NCBI GenBank assembly: GCA_963920705.1
Contig: OY987239.1
Location: forward strand, 806,001-870,000
Source: Odiellus spinosus
Taxonomy: Eukaryota; Arthropoda; Arachnida; Opiliones; Phalangiidae
DNA: 64,000 bases
Direction: 5' to 3'
Made by a program: the position numbers and the translations under genes. Under the pieces are notes generated by a model. That model was given only the letters and a program-made list of their open reading frames with translations. It ran no database searches and was not told where the DNA came from. Of this stretch, positions 1-64,000 are shown in pieces (position 1 is the first letter of the stretch; each line of letters starts with the position of its first letter).

Positions 1-930
1 AAATGGAAACTTGCGGAAATGGAAACTTGCGGAAATGGAAACTTGCGGAAATGGAAACCTGCGGAAATGGAATCCTGCGGAAATGAAACTTGCGGAAATG
101 GAAACTTGCGGAAATGGAAACTTGCGGAAATGGAAACTTGCGGAAATGGCATCTTGCGGAAATGGAAACTTGCGGAAATGGAAACTTGCGGAAATGGAAA
201 CTTGCGGAAATGGAAACTTGCGGAAATGGAAACTTGCGGAAATGGAAACTTGCGGAAATGGAAACTTGCGGAAATGGAAACTTGCGGAAATGGAAACTTG
301 CGGAAATGGAAACTTGCGGAAATGGAAACTTGCGGAAATGGAAACTTGCGGAAATGGAAACTTGCGGAAATGGAAACTTGCGGAAATGGAAACTTGCGGA
401 AATGGAAACTTGCGGAAATGGAAACTTGCGGAAATGGAAACCTGCGGAAATGGAAACTTGCGGAAATGGAAACCTGCGGAAATGGAAACCTGCGGAAATG
501 GAAACCTGCGGAAATGAAAAACTGCGGAAATGAAAACTTGCGGAAATGGAAACTTGCGGAAATGGAAACTTGCGGAAATGGAAACTTGCAGAAATGGAAA
601 CTTGCGGAAATGGAAACTTGCGGAAATGGAAACTTGCGGAAATGGAAACTTGCGGAAATGGAAACTTGCGGAAATGGAAACTTCCGGAAATGTAAACTTG
701 CGGAAATGGAAATTTGCGGAAATGGAAACTTGCGGAAATGGAAACTTGCGGAAATATAAACCTGCGGAAATGGAAACTTGCCGAAATGGAAACCTGCGGA
801 AATGGAAACCTGCGGAAATGGAAACCTGCGGAAATGAAAAACTGCGGAAATGAAAAACTGCGGAAATGAAAAACTGCGGAAACGAAAAACTGCGGAAATG
901 AAAAACTGCGGGAATGAAAAACTGCGGAAA
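1..930. repeat. 16-bp minisatellite, truncated by window edge
   Basis: About 58 head-to-tail copies of the unit AAATGGAAACTTGCGG. Copies are nearly identical from 1 to about 480 and degrade rightwards, with CCTGCGG and AAAACTGCGG variants after 440 and a final irregular copy near 930. The unit length is not a multiple of three and contains no stop in three frames, so long overlapping open frames appear on the plus strand; they are by-products of the repeat. The array starts before the window. Confidence 0.97.
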
Positions 931-1264
931 AGGGAACCTTACCAAAGTTTCCATCATGGTTTGGTTGCTCTGACGTTACGAAGTGCAAACATCTCTTAGT
1001 TTTAAAAGTAGTTTATATTCTCATGTTCAAGTACAATGACTTGAAAAAAACATTAGGCCTTATGTATTAGATTTTTGGAATTGGTGAGCTTGTGAATCGT
1101 TCAACGAGAAAAAAAACTCTACAACAAACGTGTCTTGAGCAATACGTCTTAGAGTCTGACGATTTTCCATATGGCTTAGTGGCACTGATAAACTTTGACC
1201 TTGAGTGTTAAGTTATATAATAAAACCTTAATTATCGTAAAACTATAATCGAAAAAGTATGTTT
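931..1264. other. 3' flank of IR gene, part of duplicated block
   Basis: No gene is seen. From about 1,080 the sequence resembles 59,195-59,340; both contain the stretch TGTCTTGAGCAATACGTCT. It is the downstream flank of the receptor gene that follows on the minus strand. Confidence 0.6.
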
Positions 1265-3672
1265 TCAAGCGTGAATCATTAGGGAAATTAATTCAATCAT
1301 TGCGAGCAAAATAGAAGAGGCAATTCCGACGATCCAAATTTTGAACACGGGCCAAAGAAAATGCGCTGTTAGTGGAGTAACGGCACTCCATTGGTTTTCT
1401 GGTTGGTACATGTATTTGCGGGACTTGAAACTGTCGATACTCCTCAGCGGAAACAGTTGATCAGTTTCCACAAATCGAGTAGTCCTTGAGAGAAAGGACG
1501 AAACAAAGAATAACATATAAACGTCATAAATAGGGTAGTTGAAATAACCTAAACTAGACTACGCCACTGTAGAAACAGTATAGGTTAACGCAAAGAAAGC
1601 AGTTCTCTGCATGAATGTTAATTTTAAGATTAGATACTATAGTATCTAATCAATGGCTAGCAACGTTTCTGTATATACTGTTATTTAGAATTACTTTTGG
1701 AAACAATAGGATACCTCTCTTATCTTAAATTATAAAGCAGAAAGAGCGGCTAATCTTATCTCGAAAGAAAGAAGTATATTTTAAACTTACAAGTAGTCGA
1801 CTCGTTCCAAAATAGTAGTGGAAAGATTTTTGTTATAAAACAAAAAGACGTAATTTTCATCGTATTTCGTGTCGCTAACGTAAACCGTTTTGTCGTTCTC
1901 TCTCAGTTTGTTTCCGATGTAAATAAGGTACGCGTTCAAGTATGGACCGTACATAAAGTGGGCGTATTTTCCGTTCCAAGCCGTTTTGCCCGCGTTGTAA
2001 TAATCGTCGTAGAAGATGTCTAATTTTCTTTGCTCGATAGCTTGTCGCAATAACTGGTATTCGCTTCTTGGATTTTCCTAAATATTATCAAAAGATATTG
2101 AAACACCCAAATATTACGAATATTACTAATTGATTCGGCTTATTTAAACGATAAGGAATCGATAAAAAAGTCACTCGTTGTTAGGTTCGATTCTCCCTTT
2201 AATTTATAAAGACTATGAACAAACCTGGCGTGCGTACATAAGCGTCCTCTAATGGCAAATGGAGGTTAAAGTAATAAGAAACAAAGCCCAAGTGCACGTC
2301 TGCCAAAAAGGTTTTCATAGTTATTACTTTTGCCATTGTTCGCAGTTAGGGGGCGCTTATGAATGCCAGGTTTTATTATTCATCTTATTTATTAAAAGAG
2401 GCGATTCTGACTCTAGGATTGGTCGATTTGCGTAATACACTCACACGGATTGATTGAGAAACCGCACAGGGTCTCCACGATAGTGGAATAACGTCTTTTC
2501 TTTTGACGAGATCATTGATGCTGTTTATCTTTGGATTCGTCGAAACAAGTAGTCCTCCCTTTAGGTTAGAGGAGTAACATTTCATGAGAAAAGTAGATGC
2601 TATAAACCATCCCAAGATCAGAAATCGCACCCGAGTTATTAATGTTTCCAATTCTTGCGCTAAAATGAATTAGTATAAAATAAACTTATTTCAATAAGAG
2701 CGCTTCTCGAAAACAGCGCTGTCCCAAGAACCCCGCTACTAGACAGCGCCAGTTGGTGAATTAAGCCTCTCCTTTGTGGCGCTGTTTTAGCCACATTGAA
2801 TATTTTCACCAGTAAAATACCCTGGATGATTATTGGTCAAACTATTTTCTAACCGTTTTGTAAAAGATCGGCTGTGAAGTTACCATATGTACGAGAGAGA
2901 GTGCGAAACGTATTTCTTGATGCTCCAAACGCGATCCTTCGTGGCGTCTTTAATTCCGGGGAGTGAGAAAGACAATGCAATGATAGAAACATTAATCGCT
3001 ATCCAGACGTAGTCGTTCAGACCAAGTATGTCTAAATACTCCGAAGGTCTGCTATCCGGGCTCAGCGGAGTTACGATGACGAAATAACCCGATTGTACCG
3101 AAGGCGAAACGTGGAATTGTTTAAAATTTATCTCAAAAGCGTAACTTAAAAAACATACGGTGTCCACGATCTTTTGATAAAGATAAAACAAAATGACAAA
3201 GTTCATTAGAGAAAACACGAAATTTTACGGAGTTCATTATACCTTTAAGTATAACCCAAAGTTTAATCTAGTGTCTCGCGGAAAAAATATATATTTTTTT
3301 AATATATATATTACAACATGTATAAGATTGTGGTAACATTTGGTTGAAACGAAAGTCTTTTCCACACACTACATACTACATCCAAGTACACTATAGTAGC
3401 CTACATCCCCTAGGGGGTGTGGTTAAAAACTACTAATGGCTGTATAGTAATAGTGTGTAGGTATAGTATTTATTTACAACAATTCAGTAGACGCGTTAGC
3501 GTTTAATGTTATGGGCCGATCGTCATGTGTATTGCAATTTATTGACATACGGTAATGAACACTTACACCATTAGTAATTCCTTCATATATTGAATTTCCT
3601 ATATTTTGTGGGCGTTGTTTCCCAATTTTTTCAAGCATATCACCGACGTCTTCGACGTGCATTAATTTCACC
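1265..3672 (-). CDS. Ionotropic receptor (IR) gene, 3' five exons, 5' part not found
   Basis: Divergent insect ionotropic receptor: a ligand-gated channel-type chemoreceptor of sensory neurons, related to ionotropic glutamate receptors. Exons on the minus strand, by eye: 3,672-3,567 (end of ligand-binding lobe S1), about 3,170-2,884 (S1 end and first membrane segment, YVWIAINVSIIALSFSL), about 2,660-2,446 (second membrane segment ending YSSNLKG, the IR equivalent of the glutamate-receptor SYTANL motif), 2,087-1,793 (lobe S2), and 1,492-1,265 (last membrane segment, IWIVGIASSILLAMIEL, then stop). Donors GTAAGT (3,566), GTGAGT (2,445) and GTAAGT (1,792) are textbook. The junction between the membrane-1 exon (donor GTAACT, 2,883) and the next exon is out of phase by one base as I read it, so the gene may carry an indel or I have misplaced that junction. 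N-terminal exons were not found between 3.7 and 12 kb. The same intron positions occur in the plus-strand IR at 12-19 kb. Confidence 0.75.
2221..2373. mobile_element. Small MITE in an IR intron
   Basis: Inverted ends AAACCTGGCGTGCGTACATA on the left and the complementary ATGAATGCCAGGTTT on the right, about 150 bp with no coding capacity. It lies in the intron between the second-membrane-segment exon and the S2 exon of the minus-strand receptor. No clear target duplication was found. Confidence 0.6.
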
Positions 3673-3874
3673 CTTTAAAATGACATTTGGTTTAGGTTAG
3701 GTTAAGAATTACACTAAGAATGCGTAAGACCATTGAAAACTTTCTGCGAAGAAACTCGTTTAAGATTAAGCCCAACTTTTTTCACTTTCTTCAATAACCT
3801 ATCAGATATACTTCGATATGAAAGCATTTGTGGCGTGCTTCTAATCTGTTTCTTGATTTCTGTCTAAGTTCTAT

Positions 3875-4184
3875 CAAGAATAGATTCAACACAAGAATAT
3901 CGAACCGTACGCTATACCTCTGGTGTAACACAAGTTTCGAGCGGGTGGAGCTTACTAGATTTGACGTTATATGCGTTATGATTTTCACCCTATCACGAGC
4001 TTTCGAGGTCCGCGACAGAGAGCTAGCTCTGCCGGCAGCGCCTATCCCCGCAGCCTGATATCCTCCCCCCCGCACTTATCGTAGAAAACAGCCAACCGCT
4101 TCCTGCGCACGTGACATGAGGCGCGGCGTAAGACCTCCGTAAACTCCATCCGCTCATCCATATTCTTGTGTTGAATCTATTCTG
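3875..4184. mobile_element. hAT-like MITE with 8-bp target duplication
   Basis: 310 bp with ends CAAGAATAGATTCAACACAA and TTGTGTTGAATCTATTCTG. It is flanked by AGTTCTAT (3,867-3,874) and GGTTCTAT (4,185-4,192), an 8-bp duplication with one mismatch. The paralogous block near 60,240 has the empty site (AAGTTCTATAGAGAG). An 8-bp duplication and a CAAGA start fit the hAT superfamily. Open frames inside are short and without support. Confidence 0.8.
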
Positions 4185-4717
4185 GGTTCTATAGAGAGAT
4201 TAAACATTCCTAGTGGAATTTTCTATCGTGTTCTTGACCTTGTATCGATTTGGTTTTATTTTCCGCGAATATTTTAATATGGTTGACTCACGTGACATTC
4301 TTTATGTTGAGTAAGATGAACTGCTGTACTGCAAAGTAGGCGAAAAAACTAGGTGTAAACTTCCCATTTAACCATGATTGCGCTAAATTGGCTTCCCAGC
4401 TTTTCTTCTGTAATATAAAGTTAATTTTCTTTAAAGAGAGAATTTAGCCATGTGTTTTTTTATCGATTACGAAGAAATTCAGAATCTTCGTGAATTTATC
4501 TAAGCCTATTTTATTTTTTATTTTTTTACTGGTGGATTACGATTATTTACACGACAAGGAATCGATAAAAAATCACTCGTTGTTAGGTTGCATTCTATGT
4601 TTCAGCCTTTTCAAACTTTATGGGACATTATAACAACTTTCATTCATTGGCATATTGATGCGTCTTAGATTTGATGATCATTAGCAAATAAACACAATGA
4701 CATTTCACTGTAACCAG

Positions 4718-5256
4718 GTTGCCACAGGTCAGGGAAAACAGGGAAAAGTCGGGGAATTTCAAAATGAACCAAAAAAGTTAGGGGAAAGTCAGATAATTTT
4801 AAGCTATTTTAAAAAGTCAGAAAAGTCAGGGAATTTTAAGATATTTTAAAAAGTCAGGGAATTTTAAGATATTTTAAAAAGTCAGGGAATTTTAAGATAT
4901 TTTAAAAAGTCAGGGAATTTTAAGATATTTTAAAAAGTCAGGGAATTTTAAGATATTTTAAAAAGTCAGGGAATTTTAAGATATTTTAAAAAGTCAGGGA
5001 AAAGTCAGGGAATTTTAAGATCTCTTAAGAGCCAGGAAATTACAATCATTATCCGCGAAAAAGATTTGAAGCTGGCCGTGCCAGTTGTATAGATTAGAAC
5101 ACAGATATGCGTGCAAAATGTTTGGCGAACGCGATTATGTAAAAAGTAAAAGGTTAAAAATTGGGTAGGGTATTAGCTGAAACGGTCATTGAAAATCGTT
5201 GGAAAAGGTCAGGGAAAACCGGGAAAAGTCAGGGAATTTCAAACTGGCAACCCTGG
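4718..5256. mobile_element. GTCAGGGAA-type non-autonomous element with 28-bp tandem repeats
   Basis: Ends are related to GGTTGCCA on the left (4,729) and TGGCAACC on the right (5,243). The body is built from GTCAGGGAA motifs. Between about 4,805 and 5,000 a 28-bp unit (GTCAGGGAATTTTAAGATAT plus eight more bases) repeats about seven times. Relatives occur at 7,905-8,195 and 13,013-13,270. No coding sequence. Confidence 0.75.
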
Positions 5257-6075
5257 AAATATATGGAACTTACAAGTGCAAAAATTATTCGAAGTTGAGT
5301 TTCCAACTGAGACATTTTTGCATGACTACTCGCGAATAACTAGTACCTAGTGGAAAATCATTTGAACTGGCTCGCGAATTGATTGGTGTAGGACCAACGC
5401 AGTTATATTACTTCTTTCCAGGCACCTTTTAGTTTATTAGTCGTTTCGAAATAATGAAACCAAATGGATTTTCAGTAGGAATTAGCTTAAGCGAATGATA
5501 AAGCGGTAGAGAAATATATCCACGCTGAAACTAAACGTTGCTTTTTTATTAGGAAAAAATGATTACTTCTTGTACTTAGAATAATTAGGGGCATTGTTTT
5601 TGGAAGCATTATACGTGCCGTCGAAAATGAAAGTTGTTATTCCGAACGTATTGCTTTTCTTTACATGAGAATGAAACCTAACGTGTTTTTTTTTATCGAT
5701 TCCTCGTCTTTTAAATATGTCTAACTGACCAATTTGCGAAAAAAATTAAACTTACCCGGAAAATAGACTTATCAATGTATTATCAATGAGACTTACAATA
5801 AGGTTGGTCGATAATTATCGATGGAAAATTATCGAATTAAATAAAAATATCTGAATTCTAGTTTAATTTTATATTAATTCAAATCAATATTATGATACAA
5901 TATAAATTACAACATAATTGCTATTCAAAGCAAAATGAATTTTATAACATTCATTTTTTTTTTAATTTCGTAATACCGTCCTGTAGAAGGTTTGATAGAT
6001 TTTCAAACTAACAGATTAACTTGACTGAGTTAAAGTTAATATATGATATCTTTCATATAAAAATTATTAACTATT
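5257..6075. other. AT-rich intergenic sequence
   Basis: No gene or clear element. It holds a TTTTTTTATCGATTCCT motif at about 5,690, in opposite orientation to the dispersed AAGGAATCGATAAAAA motif at 2,155, 4,558, 16,163 and 60,608. Confidence 0.5.
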
Positions 6076-6540
6076 AGAGCTCGGATATCCCTTTATCTTG
6101 AGATATTTTATTTTCGGATAAATTGTTTGTAACTAAAACAATGAAATTTCTATATTCGTATAATTGTTTCGCGTCAACGATTTACCTACAAATTACTCGT
6201 TTTCAAACGTATAACGATGGATAAGAAACATTCCCGTTTCCAGAATTAGTTTAAAATATAAGAAAAATATTTCAAATATACTTTTAATTCGAAGAATACA
6301 AACAAAACGGATCATCTTTTTATTCGTTATTTTCACGAATATAAATTTTGAATTTTTTATCCGTACGTATAACTCGGATAATATTCTAAGATAGGGCCAT
6401 TTGTAAATAAAAACGGATATGGATTACGTTTTTAGAGTTAACTCGAATGAAAAATAGTCTTTGTAATCAAACAGATAATGTACATCAGAATTTAGTGGAT
6501 TTTATTCCAATTAGTAAAAATTATACGAATTCCGAGCTCT
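6076..6540. mobile_element. MITE family E, copy 1
   Basis: 465 bp bounded by AGAGCTCGGA at the left and TCCGAGCTCT at the right. The interior is similar to 18,910-19,585 (same orientation) and to 20,036-20,310 (inverted). It is rich in Cg-containing TTCGTATA motifs and non-coding. Confidence 0.75.
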
Positions 6541-7441
6541 AGTTCTATAAACTGATTATGATAATCTCTTTAAGCGTGGAGGGGGCCAGCAGTGTGGTAA
6601 AATCTCTTGTATAATTTTTGTCGGTGTACAAGCCTACACATCTCTCATATTGACTATCCCATCAATCCAATGAAAACAAAAAAACTTAATTATAATATTG
6701 TTTGCAAGCTCGGTCAACGAATAAAATATAGAAATATATATATGAAGTTTATATTATTTTAGGCTAAAACGAAATAGAAACATTGTTTCGAGTCTGAAGT
6801 TTGATCATTATTCTCAATACAAACTTTGTCTTTATTATATTTCGAAAGTTTAGTTTTAACACGGGAAAATTTGAAACACCACATTTTCAAATATAATGCA
6901 TTGTTTTCTAATAGAGCTTTATTTCTGATACACGCCCATGTAATTACATTGTAAATCTATCTGAATACAATGAATATTTGCCAAAGTCGTTGAAATTATT
7001 TAATGTTTGTGCTGCCGTTAATATTATATTTTAATGGTTATAAGCATTTGGGAATAGTTAATGTTTTAAATGTATCGTATAATGCACGCGTATAATGTCA
7101 TCTCGACGCAATCGGACAGATCAGTAGCGTTGGATTCGTTCACCAATCGAAGTGTTTCAAGTTTGTAAAAAATTTAGTTTTTGGATAAGATCTTCTTATT
7201 TATAAAACTATTTTATCCGATTAATAATTTTCTTAAATTTCGATTATTAAATTCTCAGTTAGGAAATCAAAATTTAAAAACTTTGAAAATAATAAAATTT
7301 AATCTTATAGGCTTGATTTTAATTAATATTCTTCAAATTTTAACTCAATAAGATTTTTTTTACTTTTTTTATTTAGACAAAATTGAATTTTCTTTTAATT
7401 TAAGCAATATTTCGAATGTGTATCTTCGAGATAAATGCAAC
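6541..7441. other. AT-rich intergenic sequence
   Basis: No gene seen. Parts around 6,840-7,260 resemble 19,640-20,050 downstream of the second copy of MITE family E, so the duplicated block is larger than the MITE itself. Confidence 0.5.
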
Positions 7442-7684
7442 CATGGGCCAAGAAACGATAAAACCAGGACGTGACTCTTCCCTGTTTGAGGGAATAAAAT
7501 TCTCGGTCGGCCAAAAAAACAGCTTGTGACGTCATATGACGTCACTTTGCTCCCAAGACGCCATAGCTTTGACTGTACAAACTTGATCCCAAAAAACGCG
7601 TCATCACGGTACGGTGATGACGTAGCCTGTTTCTTTTAGTAGACGCTAGAGTCATGTCCTGGATTTATCGTTTCTTGGCCCATG
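7442..7684. mobile_element. Palindromic MITE with 7-bp target duplication
   Basis: 243 bp with terminal inverted repeats starting CATGGGCCAAGAAACGATAA and ending TTATCGTTTCTTGGCCCATG. Flanked on both sides by ATGCAAC (7,435-7,441 and 7,685-7,691). A 7-bp duplication with CA...TG ends is shared with the elements at 10,407 and 12,670. It suggests a P-like or hAT-like parent; none is present here. Confidence 0.85.
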
Positions 7685-7904
7685 ATGCAACTGCTATCCA
7701 AATATGCAATCTAGTTTTTGTTTAATTACTTTCGGTTTCTTCTGAGCGATTTTCTTTGCCAAAAGAATTTCGCAAGAAACGCGGAAACCTGCATGAAACG
7801 ACTTTCTAGATTAAGTACTTTATTTAAAACAGACCGCTCGAAAGCGACCTTATTACTTGTGTAAGAATACTCGAGATAGCCACGTGATCGTATTCACAGG
7901 GTTA

Positions 7905-8195
7905 ATTGCCACAGGTCAGGGAAAACAGGGAATTAGGGAAAAGTCAGGGAATTTGAAAATAAACGAAAAAGGTCAGGGAAATGTCAGGGATTTTTAAGAT
8001 ATTTTAAAAAGTCAGGGAATTTGAAGATCTTTCAAGAAGCCACGAAATTGAAAATATTTATTTTTAAGTATTATAAAAGGTTAAAACTTGGATAATATTA
8101 GCTGAAACGGTCAGGGAAAATCGTTGGGAAAGGTCAAGGAAAAACCTGGAAAAGTCAGGGAATTTGAACCTGAAAAAACTATGGCAACCTTGATT
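7905..8195. mobile_element. GTCAGGGAA-type element, second copy
   Basis: Begins AATTGCCACAGGTCAGGGAA and ends near TATGGCAACC, the same end signature as 4,718-5,256 but with fewer tandem units. Non-coding. Confidence 0.7.
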
Positions 8196-8321
8196 GATAA
8201 CGTGGTATTGCCGCAAATTTTTATTTTTATTTTTTTTTTGTTTTTTTTTTATTCAAGATGATGAATTTTAACTCTTTCAATACAGATAGGGATTTTCTTC
8301 CATTAATGTTTTAAACGCCAT

Positions 8322-8558
8322 CAAAAGTCTATAATTTCATTCCATAGAAGTAAACAACGCCCCGTAGCTTAATACTATCAGCAATGATTGATGTGAATGT
8401 ACCGACAGATTCCGATTCGAGACACTCTAGCGGCCCCAGAGTGTTGGCTAGTTTTAAATGATGGGCTATGATGTAAAACTGGACCTTTGCTGATAGTGTT
8501 AAGCTATGGGGCGTAGTTTACTTTTATGGAATGAAGAGATAGACTTTTGATACCATAT
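8322..8558. mobile_element. MITE family G, copy 1
   Basis: Inverted repeats running from ATCAAAAGTCTAT through AAGTAAACAACGCCCCGTAG to the complementary right end TATGGGGCGTAGTTTACTTT. A second copy at 16,785-17,111 shares the AAGTAAACAACGCC and GTAGCTTAATA segments and the TTTGCTGAT stretch. Non-coding. Confidence 0.75.
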
Positions 8559-8899
8559 ATATGTTTTTTTAATGCTTTTTATAGCTATAGCGTCTAGATT
8601 ATGTCGACATAAAAATTTGAATTTCGCTTTAGCGTAAGTTGATTTTGTGCAATCCATATCCGTAGTGAGTGATCATGATATTTATTTTAAAACAGTCTTT
8701 GTCACATTACTCTCAAAAAAGTATTGATACTCTCTTGAGTGGAGTATTTATAAATTATGATGTGCTTTCCTTTTCGCAATATATCTTAATGAATCTATCA
8801 AATGTTAGGTACGTTCACATTCCAAAATATTTTGTTACTTTTATTAATTTAATGTTTCTGGCTATCTCTATCTTTAAAAGGTTAGTACCCCATCTTTCT

Positions 8900-9450
8900 A
8901 TTTATTTTATATGTAGAGCAGGAATTCGTATATTTTTTGTTCGTGGGGGATTGAGCTGGGTTTTAGGACAAAAGACCCGGGGATGAAGATTGACAGCTCC
9001 CTCTCTACTGAGTTGAGGCGCATATTGCATTCGCGGACAACGTCTAGCCGTGGAGCGGGTGAAACTTCTCCGCGGGCTTTGCTCTGTCTTAAAGATGGGG
9101 TGCAACTCTATGTGAGTGCGGCTCCGGCTTATCTATCAACATTGGATAGATGTTGAGGCGGATTTAGCAGTTGTGCCGAAGGGGCATTCCACTGTCGGCT
9201 CTCTAGGTCTTTTGTTAACCTACCCCTCACCGAATCGAGCGCACAGTCAACCTCATTGTGGGTTTGGTTGGTTCTCTCTGTACTTGCGGCCCGCTGTCCA
9301 TGGCTGTAGATCCGCTAGTATTGACCTTCTCGGTCCTGGACGCGGTCCTGGACCCGCTGATGAACTGACGGCGGATAAGCGCTGGTGTGTGCAAAACGGC
9401 ACAGCGCTCTATAAATGTCAAACTGAGTTACTACCATAAAAGAGGAGGAG
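8900..9450. other. GC-rich island of unknown nature
   Basis: A markedly GC- and CpG-rich block within AT-rich surroundings, open in several overlapping frames on both strands but with no frame I recognise and no splice pattern. It contains a local repeat GGTCCTGGACGCGGTCCTGGA around 9,331-9,351. It could be an exon, a retro-element fragment or a CpG-rich promoter; I cannot tell. Confidence 0.4.
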
Positions 9451-10399
9451 CTTACTTAGGGAATGTTGCCTTCGGCGTAATTAGCTACGACATTCTTGTC
9501 AGTGCATGGTCATAAATAAGGAAATGAGACTTTTTCGCTGTTAAGATATCCGTGTGTCTGTTTATCGCGTTTGCAATTTCCTTGCCACGTAGAAAATAAT
9601 AATAGCCAATAGCCCTTACAACACTCAGGACTATCTTGGGAGAACAAAACTAAACAAATTGGTACCAAGTCAACTTCAAAGTTTATAAAACACGTTACCA
9701 ATGGCCGGATTGCTCTAAAAATACCTGCCACATCACAGTCTGGAAGCGTATGAGGTTATCTAGTTTTTTAGAAAACAATAAACCATTGAACAATACCCCC
9801 TAAACGGTTCTTCTGTAGTTATTTTCCCCGGAAAATCTAATTTACAGTAAAAATGACTTTGGGCAGGGCTGTCCATAAGTGTTTTTGCATATTAGCTTCA
9901 ATATATTCGCTGAGAATGTTAATTAAAAGCTTTAACAAGAGCTGAGAGACCCATCTAGAATGCTTTTCTCGATGCAAAGTGATATTACTTGCGATTATAT
10001 AGAATAATAGAACTTCAGAATGGTTAATCCCGGCTGGTGTTCAGGCGTACCTGATGCTATATGAGATATGCGAAATGTCAGCATCGGCGTTCAAGTTTAT
10101 GTTCAAGGTTTATGTTAAAGTCAACGTGGTACGGGGTGTTGATCTTACCCTGGCAGATACCTCTCAGATAGATTTGTCAACGGGCCATAATTATTATAAA
10201 ATAACCTTTGAAACGGATAAAAGAGCCGTTAAAATGCACCCATTTGTATTGAAGATGTTCCCTTTTTCCAAGGTTGGTTTAAAGTATAGGATTTTCTATA
10301 CTTTTGTCAGCCTTGAAACTAACAAAAAGAACCGTTAAATAGAACCCGTTTCTACGTAGGACGTTGCCTTTTTTCAAGGTTGATACGAGGTCAGAATAT
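9451..10399. other. Intergenic sequence, no feature recognised
   Basis: One plus-strand open stretch (about 10,054-10,338) is not matched to anything I know and lacks convincing splice sites. The rest shows no repeat or gene signal. Confidence 0.4.
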
Positions 10400-10406
10400 C
10401 GTCTAC

Positions 10407-10729
10407 CAGAAGCCGATGAAACCCCCCTTTAAAGTTTATTACTCCCCGGTCTTGTCTACCCCTCTCTGTTTGGATTATTTTCAAAAAGCGCGATTCGTAC
10501 GCCTCCTAACGGTAGATATTTTCGGAGCGGGAGTTCGTCTAGCCGCCTTGGAGTTCGTCAAAAAAACATAGTCGTTTGTGGAGAGAGAGAATTTCCAATT
10601 TTCCGTAGACAGGGGTTATGAATCAGGACCCCTCCGATCTCGTAAAATTGGGAATTTTACCCTTAAAAGAGGAGCGCTATATGAAACATTAAAGTAGTAG
10701 ACTTCAAAGGAGGGTTTCATCGGCTTCTG
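10407..10729. mobile_element. MITE family H, copy 1, with 7-bp duplication
   Basis: 323 bp, ends CAGAAGCCGATGAAACCC and GGGTTTCATCGGCTTCTG. Direct 7-bp flanks CGTCTAC at 10,400-10,406 and 10,730-10,736. The interior matches 17,116-17,400 (shared TACGCCTCCTAACGGTAGAT). Non-coding. Confidence 0.88.
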
Positions 10730-10736
10730 CGTCTAC

Positions 10737-12255
10737 CGAGAGAACTTGCTACCAATTTCTTTTGGGGGTTGTAGACAAAGTGAGTGTTGGTCACTACACC
10801 CTGTATAATTCTTATTTTTGGTTTTTACGCGTGAAAATTAAACTTTAATATTTGTTGTTATATTGATCTGTAAGTAATATTTTATTAACTGTTATAGCGT
10901 TGTTTATATATCACCGCGATCATATCCCAAACCAGGATATCCAGCGATGCTAGCTTTGTATGAGGGAGTAAGTATTGAAATTTAATTATCTTAGAAAACT
11001 AAATGACAATATGGAGGAAATATACAAAGGGAGAGCAAGACGTAGCGAAATGTTAAGGAAAATTTTGTCCTATTTTCCAAATTATTGATTTTACAATAGT
11101 ACTCTTTTTTTTAGTATAAATCAGTTTACAATAAATTGTGACGAAGTAGAGTTATTATTGTATTAGTACTTTAAAGTTAGTTAGGGGCATTGAACAGAGT
11201 TCAATGTTAATTTATTGTCATCGGGTTCATTTGATAATAAAAGTACAAAGCACCGACAATGGATTAAATTGAAGATCCATTTCATGGTTAAGGAAGATAT
11301 TGATCAACTAGGGGTCCATTTGATCGACAAAAACGAACCAGCGGGTTGTCCTTTAGTATTGTTTAAGTCATTTTGTCAGAACACTAGGATTTACGAAACT
11401 GAAACATTAACATATCTAATTTCTTCTTTGCTACTAAACAAGGCCGGATTATGCGATTTGACGGCCGGGGGCAAACATTATACGCGCCCCCTAACTTAAA
11501 AATCCAACAGTGATCACGCCATCACTCGGGGAAAAGACTTTAATTCATCGTGCCCCCTCAATAGCTTCGCACCCAGAAATCATTTCAAATTCAATAAATA
11601 AAGTCAAGTTTTCCCAAATTTTAGTAAAATAATCGCTCGGATTTGGGTATCGCCTCCTTTGCCCCCCTTAATAATGAAGCTTTTTACACACCAGTAATAC
11701 GTTATTCATTATCGGTTCCCTCTGGTATAAAATGACCAGAATCGATGCTGCTTAATCTAACACTTTTCAATACATCGCAGTTTGATCTTCCAAACAACTT
11801 TTCCTATGGAACAAAAAATGATTACGTTAAGAGCACTGGGAGTCCCACGTTTTTAGGAGAACAGTTAACTATAGTAGAAATAAGTACATTCCCTTGTCCT
11901 TATTCTCTGTGTCGTCACACCAAATGTGAGCATACGCGAATAGACGAAATCGAAATTGAAGAGGAACTTGCAGGAGCAGGGCGCCATCTGTTAAGAGATG
12001 TCCCTATCGTAGTTCCCATTCTGATCCTATTCTGATTGGTTAAGTTATGGCGAGAGAGACAAACTAGGCGGTAATCCCTCCCCTCAAGCTTCGAGACATT
12101 TCCCATAGCAACGGGTGTAATACGTAGATTGGTACGAGAGCGAGAGATAGTGTCGATAATTCATCATTATATTTGTACCTCAATGGCCGTAGCCCCTTGA
12201 AGTTTATGTGTATGGAAATTTCGAAATCGTCATTTAAAACCATAAAATTTTGCAG
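10737..12255. other. Intergenic sequence with one MITE remnant
   Basis: Mostly unassigned. About 11,985-12,195 resembles 14,335-14,560: both contain TGTTAAGAGATGTC, GTAGTTCCCATTCTGAT and ATTCATCATTATATTTG, and end in CAATGGCC(G/A)TAGCCCC. This is a dispersed MITE family (I). Open stretches at 11,215-11,499 and 11,745-12,035 could be receptor 5' exons, but nothing in them is diagnostic. Confidence 0.5.
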
Positions 12256-12669
12256 CTCTTTCATATGTTCATGCAAAATGTTATCCCAAATGCTCCGGAA
12301 GACTTCAATATGTCTCCAGTTTATAAGAATTCAGAAACCAGAATATTCACAGCCGTAGATCCGACAAGTTTCGGTGGAACGGCAAGATTTTCACTTGCAG
12401 GATTTGAAGACATAATTTGAATATTAACGGCGATTTTTATCATTATTTTGTCCGTCACATCTTTGCTTTTCAAGTATTTTATCCAGCAACACTCTCATCA
12501 ACGTAGTTACTTGTGTTTTGAATACATCTTCTTCTATGTGGCGTCGTTTTTGCAAAACAGTTAAGTATATTTTTTAAATAGGAATTATGCCCCAGAAAGT
12601 GCCTTCGCTATATATGACGTCGGGTCGTTGATTTACTTAGGATATGTTTGAGAAAAGGTGTCCTTCATC

Positions 12670-12978
12670 CATGGATTAATCAACCTCACAGGGATAATTC
12701 ACTCTGGTACGATTTGCTATACTAGTAGTTGAATTTGTTTGTTTCAAACATGGCTGCCAGACATTTTATCCGGCCCCACAATTTTACCCCCTTACCGATA
12801 CAAATCCGGAAGTTATCCATGAGAGCATCGTCTGCTTTAGAGTTTTTTCCCCTTCAATATTTTACCCCTTGTATCGGCAGCTAGAAACTTCCGGTTTAGA
12901 CAATTTTTGTCACCAGGCTGCGATTCGAACAATCATTTTACCAGAGTGAATTATCCCTGTGAGGTTGATTAATCCATG
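12670..12978. mobile_element. Palindromic MITE with 7-bp duplication in IR intron
   Basis: 309 bp with inverted ends CATGGATTAATCAACCTCAC and GTGAGGTTGATTAATCCATG. The flanks CTTCATC (12,663-12,669 and 12,979-12,985) are a perfect 7-bp duplication. Lies in the first visible intron of the plus-strand receptor. Confidence 0.9.
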
Positions 12979-13012
12979 CTTCATCCAAGTATGTTTATCC
13001 AGGGTTCGTACG

Positions 13013-13270
13013 CAACCTGAAAAAGTCAGGGAAATCGAAAATGGACCCAAAAGATGAGGGAAATCTTTTTTGGGCGAAAGTTTGGGATGATTTGTAACTA
13101 TGAATAAGTTACTATTATAAACGTTCTACCTCAATGTGTCAATTTATAGTTTACAAATTTAGAAAAGTCATGAAAATTATTGAAAATGGATAGATTTATT
13201 AAAAAAATGATCAGGGGAAATCTGGAAAAGTCAGGGAAATTGTTTTTGAAAATTTGTAAGAACTCTGTTA
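13013..13270. mobile_element. GTCAGGGAA-type element, degraded copy
   Basis: Starts near CAACCTGAAAAAGTCAGGGAA and carries two further (A/G)GTCAGGGAAAT blocks at its right side. Related to 4,718-5,256 and 7,905-8,195 but with little of the tandem array. Confidence 0.6.
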
Positions 13271-13998
13271 CCTAAAACTCTTCATGGATGGTATCAGTAC
13301 GTGTTACTGATACGTGTTATTCAAAAGGACATAAGTCACATTCATTTTTAACGAAGAATGCAACCTAACATTTTTATTTTGGTCACTTTCAATTTGCAAG
13401 TTGACCGAGATAGATGTCGCTTTCCTGAGGAATCTATCTGGGGATTACATAATGAATAACCAATCGCGAGTCTCGCGTCGCTAAGAGCCAATTGAATAAG
13501 GCTCTATCGAAGTTAGATCGTAGAACCCTTAGCGACATCTAGGTGGTAATATAGAGATCTCTAGTTAAATTTATAATTTGATTTAGAAATTGTAAATCTT
13601 AAATATAAATATTTTAAAATCACTCTTTAATTATTTGACACTTAAAATAAATCCCAATTAATTCTTACAAACGCGTATATTCGGTTATTAACTTAACATT
13701 TATTAATTTTCCGCCTACATTAGAATTTCCCGCCGTTTTTGTCCGTAAGAAAGCGACATCTAACGATATTTCTGAAGTCGGTACCTCCGCCCCCATTTTG
13801 TTTCTTACGGATTGGCGTAGTATTAGAGAAGGCAATGCCCGTAAAATAGGCTTAGCTGGATTCATGGAGATCCTGAATTTCGTTGTATTGGTCAGCGGCC
13901 AATGAGCCTCCGCCCGGCGTTAAGGCGAGATCTCGGCCATGAGACAAAACCTATTTTATGAACGCAAATCTTTTATTCCCCTCTTAATTTACAAACAG
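13271..13998. other. Intron sequence of the plus-strand IR, with MITE J fragment
   Basis: No coding signal. About 13,846-13,945 (GCTTAGCTGGATTCATGGAG and following) matches the ends of the palindromic element at 15,943-16,090. It also provides an empty-site relative for the hAT-like insertion at 14,928. Confidence 0.5.
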
Positions 13999-14301
13999 AA
14001 CCCGATGTTTACATTCAACAAAATTCTATCAAATATTTATTGGCTGGATGGTTACTGGCCATGTCTGTTCTGGCCAATTCATATTCGGGTATTTTGAAAA
14101 GCAAACTGACAGTCTCGAAATTTTCTCGGATCAACACTCTGCAAGATATTGAACATAGTCCAGGAACTAAACCACTTCTTAGTCACCCATCTCAATTTGT
14201 CAATTATTTAACAAAGGTAACAAATACTATATTTTAAGTCTAGAAAAACAGTCAGCTTCGAACAAACCTAGAAATATCACGGTATTATAATGTTCATAAA
14301 A

Positions 14302-14575
14302 ATATCAAGGCCATTGGGGTACACTCTTTACTCGCCGATCTGTTAAGAGATGTCGCTATCGTAGTTCCCATTCTGATTGGCTAAGCTATGACGAGAGAGA
14401 CAAACTACACGGTAACCCCTCCCCTCGTGCTTCGAGGCTTCACGCGTTTGCATAGCAACGGATGTAATACGTGGATAGGTACGAGAGCGTGAGATAGAGT
14501 GAGGCGTAGGCGCGCCATCTATTGTGATAATTCATCATTATATTTGCACCCCAATGGCCATAGCCCCATGGATCA
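14302..14575. mobile_element. MITE family I, complete copy
   Basis: Ends in inverted GGCCATTGGGGT at the left (14,314) and ACCCCAATGGCC at the right. The interior shares long segments with 11,985-12,195. Lies in the second visible intron of the plus-strand IR. Confidence 0.65.
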
Positions 14576-14927
14576 GTTGGTTTATGAGTATGGAAATTTC
14601 TAATTCCTTAATTGGGAACTATAGTATCGTGTTGTATTATGGGTTCATGTGTTGTTTTTGTCGAATGTAAAGGTACCATTTAGCTTGACGAAGTCGAAAC
14701 AGTTTTGTTTTTAAATAAATTGATTCCGTTATCTCCACGAGCGTCTTCTACCGACAAAATGCTTTATTGAGAGGACCTCGATCTCCTTAAATCTTTATTG
14801 CAATCTAATAACTAGTGATTTTTATCGATTCCATATAGTTTCAATAGGCCTAATCCACCAGTAACATAATTTAGAAATAAATATTAAACTAGAAATAAAT
14901 TTGAAACTTACCCAGGCTTAGCTGGAT

Positions 14928-15934
14928 CAAGGGGCTAGTCACTTCAAAATATTTTGTACACCTGATTTCCGATTCCAAAATATTTAAGTGATTTCCAGTG
15001 ATTTCCAAGTGAATTCCTGGATTTCTAAAAAAGTTGATTTCCATTTGATTTCCATTTGATTTCCATTTGATTTCCATTTGATTTCCATTTGATTTCCATT
15101 TGATTTCCATTTGATTTCCATTTGATTTCCATTTGATTTCCATTTGATTTCCATTTGATTTCCATTTGATTTCCATTTGATTTCCATTTGATTTCCATTT
15201 GATTTCCATTTGATTTCCATTTGATTTCCATTTGATTTCCATTTGATTTCCATTTGATTTCCTTTGATTTCCTTTGAGTTCCTTTGATTTCGTTTGATTT
15301 CGTTTGATTTCCTTTGATTTCCTTATATTTGCATTTGATTCCGGTTATTTCTCGTGATTCCTTGTAATTTCCTGTGATTCCCTAAATGATTTCTGATTTC
15401 CATTTGATTTCCATTTGATTTCCATTTGATTTCCATTTGATTGCCATTTGATTGCCATTTGATTTCCATTTGATTTCCATTTTATTTCCATTTTATTTCC
15501 ATTTGATTTCCATTTGATTTCCATTTGATTTCCTTTGATTTCCTTTGAGTTCCTTTGATTTCGTTTGATTTCGTTTGATTTCCTTTGATTTCCTTTGATT
15601 TCCTTATATTTGCATTTGATTCCGGTTATTTCTCGTGATTCCTTGTAATTTCCTGTGATTCCCTAAATGATTTCTGATTTCCATTTGATTTCCTGTGATT
15701 CCCAAAAAATTTTGATTTAAAGATTTCCTCTGATTTCTTTAGATTTCCATTTGATTTCCTCTGATTTCTTTAGATTTCCATTTAATTTCCTCTGATTTAT
15801 TTTGATTACCAGTGATTTCCTCTGATCTCTTGTGATTTCCAAATTTTCCAGAATTTTTTTATGATTGCCAGTGATTTCCTATGAATTCTGTGAATTCTGG
15901 AAATCACCTGATTTCTCGAGTGACTAGCCCCTCA
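14928..15934. mobile_element. hAT-like non-autonomous element carrying a minisatellite
   Basis: 1,007 bp. Left end CAAGGGGCTAGTCACT; right end AGTGACTAGCCCCTCA (14-bp inverted repeat AGGGGCTAGTCACT). It is flanked by a perfect 8-bp duplication AGCTGGAT (14,920-14,927 and 15,935-15,942), as expected for hAT. The empty sequence GCTTAGCTGGATTCATGG survives in the related element at about 13,852. Nearly all of the interior is an 11-bp tandem array and its decayed derivatives. No transposase is encoded. Confidence 0.85.
15031..15720. repeat. 11-bp minisatellite inside the hAT-like element
   Basis: Unit CCATTTGATTT, about 21 near-perfect copies between 15,031 and 15,265, then CCTTTGATTT and degenerate variants. 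A higher-order block of roughly 280 bp (perfect array plus variant tail including CGGTTATTTCTCGTGATTCC) is duplicated: the variant tail occurs at about 15,262-15,410 and again at 15,530-15,690. Open frames on the minus strand here (repeated MEIKWKSNGNQ) are repeat artefacts. Confidence 0.95.
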
Positions 15935-15942
15935 AGCTGGAT

Positions 15943-16090
15943 TTATGGAGATGCTGAATTTCTTCGCATTGTAGGGTCAGCGACCAATGATCAAAGGCTC
16001 GTGGTTAAGGTGAGATCTCCATGAGGGTTTTCGATTGGTCGCTGACCTTTCAATTAGAAGAAATTCAGGATCTCCATCAATCTAGGTTAG
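15943..16090. mobile_element. Palindromic MITE J
   Basis: Left arm GGAGATGCTGAATTTCTTC and right arm GAAGAAATTCAGGATCTCC, with inner complementary segments GGTCAGCGACCAATGA and TTGGTCGCTGACC. Its left end was split by the hAT-like insertion (the part at 14,905-14,927 belongs to it). A partial relative is at 13,846. Confidence 0.7.
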
Positions 16091-16784
16091 CGTATTTTCG
16101 TGGTTAGTATTAAATTATTTGTAGTTTGGTATTTTTTTGTATTTTTTTTACAAACACCATAAGGAATCGATAAAAAACTCGTTTGTTTTTAGACTGCATT
16201 CTCCCTTTAAGCGATAGATTTCACAAAATATGAGTAAGATGGGGTTTCCAAATGTTACTTGTATAAAACCTTCAAAGATTATGAAAAGTTGTTTTATAGT
16301 AATTGAACAAACATATGACTAAATAATTCAACATTCGGCTTTAAAAATTAAAGTCTGATCCGTTAACTTTCGTAGTTTTTCATCAAAGATCCTAACAATA
16401 AGGAAATGATCAAATTAAACTCTGACGCTCATCGTTACGAAGGATTCTTGACACCATCTTACTTGGAAACATTTCCTAACGGAACTGTCAAATACGCGTG
16501 GATAAATTCTGTATCAGACGTAATGAATGAGTTAAGAAGCGATGCTTTGAGAGATCATCTCAAAAAATACCAGAAACAAATCTATGTTGGCAAAAAAAAA
16601 TACTTTTCAAGCATGGGTGTCATTCCATTTAGTAAAACACTACCTGTACGAATCATGGAAAACGTCTATTACTTGTGAGTGTTCATGAATATTTACTTAC
16701 ACGCGGAACATCATAAAGATGTAGCTGGCAATTTCATACTAGAGATGGTCGTTTAATTTGGCATATTTTAACAAAAGCAAATCA

Positions 16785-17111
16785 CTTTTTTCCATGGAAG
16801 TAAACAACGCCACGTAGCTTAATATTACCAGCAAAGGTCCAGGTAAATGTGAGGGCAGATTATAATTCGGCCGCTGTGACTGTAAATAGTGAACGGAGGA
16901 AGCGCCACTCTCTGAGAAATTCCGGAGTTGGGGGGAGACAATATAGCCAAGCGCGGCCCGCCTAAATTCCGTCACTCTCTCCCGACTCCAAATCACTCGA
17001 GCCAGAGAGGGGTGATGACTTTTTTTGCCTATTTTTAAATGATGAGCTATTTATGATCTGGACCTTTGCTGATGGTATTAAGCTATGGGGTGTTGTTTAC
17101 GTTTATGGAAT
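16785..17111. mobile_element. MITE family G, copy 2
   Basis: Inverted ends around TTCCATGGAAGTAAACAACG (left) and TTGTTTACGTTTATGGAA (right); also the inner pair AGCAAAGGTCCAG / CTGGACCTTTGCT. It has an extra ~150-bp GC-richer centre compared with copy 1. It lies in the third visible intron of the IR pseudogene, just after the exon ending at 16,674, and family H copy 2 is inserted directly against its right end. Confidence 0.75.
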
Positions 17112-17115
17112 AAAT

Positions 17116-18241
17116 CAGAAGCCGATGAAACCCTCCTTTGAAGTCTATTACTCCTTGGTCTTGTCTACCCCTCTCTGTATGGGTTACTTTAAAAAAGCGC
17201 GATTTGTACGCCTCCTAACGGTAGATATTTTCGGATCGGGAGTTCCTCGAACGAATATCTCTAGCAGCCTTGGGGTTCGTCAAAAAAGTCGTCGTATGTG
17301 GAGAGAGAGAATTTCCAATTTTCCGTAGACAGGGGGTATGAAGTAGGACCCCTCCGATCTCGTAAAATTGTGAATTTTACCTATGCAGAAAGGAGCGCTA
17401 CCTGGAAGGTTTGTTCCCATTTCGCCCAAATATTTCGCCCAAAATTATCTATTCCCATTTCGCCCAATCCTACTTCACCCAAAGGTATTATCATTTGGCC
17501 CAAAATTATCGATTCCCAATTCGCCCAATCCCACTTCGCCCAATCTTTTTATCAGTTAGTAAAGAATTATCTATTCCCATTTCGCTCAACCTAAAATTCC
17601 TTTTCACCGTTTCGCCTAAAATTGTTAGGTTAGGTTACCAAAACTAATAAATTAATTTGTTCTTTAGATTGGGTTGGGTTAGGTTGGGTTTTGGTTGGGT
17701 TTGGTTAGGTTAGGTTAGGTTACCAAAATTAATAAAGAAAATAGTTCTTAAGATTGAGTTGGGTTATGTTGGGTTAGGTTAGGTTAGGTTAGGTTAGGTT
17801 ACCAAAACTAATAAAGAAAATTGTTCTATAGATTGGGTTGGGTTAGAGTTGGTTGGGTTAAGGTAGGTTGGGTTGGGTTAGATTACCAAAATTAATAAAG
17901 TAAAGTGTTTAGTTACATCAAGAAGTGCGGGTAGAAATAATTAAACAGGACGAAGGAACCGATCAAGAGGATTTTGTTCGCATATGCCTTGGGTGTGGAT
18001 TGGGCGAAATAAGAATTTGGCAAAAATGGAATTATGCGAAATGTGATTTGGCGAAATGGGAATTAGGGGAAATGGGATTGGACGAAATAGGATTGGGCTG
18101 ATTGGGAATTGGGCCAATTGAGTTTGGGCCAGTTGAGATTGGGCGAAATTGGAATTGGGCCAAATGTTTTGGGCGAATTGGGATAGAACCATATGGGTTA
18201 TTAGAGTAGTAGACTTCAAAGGAGGGTTTCATCTACTTCTG
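17116..18241. mobile_element. MITE family H, copy 2, expanded by inner arrays
   Basis: Ends CAGAAGCCGATGAAACCC and GGGTTTCATCTACTTCTG. Flanks AATAAAT (17,109-17,115) and AATAAAG (18,242-18,248) are a 7-bp duplication with one mismatch. The left 290 bp match family H copy 1. The rest (17,400-18,200) is a foldback of short arrays, described separately, absent from copy 1, so copy 2 has acquired about 800 bp. Confidence 0.8.
17405..18190. repeat. Foldback arrays with TTAGG-type core
   Basis: Left arm (17,405-17,615) is an irregular array of TTCCCATTTCGCCCAA-like units; right arm (17,995-18,190) is the inverse, TTGGGCGAAATGGGAATT-like. Between them about four ~70-bp units combine GGTTAGGTTAGGTTACC runs with AAAACTAATAAAGAAAATTG. 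The TTAGG runs resemble insect telomere repeat, here interstitial. Confidence 0.8.
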
Positions 18242-18248
18242 AATAAAG

Positions 18249-18660
18249 TGATAGACTTTGATTTTAATTGTAATTTTCGACGACTTCAGGGTAACCACAT
18301 TTCCTATAAGGCTATATTTTATAATTTTCATATATTTTCAAAGTTTTTTCGTAAGTTCCTATTATTTCGACCGTTTTCAAGATTTCTTTCTTCTGTTGCA
18401 TGTTTTTAATATTGACGCTTAAAAATTACAAAAATGAAGTGAAATGGTTTTGGAAACTTGTGTCAAGTGTCATCATCTTCACTGTTTAGTTTTATAATAT
18501 CAAAAAAGATAGTTTTTCACCCTTTTTATTTTAACTTCATATTTGAAACCTATTATTTGTCGTATTATCCTGCCGCGCTTATATTTTAAATAGAGAACCA
18601 TAAAAACCAAAAATATATTCCATATATCAGTATCTGTAGCGTAATTCTTTCTATTTGAAC
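18249..18660. other. Intron sequence, no feature recognised
   Basis: AT-rich, lying before the final exon of the IR pseudogene. A pyrimidine-rich stretch ending TTGAACAG (18,655-18,662) is the acceptor for that exon. Confidence 0.45.
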
Positions 18661-18909
18661 AGGAGTCCTAGGTATGTGGAAACTGAGCAGGGCACGCGAA
18701 ATAATCGAATCTGGGATCGTAAATACGGGCACTGCTGGGCGCTTGAAAAATTAACCAGTTAGAATTTGGAGAGAGTTATGACAGTTGAGGAATTAATTGT
18801 CGTATTTGAAACTTGGATGTATGGCATCTCCATCTCTATGGCAATATTGCTACTCGAACTGCTTGTCAATTATTTTCATTAAACTGAAGGTATTCAGCAT
18901 ATTACACAT

Positions 18910-19585
18910 AGAGCTCCGAATCGTATTTCCATTCTTCTGTTATTCGTATATTTATAGATATTTTCCGTAAATAAAAAATTTTATATTCGTATAATTCTTA
19001 AACGTATAAGGCTTACCCCGATCTAATTTAACTTAACTGATAAATTACTCGCTCGATTCATTAATTACCTACTTTTTTCGAAAATAATTATTTTATTTCT
19101 ATTTTCTGGGCTGTCTGGTGAGCACCACTTATTGGCCTTGCCTCAGTGGTCGCCTGCAATTTGATTTGCGAAATAAATATTATTAAATTTATTATTATCT
19201 ACGAACAAATTACTCGTTTTCAAACGTATAGCGATGGATAAGAAACATTCGAGTTTCCAGAATTAGTCTAAAATATAAGAAAAATATTTCAAATTCACTT
19301 TTAATTTGAAGAATATAAAAAAAACAACTAAACTAAGATTTTCAACCATCTTTTTATTCGTTGTTTTTCACGAAAATAAATTTTGAATTTTTTTATCTGA
19401 ACGTATAACGCGGATAATATTCTAAGCTAAAGCCATTTTTGGATATGGATTATTTTTTTTACTTTATCTTCGAATAAGTTTACTCGAATTAAAAATTGTC
19501 TATTTTTTATCAAACTGATAATATATACATCAGAATTTAGTAGATTTTATCCAATTAATAAAAATTAGACGAATTCCGAGTTCTA
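18910..19585. mobile_element. MITE family E, copy 2
   Basis: Starts AGAGCTCCGAATCGTAT and ends GACGAATTCCGAGTTCT. The second half is close to 6,190-6,540 (shared CGATGGATAAGAAACATTC). It begins just downstream of the IR pseudogene. Confidence 0.7.
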
Positions 19586-20310
19586 TTATGTTACTCAAAC
19601 AGCTATACTATTTACCGTGAAAATTCGTTTTATTTCTTGTTTAGTTTTAACACGGGAAAATGTAGATCACCATACTTGCGAAGTTATCAAGATTTCAAAT
19701 TTAATGCATTGTTCCTTAATAGAGCTTTTTTTTTGATACACGCCCATATATATGAATGAACATTTGCCTAAATCGTTGAAATTATTTCATGTTTGTGCTG
19801 CCATTAGTATTATATTTTTATGGTTATTTGAGAATAGTTATTGTTCTAAATTTAACATGACACACCGTATAATAACACGCGTTTAATGATGTCTCGACTT
19901 ATTTGGACAATCTTAGCGTTGGATTCGATTAAAAAAAAAGTGTTCCAAGTTTGTAAAACTTTTAGTATTTGCATAAGATATTCTGATTTATAAAATGGCC
20001 TTATTCGATTACTAATTTGCTTAAAATTAGACTGTATTCGGAATTCGTATAATTTTAATTTTATTAATTGGATAAAATCAAAATTCCGATGTACATTATC
20101 TGTTATTCGAAGATAAAGTAAAAAACGTAATCCATATCCGTTTTTATCCAAAAATGGCCTTATCTTAGAATATTATCCGCGTTATACGTTCGGATAAAAA
20201 ACATTCAAAATTTATTTTCGTGAAAAATAATTAATAAATTGATGATTTAAAATTTTAGTTTCGTTGTTTTATTTATATTCATCGAATAAAAGTCAATTTG
20301 TAATATTTTT
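19586..20310. mobile_element. Flank shared with 6,840-7,260, then inverted MITE E fragment
   Basis: 19,640-20,030 repeats sequence found downstream of MITE E copy 1 (TAATAGAGCTTT, GATACACGCCCAT). 20,036-20,310 is an inverted partial copy of the E interior (ATCCATATCCGTTTTTATCC, ATTATCCGCGTTATACGTTC). It abuts the truncated 3' end of Helentron copy K1. Confidence 0.6.
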
Positions 20311-23300
20311 CTTATCAAGATAAATTTGAATGCAAAAGAATCAAACTTAATTCAAAATAAAATTTTGAGAACCAGAGTCGGAAAAAAATTTGCTGAATAA
20401 TGAATTAATTTTAATATAAATGCGTATCGAGTAAAATAAGCAAGGTCAAGGTTCTTCTTTTAAAACCATATAATAATTTTGAAGGCTCTAGAGTTTTTGC
20501 AGACCAAGTAACGAAAATAGGCAAAATATTATATCACATTGAACCTATAAGCATTTCTTCAGTATACTAACACAACCCTAAATAATTCTCTACTTAAAAC
20601 CAAACCTAACTAGAGAAAAAAAGGAAAATAAATAAGATATAACCACATAGATTTCAAGATAAATAATCCAGTCCATAATTCAGTATTAAAACAAAAAAGT
20701 CAGAATTAAGACAACTGAAATTAGCAATCTTTGGTAATATGTAAAATAGCCCTTACACGAACAATTTAAGTAAAGCAAATTATCAAATAAACGCCAAATA
20801 AGTCAATTAATTAAAATGAAAAATATTAATCTTACCACTACCAAATAGCGGGCAGAAAACACAGACATCAAGATAACATTAGCAAAATAAATTTTCAACA
20901 CCGGTAATCCTGAGAACTAGATTCTACAAAGTCTTCCTGAATAATAAATTTATTTTAATCTAAAAACTATAAAGTCTTAAAAAAATATATATACAAATAA
21001 CATATTGATAAACCAATTAAAATTAGATGCGAAAAACATTTAATCTCGATATGAGATTAAATACACAAGGTCAAGGTTCTTCTTTTAAAACCATATCAGA
21101 ATTTTGACGGTTGTAGAGTATTTGTAGAACAAGTAACGTGAAAAGGCAAAATGTTATATCACATTGAACCTATACATGGCTTCAGTATACAACACAACCC
21201 TAATAAACCTATCAATAAACAACTAACGCATTGGCTTTCCGTATATCAGGTTAAACTAAAAATTATGATGTAAAATTCGCTTATTTGCGCTACTCGGTCT
21301 ACATATACTCTACTTGTCTGTACAGAAAGTTTTAAGTAACCTTTTTTTAAGTTAACCTTTTTTGTGGATTAAGGCTGTGAGTGAAGAGTAAAATATATTC
21401 TTTTAAGGCAGGACAGACCAGAGTAAAATTACACCAAGTTGGGAAACAGCGTCATATGACGACAAACTAACTAGAATATTTTTCAAAATATTTAAGGCCT
21501 GGTTCTTCGCGCGACTTTCGTCGATTTGCCGGAAATGGGCACTTGTCTCATAGCCGCGCGCCATCTTTTCGCAGTAACAGGTTGCCAGACTATTTCTAAT
21601 TTTATTTCCCACAAACCAAATTCAAGTTGTTAGTCCAACACCTCCGATATGATAAAATATAGGAGGCGTTGGTTAGTCTGTCGCTATATTCACACTACAA
21701 AAAGATGGCGGACGATCACGTGACAAAAGTTTTCCCCGCCAAAATTTTCGCGAGGGTCTCTAGACTTCCGGTTTTGGAAATCGACCAGGACTATACTGCA
21801 AATCCAGCCCTTCTCCTGACACACGCGAAATTTAAACCCTCGCGCGAGTTTCAAGCATATTTGATTTCTCGAACAACTTCAATGTGCATCCGCTTTTAGA
21901 ATTTTTGCAACTTGTCGAGTGTAAACCGGCTCGATCTTTTCGCGGGATCACAGTTGCGAAGTTTGTACAACTTAAAGCACGTTCGCAAATCGAACAAGTA
22001 CTCTAGTGAAATAATTGCAGACCGGAAGTGTGTGGCGGCTTATTGAACTTGCCTACCTTAATTACCGTATAGCCTATCCTAGTAGTAGGAATGGGGCTGC
22101 TATTGAGTAGTTGTCCATTTATTAAAGTCTGGGTCTATACTCTATAACACATCCTAGTCGCGGGACTCAAATACATTTATAAATAAAGTAGAGATTAGGA
22201 TTTTAAGTATAATTGAGCACTTGGTGTAGGATGTCCAACTTGATCGTATTTTTTTTCCCTAATGTAAAGTCATACTTGCCTTACAGTCTAAGAATTGCGA
22301 ATCAAGTCGCCGAAAAACAGGTACTTGCAAAGGGTTCTTGCAAGAAGTACGTGCCTTATTTAAACACACTACTCAAAATATGTGATAATAGGTGCGTTTT
22401 ACCACCGCCTTAGCAACCAAGAGCCGTTGCCGAATCAACTAGGCAACACCGCTAGCGTGTAAGCCTAACGTGAACCTCCCCTCGCCCTACACAAGGTTAT
22501 CATTGAGTGGAAAAATTATAATCTCGCTTATGTATACCCCGAGAAGCGATGCTTATACAAAGTTAAAAAAAAAAAAATCTATCTAGTCTACTTTTTAACC
22601 AAAAATAGATAAAAAACAAAAGTATACAAATTGGTCTATAATGTTATTTAAATTCTTCAATCCACCCCGAGTTTGCAGAAAGCCAAAACGTATACTGCCC
22701 GTTATACCTCTGCTTTTTTTACTAAATGATATATGGAAAATAGCTTAGCGCTTGCTGTCAACTCAAGCTGGTATTAGTATAGAAATTGGCTTAAATTTTT
22801 CAATCCACCCCGAGTTTGCAGCAAGCCTAAGCGTATACGGCCCTTTATACATTTGCTATTTTAACTAAATGATATATGGGAAATAGCTTAGCGCGTGCTG
22901 TCAACTCAAGCTGCTATTAAACGGTCAAATATTTGGAGAATTTCTTAAATATCTTCAAAACTATCGCCAATTTAAAATTTAATTTTCAGCTACGTTATTA
23001 ATAAGATTAAGAGAAATAATTATAATATTTTGAATTATATTTTAAATTAATATTATGTTTCAATTCACTAAAAGATATCACGCCATAATGCTACATTGTA
23101 CTATACTTCCAAAAGGTGACTATATAAGCGGATCGAATACCTTTATACAGTATCTGACTGTGAAAAGATCTGGTGAAGATCTCACCTTATCGATGCTCAG
23201 ACGTTTATCGTAACCCTGAGTGCTCACGTGTCGGCCAATTGGGGGGTGATGTGGACCATATTAGTGAGGGACGCCTCGCTAGTATGGCCCGCTGAGATCG

Positions 23301-23617
23301 GACACTGGAGGCTGGACCTTGATGTGGGGATGGTCGGAGGTGATTATAACAGTGGGAGACGTCCCATTGCGTATAATCGCCTTCAACTGTCCAGCATCGA
23401 GGTTTGACCGTAAAGTGGATGGTGGAAGGTTATAATATGCAATTGGAGACGTCCTGTTGCATATCATTGCACGACACTTGAAACTTAATGTGGCAGCCAC
23501 GCTTAAAGGAGGTAATTCCGTTGTACGGGATTGAACGTTAAGCTGGCATGTAATGTCTCTAGACTTTTTGCTCTACGACCAGTGTAAAACCTCCCCCTGA
23601 AGTTCAGTCGGGGAGGT
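20311..23617 (-). mobile_element. Non-autonomous Helentron-like element K1, 3'-truncated
   Basis: On the minus strand it begins at 23,617 with the hairpin end ACCTCCCCGACTGAAC (palindrome 23,590-23,617) shared with elements at 41,372 and 55,294. Its body matches 50,704-53,950 (K3) in opposite orientation over about 3.3 kb, and the last ~170 bp including the family 3' end are missing. A 145-bp direct duplication lies at about 22,660-22,930 (shared CAATCCACCCCGAGTTTGCA). Only short conserved open stretches are present and no protein is recognisable. Confidence 0.75.
23590..23617 (-). other. 5'-terminal hairpin of K1
   Basis: Imperfect palindrome CCTCCCCCTGAAGTTCAGTC followed by GGGGAGGT on the plus strand. 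The same hairpin design (ACCTCCCC ... GGGGAGGT) is found at 41,372 and 55,294, each at the same end of the element. Confidence 0.7.
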
Positions 23618-24249
23618 AATTAAAATATGGGGAATTTTTATTCCCTTTAAATTCCTTGTATAAGCATCCGTAAGCTAACATGAACGAATTGCCTCGACTA
23701 AAGTCGAGGAGTTGTAATAAAACATTATCCATGGATTAGGTTTGTTCGTTTGCAACCTAGATTAAAAATTAAAATATGGGGAATTTTTTTCCCTTTAAAT
23801 TCCTTGATAAGCATTCATAAGCTAACATGAACGAATTGCCTCGACTAAAGTCGAAGAGTTTTAATAAAGCATTATCCATAGAAAACATTATCCAATTAAG
23901 GTATGAGATCAGATCATAGAACTTTGAGTCTATGCCTAAAGCCAAAGCTAAATTAAGTATATTTTTCTACAGAACGAAAAGTTTCGTTTTGTTTGACACG
24001 TAATCCCTGAAAAATAATCAAGCGAAATTTAATGTTAAGCGTCAATGGGAGAAAATCGTCTGTTATGTTTTTCTTAAATATTTCCGAGTGAATAAAATCA
24101 GTTGTATTGAAATTTGAAACTCTAAATCGTGCCAGATTGTGATTATATTTAAATTTCGTTTTAAAAGAAAATCTAATTGTATTTAAATTTCATGTTTTAA
24201 AAGAAAATTTAATTGTATTTAAATTTAATGTTTTAAAAGAAAATTAAAT
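23618..24249. repeat. Direct ~145-bp duplication and short AT-rich repeats
   Basis: A block with TAAAATATGGGGAATTTTT and GAACGAATTGCCTCGACTAA occurs at 23,620-23,735 and again at 23,765-23,880. Between 24,150 and 24,247 a ~45-bp unit (ATTTAAATTT, GTTTTAAAAGAAAAT) repeats about three times. No gene. Confidence 0.7.
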
Positions 24250-24416
24250 ATCTGTCACTTCAGACATTCAAGGCCATAACATGTCCTTCTGGGTCTTTGT
24301 TCGCAAAGACATTTTTGATATAATATCTGTCACTTCAGACATTCAAGGCCATAACATGTCCTTCTGGGTCTTTGTTCGCAAAGACATTTTTGATATAATA
24401 TCTGTCACTTCTGTCT
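24250..24416. repeat. ~75-bp tandem duplication
   Basis: Two near-identical units starting ATCTGTCACTTCAGACATTC at 24,250 and 24,326, and a third, truncated start at 24,400. Each contains a palindrome-like TTTGTTCGCAAAGACA. No coding meaning seen. Confidence 0.85.
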
Positions 24417-24439
24417 AACACGAAAGTGTGAACTTCTAT

Positions 24440-26030
24440 ATTAAAAGACTAGCCCTTTAAAAAGTGATTCAGTCAAATCTCTACATTTTTACCATTGCCC
24501 TTTAAACCCAATTAAAATTATTTTTTTCCTAATTTTAAATGTTAATAGCTGCGGCAGCCGCACTTGATTCAGTCAAATCTCTACATTTTTACCATTGCCC
24601 TTTAATCCCAATTAAAATTAATTTTTTCATTATTTTTGATGTTAATAACTGGGGCAGCCGCACTTGATTCAATCAAATCTCTACATTTTTACCATTGACC
24701 TTTAATCCCAATTAAAATTAATTTTTTCACAATTTTTGATGTTAACAGCTGCGGCAGCCGCACTTGATTCAGCCAGATCTCTACATTTTTACCATTGCCC
24801 TTTAATCCCAATTAAAATTATTTTTTTCATTATTTTTGATGTTAATAGCTGGGGCAGCCGCACTTGATTCAGTCAAATCTCTACATTTTTACCATTGCCC
24901 TTTAATCCCAATTAAAATAAATTTTTACATTATTTTTGATGATAATAGCTGTGGGCAGCCGCACTTGATTCAGTCAAATCTCTACATTTTTACCATTGCC
25001 CTTTAATCCCAATTAAAATTAATTTTTTCATAATTTTTTATGTTAATAGCTGTGGCAGCCGCACTTGATTCAGTCAAATCTCTACATTTTAACATTGCCC
25101 TTTAATCCCAATTAAAATTAATTTTTAAATTATTTTTGATGTTAATAGCTGGGGCAGCCGCACTTGATTCAGTCAGATCTCTACATTTGTACCATTGCCC
25201 TTTAAACCCAATTAAAATTAATTATTTCGTAATTTTTGATGTTAATAGCTGGGGCAGCCGCACTTGATTCAGTCAAATCTCTACATTTTTACCATTGCCC
25301 TTTAATCCCAATTAAAATTATTTTTTTCCTTATTTTTGATGTTAATAGCTGGGGTAGCCGCACTTGATTCAGTCAAATCTCTACATTTTTACCATTGCCC
25401 TTTAATCCCATTTAAAATTAATTTTTACATTTTTTTGATGTTAATAGCTGGGGCAGCCGCACTTGATTTAGTCAAATTTCTACATTTTTACCATTGCCCT
25501 TTAAACCTAATTAAACTAAATTTTTTTCATAATTTTTGATGTTAATAGCTGCGGCAGCCGCACTTGATTTAGTCAAATTTCTACATTTTTACCATTGCCC
25601 TTTAAACCCAATTAAAATTAATTTTTTCATAATTTTTGATGTTAATAGCTGGGGCAGCCTCACTTGATTCAGTCAGATCTCTACATTTTCCCCATTGCCC
25701 TTTAAACCCAATTAAAATTAATTTTTTCATCAATTTTGATGTTAATACCTCCGACAGCCGCAGCGAAATCATTATATTTTCCCCATTGCCCTTTAAACCA
25801 AATTTAAATTAAATTTTTCATCAATTTTGATGTTAATACCTCCGACAGCCGCAGCGAAATCTTTATATTTTCCCCATTGCCCTTTAAACCAAATTTAAAT
25901 AAATTTTTTCATCAATTTTGATGTTAATACCTCCGACAGCCGCAATGAAATCTTTATATTTTCCCCATTGCCCTTTAAACCAAATTCCAATTAATTTTTT
26001 CATTATTTTTGATGTTAATACCTTCCTTAT
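24440..26030. repeat. 100-bp satellite array, left copy
   Basis: About 16 units of roughly 100 bp. A typical unit contains GCAGCCGCACTTGATTCAGT, CTCTACATTTTTACCATTGC, CCCAATTAAAATTA and TTTTTGATGTTAATAGCTG. The last four units drift (CCTCCGACAGCCGCAGCGAA). The same satellite occurs inverted at 62,390-64,000. Short open stretches in it are repeat artefacts. Confidence 0.95.
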
Positions 26031-26945
26031 TGCCGTTCGGAATGGCAAGTCGTTCGGAATTTCACTCATTTTTAAAAAGGAGAGTACTTTTAAGGCGGAG
26101 AAATTGAAAATTAATGTTATTCTATGGGATTTAGATTTTTTGCAAGAGACTTACCTTTCAGATTTATTTTCTAATGCTTCCAAATATTTTACAGGCTTTA
26201 TTTTAAGACTAATTTCATAATTTTATACCGATTAGTTTGGTCACAGTCTATAAACGGCAAAAATATGAAGGAGAAATTAAGTCATTAGAGTTCAATACCC
26301 ATAGCCTCCAAATCAAGCGCGCGCGCTCGTGCTCGTGATTTTAAAAAGCCATATAAAACCTAAGCCTAATTGTCAAATTAGGCTTAGGTTTTTGGCGAAT
26401 CTATTTCTCCGCCTTGTTGTTCCCTCCGTTTTCATGAATAGATTGTGGGCCAACTAATCGGTGTAAAATTATGAAATTAGTCTTAAAATAAAGCTTGAAA
26501 TTTAATTCATACCACACGGAAAATCCAAGTCTGAAAAATATCCGGAAGTATTAGAAAATAAATCTGAAAGGTAAGCCACTTTCAAAAAACTAAATCCCAT
26601 AGAATAACATTACGAATTTGGCCATGCGTGAAACCAGCTAAGTACCAAAAAAAGGGTCAATTTCAGAATTAATTTTAAAATACTTAGACTTAATATTTTT
26701 AAATGAAACTTGGAAAAGGCACACGTTCGAACCTTGCTCTACCATTTAAAATTGGTTTTAACCGTAACAAATAATTACTCTTTTAGTTCTGCGATGCACA
26801 GGACATGTCCTCGAAAAAGTCGATTTTAATGTTATTTCAATGGGGAAATGGAGCGTTCTGATTGGCTAAAGGTCCATTTTTTAAGGAAATCAAAATTGCA
26901 TTACAGATGATGATGGGCCCAATACATAGAACCCTACCGGGTTCT
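26031..26945. mobile_element. Satellite-linked element M, left copy, unique part
   Basis: Continues from the satellite and is matched in inverse at 61,340-62,400. It includes a ~300-bp inverted repeat (26,196-26,492; arms TAAGACTAATTTCATAATTT and its complement), at whose centre is a near-perfect hairpin AAACCTAAGCCTAATT / AATTAGGCTTAGGTTT. The inner end is the palindrome AGAACCCTACCGGGTTCT (26,928-26,945); the right copy ends with the complement (61,340-61,357). Confidence 0.8.
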
Positions 26946-27470
26946 CCGAATACCGGTGAGATTTACAAAATGTCTTTGTAAATTGGACTTTGATGTAGAC
27001 AGTAAATTGATTAGTTTATAGAAATCGGCAAGAAATTGAAATTATGCTGGAGAATTTAAAGGGGCTTAGAAAGGTAATGCCACGGTGTATTTGAAAAACA
27101 TTGGACACAATAACAATGGGACATAATCTCATTAGCTCTTAATCTTCATGTACATAATCTCAACTACAACCAATATCGATAGTGAAAAATCTCAAACGGA
27201 CACTTTACTCGCCCGTCCCTATTGTAATATTTTAGGAAAGGTTAAGGTTGGGTTGCGTTTGTTAATCACTCGAACTAGCACATCTCTACAACGAGTTAAT
27301 ATCTCGAGCTATACCATATAATTATAACATTAATCCTTGGTGGTTAATCGACGTTTAAAATGATGCGCGTGACTTCAGTCTCGCGATATAGTAAAATAAT
27401 ATTTAATCGCCAAGCCTGATCAACTTCCGTTGTCGTCTTCGTCAGCGTAACTTCTTCGAAGAACCTTGGT
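26946..27470. other. Intergenic sequence, no feature recognised
   Basis: No gene or repeat identified apart from a short AGGTTAAGGTTGGGTTG run near 27,238. Confidence 0.4.
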
Positions 27471-27517
27471 TATATTGTCACGTGGTAGGCGGAACGCTAC
27501 AATTTTGGTTTTCCCCA
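27471..27517 (+). mobile_element. Decayed Helentron-like 3' end (K6)
   Basis: CACGTGGTAGGCGGAACGCT and ATTTTGGTTTTCCCCAATTT resemble the family 3' end at 54,085-54,126 (CACGTGGTTGTCGGGGAGGT ... ATTTTGGTTTCCCAACTTG). It ends about 520 bp upstream of the Helitron gene start. Substitutions are numerous, so it may be an old remnant. Confidence 0.45.
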
Positions 27518-28035
27518 ATTTGTTATATAAAAAAAAAATTTCTTTGTTTGTTTTACAGATTAAATTCATTTCATGATTTTTTAATAAATTGTTACTTATC
27601 TAAATTTAAATATTTTTTTTATTTCAAAATACACTAAGTTACGTTTCATTTTCATTCAATAAGTAAACGGTATCGTTTAAGAAATTTCTTTAATAAATAA
27701 ATTAAGCGGGTCAATTTATTAGTGTTTTATTGTCATTAATAACTGAATACACAAATATATTGAAGGACAGAAAATTTATTTCCTTTGCACGCGCTGGTAA
27801 GCGATATAACTTAAATTTAAGATAATTGTGGTTTCCCAGTTTTAACTGCCAATTACCAGTTTGCCTCTCATTCACTAGAATTAACTGAAAATATTAATAA
27901 TACTTAGGTAGTTTTCTCTACTTTGAAAGTTTCGCTAGTGTTGTCAAAAATGATACGATTATAACAATATATATCTTTTGGACAAGTGAATTTAATACCT
28001 CGTTTTAAAATTCAATTTACTCTTTTAAAGATAAT
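27518..28035. promoter_or_regulatory. Upstream region of the Helitron gene
   Basis: AT-rich, non-coding. A TATATAT stretch at 27,967-27,973 lies about 65 bp before the first ATG and could serve as a TATA box. There is no direct evidence of promoter function, and I did not find the 5' terminus of the element. Confidence 0.3.
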
Positions 28036-28941
28036 ATGGTGAAGATAAAGTACTGTGTTTATCCTGGGTGTCTAAACAGCACCCGCAAGAAGGATGCGGG
28101 TGTGAAGTATTTTCCATTTCCAAAGCCCGGAAGACAAGCCATAAAATGTGCAAAATGGCTGCTACTTTGCAAACAAACATGCCCGCCAAGTTCTGTAAAG
28201 GAACAATGGTATATCTGTTCAAACCATTTTTTGGGTGGCAAAAGTCCAAGTGAAGAACATCCAGATCCATTACCCGTGGCGATAAGCGCGGGCTCAATTT
28301 TTCATAATGATGAGACGTTTTCTAAGCCCGCCACTAATGCCAATATAACGTTGCGAAGGCGTGATGCTGAGGACGAAAATTCATTGAAAAGGTATCCTTG
28401 TTTTCAAGACGATGACATGGTCAAAAGGCTTTGTGTGCCTAATAGTATACATTTCAATGAATATGGCCCTATAAATAGCCACGATGTTAATATCATACAC
28501 CCGATTAGCCCAAATGCCTGTATGACAAATCCGGTCAGCCCAAATGGCTCTATGACAAAGCCGGTTAGCCTAATTGGCTGCTTGACAAATCCGGTCAGCC
28601 CAAATGGCTCTATGACAAAGCCGGTCAGCCTAATTGGCTGCTTGACAAATCCGGTCAGTCCCAATGGCTCTATGACAAAGCCGGTCAGCCTAATTGGCTG
28701 CTTGACAAATCCGGTCAGCCCAAATGGCTGCTTGACAAAGCTGGTCAGCCAAATTGGCTGCTTGACAAATCCGGTCGGCCTAAATGGCTGTTTGACAGAG
28801 CCGGTCAAATCAAATGGCTGTTTAACAAAGCCAGACAGCTTTATTGACTGTATGAAAAAGCCAGTCAGTTCAAACGGCTGCTTGACAAAACTGGTTAGTC
28901 CAGAGGGCTGCATGACGAGATCGGCTAGCCGTGCATTTTAA
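28036..28941 (+). CDS. Helitron protein N-terminus: THAP zinc finger and 20-residue repeats
   Basis: The first ATG gives a THAP-type C2CH zinc finger at residues 7-65: Cys7-x4-Cys12, Trp41, Cys61-x2-His64-Phe65. The 48-residue gap between Cys12 and Cys61 is within the family range. THAP domains bind DNA and are found in P-element transposases and many host and transposon proteins. From about residue 155 a 20-residue unit (KPVSLIGCLTNPVSPNGSMT type) repeats about seven times and becomes irregular near the end. The frame runs into a TAA just after CMTRSASRAF. The next part continues in the +1 frame, where CGTGCATTTTAAAACAAATC matches the following repeat, so a one-base indel near 28,925 (or an unseen small intron) separates them. 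Fusion to the Rep-helicase is inferred from adjacency, same strand and lack of any gap. Confidence 0.7.
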   Translation: MVKIKYCVYPGCLNSTRKKDAGVKYFPFPKPGRQAIKCAKWLLLCKQTCPPSSVKEQWYICSNHFLGGKSPSEEHPDPLPVAISAGSIFHNDETFSKPATNANITLRRRDAEDENSLKRYPCFQDDDMVKRLCVPNSIHFNEYGPINSHDVNIIHPISPNACMTNPVSPNGSMTKPVSLIGCLTNPVSPNGSMTKPVSLIGCLTNPVSPNGSMTKPVSLIGCLTNPVSPNGCLTKLVSQIGCLTNPVGLNGCLTEPVKSNGCLTKPDSFIDCMKKPVSSNGCLTKLVSPEGCMTRSASRAF

Positions 28942-30339
28942 AACAAATCAATCTCAAATAGCGAAAAAGAAAGCCGTGCATTATAAAACAAATCAATCGC
29001 AAATAACGAAAAAGAAAGCCGTGCATTATAAAACAAATCAATCGCAAATAGCGAAAAAGAAAGCCGTGCATTATAAAACAAATCAATCTAAAATTGCGAA
29101 AAAAAGAGCCGCGCACTATAAATCCAATCAATCTAAAATTGCGAAAAAAAGAGCCCAGCACTATAAATCCAATCAATCTAAAATTGCGAAAAAAAGAGCC
29201 GCGCACTATAAATCCAATCAATCTCAAATTGCGAAAAAAAGAGCCCAGCACTATAAATGCAATCAATCTAAAATTGCGAAAAAAAGAGCCGTGCACTACA
29301 AAACCAATCAATCTCAAGTTGCGAAAAAAAGAGCCCAGCACTATAAAACCAATAAATCTCAAATTGCGAAAAAAATTGCTCTTTACCGTGTATCTAATTA
29401 CGATTTATTTAAATGTTATCAAGCTCGATATGCTCGTTGCCACTCACAAAAGGAAAAAGACAGATTATACGCGTATAGAAAATCCAATCTTGAAAAATTT
29501 ATTAAAAATCGAGTAAAGTATGTCGAAAAGAATCGAGAATTGATTCGCGTTAGAGATAGCATTTCAAAAGCTAAATATTACAAGAGTAACGCCGCTTCTA
29601 TCCAATCTGCGAATTTAATTCGTTACTACAAAAAATACAGAGAGACACAAAAAAGACCGCCTAAAGCAAGACACCCACGACTCTGTACTAATAAATCGAG
29701 GCAAGAATTTGTTGCAAAGAAATTTGTTGAACATACTTTGGGAAATGTAGTTAATGGTACTGAGAGACTAGCCTCAAAAACTGTACAAACGCAGGTCGAA
29801 TCTTGGCTTTTGGCTGGCCAGGCCTTGAAAATGAAAACGAGATTATATGCCAAACTAAAAGCTCAATCCTCCGAATTTGGTAAACGATGCCAAAGTATTT
29901 TGAAAAAACTTCCCGACGGGCCACTAGACCCCGATAAGTTGTTGATAGGCTTTGGAGGCAGAAAAGTGCATTGCTCCAATTGCGAACCGTTCTTTTGGGA
30001 CATTGCCTACAACACATTGAGCAAAAACGAGAAAGCTCTGGAAGTAATGGACGATGGTGTAATTTATAATGTATTTAAAGTTCTACCTTCAAATGAACAA
30101 CAAAATGAAGAGGCCATTACTTTACCCGAAAATGATACGCCTCTATCCGAGAATGAGATGGATCCCGAGAAAGTCGAACCTAGCCAGCCATTGGTAAAAA
30201 ATCCAGGCGTATATTGGGAATGTGGATCTTATTGCAATATTCGGGCGAATTCACTTCAAAGATTAGCTGACATTATTCTGACGTTAGCGACATGCAAAGA
30301 AACTACAATGACAGAATTTTATTCAAATATTGATAACTG
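28931..30339 (+). CDS. Helitron protein, lysine-rich repeats and pre-Rep linker
   Basis: Starts with about ten copies of a 15-residue basic repeat (HYKTNQSQIAKKKAV and variants; 45-bp unit, 28,926-29,375), then a charged linker, a possible metal-binding CxxC (HCSNCEPFFWD), an acidic Glu/Pro stretch, and ends CGSYCNIRANSLQRLADIIL ... IDN. Basic repeats of this style precede the Rep domain in many invertebrate Helitron proteins. The frame is cut at 30,339 by a transposon; reading past it gives a few foreign residues (TVNEKS) and a stop at 30,361. The next native codons are at 33,908. Confidence 0.75.
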
Positions 30340-30479
30340 CACTGTTAATGAAAAAAGTTGAAGATTGAACCTTTTGGGGTTCAGAGGCGTGCAACCCATT
30401 CTGAACCTTCTAAAGTTCAAAAATGAGCCTATTTGACTAGGTTGAATTTTGAACCCTTAAAAAGGGTTCAAATTAGCAT

Positions 30480-30965
30480 CTTGAAAGGTTCAAATTAAGG
30501 ACTTGAGAGGTTCATAATTGCGCCTTGCGAGGTCCATATTTGGGCCTTGCGAGGTTCATATCTGGTCTTGCGAGGTTCATATTTGGGCCTTGCGAGGTTC
30601 ATATCTGGTCTTGCGAGGTTCATATTTGGGCCTTGCGAGGTCCATATTTGGGCCTTGCGAGGTTCATATCTGGTCTTGCGAGGTTCATATTTGGGCCTTG
30701 CGAGGTCCATATTTGGGCCTTGCGAGGTCCATATCTGGTCTTGCGAGGTTCATATTTGGGCCTTGCGAGGTCCATATTTGGGCCTTGCGAGGTCCATATC
30801 TGGTCTTGCGAGGTTCATATTTGGGCCTTGCGAGGTTCATATCTGGTCTTGCGAGGTTCATATTTGGGCCTTGCGAGGTCCATATTTGGGCCTTGCGAGG
30901 TTTGTATTTGGACCTCTCGAGGTTCGTAATAACGCCCAGTGAGGTTTGAAGTAGGACCTTGCTAG
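30480..30965. repeat. 21/22-bp subterminal tandem array
   Basis: About 20 units alternating GAGGTTCATATTTGGGCCTT-GC (22 bp) and GAGGTTCATATCTGGTCTT-GC (21 bp). The GAGGTTC core matches the scattered GAACC/GGTTC palindromes at the element's extreme left end (30,369-30,490). Overlapping open frames across it in three plus frames and on the minus strand are artefacts. Confidence 0.93.
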
Positions 30966-31187
30966 GTTAAATTTACTCATGAAGAGTTCAAGTAGATAAA
31001 ATAATAAAATATGCAAAATATCTCGTTCTCTTTCATTTTATTTAAAAGTTATGAAATTTATAACTTTTAAATTAAATAATGCACTCAATTTTTATATATT
31101 TTACCTATTTGAAATTCAAATTTGCAATACAATACTATTTAAAAAGAATACTAACAAAGGTAAAATTTTAAAATTTATTATGTGCTT

Positions 31188-33662
31188 CTATGAAAGAGAG
31201 TTCACAATTGTTTGAAATGACGCTGGTATGCGTTTTGGTACATCAATTTTTAGAACTACAATTTGCATGAACTCTAGAGTTTTTTTGATTGAAGTTGCGT
31301 ATTCTAAATTAAATACGAAGTAACTTGAGAAATTTACCGCAAGTGCATTCAGAACACTACTGCATTCCACGCGCTCATTTTCGATAGTAACATTTACTGG
31401 CTTTGAAAAATATGAGTCTGTCAAAACTCTGACCAAAGGAGTTGCTGAAGGATCACCCTAGGATTTAAAATTAAAAGTTTTGATTAATATTACGTTATTA
31501 AACGAAACTTATTGTTCTTAGTCTGTAAAATTCTGTACACGTACCTTTTCAGAAACCCAGTCGTCAATTTTTTCATTGAATATAAATGGCAAGCCAATTA
31601 TTGCAGCTGCAATCCTAACATCTAAATTCAACCAAAATTACATGGAATATAAATTATTAGGTGTAAGGAAATTTTAACTAGGTTCTTTTCCTTGACTAAA
31701 ATTTAAGTTAATCTATAGATATTATGGTCCGGGTATCCGCTAAGTGTTCACTATTGGGGCTTGCGGTGGGAAAAGATAATTGGATGGCTCGGTAGTTGTC
31801 TAAGAGTTTAATTTATATTTAAATAATGGAAACTATTTTTATACGTTGCCAAATCAAAAACTAACATTTAATTATCACACTGGAATTACAAACATTAACT
31901 AAAAACAAAACTAAACTAGTACGTAAGTAATCTGACCCTAATCTAAAGCATATACCCCTAAACAAAAATAACACAAAATACACTAACATAATAATAAATA
32001 CACTAACACAATAATAACTACACTAACACAAAAGAAATAAACTAACACAATATATAAAGACTTAACCCTTTAACAAAATATAACTTCGAATCGATATTTT
32101 TCAAATTGATACTTATATGGTCCCAGAGATGAGTTCATCCTGATGGTGGATCCGGTGTGCGCGCACAAACACAAAGACACGGTATAGAATTTAATCCCGA
32201 AGCTGGGAGATATTATCGCGAGCATTAATCGCGTAGATTTTAGATGGATAGATTATCCTGGACGTCGCCCTCGGTCGGTAACAGATTCATCCCCGTGGTT
32301 GTAGCGAGATGTTGACCAACGTCCGGTCCTCCTGAGCCTTCTCTTAGATTTTTCGGGTATGGTACGACGGCATGATAATACTTTAGTCCGCGTGGTCTTT
32401 TTCGCGCCAAACCCTCTCTTTAGAACATTTTCCTTTTTCATTTTTCATTTTGGAATATTATTCCGAGAATTGATTTCGCGAATATTGAAATATTTTTAAA
32501 GCTACCCCCTGCTACGTGTTTAACTTGGCAAAGTTATTTTATTTTTATTTCAGAAGGGAAAGAGAAGTTGGTTACTTATAGTAGGGGTAAGCGGGGAAAT
32601 ATCTACATGATGGGGTTGGTCAACGTGCTGAGCTCTAGCAACGCTGACCAACCTTCAATTGAATTTCGGGGTTTTTCTCACACCTGCCTTGACTAAGCGC
32701 CAGCGCTTAGAAACAGGCATAAGAAAAGGGGAAAACCTGTATTCTATTCTAATGTATGCTGCTAATATTATTTTAAGGGAACGAGAGATTTAAGATTTCT
32801 ATGAATTTAATAATTATAATGGGTTAATTTTGATTATACCTTAAATCACACGTTACATAGGGAATAGAATAGAAAGGTCAATATGACCACCCAATGAATT
32901 CTACATGTGTCTATTAGGAGTATTCAAAATAGAACAATCTTTCCAAATTGAAATGATAAATACCTTTAGTTTTTTCACTATTTAAGGCTTCACAAAATAT
33001 TTCCAACTTTTTGATGAAATGTTTTTTTTTGGCCTTTTTCCCAATTAAAGTCAAAATTTTCTCGTGATGAAGATCTGCAAACTTTATGACTATTTTCTCC
33101 ACAGAGCTGCTCAAATTTTTTCTGCGGTTCATTTCTTTAAACATCTGTCAGTATATTAATCAAATTAAGAATTCGCAATTACTTCTAAACATTTGCACTC
33201 TTACCTGTTTTTCACATGATAAAGTAGGAAAATTGGCAAAAATTTCCGAAATTTGAACTTTTTCGTCGTTCGTCAAGTTTTCTCTATAAACCAATGTTGC
33301 TGCCATCTTTGAGTCTATTAATATATCATCTGGTTCTCTTTTGTTCCATTCTTTTTGGAGCTGAGAAATGTGAGCTTTTACACTTTTTTCATCTTCACCC
33401 CCATAATCACCACGAAGGACCTTCAATAATGTCATTTTTAACATCATGGTGTAATACATTTCTAAAATATTCTCAAACCGTAAACATACCACACATCGTT
33501 TTTTCTTCGCCGGTAATTCTTTTCCAATTGGACTATCAGGATCATTTGGTTGACCTTTATTCAAACTTTTCCTTTTTGCACAGAAGCTCCGTGCTGTAAT
33601 TTTGCTTTCGCTACGTCCTCATCCCGAATAAGTGGAAATCTTTCGTGCTTGAACCTAACCAT
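31188..33662 (-). CDS. Spliced gene of unknown function inside the CACTG element
   Basis: Minus-strand gene. First ATG at 33,662 (MVRFKHERFPLIRDEDVAKA ...); then a one-base frame slip or small splice near 33,565, after which 33,564-33,206 reads NDPDSPIGKELPAKKKRC and on to LSCEKQ. A CAG|GTAAG donor joins in phase to ACAG|ATG at 33,144; that exon ends at 32,964. Further exons at 31,614-31,545 (IAAAIIGLPFIFNEKIDDW) and 31,457-31,188 join in phase; the last ends in stop (ASFQTIVNSLS). The step from 32,964 to 31,614 is not in phase, so at least one exon is missed. There are two Cys in CVVC and no catalytic motif I recognise. It may be the element's own transposition gene or a captured host gene. 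Confidence 0.55.
31640..32960. other. Intronic or nested non-coding sequence in the CACTG element
   Basis: It contains an A-rich stretch with CACTAACA(T/C)AATAATAA repeats (about 31,970-32,060), a GC-richer part around 32,130-32,440 and a palindrome-like GTTGGTCAACGTGCTGAGCT near 32,620. It may be a nested insertion; I could not define ends. Confidence 0.35.
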
Positions 33663-33905
33663 CTAAACCTTCATGGATAAGAACCTTCAAAGTTCTATAA
33701 ATGCACCCTTTTGAGCTTGAATGGTCCATAATTGAACCTTATTTTTGTGATTGAACCTTTATTTTTGGATTTAACCTTCATCGGTTCTTACTTGAACCAT
33801 ATTTTTTGATTGAACCTTCGATGATTCTTAATTGAACCTTATTTTTGTATTGAACCTTGGAAGGTTCTTAATTGGACCCCCATTGAACCTTTTTCATTAA
33901 CAGTG

Positions 33906-36744
33906 TGTGCGTTGCGGAACTTGAATCCGCCCGTAAATCCATTTAAAGAGTACCTGAAGGAAAACCCTCGTTTTAAAATGTATGTGCCATGGCGTTATCC
34001 TATAACTCGAGGACACAGCCTCGCTTGTTTAGAGAACAAGAAGTGTCTCAGTATATTAAGACTTCTCAGGGAATTGGCCCCACACTTCACAGCCTTAAGA
34101 ACATTTGTCAAAAGTGTTTACGTATTAAGAGCGCTCGCTTTAGGACTTGAATCCCTTACAAACGCCATTGAAAGGTCTGACATGAAAGAGGTAAAAAAAA
34201 ATTTGGATAGTCTAGAATGCCTGCTAGTAGACAAAAGAAATAAAAAGCAAAAAAACATTCAAACAAACGAGAAGAGTGGTATAGAAGTAGGGATTCGACC
34301 CATTCTTAATGAGGAAGAACTAAGAAAGACGTTCCAAAAACAGCTCACTCATTGTTTCAGAGAAATTAACGAATTCCATGACACCCCTTGTGACTGTTGT
34401 GAGAGACTGTGTCAATTAAAAAACCTAAAAACTCTCGAAAAACTGCTTTCTAAATGTGAATTATACAGCAACCAGGCGCTAAACACTTTACGAACGGCGT
34501 GGCAATTGCAACGCCCAGATTGTCCTGATTTCGATTATTACGCTAAAATTAACTTGTGTGACTGTTGCTTCAAAGCGTTGCTAGCTGAGAAGGTACCAAC
34601 CATATGCTTCTTGAATGGACTTGAAGTTGATCCGGTACCCAAAGAAATTTCCGATTTAAACATTTTTAAAAAAATGCTGGTTCAAAAAGGGAAAGCTTTC
34701 CAAACAGTCGTTCGATTAGGAACGCAGTTGAAAACTTTTAATCATACTGGTCTCACCAGAGCGGTTAAAGGAAAAGTCTTATACTTACCACTTCCCTTGC
34801 AGAGTAATACGGACATGATTCCGAAAGAATTGCCAAAAAATCACGAGTTACACATTTTAGCGAATGGCTTACCGACGCAAAACAAGTTGGTATGGCAGTC
34901 GTTGGTTCGCTTGGACCGAGTGCGCGACGCCTTGATTAAACTAAAAGAGATCAATCATTTATATTTCGATCTAGAGGTCGAGAAATATGACGATGATTAC
35001 ATTTGCGGAACCGTCAATAACGAGAAATTACGAATTTCTACCCAACCTGAAGCGTTGCTGAAAAAACTGACGAAAACGCAAGAAAAAGAAATTTACGACC
35101 ATTATTCGATTCACCCAATAAACGGGAAGAATCCGAAAGATATTCTCGAAACCTTTCAAATGAAACGAGTCGAGGGCAAACCTTTGAGCCTTTTCGGAAA
35201 AAACCTTGATTACCTTTGCTTTCCCGATTTATTTCCGACTGGAAAATTTGGACGTTACGCTGAACGGCCTTTTGGTGATTTGAGAGACTCTGACTTTAGA
35301 GTGTCACGAATCAGAAACAAAAACAGGAGGTTCTCTTTGAACGAACAGTACTTGTTTCACACCTTTTACGAGAGTGAAATCAAATCTATGACAAGCGCCA
35401 TCAATTACATGATGAGAATGTCCAATTCCAAACGAATGACAGTAAATTCTCTGATCGAGAAAGTCGACGCTAAAAATACGGAGCTTGAAACCGCGCTGTC
35501 CTCCTTCATGCGAAGTATGCGAGGCACGCAAGAATATTGGTTTCAACGTACTCTTGATTTAAATACCATGCGTCGGGAATTTGGTACGCCGCATTGGTTC
35601 GTGACCTTGTCCTGCGCAGAATACGATTGGGTCACTTTGCATGATCACTTAAAACAATATCAAAATTCGAGCCGGACCGTGGGTGAATTGTGTAGCAACG
35701 ACCCCACGGCAGTGAGCCTGCATTACCACAATCGATTTCGCTCAATTTTAAGAAACCTTATACTAACCAAAGATAATCCCGTTCTTGGTCCTGTCGACCA
35801 CTATTTCTGGCGCGTTGAGTACCAGGCGAGAGGGGCCCCGCACGTTCACATGGTGTTGTGGATTAAAGACGCCCCACAAATGGGTGTCGCCAAGAAGGAA
35901 GAAATATTGGCTTTCGTAGCTAAGTTCGCTTCTTGCTCGCTCCCCGATAAGATTGCCAGCCCGACTTTGTACGAATACGTGGACAAGTATCAAAGACACA
36001 AATGCAATCCGTCCTGTGAAAGAAAGGGAAAATGGGGTAAAAAATCCGCAACAAAGTGCCGCTTTAAATTCCCCAGAGTCGTCACGATGCATGCTAGATT
36101 ACACGATGTTCAGACCACAATAAAACAACACGTGGCTGGTAAAACCGGTCGTCTCTACGAACTTCCAAGAAAGGAAAATGAAATATTCATAAATGACTGC
36201 AATCCAGCTTTACTTTTGTCTATGCAAGCCAATGTGGACATTCAATTCATCGCTGACAAAGATAACGCGCTCGCTGCTTACGTTACCGGTTATATTTCCA
36301 AAAAGGAGAAGTCAAATGATGACGATCTTTGGAACGAATTGGCTGGTAAAGACCTACACAGTCGCTTGTGGGCCTTTGGCCTCAAGAGATTGACGCACAG
36401 AGAGTGCGGTGCGTACGAAATCGTGGACCGTATTCTAGGTCACCATTTGTACGGAAAATCCGAATCGATGCTTTACGTTAACACGTATAAGAAAGAAAAT
36501 CGAAAACGCTTGTTGAAACCATTCAAAGATTTGAAAGCTTTGCGAGATACTAACCCTGAAAGCGATGAGATTTTTGCTATACAAATGGTCGATGACATAT
36601 ATCCGAATAGACCGGATGTATTGGATAATGAATCTTTGTACGAATTTGCCAAGTTCTACGAGCGAAAGCCGCTCAAAGGCGACCCACCAGAAAACCGTTT
36701 GATTTTGAAAAATGGGAAGGGTATTCTAAAAAAAAAAAAAAAAA
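33906..36744 (+). CDS. Helitron protein, Rep (HUH nuclease) part
   Basis: After the inserted transposon the frame resumes as CALRNLNPPVNPFKEYL. It contains the Helitron-like N-terminal region and the rolling-circle replication initiator: FVTLSCAEYDW (about 35,600), the HUH metal-binding motif APHVHMVLW (35,836-35,862), a Cys/His cluster HKCNPSC ... KCRFKFPR (about 36,000-36,075) and the two catalytic tyrosines in AAYVTGYISK (36,274-36,303), spaced Y-x3-Y as in Helitrons. Rep nicks single-stranded DNA and covalently holds the 5' end during rolling-circle transposition. All key residues are intact. The frame is lost in a run of 17 A's (36,728-36,744), after which PKPFLIQFANHD continues in another frame. 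The apparent upstream start is a GTG inside the TG duplication, not a real initiation codon. Confidence 0.9.
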
Positions 36745-38118
36745 CCCAAGCCGTTTCTTATTCAGTTTGCGAATCATGATCCCGAAAAAAGCGACGAGGA
36801 GCGAGAAAATTACTCTCGCGCTTTGCTCATGCTTTTTCTACCTTGGCGAGACGAAAGTTCTCTTTTGGAAAGTCATTCGACATATACTGAAGCGTTTGAT
36901 AGCCACTTACCTAATTTGGAACGGATGAAGGCTTACCACGAAAATCTACAGTCAATTAGCGCAGCTCAGAAAAAACTTCAAAAGGTTCAAAAGAACCAAG
37001 TTGCTAAAGAGGCTCAAACGTCTAAAAGGGTAGTTTCAAATAATGACCAAGCTATTGACGATGTTCATAACGCTCTTCAATGCCAAGAAATTGATGAAAC
37101 TGAGTTGGACTGGGCTGAAATTGATGCAGCTTTAGGTAAAAAAAATATTGAGAGAGGGAGCGAATCACTAGAGCAACAAGTCGCTCTCTTGTATCCCGAT
37201 CAAGAGAAAATATTCAAAAAAGTTCAAAGCTATTTTGCCGAGCAAGATGTTTCGAAAAAACCCCTTTGCATGTTTGTTAGCGGGTTCGGCGGCACGGGAA
37301 AGAGTTTCCTTATACAAACCATAAAAAAGATGATGGTTACACGTTTTCCTCGTAGCGTGGCCCTGGTAGCGCCGACTGGATTAGCAGCTTATAATATAGG
37401 CGGACTTACTTTGCACAAACTGTTAACGATGCCCATTGAGCACGGAAAAACGGCAAAATACCGAAAACTGGGACCGGAGAATTTACTCATGCTGAAAAAA
37501 AATTTGGGTAACTTGAAATTACTTGTAATTGACGAAGTATCCATGGTCAGTTCTCTGCTCCTAGCCTACACTCATTTGAGACTCACTGAAATCACGGGTA
37601 ATGACGAGTTGTTCGGGGGAATTTCTATACTGGCATTCGGCGATCTTTTGCAATTGCAGCCAGTAAAAGGTGATCCTCCATTTTGCAAACTCAGTCATAT
37701 GGAAGCCAGCCTTAAAATTGGAGCAGTTGGAGGTGAAAATCTGTGGCAAAACTATTTCGAATATGACGAATTGACGATTAACAAACGGCAAAAGGATGAT
37801 ACGATCTTCGCCGAATTGCTTTCTCGAGTGAGAATCGGTGAAATGTGTGAAGCTGATGAGAAGTTGTTACGATCTAGAGTGATTAAAAATGCGGATAACG
37901 CCGAAATCGTTGCCGAGTACTTCTAAAAACTGGTGAAAGAAGAGCAAAGTCCTGTTTGCTTATTTGCTACTAACGAGTTGTGCAAGAAAATGAACTCTAT
38001 AATGTTGCAAAAGTGCGACAGTCCGATAATGGAGTTCTTGTGTGAAGACGAAATATCTGACGGTGGTAAAGGACTTAATAAAACAGCGAGAGCCTTGCTT
38101 AAAAAACTGGAAAAAAAA
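36745..38118 (+). CDS. Helitron protein, Pif1-like helicase part (one nonsense codon)
   Basis: Superfamily 1 helicase that would unwind donor DNA for Rep. It starts PKPFLIQFANHDPEKSD, then LPWRDE, typical of the Rep-helicase linker. Walker A is FGGTGKS (37,287-37,304), Walker B is VIDEVSM (about 37,528-37,548), and motif III-like AFGDLLQLQPVKGDPPF lies at about 37,633. A TAA at 37,924-37,926 replaces what looks like a Lys codon (YF-stop-KLVKEEQ). The frame is open again to an 8-A run (38,111-38,118), after which it shifts. Both frameshifts of the helicase region fall in A homopolymers, so long-read errors are possible for those, but not for the stop. Confidence 0.88.
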
Positions 38119-39631
38119 TGCATCCGATACCGCTGGTTTAGAAGCGAAACTGAGGCTCTGTGTCGGTGCCCGAGTCATGCTTCGAAGAAACCTATCATTA
38201 GAGGACGGATTGGTGAATGGTGCCATGGGCACTTTGAAAAACGTGCAAAAAGATGCTGTCGGCAAAGTGACGACATTGTTCGTTTTATTCGATAATAATG
38301 AGTTCGAACCATACGCGATAGAGAGAGTTAAAGCCAAATTTGAACTCATGAAAAACGTATACGTCAAACGATGTCGATTTCCCGTTACGCTAGCTTATGC
38401 TATCACTATTCACAAAAGTCAGGGAATGAGCTTGAAATGCGCCATTATAGATTTGGGACCATCATGTTTTCAAAGTGGCATGGCATACGTCGCATTGTCT
38501 AGAGTTACATCTCTAGAAGGTGTTCATCTTTTATGTTTCGAGCCAAATATAGTTTACGCAGCTCCGAAAGCTATTCGAGAGTACAATAGACTCAGAGCAA
38601 AGTACAGGAGCGACCTTCCTCAATTAAAAGTGATTGCGAAGAAACCAACCAAGTCCAAAATGACAAAGAAGGTTAGCGTAACTCACGCGGATGCACTAGA
38701 AGAAAGTAGCGGGAATCACGGAAAAGGGATCTCTAATCCAGTCGAGAGTATCGCGATTAAAGGTTTCGCGAATGAAGGGAACACATGTTACGCAAACTCA
38801 TCCCTACAGGCCCTTTTATGTATGCCTGAGTTTCGACAATATGTCCAAAATAAGGTTATTAATGCTAATCAGGCAACTATAGCTTTGCAAAATTTATTAA
38901 CTGAATTACTAAACCCGAATTCTAATCTGGTTGAATCCACGCAAAGTATAAGACTATGTCTAAACGAAAGGTTTTGGAACGGACAAGTACAAGAAGACGC
39001 TGCAGAATTTATCAATGATTTGCTTAATCGGCTTATTGCCGAAAGCGTCGGTTTCGAAAATTGTCTTTCTCACGAGATTGAAGAACAAAGAAGGTGCCCA
39101 AAATGCGAATTGCGTCATCCTGAAAGACAGACAACTTCAATACAGGTACAGAATACCTCGTATTTGGTTAACATCCCAAGCGATCAAGTCTCTAAAATGC
39201 ATGGAGTAGAATTCCGCGACCTGTTTGGTAAATGGCTGACTTTTGAGTCACGTTGCGTTCATTGTCAACATTATCCAATGAAATCTAGAAGCGTTTTGCA
39301 CTCGGTGAATAAGTATCTCCTGCTAAATTTTGCTAGGTTCGAATACGTGACGCCCACGGTACCAAACCAGCAGGGGAGCCTGGTCAAACTAAGGTATGCG
39401 ATAAGAACTTTCAACACTCAAAGAGTACGAATTGGAGAAATGACATTTAAAACAAAGGCTGTCATTATCCACGTTGGGGGGTCGACGACATCCGACCACT
39501 ACTATACAATGATAGAAAAAAAAAGTGGCGGGAATAATTGGATGGTTTGCAATGATAAAAAACTAGAATCCAGAAGAAATTTTTTTAAAAACCTGACAGA
39601 TGTATATCTCCTCTTACTTGAAAAAATTTAA
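38119..39631 (+). CDS. Helitron helicase C-terminus fused to ubiquitin-specific protease (USP) domain
   Basis: The first ~550 bp complete the helicase: VGARVMLRRNLSLEDGLVNG, then TLAYAITIHKSQGMSL (helicase motif V region) and MAYVALSRVTSLEGVHL (motif VI). After a ~45-residue linker, in the same unbroken frame, comes a peptidase C19 domain (38,750-39,631): Cys box GFANEGNTCYANSSLQALL, QEDAAEFINDLLNRL, zinc-ribbon pairs CPKC and CVHC, and the His box with TTSDHYYTMI followed by NWMVCNDKKL. Catalytic Cys, His and the downstream Asp/Asn are all present, so it could be an active deubiquitinase. Known Helentrons often carry an OTU-type cysteine protease; a USP is a different fold family in an analogous place. 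It ends TAA at 39,629. Confidence 0.88.
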
Positions 39632-39668
39632 AAATAAGTTCATTGAATTTTTGTTACACTCTCACAAA

Positions 39669-39674
39669 TTAATA
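39669..39674 (+). terminator. Likely polyadenylation signal of the Helitron gene
   Basis: AATAAA 38 bp after the stop codon, followed by T-rich sequence. Plausible by position only. Confidence 0.5.
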
Positions 39675-39689
39675 AAGTTGAATAAAACT

Positions 39690-40624
39690 AATGTCTTATG
39701 TTGAGACCAAATTTAAAGTGGGCATTGCATTGACACGAACCCAACATAATATTTTTTTTTGTTTATTTCGTATAAAACAACGGTACATAATGGACCAGAA
39801 GTGCTTACACGCATTTTTTCCGTCATACATCGTCGGAGTGGGTCAATTAATTTAAAAGGGAATATAAAACGGAAAAGGTACAATGAAGTTAATTAGTGTA
39901 TTACATATTTTAATAATCTTATACACATTGTTAAGTATTATTTGCTTAAAATTAAATTTATTCTGATTAAAAATATCAATATTATGGCCGTATTTGTTGT
40001 AATTTATCATAATCCTGCTCATTGGTTGACCTGAGGCTATTTCAGGTTTTAATAGTCTGTTTTTTTTATTCGAGTTTTACGGTTCGGTACTTTAAAATTT
40101 ATATTTTCAACTATTTCACCGCAGTTCATTGCACTCGTTATTATTTTATGGAAGAAGGAAATATCAAGTTTTATTAATATATCACTAATAGGATCAATTT
40201 TCAGTTTCTTAAGTATTAAATTTTATTTATGGCTTGATTTTGGGTAAAAATATTGTTGGTGAAATTGAACAAATTTTCTCTCAATTGGTTCTAGTTTTAG
40301 TTTTGATACATGCTACACATGACTACGTAAGCTCATTAGTCTCGAGACCCAACTCAACACGATAACTGAGATGATTGGGATGTATTAATCAAACTCATCA
40401 CAGGCGTCGATATGAAACTAAACATAATATAATTCAACTTCAGTTTATAGGCCCCATAATTTAGATAAACAATAATAATAAAGTTTGTCCAATATAAAAA
40501 TATTTATATTTATTAATTAATTTAAATTTCAAAAAATAAATTTATCATTTTAAGTACCTACCGCTAAATAAAATGGGTTAATTGTTTTTACTAGTGTTTA
40601 ATTTTCCCAAAAGCAAACACAAAT
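39690..40624. other. Non-coding sequence downstream of the Helitron gene
   Basis: AT-rich, no gene. The element's 3' terminus should lie here or nearby, but I found no convincing hairpin plus CTAG or GGTTTCCCAACTTG-type end. Confidence 0.4.
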
Positions 40625-42624
40625 TATACAAAAACGTTGTTTTGCTTCGCACTTCAAAAAAGTGCATATATAGGTAAGAATATCAAACCCGTGAAGGGAC
40701 AGAAATTAAAATTATCGTTGAAAGATATATGATAGCCACAGTCTAAGAAATTAGAAAGATATAGTTATTGAAATTAATATGAATAAAAATTAAACAAAAA
40801 AATGACCTATATATTCGGCCTATCGAAACTTTAAATTATGTAGAAGTCTTTCACAGCTATATTTTCCACAAAAGAAAATAGAGGTAAATAATGTAAATAA
40901 TGTAAACAATATAAAGATGCCAGTGCTTGCATTTACACACTGAAAACTGCATTTATCGCCATGTGAGTCTAGGAGAAGGGAAAATGTAAGAGTCGTCATA
41001 ACTTTGGTAGTGGTGCCAAGTGACAATAACGTGTTCGCAAGGATATTTTAGTGTAAGCAGCCGATCCAAAAGGTAACATTTGTTATGATATTATAATTCT
41101 TCACTCCAAGAACTAATAATTTGAAATACGCGAGATGCAACTATTTGGTATTATGCTATTCTACCGTTCCGAGCATGGTAGGCTTTCAACTCTAGAAAAA
41201 AAGTTACAATTTCGAAGGGTAAATTCTCCAATAGAATGACTTTTACATAAAGTTTCGATAGGCCGAATATATAGGTCATTTTTTTGTATAATTTTTATTC
41301 ATATTAATTTCAATAACTATATCTTTCTAATTTCTTAGACTGTGGCTATCATATATCTTTCAACGATAATTACCTCTCCGAGTGAACTTTAGTTCAAGGA
41401 GAGGTTCTGCCCTGATCGTGTGTGTGGGTGTGTGTGTGTCCGTCGTTCGCGGTGTTCGCAATTACGTCATCGCAAGAAAATTCTATTTTAGTTCACCACT
41501 CTTCTCATAGGTGGCGGCACAATTTCCAAATTCTGAAATTTCCTATTTAAATAAAACATCTCACAGGTGGTCTCCCACCCAGTCACTGTCCGCGCTCGCC
41601 GCTGCTCCGCTTTAGAGATAGCCATGCGAACGCTCTAACGACTTTGCTATAAGCACTTGAAAGACTCTTAGATAAAAACCTCTTAAATCTGGAACGGGTG
41701 CACTACGGAAGCCAGGCCGTGTTATAGTAGCGTCGCGTATAATGCTTTATAAGTATCTAATTAAATAAAAAATTTAAAAGCTTATTACTCGTAATTGACA
41801 TTATAAAATAAAATATTACTAGTCTTAAACGATCATAATATAATATTCAAATTTAACTATATTTATTAAATAAATTTGACGTTAACTTTTTGTCACTAGG
41901 TGACGTTAGATTAGTAGGAAGGACTACAGCAGTATAACGAAATAAAGGCGTACGGTTTTTTTAAAAACTTTAATTATGCTTGATTTAAATTCTATAATAA
42001 TTAGTTCTAGTCCTCTCTCAAAAAATCATATTTAAATTTAATTATATTTTGTAAATTAACTTTCTATCTGTAGGCATGGAATAATTAGTAGCTTATGCTG
42101 TAAGTGACACTAGTTTCCCTCGAACTCGGCTTAAAGCTAACCTTAATACCTTTCAGTCAAGGAAAGTCAAACTCATTTAGTCATTTCCTATAATTTGTTT
42201 AATCACATCATTCTCTTTAATTCAGTCTTAGGTTTAAATTAATTAATAATAAATAATCTAGAAATTCAGTTGTGTTTATTCTTGTAAAATCTATTTCAAC
42301 TACAATTTGTTTAATCATAGTTAATTTGATTCTATCATCATTACGTTTAATTTAGTCCTATAGCTTGAAAATAATTTAATTTATTGTTTTAATTTTGGTT
42401 AGAATAAGTTTAATTTAAGATAAACTTCAACTATTATGTGTCTGTAAAATAACAGAGGCTCGAAAATTAAGGTAGTGGTATGGCGCATCCGTGCTTGCAC
42501 GGAGCGTGGGGGTCTCTTCGTAGAATATTCGACTCTTTCGAGAGAGTGAAAATAAAACTAAACATGAAACTGAATGCGTCGCTCTCGGAACTCCCTATTT
42601 TTAATTGTCATTAGAATTTGACTA

Positions 42625-43117
42625 GTTATTTTAATACGATTTTTTCGTATCATTTATGTTTAATAAAATAGTATTAGTCTTCTTCTATCATAATATCATA
42701 TTTAAATTTTATTTATTTTGTAAATAAATATGATGCAAACGTTCTACCAACAGGTGACACTAGTTTCATCGTGTAAATAGTGTAGCGACAAAAGTAACCT
42801 TATAGCAAGAAGTGTGCCACTCCTCTTTCTTATTTTAACCCAAAAATTATAAAATAAATTTTTAACATCGTCTACCTGGTTTCATTAGTTTTCTTTTTTA
42901 GCATTGTTATTTTAATACGATTTTTTCGTATCAGTTATGCTTAATAAAATAGTATTAGTCTTCTGCTATCATAATATCATATTTAAATTTCATTTTATTT
43001 TGTAAATAAATGTGCTGTAACTTTCTACCAGCAGGTGACATAAGTTTCATCGTGTAGTGTATCGGCAAAAGTAACCTTATAGCAAGAAGTGTGCCACTCC
43101 TATTTCTTATTTTATAT
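42625..43117. repeat. ~210-bp direct duplication inside K2
   Basis: 42,625-42,838 and 42,910-43,117 share TTTTAATACGATTTTTTCGT, GCAAGAAGTGTGCCACTCCT and the sequence between them. Non-coding. Confidence 0.85.
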
Positions 43118-43147
43118 ATATTTTACCTATAAGGTAAGATTATACTT

Positions 43148-43342
43148 TGAGTGGGATCAGCTGTAACAGGCGTAATTCACCGCCTATCTACCGGAAACTA
43201 TTTTATAGTATATATCAGACCTTGACGATTTCCGGAAACCAAAAAAAGTTTTTTTGTTTTTTGTTTTTGTTTTTTTTTCTAGTTTTTTTACATGGGTTAG
43301 GTTGGGTTGGGTTAGGTTAAGTTAGGTTAGGTCCCACCAATG

Positions 43343-43380
<38 letters not shown>

Positions 43381-43531
43381 GTAAAAACCTACCAAATAAT
43401 TATTTATTTTTTATTTTTTATTTTTTTTGGTTTCCGGAAGTCGTCAAGGTCTGACATATACTATAAAAATAGTTTCTGGTAGATAGGAGGTGAATTACGC
43501 CTCTTACGGCTGATCCCACTCAAAGAATAAT
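43148..43531. mobile_element. Palindromic MITE inside K2
   Basis: Arms TTTGAGTGGGATCAGC and GCTGATCCCACTCAAA, with inner complementary stretches (GGCGTAATTCACC / GGTGAATTACGCC; TTTCCGGAAACC / GGTTTCCGGAA). The loop holds T-runs, TTAGG-type GGTTAGGTTGGGTTGGG and a 30-base A-run (43,351-43,379). Non-coding. Confidence 0.85.
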
Positions 43532-43728
43532 CATACTTATTATAAAATCAATTTTTAACATCGACTACCTGGTTTCATTAGTTTTCTTAATTACAATTAG
43601 GCTTGGGACGAGGAGAGGTAATATTTTGGTTTCCCAACTTGTTTTAATTTCTGTCCCTTCACGGGTTTGATATTCTTACCTATATATGCACTTTTTTGAA
43701 GTGCGAAGCAAAACAACGTTTTTGTATA

Positions 43729-44540
43729 TATTTAATTAGACACAAGTTTTTTATTCAACTTCATACATCAACGTTATCATTTTTTCCGTCTTTCTTTCCA
43801 ATGTTATCAAAGCTACTGTTATTCAGTCTTAGTATTCAACATAATAAAAGTATAATAAAGTATAATAGAACACCCTTGTAAATCTAACACATTTCTCTCT
43901 TTCTAATGCAAAATCCCAATACGACGCCGTCTTTCACGGTGTTTCAACCTTATCTAAAGCTTTTGTTATCTCAGTCTCAGTATTCATCCGAAATGTATAG
44001 AAAAATATAGAGTACCCCAATGAACCTAACATATTGATCTCTCTCGAATGCAAACTCTCAATGAAACGGCTCGTGGTCGGGAGACGAAGGAGACGAAGAT
44101 TCCTGTTATCAAGTCGAAAAAGTTTACCACCTCATAAGGGTAATCTCCATAGACGTTTCTGATGAAATTGTGAGAGACCTATAAATAAACCAGGCCGGCA
44201 ACGGCCCGGTTTTAATATATATATATATATCATTTATGGCTTATATGTTCGTCTACAAAGCCCAATGCCAACTGAAAAAAAGTAAAAAAAAAAAATCAAA
44301 TCAATTTTAGTAAAACGTCATTCAGAACGTTTACGTAAACACGTTATATTTCATTTTATTAAAGGAGAAAAGTTTAGAGAGGTGTGGCTTTCTACGTTAT
44401 AGATCTTTAAGTCGATAGACAAGCACGCTTTTTGGTACTGTAAAGGCGCGTTCAGACTATCCAAATTTTGCCGACAACATTTTTACACAGAGACGCAAAA
44501 ATTTGCTCAACTTTTAATGCAATGAATACTATTTGTTTTG
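43729..44540. other. AT-rich intergenic sequence
   Basis: No gene found. It includes a short TA dinucleotide run at 44,215-44,230. Confidence 0.4.
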
Positions 44541-45085
44541 GTTTATAGCCAGTAGCGCAGTTTCCCAATAGCGCAGTTCATATGGGGCAGTTCCCCAAAT
44601 CATTTCTCAACCAGAGACTTCCACGAAATATTCGTATACTTGCATATAATATCTTGAACATAAGACAAAATCTTTCACTGTTAATTTTAAGTTAATTTTA
44701 AATCTCTTTTTAAAAAAGTTTGGTACATAATGTCGAAAATCATAATCTCTAATGACAGATTAAATAACCATACCTTACCTAAACTAGCCTAACCTACCCT
44801 ACCGTAACCCAACCCAACCTAACCTAACCTAACCTAACCTTACCTATGCTATTTAACCTAACCTAAAATATTCTTGTACATTTTCCAAAAACTGAACCCG
44901 CAATTGTAAGAAAATGCATTTATACGAAAACATCCCTTTGGAAGTGCGCAAATGAGAGCTGCTCTTTTGGCAACCGCGCTTTTGGGAAACTGCTCTTTTG
45001 GCAAAACTGCGCTTTTGAGAAACCGCTCTTATGGGAGTGCGCAAACGGAAACTGCTCTTTTGGCAACTGCGCTTATGGCTACATA
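44541..45085. mobile_element. Non-autonomous element with GCGCAGTTT-type ends and CCTAA core
   Basis: The left end has TAGCCAGTAGCGCAGTTTCC and further GCGCAGTT copies to 44,605. The right end (44,945-45,085) is an array of AACTGC(G/T)CTTTTGGCA-like units closing with TTATGGCTA, the complement of the left end. Between them at about 44,780-44,865 is a (CCTAA)n block of insect telomere type. Possible TA flanks. Non-coding. Confidence 0.6.
44780..44865. repeat. Interstitial CCTAA/TTAGG block
   Basis: ACCTAACCTAACCTAACCTA runs interrupted by variants. The motif matches the canonical arthropod telomere repeat, but the block is short and inside a transposon, so it is not a chromosome end. Confidence 0.85.
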
Positions 45086-45417
45086 CTGTGTTTTCTAGTT
45101 ATAAATCTTAACTATAGGGTGCAATTCCAAATTAATAAAGGACTAAGGGTTCGAAATAGAACTGAACTTTACATTTCAATGTTATCATCATAAGAAATTC
45201 GTAAATTTTTTTCACTAGTGGATTAGGCCTATTTTAACAATAAGGAATCGATCTCCCTTTAAGTATAATTATAAATGAACAAATCGATACGTAAGATATT
45301 AAAATTTAGCTTTCCAGCTAAATCGTTCAATTTCCATTTTTTGGTTTCGAAATACCGCCCTGTAGTCAGTTTAAAAGATTTTTCAAACTAACCAATTAAC
45401 TGAGTTAAAGCTAATTA
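45086..45417. other. Intergenic, with dispersed AAGGAATCGAT motif
   Basis: No gene. AAGGAATCGATCTCCCTTTA at 45,242 is a shortened form of a dispersed ~45-bp motif also at 2,155, 4,558, 16,163 and 60,608. Confidence 0.5.
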
Positions 45418-45917
45418 TACAAAAAAGAGGTTGCTTCGCACCCTTAAAAAAACTCTTTATCTAACTCGAATCAAACCCGTGAAGGGACAGAAATAATTTG
45501 TTAGAGAAAGAGCAATTTCATATCTTTAAAATTATATTTAGTAGATTTAGTCTACTACTTCAAAGATTTTATTACTATTATATATTTTCCAAAAAACGGA
45601 TAAAGATGACCTAGGACTAATGATAAATATATATATACATTAAAGGAACTCCATCTTTAGCTAATTTTATAAGTGATACTGATAGAATTTAAAATTAACA
45701 TCAATGGGAGAGGAAGGTTAACTAGGACGTCTTTATCCGTTTTTTGGAAAATATATAATAGTAATAAAATCTTTGAAGTAGTAGACTAAATCTACTAACT
45801 ATAATTTTAAAGATATGAAATTGCTCTTTCTCTAACAAATAATTTCTGTCCCTTCACGGGTTTGATTCGAGTTAGGTAAAGAGCTTTTTTAAGGGTGCGA
45901 AGCAACCTCTTTTTTGT
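45418..45917. mobile_element. Palindromic element C1
   Basis: ~500 bp with ends TACAAAAAAGAGGTTGCTTC and GAAGCAACCTCTTTTTTGTA. The arms share TCAAACCCGTGAAGGGACAG with palindrome N. An inner complementary pair surrounds a small loop near 45,660. A near-identical copy lies at 49,433-49,928. Confidence 0.9.
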
Positions 45918-46746
45918 ATTATTTCTGTCCTTTTTCACCAAAAATATACACCTTTTCCACATTTCCCTATTTTGCTTTATAGGTTTATTGAACCTTAATT
46001 CTTACTAATGCTGAATAAAAATTAAAGCGTTTAATTGAAGCTTGAATCTATTCGTAATTGAGACCCTGGTACAAATCTCGAAAGGCAGAGATTAACTAAC
46101 CTAACCTTACCTAAGTTGTAAAACAGGGATGGGCTAGTTCAATTGATTAACTAACCTAAACTAATCTTACCTAAAATACTACAAGAGGAACGGGTTAGCC
46201 CGAGTTATAGGGATTACCTAGTTGGAGGGATGGGCTATTTCCAGGGTTTAATTAACCTAATTTAACCTTAAAGATTACTTGATGGAATGGGTAACCCGAG
46301 GGATTAACTAGTTGGAACGATGGGCTAATTTGAGGAATTAACTAACCTAGCCTTACCTAAAATATTACAAGAGGGACGGTCTAGACCGAGCTAGAGATTA
46401 AAATTATAATATTGAATCGCATCGACAAAAAATGAGCATGGAAAGCGAAACAATTCTTTAAAGCAAGAGAACATAATTCAGGAGACCAGAAGTATGTGGC
46501 CGTTTATTTAATTCGCCGACATCAATTTCCGTTTCGTATATCTTATTTAACATTCTAAATCTTTATTTTTTATTATACTTAAGTTAGACGTACTTTAGAT
46601 ACAGACTTCAATAATTGGCCAACTACTTAATAGCAACGTTATTACGTAGTAGTAATGACGAAGCTATTGGATCTAAAGCACATCCTAGTCGCAAAACTCA
46701 AGTATTTTAAAAAATAGTGTAGAGATTGAGAACGTTAAACTATAAA

Positions 46747-48248
46747 GAACAACCCAAACTGCCCATAGGAATTTGGGTAACTTAATGTTAAAAGTTTTTG
46801 TTTCGCCACTGGTATAATTTTATTGTGATAGCAAACCTGGGTTGTGTCTTCACCTTTCTACCACAAAAATAATTATTTAACCATTATAGTCTGCGAATAC
46901 AAATCAATTGACATTTAGCTCGATAATGTTAAAGATAGGCCACATCGTTGGATTCGACAATGGAGTAGACTGTCTTCCCATACCTGAAATCAGTTGAAAT
47001 TTTGAATATTAGTAGACACACGATAGATAAAGATTCTGGGAAAGTATCGTTTTGTAACTGCTATGGGATTTTTCTCAGCAACGATTTATATTACCCAGAA
47101 TTTTGACATAATTTGAGGTGCGGAAGCCCAAAATGCCTGTAAAAGTGTTCAACCTGCCGAACAACAAAGTTTTGCAGCAAAGTAAATTCAAGGAGCGAGG
47201 CACAGACTATACAGCTAACTCGTATAGTCTTTGTGTTCTGAAAAAACAAAGAGAAATAACACCGCAAAAGTATACTGTAGTGGTTTTTATTAAGAAACAC
47301 ATTATTAGTAATTCGACGAAAAATAACAATTTTAGTGGCATTATATTTCAAACAATGTTAGGTGATTCGTCCAAATCACCGGCATCGTCGCAGACTGCAC
47401 GCAATTTATATTGATACCAGCTACCCCTATCTTCGTGTCGTTTATAGCCCAGGCACCGAATAAGGCTGCTAACGTGAGCACAAGTTCTGATGGTCAAGTT
47501 CCCTCCTTTACAGTTGCAATACCATGAAATAACTGGATCAATCCCGATACCATTAGGAATGTATCGAATCAAAGCCTGATGCGTGGCTGAGGCTGAGAAC
47601 TGACTCCCTACGCGAACACGAATTAGGTCTTTTTCCACATAGTTTTAAATATAATGCCACTAAAATTGTTATTTTTCATCGAATTACTAATAATGTGTTT
47701 CTTAATAAAAACCACTACAGTATACTTTTGCGGTGTTATTTCTCTTTGTGTTTTCAGAACACAAAGACTATACGAGTTAGCTGTATAGTCTGTGCCTCGC
47801 TCCTTGAATTTGCTTTGCTTCAAAAATTTGTTTTTCGGCAGGTTGAACACTTTTACAGGCATATTGGGCTTCCGCACCTCAAATTATGTCAAAATTCTGG
47901 GTAATATAAATCGATACTGAGAAAAATCCCATGGCAGTTACAAAACAATATTTTCCCAGAATCTTTATCTATCGTGTGTCTTCTAATATTCAAAATTTCA
48001 ACTGATTTCATGTGGGGGAAGACAGTCTACTCCATTGTCGAATCCAACGATGTGGCCTATCTTTAACATTATCGAGCTAAATGTCAATTGATTTGTATTC
48101 GCAGACTATAATGGTTAAATGATTATTTTTGTGGTAGAAAGGTGAGGACACAACCCTAGTTTACTATCACAATAAAATTTAACCAGTGGCGAAATAAAAA
48201 ATTTTAACATTACGTTACCCAAATTCCTATGGGCAGTTTGAGTTGTTC
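46747..48248. mobile_element. Spy-like transposon, palindromic non-autonomous copy
   Basis: 1,502 bp with ends GAACAACCCAAACTGCCCAT and ATGGGCAGTTTGAGTTGTTC. It lies exactly between AAA (46,744-46,746) and TTT (48,249-48,251) with no target duplication. The paralogous unit has AAATTT uninterrupted at 54,302-54,307. Insertion between AAA and TTT without duplication is the defining behaviour of Spy transposons. Two long inverted arms (46,747-47,355 and 47,635-48,248) flank a ~280-bp spacer. Each arm holds a short open stretch beginning MRKP(K/N)MPVKVFNLP, read outward to inward on opposite strands. Confidence 0.88.
47348..47638 (-). pseudogene. Transposase C-terminal fragment with SWIM zinc finger
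   Basis: The spacer of the Spy-like element encodes about 95 residues on the minus strand including RVRVGSQFSASATHQALIRY and a SWIM-type CxC...CxH finger (WYCNCKGGNLTIRTCAHV). SWIM fingers of this style sit at the C-terminus of many insect transposon proteins. No start and no catalytic domain, so this is a remnant of a parental transposase carried in the loop of a palindrome. Confidence 0.6.
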
Positions 48249-49360
48249 TTTCATGTGTAATCGAGCACTTGGCAGGATATGAAGTCCAACTCAAGTGATA
48301 TTTAATCCCTAGTACTCTCATTGTGATATGTTTTTACAGTGACTTAATATATTAAATTGGCCACATTTCTAGGTAATGCGATTTACATTCAATCGCCTCG
48401 ATTTATTCGAGTACTATACCCAAAAGATCGTGAGAAATAGGTCTCTTATCACCGAAACATAGGTGAGAAACGATTGCCTAAACAATCAAAGACGTCACTA
48501 TAGCACAAACGAGAGGATTCGCCACAATTTTAAACGCTAACGTAAACCACCCATTTGTACGGTGCATCTGTGAGTACTGAATCTGCAAATCTCGATTATA
48601 TAGGCCGAGAAGAGATGTATTATTAAAGTTAAAAAATCAAATGATAAGAAAATCATGCCAACTTTTTAATTACGGTGAATTAGGGTGAATATAATGGGAT
48701 ACTCATGATATGACATAATAGTCAAAATTAGACGGCTGAAGAGGGCTACCCTAGTAAAAGAACCCAATAAATGCAATTTTCCGTTAACGATAAAAAATGC
48801 CATTAAATAAGCTTATCAACTGTTTAATAAAATCAATTTTTGTTTATCAATTTAAAGCCAATTAATAAAGCTCGGCTAGTTATATGTTTTACCCTTTTCG
48901 TCACCCATACAGGCATCTGTCTCTCTATTAACTCGAATTCGATGGATATTCATTATCATTCTACTGTTTAAGAAATAAAATTTTGTTTACCATTTTGAAG
49001 CAATTAATAAAGCTCGGCTAAGCTTATGATTTCACCCTTTTGTAACCCATTTAGGCACCTTTCTTTCTATTAACTCGAAATCGATGGATATTCCTTATCA
49101 TTCTACTGTTTAAGAAATAAAATTTTTGTTTATCATTTTGAAGCAATTAGTAAAGCTCGGCTAAGCTTAAGATCTCACCCTTTTGTAACCCATTCAGGCA
49201 CCTTACTTTCTATTACTTCGTATACTTAATCAACATTTCATTATTGAAATCTGTGTTTAACAAGAGATACTCTTGTACCCGAACGAAGCCTTATCAAATT
49301 TTTTCAAAAGTGCCTTTGTCTGTATTAATTCGAATTCAGTGGACGGTGGGAAGAGGGAAA

Positions 49361-49388
49361 CGACAACGACGACGACGACGACGACGAC
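49361..49388. repeat. ACG trinucleotide microsatellite
   Basis: Nine or so ACG units in copy 1; the same position in copy 2 (58,615-58,626) has about four, so this is a simple length difference between the duplicated units. Confidence 0.9.
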
Positions 49389-49432
49389 AATTTCAGTTAT
49401 CAAGCGCCGCGGGTCCATTGGAAAAGACATAA

Positions 49433-49928
49433 TACAAAAAAGAGGTTGCTTCGCACCCTTAAAAAACTCTTTATCTAACTCGAATCAAACCCGTGAAGGG
49501 ACAAAAATTATTTGTTAGAGAAAGAGCAATTTCATATCTTTAAAATTATAGTTAGTAGATTTAGTCTACTACTTCAAAGATTTTATTATTATTATATATT
49601 TTCCAAAAAACGGATAAAGACGACCTAGGACTAATGATAAATATATATGCATTAAAGGAACTCCATCTTTTGCTAATTTTATTAGTAATACTGATAGAAT
49701 TTAAAATTAACATCAATGAGAGAGGAAGGTTAACTAGGTCGTCTTTATCCGTTTTTTGGAAAATATATAATAATAATAAAATCTTTGAAGTAGTAGACTA
49801 AATCTACTAACTATAATTTTAAAGATATGAAATTGCTCTTTCTCTAACAAATAATTTTTGTCCCTTCACGGGTTTGATTCGAGTTAGATAAAGAGTTTTT
49901 TTAAGGGTGCGAAGCAACCTCTTTTTTG
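49433..49928. mobile_element. Palindromic element C2
   Basis: Second copy of the C palindrome, arms TACAAAAAAGAGGTTGCTTC and complement. It abuts the end of duplicated unit copy 1. Confidence 0.9.
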
Positions 49929-50703
49929 TATAATTTCTGTCCCTTTTTTCACCAGAAATATACACCTTTTCCACATTTCACTATTTTGCTTTATAGGTTT
50001 ATTGAACCTTAATTCTTACTAATGCTGAATAAAAATTAAAGCGTTTAATTGAGGCTTCAATCTATTCGTAATTGAGACGCTGGTACAAATCTCGAAATGC
50101 AGAGATTAACTAACCGAACCTTACCTAAGTTGTAAAACAGGGATGGGCTAGTTCAATTGATTAACTAACCTAAACTAATCTTACCTAAAATACTACAAGA
50201 GGAACGGGTTAGCCCGAGTTATAGGGATTACCTAGTTGGAGTGATGGGCTATTTCCAGGGTTTAATTAACCTAATTTAACCTTAAAGATTACTTGATGGA
50301 ATGGTTAACTACTTGGAAAGATGGGCTAATTCGAGGAATTAACTAACCTAACCTAGCCTTACCTTAAATATTACAAATAGCGCGAGCTAAGGATTAACTA
50401 GTTGGACGGATTGCCTAATTAGAGGGATTAACTAAACTAACCTCACCTTAAAGATTACCAGATGGACGGGGGAGGTCGAGGGATTAACTAACCTAGCCTT
50501 ACCTAAAATATTACAAGAGGGACGGGCTAGATCGAGCTAGAGATTAAATTTATAATATTGAATCGCATCGACAAAAAATGAGCATGGAAAGCGAAACAAT
50601 TCTTTAAAGCAAGAGAACATAATTATGGAGACCAGAAGTATGTGGCCGTTTATTTAACTCGCCGACATCAATTTCCGTTTCGTATATCCTATTTAACATT
50701 CTA

Positions 50704-53700
50704 AAAGTCTAGAGACATTATCATACCAGCTTATCGTTCAATTCCGTTTAACGGGAATTACCTCCTTTAAGCGTGGCTGCAACAGGACGTCTCCAATTGC
50801 ATATTATCACCTTCCACCATCCACTTTACGGTCAAACCTCGATGCTGGACAGTTGAAGGCGATTATACGCAATGGGACGTCTCCCACTGTTATAATCACC
50901 TCCGACCATCACGCACCAAGGTCCAACCACTAGTGTCGGATGTCAGCGGGCCATACTAGCGAGGCGTCCCTCACTAATATGGTCCACATCGACCCTCCAC
51001 TCTCCAAACATCGCCCCCCAAGGGTAAATTGGCCGACAAGTGAGCACTCAGGGTTACGACAAACGTCTGAGCATTGATAAGGTGGGATCTCCACCAGATC
51101 TTATCACAATCGGATACTGTATAATGGCATTCGATTCGCTTATATAGTCTCTTTGGAAGTATAGTACATTGTAGCATTATGGCGTGATATCTTTTAGTGA
51201 ATTGAAACATAATATTAATTTAAAATATAATTCAAAATATTATAATTATGTCTCTTAATCTTATTAATAATGTAGCTGAAAATTAAATTTTAAATTGGCG
51301 ATAGTTTTGAAGATATTTAAGAAATTCTCTAAATATTTGACCGTTTAATAGCAGCTTGAGTTGACAGCACGCGCTAAGCTATTTTCCATATATCATTTAG
51401 TTAAAATAGCAAAGGTATAAAGGGCCGTATAGGCTTGCTGCAAACTCGGGGTGGATTGAAAAATTTAAGCCAATTTCTATACTAATACCAGCTTGAGTTG
51501 ACAGCAAGCGCTAAGCTATTTTCCATATATCATTTAGTAAAAAAAGCCGAGGTATAACGGGCAGTATAGGTTTTGGCTTTCTGCAAACTCGGGGTGGATT
51601 GAAGAATTTAAATAACATTATAGACCAATTTGTATACTTTTGTTTTTTATCTATTTTTGGTTAAAAAGTAGACTAGATATATTTTTTAACTTTGTATAAG
51701 CATCGCTTCTCGGGGTATAAATAAGCGAGATTATCATTTTTCCCACTCAATGATAACCTTGTGTAGGGCGAGGAGAGGTTCACGTTAGGCTTTCACGCCA
51801 GCGGTGTTGCCTCATTGATTCGGCAACGGCTCTTGGTTGCTAAGGCGGTGGTAAAACGCACCTATTATCACATATTTTGAGTAGTGTGTTTAAATAAGGC
51901 ACGTACTTCTTGCAAGAACCCTTTGCAAGTACCTTTTTTTCGGCGACTTGATTCGCAATTCTTAGACTGTAAGGCAAGTATGACTTTACAATAGGGAAAA
52001 AAAATACGATCAAGTTGGACATCCTACACCAAGTGCTCAATTATACTTAAATTCCTAATCTCTACTTTATTTATAAATGTATTTGAGTCCCGCGACTAGG
52101 ATGTGCTATAGAGTATAGACCCAGACTTTAATAAATGGACAACTATACTCAATAGCAGCCCCATTCCTACTACTAGGATAGGCCATACGGTAATTAAGGT
52201 AGGCAAGTTCAATAAGCCGCCACACACTTCCGGTCTGCAATTAGTTCACTAGAGTACTTGTTCGATTTGCGAACTTGCTTTAAGTTGTACAAACTTCGCA
52301 ACTGTGATCCCGCGAAAAGATCGAGCCGGTTTACACTCGACAAGTTGCAAAAATTCTATAAGCGGATGCACATTGAAGTTGTTCGAGAAATCAAATATGC
52401 TTGAAACTCGCGCGAGGGTTTAAATTTCGCGTGTGTCAGGAGAAGCGCTGGATTTGCAGTATAGTCCTGGTCGATTTCCAAAACCGGAAGTCTAGAGACC
52501 CTCGCGAAAATTTTGGCGGGGAAAACTTTTGCCACGTGATCGTCCGCCATCTTTTTGTAGTGTGAATATAGCGACAGACTAACCAACGCCTCCTATATTT
52601 TATCATATCGGAGGTGTTGGACTAACAACTTGAATTTGGTTTGTGGGAAATAAAATTAGAAATAGTCTGGCAACCTGTTACTGCAAAAAGATGTCGGCGC
52701 GGCTATGAGACAAGCGCCCATTTCCGGCAAATCGACGAAAGTCGCGCGAAGAACCAGGCCTTAAATATTTTGAAAAATATTCTAGTTAGTTTGTCGTCAT
52801 ATGACGTTGTTTCCCAACTTGGTGTAATTTTACTCTGATCTGTCCTGCCTTAAAAGAATATATTTTATTCTTCACTCACAGCCTTAATCCACAAAGAAGG
52901 TTAACTTAAAAAAGGTTACTTAAAACTTTCTGTACAGACAAGTAGAGTATATGTAGACCGAGTAGCGCAAATAAGCGAAATTTTACATCGTAATTTTTAG
53001 TTTAACCTGATATACGGAAAGCCAATGCGTTAGTTGTTTATTGATAGGTTTATTAGGGTTGTGTTGTATACTGAAGCCATGTATAGGTTCAATGTGATAT
53101 AACATTTTGCCTTTTCACGTTACTTGGTCTACAAATACTCTACAACCGTCAAAATTCTGATATGGTTTTAAAAGAAGAACCTTGACCTTGTGTATTTAAT
53201 CTCATATCGAGATTAAATGTTTTTCGCATCTAATTTTAATTGGTTTATCAATATGTTATTTGTATATATATTTTTTTAAGATTTTATATTTTTTAGATTA
53301 AAATAAATTTATTATTCAGGAAGATTTTGTAGAACCTAGTTCTCAGGATTACGGGTGTTGAAAATTTATTTTATTTTATGTTATCTTGATGTCGGTGTTT
53401 TCTGCCCGCTATTTGGTAGTGGTAAGATTAATATTTTTCATTTTAATTAATTGACTTATTTGGCGTTTATTTGATAATTTGCTTTACTTAAATTGTTCGT
53501 GTAAGGGCTATTTTACATATTACCAAAGGTTGCTAATTTCAGTTGTCTTAATTCTGACTTTTTTGTTTTAATACTGAATTATGGACTGGATTATTTATCT
53601 TGAAATCTATGTGGTTATATCTTATTTATTTTCCTTTTTTTCTCTAGTTAGGTTTGGTTTTAAGTAGAGAATTATTTAGGGTTGTGTTGGTATACTGAAG

Positions 53701-54126
53701 AAATGCTTATAGGTTCAATGTGATATAATATTTTGCCTATTGGCGTTACTTGGTCTGCAAAAACTCTAGAGCCTTCAAAATTATTATATGGTTTTAAAAG
53801 AAGAACCTTGACCTTGCTTATTTTACTCGATACGCATTTATATTAAAATTAATTCATTATTCAGCAAAATTTTTTCCGACTCTGGTTCTCAAAATTTTAT
53901 TTTGAATTAAGTTTGATTCTTTTGCATTCAAATTTATCTTGATAAGAAGTATATTTTTGATCTGAATTATTGGTTTAATATATTTAGTGTTTAATTGAGA
54001 TATTATTTCTTTTTGCTTTCAATCTTCGTCTTCCACAAATGCCATAAATTTTAATATTTTAGGTAAGGTTAGGTTAGTTAACATCACGTGGTTGTCGGGG
54101 AGGTATTATTTTGGTTTCCCAACTTG
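50704..54126 (+). mobile_element. Non-autonomous Helentron-like element K3, 5'-truncated
   Basis: Begins AGTCTAGAGACATTATCATA, internal to the family's 5' end (K1 has ~50 bp more, including the hairpin). It ends CACGTGGTTGTCGGGGAGGT, ATTATTTTGGTTTCCCAACTTG at 54,126. It matches K1 (20,311-23,560) in inverse over 3.3 kb. It lies between the two halves of CB copy 2. GAAGATGG-type short open stretches are shared with K1 but not protein-like in either. Confidence 0.8.
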
Positions 54127-55293
54127 TTTATTATAATTAAGTTAGACGTGCTTTAGATACAGACTTCAATAATTGGGCAACTACTTAATAGCTACGTTAT
54201 TACGTAGTTGTAATGACGAAGCTATTGGATCTAAAGCACATCCTAGTCGCAAAACTCAAGTATTTTAAAAAATAAAGTAGAGATTGAGAACGTTAAACTA
54301 TAAATTTCAGGTGTAATCGAGCACTTGGCAGGATATAAAGTGATATTTAATCCCTAGAACTCTCATTGTGAAATGTTTTTACAGTGACTTAATATATTAA
54401 ATTGGGCACATTTCTAGGTAATGCGATTTACATTCAATCGCATCGGTTTATTCGAGTACTCTACCCAGAAGATCGTGAGAAATAGGTCTCTTATCACCGA
54501 AATATGGGTGAGAAACGATTGCTTAAACAATCGAAGACGTCACCATTGCACAAACGAGAGGACTCGCCACAATTTTAAACGCTAACGTAAACCACGCATT
54601 GGTACAGTCCATCTGTGAGTACTGAATCTGGAAATCTCGTTTATATAGGCCGAGAAGAGATATATTATTAAAGTTAAAAAATCAAATGATAAGAAAATCA
54701 TGCCAACTTTTTAATTACGGTGAATTAGGGTGAATATAATGGGATACTCATGATATGACATAATAGTCAAAATTAGACGGCTGAAGAGGGCTACCCTATT
54801 AAAAGAACCCAATAAATGCAATTTTCCGTTATCGATAAAAAAATGCCATTAAAAAAGCTTATCAACTGTTTAATAAAATCAATTTTTGTTTATCAATTTA
54901 AAGCTCGGCTAGTTATATGTTTTACCCTTTTCGTGACCCATACAGGCATCTGTCTCTCTATTAACTCGAATTCGATGGATATTCATTATCATTCTACTGT
55001 TTAAGAAATAAAATTTCGTTTACCATTTTGAAGAAATTAATAAAGCTCGGCTAAGCTTATGATTTCACCCTTTTGTAACCCATTCAGGCACCTTACTTTC
55101 TATTAACTCGAATTCGATGGATATTCCTTATCATTCTACTGTTTAAGAAATAAAATTTTTGTTTATCATTTTGAAGCAATTAGTAAAGCTCGGCTAAGCT
55201 TAAGATTTCACCCTTTTGTAACCCATTCAGGCACCTTACTTTCTATTACTTCATATACTTAATCAACATTTCATTATTGAAATCCGTGTTTTT

Positions 55294-55325
55294 ACCTCCC
55301 CGAGTGAACTTGTTCACGGGGAGGT
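55294..55325 (+). other. 5'-terminal hairpin of K4
   Basis: ACCTCCCCGAGTGAAC, then TT, then GTTCACGGGGAGGT. A near-perfect palindrome with a 2-base bulge at the exact 5' end; the GGGGAGGT arm also recurs near the 3' end (58,529). Confidence 0.8.
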
Positions 55326-57143
55326 TTTACGTTCGTCGTGTCTGTGTGTGTGTGTGTCTGTCACTTCCGGTGTAAGCGGATATCCTGTGTAAACGGATAT
55401 CACGTGACCTAGCACGTAGAGCAAAAATCTTGGGACTCAAGACGTAAACATGCCATCTTATCGTTCAATTCCGTTCAACGGGAATTCCTATAATCAGGCT
55501 GCCAAATGGTGTCGTGCGATTTTATGCAACCGTGGACGTCTCCAATTGCATATTATCGCCTTCCACCATCCACATCAAACCTCGATGCTGGACAGTTGAA
55601 GGCGATTATACAATGGGACGTCTCCCACTGTTATAATCACCTCCGACCATCCAAACGCACCAAGGTCTAACCTCCAGTTTCCGATCTCAGCGGGCCATAT
55701 TAGCGAGGCGTCCCTCACTAATATGGTCCACATCAACCATCAATTCGCCCCCTCTACGGGTCAGATTTGCGTTCGTAGCTACACTGAGCGCCTGGTGTAA
55801 TAACTACCTCCAGACATTGAACAGGGGGTGGGTTCCCCTTTCTTCACAGCTTTAAGTTACAGATACCTAATAATGTTTTTCGATCGCCTTATATACCACT
55901 TTTTTTACACTAACGCGTTGTAGCCTTATGGCGTGGTATCTTTCAGTGAATTGAAACGAAATGTTCATTTAAACTATAATTAAAATTTCTTAAATTACTT
56001 AACTTAGTCTAATTAATAATTTCGCTGAAAATTAAATTAAAATTAAATGTTATTTTAGAAGATATTTAAGAAATTTGTGTGTTCAATACCAGCTCGAGTT
56101 GGCAGCACGCGTTAAGCTATTTTCCATGTACCATTTAGTCCAAAAACATAGGTATAAAGGTATTGTAGGCTTAGGCTTGCTGCAAACTCAGGGTGGACTG
56201 GAAAACTAATACAGTTCAACTTCTACGCATATGGAAGTAGTCTTGTTTTTTATCTATTTTAATTGATTGATTTAATTTTTTAGCTTAGCCTCAGTTATTA
56301 AAATGTGTAGGTGTTTTTTTTATTTTGTTTATCGCATATATAAAAGCGTGAAATACTATTTCGGCCGTCAGAGAAAAAGCTGGGATCGAAGAGCTGGTTA
56401 CCTTTTCGCACGCCGTACCAATTCACTAGTGTGATGGTAATTCGACAGCGGCTCTTAGCTGCTTCGACTGGCGATTCTCTCCGTGGAGTGATACCTCCTT
56501 TACCTCGGTGTCGAGGAGAGCTAATACACGTGTGTTTGGGCTTCGTACTTGTACATAACCTTAAGGCCTGCGTAAAAGCCTCATATAATGTAAGGTCTTA
56601 TTAGTGATTTGCACTTGACTTTTGGAGCGAATGTACCCGTATATCTAACTTAAACTTCTCCATTACCTACTTTGATTTTCATGTACTTGAGTTCCGTGAC
56701 TGGAATGTGCTTTAAACCAAATCTTTAATAATTCGCCATTGAATAACAAACCAACTATTACCACGTAGGATAGGAGACATGATAATTGAGGTCTACATGT
56801 TGAATAACCTGGCACAAACTTGTATTTAATAGAATAACCGGCCGAGTACAGGGACTGGAAGTCTGCAACAGACTTCTAGTCCGATATTGGCTACGATTGA
56901 CTTCATTTACTGATAATCATGTGATTTAAATCTAAGATCGACGACTATAATAACGATAGTCAAATAAATTTGGTCTTCGACCTATTAATCAGTTTAGGTC
57001 CTTGATTTGGAACAGCGAATTGGTTTAGGCCTACCGGGATAATGTTAAAAATATTTGCCAATAAAAGTTCATATCCTTTCGCCGATTTAAAGATAATGAA
57101 GAAAATATTTGTCAATAAAAATTTTAATTAGAGGAATAGCTGC

Positions 57144-57214
57144 TATGATCGCTGGAAAAGAACCCGCGCATTCTGGGTGGAAGCCAGATGTCCTTTACCC
57201 TAGACCATATCGGA
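57144..57214 (-). pseudogene. tRNA-Glu-like sequence, unit 1
   Basis: The minus strand reads TCCGATATGGTCTAGGGTAA, with an anticodon loop CTTCCAC (position 34-36 TCC) and a damaged T-arm (GGGTTCTTTTCC). The 5' half is close to insect tRNA-Glu. Not expected to be functional. Confidence 0.6.
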
Positions 57215-57290
57215 CGACGGACTTGCTTATTACAGGAAGATAATAAAGAAAATATTTGTCAATATAATTTTAAAAATTTAAAATTCCTAC

Positions 57291-57343
57291 GCCGATACCA
57301 GGAATCGAACCCAGGCATATCCTTGCCTCTAGACCAAATCGGA
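57291..57343 (-). pseudogene. tRNA-Glu-like sequence, unit 2, anticodon arm deleted
   Basis: TCCGATTTGGTCTAGAGGCA joins directly to GCCTGGGTTCGATTCCTGG and a matching 3' acceptor strand TATCGGC. The B box GGTTCGATTCC is intact; the anticodon arm is missing (53 nt). Confidence 0.65.
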
Positions 57344-57403
57344 TGTGATTACTACTCGAAGATAATGAAGAAAATATTTGGCAATACAATTTTAAAAATA
57401 TTA

Positions 57404-57474
57404 AATCCCTTCGGGAATCGAACCCGGGCGTTTTGGGTGTAAGCCCGATATCCTTGCCCCTAGACTATATTAGC
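57404..57474 (-). pseudogene. tRNA-like sequence, unit 3
   Basis: GCTAATATAGTCTAGGGGCA, anticodon loop CTTACAC (TAC) on a poorly paired stem, then an intact B box GGGTTCGATTCCC; the 3' acceptor strand does not pair. Derived from the same tRNA-Glu parent. Confidence 0.6.
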
Positions 57475-57543
57475 TGTGCCTACTACTCGTAGATAATTAA
57501 GAAAATATTTTTTAGTAAAAATTTTAATTAGAGGAATAACTGG

Positions 57544-57614
57544 ACCAATACCGGGAATCGAACCCGCGCATTCTGGGTGAAAGCCAGATGTCTTTCACCC
57601 TAGACCATATCGGA
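57544..57614 (-). tRNA. tRNA-Glu(UUC)-like gene, best copy of the array
   Basis: 71 nt. Acceptor strands TCCGATA and TATTGGT pair at six of seven positions (first pair T-T). The anticodon stem-loop TCTGG-CTTTCAC-CCAGA has anticodon TTC, and the T-arm GCGGGTTCGATTCCCGG is good. The D loop is abnormal (GGTCTAGGGTGAAAGACA lacks GG). It may be transcribed by Pol III, but is probably a pseudogene or SINE-like source given its neighbours. Confidence 0.5.
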
Positions 57615-57640
57615 CCTGATTATAAGCCGAAGATAATGAA

Positions 57641-58430
57641 GAGATATTGATTAATAAGATAGACGAGTCACGACACGGTAATTGAGATCCGCAAGTTGAA
57701 TAAGCGGCCACAAACTTCTGGTCTGCAACTAGAATAACCGGCCGAGTACATGTACTAACAATAATTGAAGACCAATATTGGCTACCATTTAATGATCAAG
57801 GGACTTAGAACCCCAATTTGAGTTTTTATCAATCAATTATTTAAGATAGACTCCTATAAGAAGAAAATCACCCAAGGGTTTCTAGCCTTGAAACGATGGA
57901 TTTGCAGTTTAAGGCGGAGGTGGATGCACTCAGACACATTTTTCGCGCGTTTCAAATTCGTGCGCGAGCTTGAAACAGGCGAATAGTACTTCAATCACCG
58001 CACGAGCTTGAAACGCTCGAAAAATGTGTCTGTGTGCAGTCGGCTTAACAATTAGCACACGAATTAGAGAGATTGGGGATCGACAATGTTTGCAATTTGT
58101 CACGTGAACGCGTATAGCGAGAGTTTCTAGCGAAAAATATAATTGTTTCCGCACGAATAAGAAAATTGTCAGTTTCTGAGAAAGTAAAATACCAGAGCTC
58201 GATAATTGGTAATCGTGATTTCAAAATCAGAATTTGCATACATTATATCTTTATTCTTACGCAATGAGAATGTTCACAATTGGCAAAGTAGAGGCAGATC
58301 GATAAAATATATAGGGAAAATGTAGCAGATTTGCAGTTTAAAATTTTCGCCGACACTGTTTTATAAAAGTATATTGTCTAGCACTTTTTTAGTCAGCGGC
58401 TACCCAACTAAATGTACCCTGCGTCTTATT
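57641..58430. other. Rest of K4, small palindrome, no gene
   Basis: 57,925-58,030 is a foldback: ACACATTTTTCGCGCGTTTC pairs with GAAACGCTCGAAAAATGTGT. The remainder shows no gene. Confidence 0.5.
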
Positions 58431-58667
58431 ACTTATTTCCCAAGGTTACAAAAAACTATAACCGTATGATATAATATTTTTATGGATTTTTTTTTCAAGC
58501 TGATGAATTTTGAAATTCGTTACACTCGGGGAGGTATTATTTTGGTTTCCCAACTTGTTCAAAAGTACCTTTGTCTGTATTAATTCGAATTCAGTGGACG
58601 GTGGGAAGAGGGAAACGACGACGACGATTTCAGTTATCAAGCGCCGCGGGTGCATTGGAAAAGACAT

Positions 58668-58795
58668 TACGGTATCTGATGAAATTCGAGTTTAGATAAA
58701 GGGATAAACACGAACGTGTTTATCCTAATTACGGTTTCCGATGAAATTCGAGTTTAATAAAGGGATAAACACGAACGTGTTTATCCTAATGGATT
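58668..58795. repeat. 62-bp tandem duplication
   Basis: Two units with GATGAAATTCGAGTTTA and AAAGGGATAAACACGAACGT, each containing the palindrome ATAAACACGAACGTGTTTAT. It lies just beyond the end of CB copy 2, so it is flanking sequence that predates or is outside the duplication. Confidence 0.85.
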
Positions 58796-59190
58796 TATTT
58801 ATTTAAGAGAAAGATAATTCGTGGGAATTCATGGTTTTAAACCTCAAAGCACAATATTTCAGCGCCATACCATAGATTTTAAATGAAGGTCTAATTTTAC
58901 AATTATCATGATAAAGGATATTTCAAAAAATAGAAAAGTTAATTATAATGTGGTGTTTAATTAAATATCGAAATTAAAACGTTAAATTTTGTTTTTGATT
59001 TCAAGATCGATATTAATCGATAGGGAATCTTGTAAATCGTATAAGCCTTTTATTATTATAGACTTCGTAATCGGGATATTCGTATGTTTTAATATAACCA
59101 TGATATATAATTGCCCGAGTTCAATACTAAAGTTGGAAAATATCCAATTACACTGACTTAATATTTAACGGAAATGGTACAAGCTTAAGT
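58796..59190. other. AT-rich intergenic sequence
   Basis: No gene or repeat recognised. Confidence 0.4.
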
Positions 59191-60622
59191 TTTTGCGAGA
59201 TTGTTCAAGGAGAAAATCTTTACAACAAATGTGTCTTGAGCAATACGTCTCAAATCTATGATTTTTCACGTGACTTAGTGGTAATTACAAACATATCTTA
59301 GTATAATCGAAAAGCAAAGGTTTCAAACACGAATATTAGGTAAAAATAATTCAATGATTGCCCTCAAAATAGAAAAGGCAATTCCGACGATCCAAATTTT
59401 GAATACGGGCCAAAGAAAATGCGCTGTTCAGACCAAGTATGTTCAAATGCTCCGTAGGTCTGCCATCGGAGCTCAGCGAGGTTAGGATGACGAAATATCC
59501 CGATTGTACCGAAGGTGAAAAGTGGTAATGTCCAAAAATTCTCTCATGGGCATAACTAAAATAACAACCGGTGTCCACGATCTTTTGATAAAAGAAAAAA
59601 CAAGAAGGCAAAGCATATTAGAGAAAATACAAAATTTTCGGACTGTATTGTACCTTTATGTATAACCCAAGGTTTAGTACCTCGCGGCAATAATATTGTA
59701 ATATATATTACAACGTGTATAAGCTTGTGTGACGTTTCGTTGGAACGAAAATTGATAGTCTTTTTAGGACATTATAATATCCTACATCCCCTTGCGGGTG
59801 TGTCTAGAAACTACTAATGGCTTACTGTAATAGTGTGTCGATAAAGTATTTAGTTGACGCGTTAGCGTTTAATGTTATGGGCCGATCATTCTGCGTATAG
59901 CAATTTATTGACATATGGAAATGAGCACTTACGCTATTTTTAATTCCTTCGGCTATTGTATGTAATATTGTCCGAGGGCGTTGTTTCCCAATGTTTTCGA
60001 GCATATCACCAACGTCTTCGACATCCAACAATTTTAACCTTTAAAATGACAACTGGTTTAGCATAGGTTGTACCAAGAATTGCACTAATAATGCGTAAGA
60101 CATCTGAAATATTTCTGTGAAGAAAATCGTTTACTCACTAATTAATAAGGAAAAATACTTCAATAGCCTATCAGATATACTTCGATATGTAAGCATTTGT
60201 GGCGTGCTTCTAATCTAAGAGTTTTTTGAAGTCTGGCTAAGTTCTATAGAGAGATTAAACATTCCTAGTGGAATGTTCAATCATGTTCTTGATTTGGTTC
60301 TAGTTTTCGCGCATATTTTAATAAGTCTGACTCACGTGACATTCTTTAAGTTGAGTAAGATGAACTGCTGTGCCGCAAAAGTATTCGTAAAAACTAGGTG
60401 TGAACTTCCCAATTAACCATGATTGCGCTAAATTGGCTTCCCAGCTATTCTTCTGTTATATAAATTTAACTTTTTTTAAGGGAGAATGCAACCAAACAAG
60501 TGTTTTTTCTATCGATTACGAAGAAAGTCACAATCTTCATGAGTTTATCTAAGCCTAATTTTCTCTTTGACCTTTGATTCGGTGGATTGCGACTACTTAA
60601 ACGATAAGGAATCGATAAAAAA
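59190..60622. repeat. Segmental duplication, copy 2 (partner 1,075-4,600)
   Basis: Same order and orientation as copy 1, minus the gene's middle and minus the hAT-like MITE. It is cut on the right by the 3' end of Helentron K5 at 60,623, precisely within the AATCGATAAAAAA motif that continues into TCACTCGTTGTTAGG in copy 1. Confidence 0.75.
59351..60031 (-). pseudogene. Truncated copy of the ionotropic receptor gene
   Basis: Minus strand. The S1 exon (about 60,031-59,936; VEDVGDMLENIGKQRP) and its GTAAGT donor are conserved with the copy at 3.6 kb, and so is the next exon start (IVDTGCYFSYAH, FSPSVQSGYFVILTSLSSDG). After HLNILGLN the sequence jumps straight into the last-exon region (CGGGCCAAAGAAAATGCGCT), out of frame. 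The break falls at a shared GTT, so a simple microhomology deletion of the ~1.6 kb spanning membrane segments 1-2 and S2 explains it. It cannot encode a channel. Confidence 0.8.
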
Positions 60623-61335
60623 CAAGTTGGGAAACCAAAATATAACCTCCCCGACCCCGACGTTAAAGTAACCTAACTTAACCTTACCTAAAATAAAAGA
60701 TGACAAGGCTCAATTAAGAAATAGAACTCAATTGCAATCTTCAGTAATGCGTAATCTGTTTGCACAAATCAAAGATTGATCACAATCAATTAAACTCTAA
60801 ATTCTTCCATTAAACACTAAATTCATCCATGAAACACTAAATTCATCCATTAAACACTAAATTCACCAATTAAACACTAAATTCACCAATTAAACACTAA
60901 ATTCATCAATTAAACACTAAATTCATCAATTAAACACTAAATTCATCAATTAAACACTAAATTCATCAATTAAACACTAAATTCATCAATTAAACACTAA
61001 ATTCATCAATTAAACACTAAATTCATCAATTAAACACTAAATTCATCAATTAAACACTAAATACATCAATTAAACACTAAATTCATTAATTAAACTCTAA
61101 ATTCATCAAATAAACACTAAATTAATCCAATCTACACTAAATTCATCAAGCAAATAATTCAAAATCCTTCTCACCAAATACGTCTACCAAGGTTAACTTG
61201 ATACCACGAAATCACGATAAGAAATAAAACTAAAGAAAACGATCAGTAGCGAATTTCAAAATTCATCAGCTTGAAAAAAAAAATCCATAAAAATATTATA
61301 TCATACGGTTATAGTTTTTTGTAACCTTGGGAAAT
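60623..61335 (-). mobile_element. Helentron-like 3' fragment K5
   Basis: On the minus strand it ends GGGGAGGTTATATTTTGGTT, TCCCAACTTG at 60,623. Its far part (61,265-61,335, GGTTACAAAAAACTATAACC on the minus strand) matches the region just before the K4 3' end. It contains a 20-bp tandem array. It is interrupted at 61,336-61,340 by element M, so only about 0.7 kb remains. Confidence 0.75.
60789..61150. repeat. 20-bp tandem array in K5
   Basis: About 18 copies of ATTAAACACTAAATTCATCA with few changes. It lies ~165 bp inside the 3' end of the Helentron, a usual place for tandem arrays in such elements. Confidence 0.95.
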
Positions 61336-61339
61336 TCTT

Positions 61340-64000
61340 AGAACCCGGTAGGGTTCTATGTTATGGGCCCATCATCATCTGTAATGCTATTTTGATTTCC
61401 TTAAAAAATTGGACCTTTAGCCAATCAGAACGCACCATTTCCCCATTGAAATAACATTAAAATCGACTCTTTCGAGGACATGTCCCTTGCATCGCAGAAC
61501 TAAAAGAGGAATTATTTGTTACGGTTAAAACCAATTTTAAGTGGTAGAGCAAGGTTCGAATGTGTGCCTTTTCCAAGTTTCATTTAAAAATATTAAGTCT
61601 AAGTATTTTAAAAATAATTCTGAAGTTGACCCTTTTTTTGGTACTTAGCTGGTTTCGCGCATGGCCAAATTCGTAATGTTATTCTATGGGATTTGGTTTT
61701 TTGAAAGTGGCTTACCTTTCAGGTTTATTTTCTAATACTTCCGGATATTTTTAAAACTTGGATTTTCCGTGTGGTATGAATTAAGATTCGAGCTTTATTT
61801 TAAGACTAATTTCATAATTTTACACCGATTAGTTGGCCCACAATCTATTTATGAAAACGGACGAAAAAGTAAGGCGGAGAAATAGATTCGCCAAAAACCT
61901 AAGCCTAATTTGACAAATTAGGCTTAGGTTTTATATGGCTTTTTAAAATCACGTGCATGAGGACTCGTGGAGGAGCGCGCTTGATTTGGAGGCTATGGGT
62001 ATTGAACTCTGACTTAATTTCTCCTTCTTCATATTTTTGCCGTTTATGAAATTAGTCTAAAACTAAAGCCCGTAAAATATCTGGAATCATTAGAAAATAA
62101 ATCTGAAAGGTAAGTCTCTTACAAAAAATCTAAATCCCATAGAATTACATTAATTTTCAATTTCTCCGCCTGTTTTTTTTTTTTTTTTTGCCGTTTTTAT
62201 AAATAGACTGTGGCCAAACTAATCGGTGTAAAATTATGAAATTAGTCTTGAAATAAAGTCCGAAAAATATCTGGAATCATTAGAAAATAAATCTGAAAGG
62301 TAAGTCTCGTACAAAAAATCTAAATCCCATAGAATAACATTAAGTTTCAATTTCTCCGCCTTAAAACTTAAAAGTACTCTCCTTTTTGAAAATGTGAAAG
62401 TCCGAACGACTTGGCATTTCGAACGGCAATAAGGAAGGTATTAACATCCAAAATAATGAAAAAAATAATTTAAATTTAGTTTAAAGGGTAATGGGAAAAA
62501 TATGAAGATTTCGCTGCGGTTGACGGAGGTATTAACATCAAAAATGATGAAAAAATAAATTTTAATTGGGATTAAAGGGCACTGGTAAAAATGTAGAGAT
62601 TTGACTGAATCAAGTGCAGCTGCCGCAGCTATTAACATCAAAAATTATGAAAAAATAAATTTTAATTGGGATTAAAGGGCACTGGTAAAAATGTAGAGAT
62701 TTGACTGGAATCAAGTGCGGCTGCCGGAGGTATTAACATCAAAAATTATGAAAAAATTAATTTTAATTGGGATTAAAGGGCACTGGTAAAAATGTAGAGA
62801 TTTGACTGAATCAAGTGTGGCTGCCGCAGCTATTAACATCAAAAATTATGAAAAAATTAATTTTAATTGGGATTAAAGGACACTGGTAAAAATGTAGAGA
62901 TTTGACTGGAATCAAGTGCGGCTGCCGGAGGTATTAACATCAAAAATTATTAAAAAATAAATTTTAATTGGGATTAAAGGGCACTGGTAAAAATTTAGAG
63001 ATTTGACTGGAATCAAGTGCGGCTGCCGGAGGTATTAACATCAAAAATTATGAAAAAATTAATTTTAATTGGGATTAAAGGGCACTGGTAAAAATGTAGA
63101 GATTTGACTGGAATCAAGTGCGGCTGCCGGAGGTATTAACATCAAAAATTATGAAAAAATTTATTTTAATTGGGATTAAAGGCACTGGTAAAAATGTAGA
63201 AATTTGACTGGAATCAAGTGCGGCTGCCCCAGCTATTAACATCAAAAATTATGAAAAAAATTAATTTTAATTGGGATTAAAGGGCACTGGTAAAAATGTA
63301 GAGATTTGACTGGAATCATGTGCGGCTGTCGGAGGTATTAACATATAAAATTATGAAAAAATTAATTTTAATTGGGATTAAAGGGCACTGCTAAAAATTT
63401 AGAGATTTGACTGGAATCAAGTGCGGCTGTCGGAGGTATTAACATCTAAAATTATGAAAAAATTAATTTTAATTGGGATTAAAGGGCACTGGTAAAAATG
63501 TAGAGATTTGACTGAATCAAGTGCGGCTGCCCCAGCTATTAACATCAAAAATAATGAAAAAATTAATTTTAATTGTGATTAAAGGGCAATGGTAAAAATG
63601 TAGAGATCTGACTGTTTCAAGTGCGGCTGCCGCAGCTATTAACATCAAAAATTATGAAAAAAATTAATTTTAATTGGGATTAAAGGGCACTGGTAAAAAT
63701 GTAGAGATTTGACTGGAATCATGTGCGGCTGTCGGAGGTATTAACATATAAAATTATGAAAAAATTAATTTTAATTGGGATTAAAGGGCACTGGTAAAAA
63801 TGTAGAGATTTGACTGAATCAAGTGCGGCTGCCCCAGCTATTAAAATCAAAAATTGTGAAAAAATTTATTTTAATTGGGATTAAAGGCACTGGTAAAAAT
63901 GTAGAAATTTGACTGGAATCAAGTGCGGCTGCCCCAGCTATTAACATCAAAAATTATGAAAAAAATTAATTTTAATTGGGATTAAAGGGCACTGGTAAAA
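61340..64000. mobile_element. Satellite-linked element M, right copy (inverted)
   Basis: Starts with the palindrome AGAACCCGGTAGGGTTCT and mirrors 24,440-26,945 in opposite orientation. It includes the AAACCTAAGCCTAATT hairpin at about 61,900 and, between 61,790 and 62,370, two near-identical direct blocks (ATCTGGAATCATTAGAAAAT). The satellite follows to the window edge, so its outer end is not visible. Confidence 0.85.
62390..64000. repeat. 100-bp satellite array, right copy
   Basis: About 16 units of ~100 bp (AATTGGGATTAAAGGGCACT, GGTAAAAATGTAGAGATTTG, AATCAAGTGCGGCTGCC), the complement of the array at 24,440-26,030. GGAGGTATTAACATC and CAGCTATTAACATC variants alternate. It runs off the window. 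Confidence 0.95.

Follow-up and report, generated by a model that had tools for sequence, protein, structure and literature searches.

Cysteine deubiquitinase-class domains have been described in Helitrons before. OTU domains occur in Helitrons and Helentrons (PMC4067079, PMC2836005), and VTD deubiquitinases in Helentrons, where those of zebrafish elements were shown to be active in vitro (PMC9741609). The latter source also describes Helitrons with two VTDs or with a VTD and an OTU, as well as insect proteins, not part of transposons, whose VTDs are inactive; its authors suggest that Helitrons gain from deubiquitination, which different classes can supply (PMC9741609). Ubiquitin-pathway domains have been noted in several transposases, and an IS5-like transposase of Trichomonas vaginalis carries a peptidase C19 domain (PMC2836005). 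The family analysed here likewise joins a USP-type domain to a transposase, but the Trichomonas transposase is unrelated to it, and one such protein is mentioned. Like the VTD elements, this family is a transposon bearing a deubiquitinase; its USP belongs to a protease class other than OTU. The sequence-only reading of the locus had proposed a second, independent recruitment of a deubiquitinase. The distinction from OTU holds; VTDs had been reported in Helitrons before (PMC9741609), which makes the USP the third class at the least. OTU and USP are also not unrelated in fold, as had been stated, since every cysteine deubiquitinase, whatever its class, is described as papain-like (PMC9741609). 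Among the open-access full-text papers listed (titles and the starts of abstracts) there was no report of USPs in Helitrons or of tandems of a dead and an active USP. Deubiquitinase-bearing Helitrons are known; the USP class and the tandem pattern appear to be new.

In the window, the whole 64,000-nucleotide stretch of the Odiellus spinosus genome that was analysed, a stop-to-stop frame of 533 aa on the + strand (38030-39631) holds both the end of a Pif1 helicase and a complete USP (family C19), so that the helicase does run without a stop into the protease, as the sequence-only reading had it. The start that it gave, 38119, is one base out of frame and meets stops there; the correct frame is that of 38030. 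The first ~26 residues of the 533-aa frame are out of frame with the element: query residues 1-29 and the remainder lie in different frames in most aligned copies, and only from about 38111 onward is the frame helicase-like, because a frameshift sits there. Frames and Pfam place the C-terminal part of the helicase at 38111-38605 (+), with Pif1_2B (residues 40-68, E 1e-6), UvrD_C_2 (residues 121-158, E 4e-4, under its cut-off) and the motifs ITIHKSQGMSL, VALSRVTSLEG and EYNRLR. A linker at 38606-38749 (+), fast-evolving by dN/dS, joins it to the USP deubiquitinase domain at 38750-39628 (+), which is identified by PF00443, structure matches and a relative's fold. The UCH/PF00443 match covers residues 245-516 (E 1.7e-23; 84 bits, cut-off 23.9) and positions 2-239 of the 254 in the profile, a full-domain match. 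The Cys box, the QEDAAEF motif, the two CxxC zinc pairs and the His box that had been claimed were each confirmed in this frame. Counted from the sequence, the catalytic Cys is residue 253 (codon 38786-38788), the His residue 490 (39497-39499) and the Asp residue 509 (39554-39556). By sequence, the nearest solved structures to the helicase part are of PIF1, with Helraiser also among the matches, and those to the protease part are of USP46, USP12, USP1 and USP36.

A search of the 443-Mb genome with the 533-aa protein gave at least 85 matches, a lower bound. Counted from the match table, 22 of the 85, on many contigs, are stop-free from query residue 26 or earlier to 502 or later, i.e. open from helicase through USP. 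Open frames around the matches reach 2983 aa (C259), 2655 aa (C11) and 2335 aa (C33). The C259 frame has the order THAP, repeats (SQDGCLTKPV type), Rep, helicase, USP: Pfam finds DUF6570, Helitron_like_N, REP_ORF2-G2P, PIF1, Pif1_2B and UCH, in that order, in a piece of 2613 aa; THAP, which lies near the beginning of the 2983-aa frame, is matched in the adjacent piece of 368 aa. Domain order is the same in the C33 protein (43% identity over the query), with no Pfam match to THAP in its 2335-aa frame; PF14214 and PF05970 share one frame in C259 and in C33. The sequences of the copies contain an HUH motif of the PHVHMVLW type, a GTGKS motif and two tyrosines. Uninterrupted Rep-helicase-USP frames are thus found elsewhere in the genome, other copies keep the USP in frame, and long proteins of this kind occur in the insects named below. 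At the level of genome sequence, a separate host gene is rejected, as Rep, helicase and USP are read in the single open frame of 2983 aa. In the genome sequence, neither of the two conditions named as refuting by the sequence-only reading was borne out.

Of the host USPs, the three whose whole domain lies in a single frame group apart from the Helitron USPs (support 91, with only three rows); L041 is nearest to USP2, and L042 groups with it. OTU matches in the genome number only three, in frames of 333, 111 and 322 aa, and one of these loci, L063, is presumably the host YOD1. In the scanned frames of the window, C259 and C33 there was no OTU match, the helicase being followed by the USP instead. 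Further PF00443 matches, beyond those listed by the Helitron query, lie at G000:C18:4793482-4794255, C18:4890721-4891494, C8:5420707-5421294 and C4 near 3.2-3.3 Mb, several of them in long open frames of up to 706 aa; they may be host genes or additional element families.

The window copy itself is a decayed insertion, broken by a helicase stop, a frameshift and an inserted element. Its THAP DNA-binding domain frame (28009-28938, +; PF05485, E 1.4e-9), the 5' coding part of the long protein, lies in another frame here. Coding minisatellites between THAP and Rep (28507-29375, +) comprise 30-bp units at 28507-28910 and 45-bp units at 28927-29375; window 27466-28916 aligns to locus L032 and 27466-28832 to L035. 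The inserted element (30340-33905, no strand assigned), recognised by an alignment gap, its junctions and its inverted arms, is 3.57 kb long, has terminal inverted repeats of 23 nt that are 91% complementary, with ends beginning CACTGTTAATG, and interrupts the window copy; the C259 and C11 copies are without it. Inner tandem repeats of 43-108 bp are visible within the insert, and Pfam gave no match on its 152-aa frame. The Rep part, a 984-aa frame at 33825-36779 (+), has DUF6570 and Helitron_like_N (HUH endonuclease) by Pfam (PF14214, E 2e-29; PF20209, E 3.1e-13). The N-terminal part of the Pif1 helicase (36730-37926, +; PF05970, E 5.8e-27) ends at the in-frame stop, and frames and the alignment of copies trace its continuation in the same frame (37927-38110, +) to the frameshift near 38111. 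Beyond the USP, alignment and junctions mark a 3' noncoding part with further insertions (39632-43728, +); its last stretch, 43644-43728, is 97.6% identical to the 3' terminus of the C259 element. The window lacks the palindrome of the C259 5' end, and the copy's own 5' end was not found in it. Against its relative L004, the window USP shows 13 non-synonymous and 2 synonymous differences (dN/dS 1.78), which fits a copy no longer under selection. Window 40599-44217 also contains ends of related elements in both orientations, with a minus-strand 5' end at 44217 and 3' ends at 40625 (-) and 43728 (+); these are probably nested relatives. Arrays of a ~100-bp satellite lie at 24465-26020 and 62515-64000, their consensus units alike by eye and in opposite orientation. 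TTAGG-like repeats are present as well, in keeping with an arthropod.

The limits of the element are given by the C259, C11 and C18 copies, among which identity of at least 98.9% ends sharply about 4.3 kb past the USP stop codon. On the upstream side, 99.6% identity between C259 and C11 extends as far as a common start. The 3' end is thus common to all three copies and the 5' end to C259 and C11, while the flanks differ; near-identical copies with different flanks suggest recent transposition. Arithmetic from the mapped ends gives a C259 element of ~20.0 kb. The USP is internal to the element, because the 3' end lies about 4.3 kb beyond it. The C259 5' end has a perfect 24-nt palindrome (z -4.1), the 3' end a hairpin (z -2.2; 6 of 200 shuffles were as good), and the ends carry an asymmetric 10-bp inverted repeat (ATTTATAGGT / ACCTATAAAT). 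Between the USP and the 3' end, the coding strand has no ORF of at least 90 aa in the two stretches viewed, their boundary excepted.

An HUH Rep and a Pif1-like helicase in one protein, together with dispersed copies that have common ends, identify the element as a Helitron. Helentrons end in an endonuclease (PMC4067079), as do the VTD-bearing Helentrons at their C-terminus (PMC9741609). Pfam found no such family in the C259 frame, where the protein ends with the USP instead, and the Helentron subtype, with its C-terminal AP endonuclease, was accordingly rejected. The element resembles Helitron2, as described in PMC4067079, in having a Rep/helicase protein without an endonuclease, palindromes near both ends and asymmetric inverted repeats. 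It differs from Helitron2 in its N-terminal THAP, its C-terminal USP and its length of about 20 kb (PMC4067079). Among the open-access full-text papers listed (titles and the starts of abstracts), none was recognised as reporting a Helitron with THAP.

The catalytic Cys of the USP is kept in 35 of 35 fetched loci, and the His, the Tyr after it and the Asp in all 33 loci that cover them; an aromatic residue after the catalytic His has been tied to substrates that end in Gly-Gly (PMC7391069). The C259 domain, which has 88% identity to that of the window, takes the USP fold in a confident structure model. Among solved structures, those closest in sequence and fold include USP12, USP46 and USP1, at an identity of about 20% with many USPs scoring alike; one matched USP1 entry is, by its title, bound to FANCD2-linked ubiquitin. 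The Helitron USP shares fold, triad and zinc CxxC pairs with cellular USP12, USP46, USP1, USP36 and USP2, and differs from them at about 20% identity. Purifying selection on the USP, which the sequence-only reading had put forward as a check, is present, with dN/dS of 0.11-0.15 between subfamilies; in the visible unsaturated pairs the linker gives 0.54-0.93 where the USP gives 0.11-0.21. We infer, with good support, that the USP would be an active deubiquitinase.

Two protein searches were combined into 240 proteins (the best 120 of 1628 matches and the best 120 of 405). A USP follows the helicase in 48 of these 240, which, as best matches of a USP-bearing query, do not give a frequency, and in 50 of 243 with two of this genome. 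The USP profile comprised five of our own and eleven database USPs, and those eleven are among the 50 found. USP-bearing relatives occur in Cardiocondyla obscurior, Linepithema humile, Cyamophila willieti and Bemisia tabaci; the USP is incomplete in relatives from Nasonia vitripennis and Uroleucon formosanum, and has lost its Cys in Trichogramma kaykai. A protein of the sponge Dysidea avara (P0126) has a helicase and two USPs, with no Rep match. The carriers thus span ants, wasps, whitefly, psyllid, aphid and sponge, some of them partial or dead. Many other relatives have an OTU at the same C-terminal place, as in all four scanned (e.g. P0032, 601-724 of 732), so that OTU-bearing relatives likewise carry the domain C-terminal to the helicase. 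In the ctenophore protein P0227 an Ulp1/C48 domain is C-terminal to the helicase; in P0223 a C48 domain is located before Rep. A search with the USP of P0006 alone matched no protein but P0006.

The Cys is kept in 35 of the 40 single USPs with a Cys column, P0212, which has no such column, being left out of the counts. The exceptions are P0116, P0117, P0133, P0191 and P0194, of which P0133 and P0191 are sister elements sharing the loss, so some elements exist without an active USP. P0110, whose USP label was given by eye, likewise lacks the Cys by eye; it is outside the 50, but was included in the tree of the shorter helicase stretch. In Microplitis demolitor P0194 the USP is split by an insertion, and by eye the stretch after residue 2181 resembles what we take to be a hAT-type transposase.

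A second protease follows the first USP in nine of the 50 proteins, five times an OTU (P0131, P0199, P0215, P0220, P0224) and four times a USP (P0126, P0167, P0171, P0203). Tandem OTUs were recognised from the GDGNC motif; Pfam backs the assignment in P0131 and P0199, and precomputed Pfam annotation does so in P0215 and P0224, whereas P0220 has no such support. The first USP lacks its Cys in eight of the nine tandems, the exception being P0171, and the His is also lost in six of these eight. The last protease keeps its Cys in all nine, that of P0171 being cut off after the Cys. Compared with the single USPs (35/40 keeping the Cys), the loss in tandem first USPs gives a Fisher p of 2.3e-5 with kinship ignored. 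The pattern falls into two clades, one made up of P0126 and the five USP-OTU elements, the other of P0167, P0171 and P0203; tree-aware pairing leaves only 1-2 independent pairs, too few to test. Both USPs of P0167, P0171 and P0203 group together, which suggests duplication. The second USP of P0126 groups with a psyllid element (support 87), and in the clade of P0126 and the USP-OTU elements the second protease was most probably acquired. The dead USPs retain their zinc cysteines. Those of the USP-OTU clade are 50-55% identical where the helicase is 72-77%, and 36-38% where it is 65-66%; the one live USP pair compared has 55% identity where the helicase has 72%.

In the careful helicase tree (70 rows, including 24 OTU proteins, with P0194 and rows of 250 residues or fewer dropped), OTU-only elements form two separate clades, and the USP-OTU elements stand at a third position (100/96), where starred branches put them within the USP elements. 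With a shorter stretch of the helicase (70 rows, 157 columns), the tree requires two changes for the USP rows; a tree with the USPs as one clade is not the best, yet it is not rejected (AU p 0.108). The places of OTU suggest that it was gained, or that USP and OTU were exchanged, more than once. By eye, many groupings of the helicase tree recur among the USPs, on a quick tree with many weak branches.

It is plausible that the USP protects the transposition protein, as the sequence-only reading had suggested. We favour, as the probable reading, a C-terminal deubiquitinase module of a Helitron2-like transposon, acting at the transposition complex. The USP would remove ubiquitin and, more conjecturally, may act in cis on RepHel and on proteins retained in the rolling-circle complex, which would thereby escape proteasome marking while Rep is bound to DNA; fusion would guarantee one active deubiquitinase per transposase. 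Since the first USP of two-module elements is usually dead, one active deubiquitinase of any class is suggested to suffice. A bolder generalisation, which we advance tentatively and with some doubt, is that a lineage of Helitrons needs exactly one active C-terminal ubiquitin isopeptidase of any class, with USP, OTU and perhaps Ulp1/C48 (VTD in published Helentrons) interchanging; where a second protease was added, by duplication in whitefly or acquisition in the sponge and USP-OTU elements, the older USP would be dead but kept, perhaps as a ubiquitin reader placing the active one.

The USP could instead work in trans, editing ubiquitin on host fork, repair or silencing proteins (e.g. PCNA, FANCD2, histones) and not on RepHel. 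Fusion would bring it to the fork, and its structural neighbours USP12, USP46 and USP1, one of them with FANCD2-linked ubiquitin, are in keeping with such targets; yet no substrate-binding feature was identified and the resemblance, at about 20% identity, is shared by many USPs, and we regard this reading as unlikely, if worth retaining. A protease that cuts RepHel apart, and is not a deubiquitinase, would be in line with the suggestion that the OTU of Helentrons cleaves the Rep/Helicase/Endonuclease protein (PMC4067079), and the USP does sit at the end of a 2983-aa protein. However, the linker before it evolves so fast (dN/dS 0.54-0.93) that it shows no evident conserved site for cleavage, and all 33 loci that cover the position keep the aromatic residue following the His, making such a role improbable. 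A non-catalytic, ubiquitin-binding scaffold would account for dead USPs retained in tandems with zinc ligands intact and about as similar to one another as the live pair, but the Cys is retained by the window family and by 35 of the 40 single-USP proteins with a Cys column, which makes this very improbable. That the USP is a chance fusion or a captured host-gene fragment, a passenger without function of the kind for which Helitrons are known (PMC6431247), is scarcely credible and was judged refuted by the other copies (same place and frame in genome subfamilies sharing about 43% identity), its same place in several insects and in a sponge protein (helicase, no Rep match), purifying selection, and helicase and USP trees that share many groupings by eye.

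The favoured reading, a deubiquitinase at the transposition complex, bears on why transposons carry deubiquitinases. A further class at the same place, under constraint, with class exchange and tandems, predicts one active deubiquitinase per transposase, and the tandems offer ready natural pairs of active and inactive USPs for enzymology. Overall, these data suggest that such transposons depend on controlling host ubiquitin tagging.
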